Shown here one piece after another: positions 1 through 6,963 of a stretch of DNA of 6,963 nt. Source of the stretch: Promethearchaeota archaeon (GTDB lineage: Archaea; Asgardarchaeota; Lokiarchaeia; Sigynarchaeales; SOKP01); the NCBI GenBank assembly GCA_014729315.1, contig WJKD01000827.1, positions 1 to 6,963 on the forward strand. The letters are read 5' to 3'. The translations under genes were made by a program, and so were the position numbers. The notes under the pieces are model-generated. The model saw only the letters and a list, made by a program, of their open reading frames with translations, was not told the DNA's origin and made no database searches. Every line of letters starts with the position of its first letter. Within the stretch, counting starts at the first letter, position 1.

Positions 1-2190
1 CATTTGTATGGCGGTCGCCGAAACGGAGGCGGCTTTTTGGTAGTCAAGATTTACCGATAATTGACTCCACGCTGCTCGGGATTTTGATTGTTCGAGTTTT
101 TGTTTCCAAGCGCTTTTCTGCTGTTGCTGCTGGGTCAGGCTTATCTGAAAAGAGGGCGAGTGCATAATATTGACTTGTGTATCTATTTGAGTCGAGCCGT
201 AGAATTGCCGACCCATAGGACCTGCGGATTCTCGTAAACCCGAGATCAAGGTACTCCAAAAGATCTGCTCGTAGGCGTCTGCGCCTAAGTCGGCGGCGAT
301 GCCTGTGACGAGCGATTCGATAAGCTCGTCTATGAATACTTCTTCGAGTATTTCTTCGCCTACCGCCTTCGCTAGTTGGACGGCAAACGAAGTGCTTGCT
401 TCTGAAGCGGATTTCGTGGCGAGGTCTGCGGTGATGCTCATGGTCACCATCACGGTCAGCGCCGTGAGGCAGATGGTATATACCATGTCGTTGAGCTGTT
501 GTTGAGCTTGTTGGGCGAGCACGAATTGGTAATAGTATTCGAGGACGCCGCCGTGAACTCCTTGCATAAGGGCTGGGATCTCTCCGTTAATCTCGCTTAA
601 AGCGTCGCCTGATGGAGCGTATCGCTTGAAGTCTATCTCGCAGAGTATTTGACTTTCTTTGATCGAGTTATGGGCGTTCTCAATAATTTCGTCGACTTGA
701 TTTTCTAGTTCTTGGATGAGAGATTCGGTAAGAACCAAGTCGCCTGTATCGGAATCGTAGGAAAATTCGCTCGATTCGAGTTTTCGCAAGAAGGTGTGAT
801 ACGTTTCTGAATTTCCTTCTTCTTTGTAAAGGAGCACGAATCGAACTTCTTCCACGTCGCACTTAATTGTGTGCTTGTTGTAGCGGGAGTTGAAATATCC
901 CGTGTGCGAAGGTCGAATCTCAATGGTGTCTGAACCTTCTTCCCATACTTTGTAGACGGTTTCCGTTGCGCTTGCGAAATTATTATTGTAAGAGGCGTCG
1001 GAGGCGAAGATCGGGAAATCCTCGTAAAATTCGGGGTATTGGGTGTATTCGTTCGATTCCACGAACATCATGATCGGGTATCCGTTAAACATGTAAGGAG
1101 CGACTTTATTGAAGCGCGCTTGGGAATCGACCTTCGAGCTGGTGTAAATAGCGTCTTCGAGGTAGCCGATTGAATTTTTGGAGTAAATCAGGCGGTCGTC
1201 GTCAATAGATTCCATCTCACCAACATCGAATAGATAATCAATTCCGCCAAGCAATTTGTGAAAGTCGGAATATCTGGCAAAATAATTTCTTTGGGCGAGA
1301 TTGTAATCGAGCGAATGGGGATTGTAAATGTCAAAACCTATCTTGTTCATCTTAAATTCTCCACTTGGAGATAACACGATCTCGCCTTCGTATCTATATT
1401 GTTCGGTTTGAATGGCTACAGGCACATAAGCTCCAAGCATAGTACCGGTTAAAAGATTAATCCACGAGTTGCCCATCCAATTGTCGCTAAAATATTTCCC
1501 AGATAAAGTCCTCGTTCCTCTGAATTTATCTGATTCGTATTCTCGGGATTTGATGAGGTTGTCGACGGCTTCTTGAGACAACCACGAATACATAATGTTT
1601 AAGGTTGCGTAAGTCGCAAAAAATCCAACCGGACCTGTTTGTGTTAAACCACCCACGATGCTTGCTACAACGCCCGCTTCAATCTGCCATAAAGCTTCGC
1701 ACGCAACGCGCTCGGCTGTGAGGCTCTCAATATATTGATCAAACGTTAATTGTGAAACCTGTTGAATGAGTTCGCTACTGGTGCCGTCTTGCTTTATTTT
1801 CCATAGATCGAATAACGCGTCGGAAAATGCAGGTTCAAGGGCGTACCCGTTTAGGCTGTCTTCGTCGTGGAGTCGGTCGGTTAAGAACCTATTCCCTACG
1901 AGGTCCATTACCTTAAATTTGCCGGAATCGTTGTTATCGGATTCGTCGAACTTAATCAAGTTTAATTCTACTTTTATATGTTTGTCCGGTTGGAAGTAAT
2001 TATTTTGGTCGTAATCAAATCCGACGCCTATAACTTCGCCGTCGTTATCAATAATAAGCACGGTCTCGTAGGTCGCGTCTAGGTTGCCGTCCACGAACCA
2101 GTATTCGCCTTCGGTGGATCTTTTTGGTTGATATAAAAGGTTGTTGTCGTAATATACGCCTGAAACGGGAGTTACCCGAATAACCGACAC
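1..2190 (-). CDS. Large membrane-associated protein of unknown function, partial (C-terminus beyond left edge)
   Basis: One minus-strand frame stays open for 730 codons from 2190 to the window edge; I do not recognise a named family. The first possible start after an in-frame TAA (2230-2232) is GTG at 2190, preceded by GAAGG (2198-2202) at a 7-base spacing. No ATG lies upstream in frame. Residues 1-80 look beta-rich (SGVYYDNNLLY, then EYWFVDGN and VLIIDNDGEVIGV), like an extracellular beta-sandwich. Residues 163-205 are hydrophobic with Gly/Pro (GGLTQTGPVGFFATYATL) and may be a membrane hairpin. Residues 262-485 are a polar, aromatic-rich globular stretch. Residues 568-590 (YTICLTALTVMVTMSI core) are a probable transmembrane helix, followed by an acidic amphipathic helix (EEILEEVFIDELIESL) and a Gln-rich segment (682-711). 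There is no signal peptide at the GTG start. GC content and C/G-ending codons exceed those of the other genes. It loosely recalls giant surface proteins of Asgard archaea, from memory only. It could be a 5'-truncated gene. Confidence 0.8.
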   Translation of the reverse strand, partial: MSVIRVTPVSGVYYDNNLLYQPKRSTEGEYWFVDGNLDATYETVLIIDNDGEVIGVGFDYDQNNYFQPDKHIKVELNLIKFDESDNNDSGKFKVMDLVGNRFLTDRLHDEDSLNGYALEPAFSDALFDLWKIKQDGTSSELIQQVSQLTFDQYIESLTAERVACEALWQIEAGVVASIVGGLTQTGPVGFFATYATLNIMYSWLSQEAVDNLIKSREYESDKFRGTRTLSGKYFSDNWMGNSWINLLTGTMLGAYVPVAIQTEQYRYEGEIVLSPSGEFKMNKIGFDIYNPHSLDYNLAQRNYFARYSDFHKLLGGIDYLFDVGEMESIDDDRLIYSKNSIGYLEDAIYTSSKVDSQARFNKVAPYMFNGYPIMMFVESNEYTQYPEFYEDFPIFASDASYNNNFASATETVYKVWEEGSDTIEIRPSHTGYFNSRYNKHTIKCDVEEVRFVLLYKEEGNSETYHTFLRKLESSEFSYDSDTGDLVLTESLIQELENQVDEIIENAHNSIKESQILCEIDFKRYAPSGDALSEINGEIPALMQGVHGGVLEYYYQFVLAQQAQQQLNDMVYTICLTALTVMVTMSITADLATKSASEASTSFAVQLAKAVGEEILEEVFIDELIESLVTGIAADLGADAYEQIFWSTLISGLRESAGPMGRQFYGSTQIDTQVNIMHSPSFQISLTQQQQQKSAWKQKLEQSKSRAAWSQLSVNLDYQKAASVSATAIQM

Positions 2191-2197
2191 AGAAAAA

Positions 2198-2202
2198 CCT
2201 TC
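2198..2202 (-). promoter_or_regulatory. Possible ribosome binding site deciding the GTG start
   Basis: On the minus strand GAAGG lies 7 bases before GTG at 2190. It is only a partial match to the archaeal AGGAGGTGA consensus. Because no other start codon exists between the in-frame stop (2230-2232) and this GTG, it is the best support for where translation of the large protein could begin. Confidence 0.35.
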
Positions 2203-2226
2203 AAAAGATTGAATAATCTCTATTTG

Positions 2227-2261
2227 AGTTTATAGCATAAAAAAATTTTTATTATTTATAG
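2227..2261 (-). promoter_or_regulatory. TATA-like boxes upstream of the large minus-strand gene
   Basis: Read on the minus strand, ACTATAAATAAT (about 2252-2263) and GCTATAAACT (2227-2236) both resemble archaeal TATA boxes. Starts about 25 bases downstream would fall near 2230 and 2205, giving leaders of roughly 40 or 15 bases before the GTG at 2190. The region is AT-rich, so chance matches are likely. Confidence 0.35.
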
Positions 2262-2391
2262 TGTTATAAGATATAGAAACATTGATGAAACTTAGCCCTA
2301 ATGCGGTCACACTTGAAAAATACACAATTAAAACGCTTTAGCAACAAAACTTCTCAACTACACTACTACCTTTCCATTGGTCCATTTGCTT

Positions 2392-2444
2392 AGCCTGGTT
2401 AACAAGCACAGGTTTTTGAGCTTGGTCAACAAGCGCAGGTCTTA
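2392..2444. repeat. 27-base tandem duplication (two imperfect copies)
   Basis: AGCCTGGTTAACAAGCACAGGT (2392-2413) recurs as AGCTTGGTCAACAAGCGCAGGT (2419-2440), exactly 27 bases on. There are three differences in 22 bases, all transitions. On the minus strand each copy can fold as GCTTG-loop-CAAGC (second copy perfect; first copy with one G-U pair). The period is a multiple of three. In the minus-strand open stretch the copies read RPALVDQAQ and KPVLVNQAK, with only conservative changes. Two copies without spacers do not make a CRISPR array. Confidence 0.7.
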
Positions 2445-2453
2445 TAAATGACC

Positions 2454-2484
2454 CTTAGACAAACACAACACCAAATTGTCTAAG
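2454..2484. repeat. Perfect 9-base inverted repeat
   Basis: CTTAGACAA (2454-2462) and TTGTCTAAG (2476-2484) are exact reverse complements around a 13-base loop. TTTT (2485-2488) follows on the plus strand. It could be a weak hairpin terminator, a dimeric regulator site, or the end of a vanished element. Nothing in the window picks between these. A TATA-like CTTATAAAT (2441-2449) sits just to its left. Confidence 0.55.
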
Positions 2485-2799
2485 TTTTACAGTAAAAACC
2501 TGAGATCCGGGGTTCAAAATGAGCCTCCAGTATTGAAAGTTCATGAAACTCCCCGATGGACCATATTTTTTCTTATCATTAAGACTAATGCATGCTTATG
2601 TTCGCCCCTACATTTTATCTGTCCCTTTTATTCATATAAAAATAATCATAATAATCATCAATTCTATTAGATAAAAAAAGTTCCGCTAAAATTTGTCTCA
2701 AATTAACATCAGCCGAGTATTTTAACGGAGAAAATAAAATAAGGAAAAAATACATTCATTCTTCTTTTACGAGGAGCAATTGCGGACTATTATTAAAGA

Positions 2800-2831
2800 T
2801 AAATATAAAAATGATTTGCTTTATATTATAT
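2800..2831 (+). promoter_or_regulatory. TATA-like promoter region for the coiled-coil gene pair
   Basis: AAATATAAAAA (about 2800-2810) and TTTATATTATATTTAA (about 2819-2834) match archaeal TATA boxes. A transcript starting about 25 bases further on (roughly 2830-2855) would give a leader of about 35-60 bases to the ATG at 2891. These boxes fall inside the longer TTG-started version of the gene, which argues for the internal ATG. Confidence 0.4.
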
Positions 2832-2890
2832 TTAATAGTAAAATAGAAAAATGCATAAAGAGAAGAAAATGGTGGTTTAACATAGCGGAA

Positions 2891-3304
2891 ATGCTCACCG
2901 ATTTGCTGAACGCTATTTACAATAGAATTTCTCAATTAGGCAAATCAATTCAGGAATTAAAGGCATCTCTTGATGACTTGAATCAGAACATTGAAGAAAA
3001 GATCACCAATCTAAACGAGAAGATCGCCGAATTTTCGAACGAAATTGGGGTTACGCAAACGAAACACATTGAAGTTTTAAAGAGTATTGGTGAAGGAGTG
3101 AAAGAAGAAATAGAAACGGTTCAGAATGGCCTTGCGTTAGATTCGTTTGAAAACTTAATCTCAAACCTCGAAAAATTCGAAAAATTAGCAAAAGAAATTC
3201 TGAATCAAGATACGGTGAATCTACTCCTTTCAGAAGCTATCGATTCGGTGAAAAATTTGAAAAAATCTTTAAAGGAAGAGGAGGTAGAAGAAGAAAGTGT
3301 CTGA
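2891..3304 (+). CDS. Small coiled-coil protein A
   Basis: This encodes a 137-residue, almost entirely helical, acidic protein with no membrane segment or signal peptide; no named family is recognised. Hydrophobic residues L6, I9, I13, L16, I20, L23, L27, L30, I34 follow a clean 3-4 heptad pattern, which continues with a small register shift (I38, L41, I45, F48, I52). This predicts a long N-terminal coiled coil. A second helical region (80-126) ends in a Glu-rich tail (KEEEVEEESV). The frame extends upstream to a TTG at 2780 preceded by GAGGAG, but that spacing is only 3 bases. The extra 37 residues are basic and aromatic, unlike the rest, and overlap TATA-like sequence, so I prefer ATG 2891, which has only a weak ribosome site. 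The gene overlaps gene B by 8 bases, so the two are probably co-translated. A partner or scaffold role is inference. Confidence 0.75.
   Translation: MLTDLLNAIYNRISQLGKSIQELKASLDDLNQNIEEKITNLNEKIAEFSNEIGVTQTKHIEVLKSIGEGVKEEIETVQNGLALDSFENLISNLEKFEKLAKEILNQDTVNLLLSEAIDSVKNLKKSLKEEEVEEESV
3278..3285 (+). promoter_or_regulatory. Strong Shine-Dalgarno site for coiled-coil gene B
   Basis: GAGGAGGT lies inside the end of gene A, 11 bases before the GTG at 3297. It matches the archaeal 16S rRNA tail almost perfectly and decides the GTG start of gene B over the in-frame ATG at 3327. Confidence 0.75.
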
Positions 3305-3719
3305 TACAGAACAACTGATTAATCAAATGATTGGAAAAATAAACGCTATAACAGAGTCCTTGGATGGAACCATTGCGCAAATTCAGAACATGAATAATTC
3401 GCTCGAACAAATGTCTGCTAAGTTTTCGGAAGAAACTGTAAGTTTAACTGAAAATATTCGACTCATCGTTGAGGTATTGAAACAATTCAGGGTTGCGTCT
3501 GCGAGTAGTTTGAGGGAATTAAACGAAGATCTTTCGGAAAAAATAAAGGAATTATGGGAAAAAAAATCCATCGAGGCAATTCTTAAAGAAGAGAAAAAAG
3601 CGATTGATGCAATAAAAAAAGGTGAAAAAACCGTAGCAAACAACTTATATTACGCTCAATTGCTTACTATAATAAGATCTATTCGAGAAGAAACCAATCG
3701 AATTTTATCGCTTAAGTAG
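3297..3719 (+). CDS. Small coiled-coil protein B, partner of A
   Basis: This encodes 140 residues, nearly all helical, without membrane segment or cysteine; the family is not recognised. The GTG start is chosen for the GAGGAGGT site upstream. The N-terminal half has a regular heptad pattern: I8, M11, I15, I18, L22, (T25), I29, M32, L36, M39, F43. It is predicted to form a coiled coil of the same length class as in protein A. Residues 83-111 are Lys/Glu-rich (KELWEKKSIEAILKEEKKAI). The C-terminal helix (117-140) is amphipathic, with a hydrophobic face YYAQLLTIIRSI that could be a docking surface. The 8-base overlap with gene A and the shared architecture (Asn/Gln-rich heptads) suggest paralogues or obligate partners. 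The family may be a lineage-specific archaeal one. A cytoskeletal, chemosensory-like or trafficking adaptor role is possible but not shown. Confidence 0.8.
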   Translation: MSDTEQLINQMIGKINAITESLDGTIAQIQNMNNSLEQMSAKFSEETVSLTENIRLIVEVLKQFRVASASSLRELNEDLSEKIKELWEKKSIEAILKEEKKAIDAIKKGEKTVANNLYYAQLLTIIRSIREETNRILSLK

Positions 3720-3740
3720 TTTTTTACTAAATTTTTTTTA
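3720..3740 (+). terminator. Oligo-T transcription terminator
   Basis: Directly after the TAG of gene B come two T-runs, six T (3720-3725) and eight T (3732-3739), with no GC hairpin. This is the usual form of an intrinsic archaeal terminator, and it separates the coiled-coil pair from the next gene, which has its own TATA box. Confidence 0.6.
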
Positions 3741-3758
3741 ACTTAGAACTCATTATTA

Positions 3759-3777
3759 TTTAATATAAAATATTTAA
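3759..3777 (+). promoter_or_regulatory. TATA box of the helical-repeat gene
   Basis: TTTAATATAAAATATTTAA is a strong archaeal TATA-like element. A start about 25 bases after its centre would fall near 3791. That leaves AAGGAG (3796-3801) in a leader of about 20 bases before ATG 3811, and places the upstream ATG at 3784 before the transcript. Confidence 0.55.
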
Positions 3778-3795
3778 TGTTAAATGTTTAAAACT

Positions 3796-3801
3796 AAGGA
3801 G
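3796..3801 (+). promoter_or_regulatory. Shine-Dalgarno site deciding ATG 3811
   Basis: AAGGAG lies 9 bases before the ATG at 3811. It sits inside the coding stretch that would result from starting at the in-frame ATG 3784, which has no such site. The shorter protein is therefore the likely one. Confidence 0.7.
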
Positions 3802-3810
3802 CGAATTTTA

Positions 3811-4710
3811 ATGCCAAAAGGGTGCTTTGCTTTATTATTACCCAGTGATTCAGAATACAATGTGCTTGGATACTATATAAAGGACAAAAATTCACAATTT
3901 ACTATCACCGATAATTTATTTCTTCGCTTAAATTTAGATCATTCGAAAAACGATTATAACCTCTTAAAACTCAAAGATTACAACCTTGTCTCCTATCTTT
4001 ATAAATTTAAAGGGAAAATAAAGCGTAAAGCGTTAGGTGTTATTGTTGGTTTAATTTTAAACGAAAATGAGGTTGAAGACGCAGAAAAATTTCGCGTTCC
4101 ATTGAAAAATACAGCATCGAAGATTGAAACGATCAATCCGATTGGAATGGAGAAAGCGGAATTTGAAGTAAAATTGAAAAAATTTTATATTGAATTTTTG
4201 GATAAAATTATGGATCGGTTGGATCCCGAATCCTTGAAGGCGGGAATTATTAATAAAACGAAAGAGATGCTTAGCGGGGGGAGAAAAGAACGAAAAATAG
4301 CTCAAGAATTATTAGAAAAAATTGAAGACAAGGTACATGTGAAGATATCTGAATTATACCAATCGGCAGAAGAGGAGTTAAAAGCCCTCGAGTACGATAA
4401 AGCAGCAAAACATTTTAAAAAAGCTGCGGATATCGCAGAAGAACTAAGAGTAGAAGAATTAGCTAAGAATCTAAAAGATCGTTCCAAATTAGCAAAAGAA
4501 GTACCTGTGCTCACGAAAGAGAGAGAAAAAATGATCGAAGACGCAAGGTTCGCTCTCAAAAACGAAGATTTCAATCAATCTTCTCTTTTATACAAAAAAG
4601 CGAGCGAAATTTCAAAAAAATTGATGGAACCAGATAAACACGAAGAATACGCGCTCAAATCAAAAGCTTTACAAGATTTTTATCAGGCGGATCAGAGATT
4701 CAAAAAATAA
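3811..4710 (+). CDS. Cytosolic protein with possible longin-like N-terminus and two TPR/MIT-like helical hairpins
   Basis: This encodes 299 residues from ATG 3811. Residues 3-85 read as a small alpha/beta domain: strands CFALLLPS and VLGYYIKD, a helix around DNLFLRLNLD, then strands YNLLKLKD, LVSYLYKF and ALGVIVGLIL. That order is compatible with a longin or roadblock-like fold, but no diagnostic motif exists, so this is inference. A helix (86-108) and a charged helical linker (113-180) follow. Two related helical hairpins come next: about 180-213 (YQSAEEELKALEYDKAAKHF, then KKAADIAEEL) and 238-275 (EDARFALKNEDFNQSSLLYK, then KASEISKKL). Both have the A..L....Y..A...Y.KA spacing of TPR or MIT repeats. 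There is no signal peptide or membrane segment. It likely binds other proteins and may work with coiled-coil proteins A and B next door, although it has its own promoter. Specific function unknown. Confidence 0.85.
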   Translation: MPKGCFALLLPSDSEYNVLGYYIKDKNSQFTITDNLFLRLNLDHSKNDYNLLKLKDYNLVSYLYKFKGKIKRKALGVIVGLILNENEVEDAEKFRVPLKNTASKIETINPIGMEKAEFEVKLKKFYIEFLDKIMDRLDPESLKAGIINKTKEMLSGGRKERKIAQELLEKIEDKVHVKISELYQSAEEELKALEYDKAAKHFKKAADIAEELRVEELAKNLKDRSKLAKEVPVLTKEREKMIEDARFALKNEDFNQSSLLYKKASEISKKLMEPDKHEEYALKSKALQDFYQADQRFKK

Positions 4711-4718
4711 AAACCGTT

Positions 4719-4740
4719 AGAATTCTAAAAATTCTCTTCC
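4719..4740 (+). terminator. Weak hairpin and pyrimidine tract after the helical-repeat gene
   Basis: AGAATT (4719-4724) and AATTCT (4730-4735) form a 6-base AT-rich stem with a 5-base loop, followed by a pyrimidine-rich stretch (CTCTTCCTCCTT). This may end the upstream transcript. The stem is too weak to be certain. Confidence 0.3.
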
Positions 4741-4752
4741 TCCTTATATTCT
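4741..4752 (+). promoter_or_regulatory. TATA-like box for the SAM hydrolase/NadM operon
   Basis: CCTTATATTCTA (4740-4751) resembles an archaeal TATA box. A start about 25 bases on, near 4770, would give a leader of only about 15 bases to ATG 4785. No ribosome site is visible, so the first gene may be read from a near-leaderless message. Confidence 0.4.
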
Positions 4753-4784
4753 ATAGAAGAATTAACTTTTTGGATAGTGATTTT

Positions 4785-5621
4785 ATGACCGAGGCTTATC
4801 AAGATCATATCGGACTTTTAACAGATTTTGGTTTAAAAGGTCAACATTATGTTGCTAGTATGAAGGGAGTTATCTTACAACTAAATCCAAACGCAACTAT
4901 CGTTGACATTTCCCATAATGTTTCCTCTTATTCGATTCTTGAAGCTGCTTATTTAATGAACAGTACTTATAAATACTTCCCTGAATGCACTGTTTTCGTA
5001 ATAGTAGTAGATCCAGGAGTCGGTAGTTCTCGGGAGATAATAGCTTTAAAAACCATCAAAAATTATTATTTTGTAGGACCGAATAATGGACTGTTCCCTC
5101 ACATAATTTCTAAAGATAAAATTTCGGATTGCGTTAAAGTTGAAAACGATAATTATTTTAATAAGCCCGTTTCACGAACTTTTCACGGAAGAGACATTAT
5201 GGGTCCTGTAGGAGCACATATTACGTTAGGTGTGCCTCTCACTAATTTTGGGAATTCTTTTGATATTAATAATTTGGTATCTCTCCCTATTGATTTGAGA
5301 ATAAACGAAGAAAAAAAGAAAATACTTTGCACCGTTCAATATATTGATAATTTCGGGAACGTGACTACAAATGTACGTCTTATTGGAAATTCCGTTGAAG
5401 GATACGATTTGGAACTTCCATTAGATTGTATGCTAAAATTTAAAATTAACAATAGGCAAATAAGTGCTAAATTCGTTACCCACTTCTCAGGCGTTCAGAG
5501 AAATAAATATTTATTTCTGAGAGGGTCAAGTAATTTTCTTGAGCTTTCAAAAAATCAGGCCAATGCAGCTAAAGATTTAGATCTGAAAGTGGGTGATACC
5601 ATCGAAATTAATTTGGCTTAG
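4785..5621 (+). CDS. S-adenosyl-L-methionine hydrolase (adenosine-forming), DUF62 family
   Basis: The 278-residue protein matches the DUF62/SAM hydroxide adenosyltransferase family (fluorinase/chlorinase superfamily), which uses water to split SAM into adenosine and L-methionine in the cytosol. Visible motifs are LLTDFG (11-16), VDISHNV (40-46), VDPGVGSSR (75-83), FVGPNNGLF (96-104), FHGRD (133-137), DNFGNVTTN (188-196), and a C-terminal RGSSNFLELS with NQANAA. The family's Asp/Arg/His triad (D68, R75, H127 in Pyrococcus PH0463, from memory) aligns with D76, R83 and H134 at nearly the same spacing, which favours the hydrolase over halogenase members. Length is normal for the family. An in-frame TTG at 4770 would add five residues; ATG 4785 is preferred because homology begins at DHIGLLTDFG. 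The next gene starts three bases after the stop, so the two form an operon. Confidence 0.95.
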   Translation: MTEAYQDHIGLLTDFGLKGQHYVASMKGVILQLNPNATIVDISHNVSSYSILEAAYLMNSTYKYFPECTVFVIVVDPGVGSSREIIALKTIKNYYFVGPNNGLFPHIISKDKISDCVKVENDNYFNKPVSRTFHGRDIMGPVGAHITLGVPLTNFGNSFDINNLVSLPIDLRINEEKKKILCTVQYIDNFGNVTTNVRLIGNSVEGYDLELPLDCMLKFKINNRQISAKFVTHFSGVQRNKYLFLRGSSNFLELSKNQANAAKDLDLKVGDTIEINLA

Positions 5622-5624
5622 AGA

Positions 5625-6776
5625 ATGAATATGGCAGAAGAAATTTTAGCGTGTATTAAGGAAGAAGACATAAAATATTTAGAATCCGGGCAAATTTCCA
5701 AATATATTTTTCCCAAGGAACGATCTAAGGCTCATAAAGAAAATATTCCCCATTTAATTACACGTCTATTCGCCTTGCAAATTAATTCTGACAATGAGGT
5801 TTTTTACCTCATTCAAAAGAGGAGCGAGGAGAGAAAGAGCTTCCCGGGATTTTATACTGATTCCGCAAGTGGACACGTGGTATTTGAAAAAGGGTTAGAA
5901 TTTGACGATATTAAGAGAAATGCTTTACGAGAGTTGGAAGAAGAATTTGGGATCTCTCCAAATAAAGCAGAAAAAGTTAAATTTTATCGACTTGAGAAAG
6001 AAAAGGATAATTTAACTAAAGAAATTGCGTATATCTTTTTAGTATTATTAGAAAACGACCTTAAACTTAATCCAGATCCCGAGGAAGTTGAAGTATCAAA
6101 GAGTAAGTTCTATAGAAAGGAACAATTGATAAAACTTTTGGATAAAAAAGACGCTGTTGATTATTCAAAAAAAATATGGAGCGAAATTCTTGACCTAGAC
6201 CTCTTCGAATACTTTAATTTAGACCAAGGTTCTCAAAAAAATAAAGAAGAAAAGAAAAACATTGCTCTATTTATCGGCCGTTTTAATCCCTTGCATCATG
6301 GACATATTTACGTTATGAAAAATATTTTGGATGATTTTCAGGTTTTAAAAATTGGTATTGGTAGTGCCCAATTGGATCATACGAAAAACGACCCCTTCAC
6401 TGGAGACGAAAGAAAAAAATTTATCGAGGCTGCCTTGAAAAAACGAGGTTATTCCTCAAAAAGATACGAAATCCATAAAATACCCGATATTTTTAACGCA
6501 GATAAATGGGTAAACCATGTTGTATCTATCGTTGGTGATTTTGATGTTGTCTTTTCAAATAGCGATTGGGTAAGAAAATTATTTGAAAACGCCGACTATG
6601 AAGTGGGAAGAAAAATTGTAATTTTTAAGAAAAAATTTAGCGGGTCCCGCATTCGGGAATTGATTCGGAACGACAAGAAAGAATGGAGGAATTTGGTTCC
6701 CAACGAGGTGATTGACCTAATGAAAGAATACGACGGAATCGAACGTATTAATACTTTAGCATCCAATTCTAATTAA
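5625..6776 (+). CDS. nadM: Fused IDI-like Nudix domain and archaeal nicotinamide-nucleotide adenylyltransferase (NadM)
   Basis: This 383-residue protein has two domains. Residues 30-195 are a Nudix fold resembling type 1 isopentenyl-diphosphate isomerase: H37 and H43 (AHKENIPH), FPGFYTDSASGHV (73-85), RELEEEFGI (102-110) and E133 fit metal ligands of that family. The isomerase catalytic Cys is replaced by S82 and a second Glu by T131, so isomerase activity is unlikely and nucleotide or other diphosphate hydrolysis more probable. The Nudix box carries five extra residues (VFEKG region). A charged linker (201-211) leads to residues 212-376, archaeal NadM: GRFNPLHHGH (218-227, ATP-binding), GIGSAQ (244-249), HTKNDPFTGDER, NADKWVNHV and FSGSRIREL (338-346). 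NadM joins NMN and ATP to give NAD and pyrophosphate, the last step of NAD synthesis and salvage. An alternative start is ATG 5631. No clear ribosome site; translation is probably coupled to the SAM hydrolase. Confidence 0.93.
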   Translation: MNMAEEILACIKEEDIKYLESGQISKYIFPKERSKAHKENIPHLITRLFALQINSDNEVFYLIQKRSEERKSFPGFYTDSASGHVVFEKGLEFDDIKRNALRELEEEFGISPNKAEKVKFYRLEKEKDNLTKEIAYIFLVLLENDLKLNPDPEEVEVSKSKFYRKEQLIKLLDKKDAVDYSKKIWSEILDLDLFEYFNLDQGSQKNKEEKKNIALFIGRFNPLHHGHIYVMKNILDDFQVLKIGIGSAQLDHTKNDPFTGDERKKFIEAALKKRGYSSKRYEIHKIPDIFNADKWVNHVVSIVGDFDVVFSNSDWVRKLFENADYEVGRKIVIFKKKFSGSRIRELIRNDKKEWRNLVPNEVIDLMKEYDGIERINTLASNSN

Positions 6777-6789
6777 AATTAATAGAAAA
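6777..6789. other. 13-base gap between convergent genes
   Basis: The stop of the Nudix-NadM gene (6774-6776) and that of the minus-strand gene (6790-6792) are 13 bases apart. The gap is AT-only except for one G. Termination signals for each gene must therefore lie in or beyond the end of the other. Confidence 0.7.
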
Positions 6790-6963
6790 TTATAAAGTTA
6801 TAGTGCTCGTGTTTGGGGCAGGCTTTCGATAAAAAATAATTTTTTTATCTTCGAGTCGAGCTCGGTCCGGCATTTTGTCTCTAATCATTTCGAATATTTT
6901 AAATTTAATATCTTCCTTACCGTAAACTAAATCAGGTTCCTTGTTTTGAATGTACCCTATCAC
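6790..6963 (-). CDS. Unidentified protein, C-terminal 57 residues (start beyond right edge)
   Basis: A minus-strand frame enters from the right edge and ends at TAA (6790-6792). The visible part reads YIQNKEPDLVYGKEDIKFK, then a helix FEMIRDKMPDRARLEDK, a strand KIIFYRK, and the tail PAPNTSTITL. The mix of charged helix and strand looks like the end of a genuine globular, cytosolic protein, and no stop interrupts it. I do not recognise the family. It converges on the Nudix-NadM gene with a 13-base gap, so it is not part of that operon. Confidence 0.65.
   Translation of the reverse strand: MIGYIQNKEPDLVYGKEDIKFKIFEMIRDKMPDRARLEDKKIIFYRKPAPNTSTITL
6828..6849. terminator. Possible bidirectional terminator inside the convergent gene
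   Basis: GATAAAAAA (6828-6836) and TTTTTTATC (6841-6849) are perfect 9-base arms with a 4-base loop. On the plus strand this yields seven T, about 65 bases after the Nudix-NadM stop, and could end the operon transcript. It lies in the coding sequence of the minus-strand gene (DKKIIFYR), so the match may be incidental. Confidence 0.3.

Follow-up and report, generated by a model that had tools for sequence, protein, structure and literature searches.

The window, a stretch of 6,963 nucleotides from a Promethearchaeota archaeon (contig WJKD01000827.1), carries one gene that, judging from its sequence, probably encodes an NMN adenylyltransferase (NadM) joined to a Nudix pyrophosphohydrolase of the IDI/YfcD kind, in a fusion that arose apart from the one in bacteria. 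Positions 5625-6776 of the forward strand are confirmed as a real open reading frame of 383 residues, with the Nudix half first and the archaeal-type NadM second. The bacterial NadM/Nudix proteins have NadM at the N terminus and Nudix at the C terminus, so the reversed order reported in the initial annotation stands (Nudix 53-174, NadM 214-381). The gene and its parts are listed below.

5625..6776, + strand: Nudix-NadM fusion gene, 383 residues, start possibly 5631
5625..6239, + strand: IDI/YfcD-like Nudix, N-terminal half, about residues 1-195 plus the start of the linker (Pfam NUDIX 53-174; model alignments)
5868..5879, + strand: S82-G83-H84-V85, with S82 at the site of the presumed catalytic Cys of most type 1 IDI (alignments)
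5928..5954, + strand: REUxEExGU half of the Nudix box, R102-I110, RELEEEFGI (R102, E103, L104, E106, E107 and G109 invariant among aligned relatives)
6228..6251, + strand: linker of low confidence, residues 202-209 (model pLDDT <50)
6261..6773, + strand: predicted archaeal-type NMN adenylyltransferase (NadM), C-terminal half, GRFNPLHHGH motif

In the alignment the relatives begin at the third residue of the window protein, so the second ATG, at 5631, may be the true start. Pfam NUDIX matches residues 53-174 (1.6e-7; 31.8 bits against a gathering cut-off of 21.1), and CTP_transf_like matches residues 215-345 (3.2e-12). The NCBIfam archaeal NadM model NF002243 was passed over residues 214-381 (160.4 bits, cut-off 127), and the TIGR01527 equivalog cut-off of 181.2 bits was not reached (140.9 bits). 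Residue conservation was counted in an alignment of the 168 fused proteins among the matches listed (P0001-P0120, P0159-P0206); the counts did not take in P0207-P0214 or P0121-P0158, the latter retrieved with the Nudix half and often partial. The HxGH sequence, which we take to be the nucleotidyltransferase motif, is kept almost throughout these 168 proteins (H224 in 167, H227 in 168). Family score, motif and fold support the prediction that the C-terminal half is an NMN adenylyltransferase, which would join NMN and ATP to NAD. The archaeal NadM proteins of Methanothermobacter (NMNAT, 1ej2) and M. jannaschii (1f9a) are single-domain, whereas the window protein adds an N-terminal Nudix half. 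Where public sources give the protein a name, it is mostly nicotinamide-nucleotide adenylyltransferase, which hides the first 200 residues.

A protein search with the window protein yielded 508 matches, of which 120 were listed including the query; the 119 others cover at least 97% of the query at 53-59% identity. The listed matches with an organism name are nearly all Asgard MAGs, and one labelled as a bacterium (P0116, a Nanopelagicaceae MAG) is taken for a mislabelled MAG. Scanning species genomes yielded 64 loci, made up of 59 in Lokiarchaeota/Lokiarchaeia MAGs, one labelled Bathyarchaeota (L058), which grouped within the same phylum set as the Lokiarchaeia, and four Nudix genes without NadM. 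The Nudix half searched by itself retrieved 38 proteins, the named ones coming from Asgard archaea or marine sediment metagenomes. When the divergent fused member L058 served as query, 58 proteins were found; in 50 of these (P0159-P0206, P0047, P0104) NadM follows an N-terminal half. The other eight (P0207-P0214) are not Nudix-NadM proteins; four of them (P0207, P0208, P0212, P0214) have NadM first and Nudix last, the domain order having been checked in three. P0207 and P0208 are fusions of about 300 residues in the usual order with an ordinary Nudix domain, and P0209-P0211 and P0213 carry other domains by precomputed Pfam labels (PF04019 in three, PF01513/PF20143 in one). Candidates in the protein searches were proteins sharing exact words with the query, and distant cases may be missed.

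Among 227 genomes of the same phylum (Asgard), 211 matched somewhere, 86 matched the Nudix half, and 71 hold the fusion in one open frame (combined from two match lists). The 86 comprise 71 with a one-frame fusion, five of them with a decayed Nudix half (G090, G091, G093-G095); three with a fusion cut by contig ends (G109, G114, G129); nine with a standalone Nudix relative in frames of 191-242 residues together with a standalone NadM (G076-G083, G161); and three with other, weaker Nudix matches only (G043, G047, G166). One genome outside the 86 (G089) contains the fused frame L073, whose decayed Nudix half was missed by the Nudix-half match. Because the one-frame fusion recurs in 71 of 227 genomes and in 168 proteins among the matches listed, an artefact of a single bad assembly is ruled out. 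Candidatus Lokiarchaeum ossiferum, which is in culture, also carries the fusion (P0196, P0199).

Sequence and the fold of the predicted model support placing the Nudix half nearest to the IDI/YfcD-type Nudix proteins and not to the ADP-ribose pyrophosphatases. Its best sequence match is human IDI2, its closest solved structures are isomerases, and IDI and YfcD stand at the top of the Foldseek lists, kinship with families lower in these lists or missing from them being a lesser possibility; in the predicted model, residues 4-193 align to YfcD and residues 6-195 to E. coli IDI. The initial annotation had pointed to H37, H43, SGHV (82-85) and E133, and all of these are present in the window protein. 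Across 38 aligned relatives H37, H43, S82, G83, H84 and E133 do not vary, whereas V85 is kept at 90% or more. The window protein thus has all four of H37, H43, H84 and E133, which we take to be the metal-site residues of type 1 IPP isomerase. The view of the initial annotation that the domain is unlike ADP-ribose pyrophosphatases was likewise borne out by family models, sequence and fold, none of which gave its best alignment with them.

The second half of the Nudix box, REUxEExGU, is satisfied by RELEEEFGI (R102-I110). The complete box GX5EX7REUXEEXGU is not formed in the window protein, in which 19 residues instead of 14 separate G83 from R102 (5 extra), and among the aligned relatives there is no invariant Glu at the place of the first Glu of the box. 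E. coli YfcD and Deinococcus DR_0079 are single-domain, and their box is shorter than that of the window protein by about 5 residues; a longer loop is common to the window protein and human IDI1 (motif as given in PMC5389931). Among the matches listed, 162 of the 168 fused proteins retain the REUxEExGU glutamates, and 162 have the full set of S82, H84, E103/E106/E107 and E133. Both H37 and H43 are kept in 150 of these 162 active-site-intact proteins, again among the matches listed; the pair is incomplete in the other 12 (eight Asp/His, three Asn/Phe, one Val/Phe), and both Candidatus Lokiarchaeum ossiferum entries are among the three Asn/Phe variants. The dN/dS ratio of the Nudix half was below 1 (0.06-0.63) in all 47 pairs compared (43 Loki, three decayed, one L098/L099), with dS saturated in several.

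We propose that the protein combines two enzyme activities and belongs to Asgard archaea, chiefly those of the Lokiarchaeia type. Its N-terminal domain, which falls structurally with IDI, YfcD and DR_0079, would be a Nudix pyrophosphohydrolase. The REUxEExGU helix would hold the metal, and the compound cleaved would be of the nucleotide diphosphate type. The likeliest substrates may be either a nucleotide that arises in NAD turnover or its clean-up, such as ADP-ribose or another NDP-X, or, following the example of DR_0079, cytidine nucleotides.

A special case of the hydrolase reading is that the Nudix half works as an ADP-ribose pyrophosphatase, as in the bacterial NadM-Nudix proteins, while belonging to another Nudix lineage. 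One source states that NadM and PncC are both known fused to ADP-ribose pyrophosphatases and gives the recycling of ADP-ribose to AMP and ribose-5-phosphate as the proposed link (PMC3680494). The domain falls outside the sequence and fold group of those enzymes, which bears on its descent and not on its substrate, and we regard this special case as unlikely.

The bacterial proteins (PRK05379; 2qjo, 2qjt, 2r5w) resemble the window protein in combining NMN adenylyltransferase and Nudix in one chain of similar length. They differ from it in that the window NadM is of archaeal type and the window Nudix appears IDI/YfcD-like rather than like an ADP-ribose pyrophosphatase, and the matches in sequence and fold run through the NadM part only. 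The PRK05379-type equivalog cut-off of 354 bits or more was not reached, the best score being 63.5 bits from the NadM part only. Close kinship with the bacterial NadM-Nudix proteins is ruled out by domain order and Nudix type. An independent fusion, as the initial annotation had suggested, is likely, because usual-order fusions exist elsewhere and the one such protein compared, P0208, aligns to the window protein via NadM only.

The isomerase-like relationship raises the question of whether the Nudix half could itself be a type 1 IPP isomerase, in which case the protein would link NAD and isoprenoid synthesis. Besides the likeness in fold and metal-site His/Glu residues to human IDI1/IDI2 and E. 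coli IDI, and the isomerases among its closest solved structures, the type 1 models are the best model matches of the Nudix half. The scores, however, lie far under the cut-offs for the window protein (TIGR02150, 30.7 against 105.8; NF002995, 38.2 against 127), and the highest IDI-1 score of any fused protein was 47.8 bits where 105.8 are needed. The Cys before the G/S-H-P motif, at the position aligned to S82 and presumably catalytic in type 1 IPP isomerase, is missing from the window protein. Position 82 is Ser in 164, Thr in two, Asn in one, Ala in one and Cys in none of the 168 fused proteins among the matches listed. The missing Cys is not decisive by itself, since in the printed alignment human IDI2 also has Ser there, as the window protein does. 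Position 103, part of the hydrolase-type REUxEExGU, is Glu in 165 of the 168 fused proteins among the matches listed, whereas two true Asgard IDI-1 proteins have Arg. The histidines H37 and H43 are not specific to isomerases, because the Nudix protein L100, under the IDI-1 cut-off, has both; their incomplete state in the 12 otherwise intact proteins among the matches listed also speaks against an isomerase.

The genomes hold other candidates for that activity. Five of the 227 genomes (G080-G083, G161) have an IDI-1 over the cut-off, in no case a fused protein, and the standalone Nudix relative is present in all five; no IDI-2 was found over the cut-off in them (best E 2.6e-7, or no match). The IDI-1 genes read in G083 and G161 have the motifs SNTCCSHP and SNACCSHP, pass both models and score 168.6 and 168.2 bits against 127, whereas the Nudix relative of G083 scores 41.3 bits. 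An ORF read as isopentenyl phosphate kinase adjoins both genes. A strong IDI-2 match (E 1.3e-96 or better) occurs in 55 of the 71 fused genomes; the 16 in which it is missing weaken the argument from other isomerases, unless their assemblies are incomplete, which is a possible cause. For the genome of the window itself, the isomerase content is taken from its relatives. Taken together, family scores, residues and the other isomerases in most genomes make the isomerase reading very improbable. What stood of the initial description is the closeness to IDI; the Nudix half is IDI-like in sequence and fold and yet probably no isomerase, and it would not be the IPP isomerase of the cell.

In genome G002 a single 630-residue ORF (L110, 1969-3861, - strand) matches both NF040647 (224 bits) and TIGR02151 (353 bits) and reads as an isopentenyl phosphate kinase fused to a type 2 IPP isomerase. 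Several other genomes with fused NadM likewise have IDI-2 in open frames of 630-640 residues.

Some members have kept the fusion and lost the Nudix active site. This applies to six of the 168 fused proteins among the matches listed (P0201-P0206), and the same loss was found in loci L072-L074 and L076-L078 of six genomes (G089-G091, G093-G095). Because these members remain fused without an active site, Nudix catalysis is dispensable in one branch of the fused proteins. No Pfam NUDIX match at E 0.01 was obtained for L072 and L076, nor for some other members, among them P0196 of L. ossiferum, though its ExxEE is intact. In L076-L078 the decayed half has a dN/dS of 0.37-0.43 against 0.18-0.23 for the NadM half of the same proteins; it evolves faster than the NadM half but is still constrained. 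All six decayed loci still have Cys10.

These observations bring up the alternative that the Nudix half is a non-catalytic domain, ligand-sensing or structural, that controls or stabilises NadM, comparable to the NrtR Nudix domain that binds ADP-ribose. The retention of the N-terminal half after loss of the active site, the constraint on the decayed half of L076-L078 and the conserved Cys10 all favour it, and the Foldseek list includes, at rank 48, an NrtR Nudix structure solved together with ADP-ribose (3gz8). On the other hand, ExxEE, S82, H84 and E133 persist in the 162 of 168 fused proteins among the matches listed, suggesting catalysis in most members. Since the REUxEExGU motif and the constraint have to be weighed against the non-canonical box, the loss of the active site and the missed Pfam NUDIX matches, we hold the pyrophosphohydrolase to be the probable function and a sensor or structural role to be rather unlikely.

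An N-terminal ACF...FHTG motif is kept in the decayed L072, L073, L074 and L076-L078, and it is also present in members with an intact Nudix half, such as P0196.

The origin of the fusion was addressed with a midpoint-rooted NadM tree of 48 rows, in which the Loki rows were thinned to a part and L059, whose fused gene is cut by a contig end, was counted as fused. The 16 standalone rows form one set (support 97/92), and 31 of the 32 fused rows lie on the other side of a split of 91/84, which was not starred. The remaining fused row, L070, has a very long branch and groups with the standalone rows. The tree suggests a single origin of the Nudix-NadM fusion.

As far as sequences can tell, this is a second joining of NadM and Nudix, in the other order, with another Nudix lineage, and widely distributed within one part of the Asgard phylum. 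The arrangement is thus common within that part, and no description of it was found in the open-licence PubMed Central literature, so that calling it undescribed is provisional. The same literature yielded no paper on Lokiarchaeota NAD biosynthesis and adenylyltransferase, and little work seems to exist on how Asgard archaea supply their NAD. The second joining adds weight to the view that NAD synthesis benefits from a Nudix reaction of some kind. Only tentatively, we picture a NAD enzyme peculiar to Asgard archaea, whose IDI-related Nudix domain would have turned into a NAD-pathway hydrolase or a sensor acting on NadM, the stages being visible in living lineages: two genes, an intact fusion, loss of the histidines, and decay of the Nudix half, perhaps to a regulatory role. 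The copy in Candidatus Lokiarchaeum ossiferum makes substrate and regulation testable.

Upstream of the fusion gene, four neighbours are conserved. They were counted in 69 distinct loci with both halves detected, after three duplicates had been dropped and with L072 and L073, whose decayed halves escaped detection, left uncounted.

4770..5621, + strand: SAM hydroxide adenosyltransferase / DUF62, directly upstream (PF01887 4.4e-51, PF20257 8.3e-18; 66 of 69 fused loci)
3784..4710, + strand: helical, weakly TPR-like protein of 308 residues (no Pfam family over cut-off; 57 of 69 fused loci)
3297..3719, + strand: coiled-coil-like protein of 140 residues (54 of 69 fused loci)
2780..3304, + strand: coiled-coil-like protein of 174 residues, start uncertain (53 of 69 fused loci)

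All four are present in 50 of the 69 loci, some of which are cut by contig ends. In 65 loci DUF62 is upstream in the same orientation, no more than 300 bases separating the matched ends, and in L023 it is 1.4 kb upstream; it is missing in L059 and L098, both at contig ends, and in L075. Outside this count, the DUF62 gene of L072 is 5.2 kb distant and on the other strand, and at L073 none was found. Hydrolysis of SAM, preferentially of the (R,S) epimer, is reported for one DUF62 protein in a paper that doubts whether this is its physiological role (PMC12120602). That the operon serves clean-up is no more than a lead. Among the 16 standalone-NadM loci fetched, seven (L080-L082, L084, L104-L106) have DUF62 upstream in the opposite orientation, at a distance of 81-775 bases, and in the other nine it was not seen; the NadM-DUF62 neighbourhood therefore occurs with and without the fusion.

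At the other end of the window, positions 1-2190 of the - strand hold an open-ended ORF of 730 residues, with no Pfam family over the cut-off and a partial match in L003 alone among the loci compared. In most Loki loci, the three helical or coiled-coil-like proteins encoded at 2780-4710 precede DUF62 and the Nudix-NadM gene.
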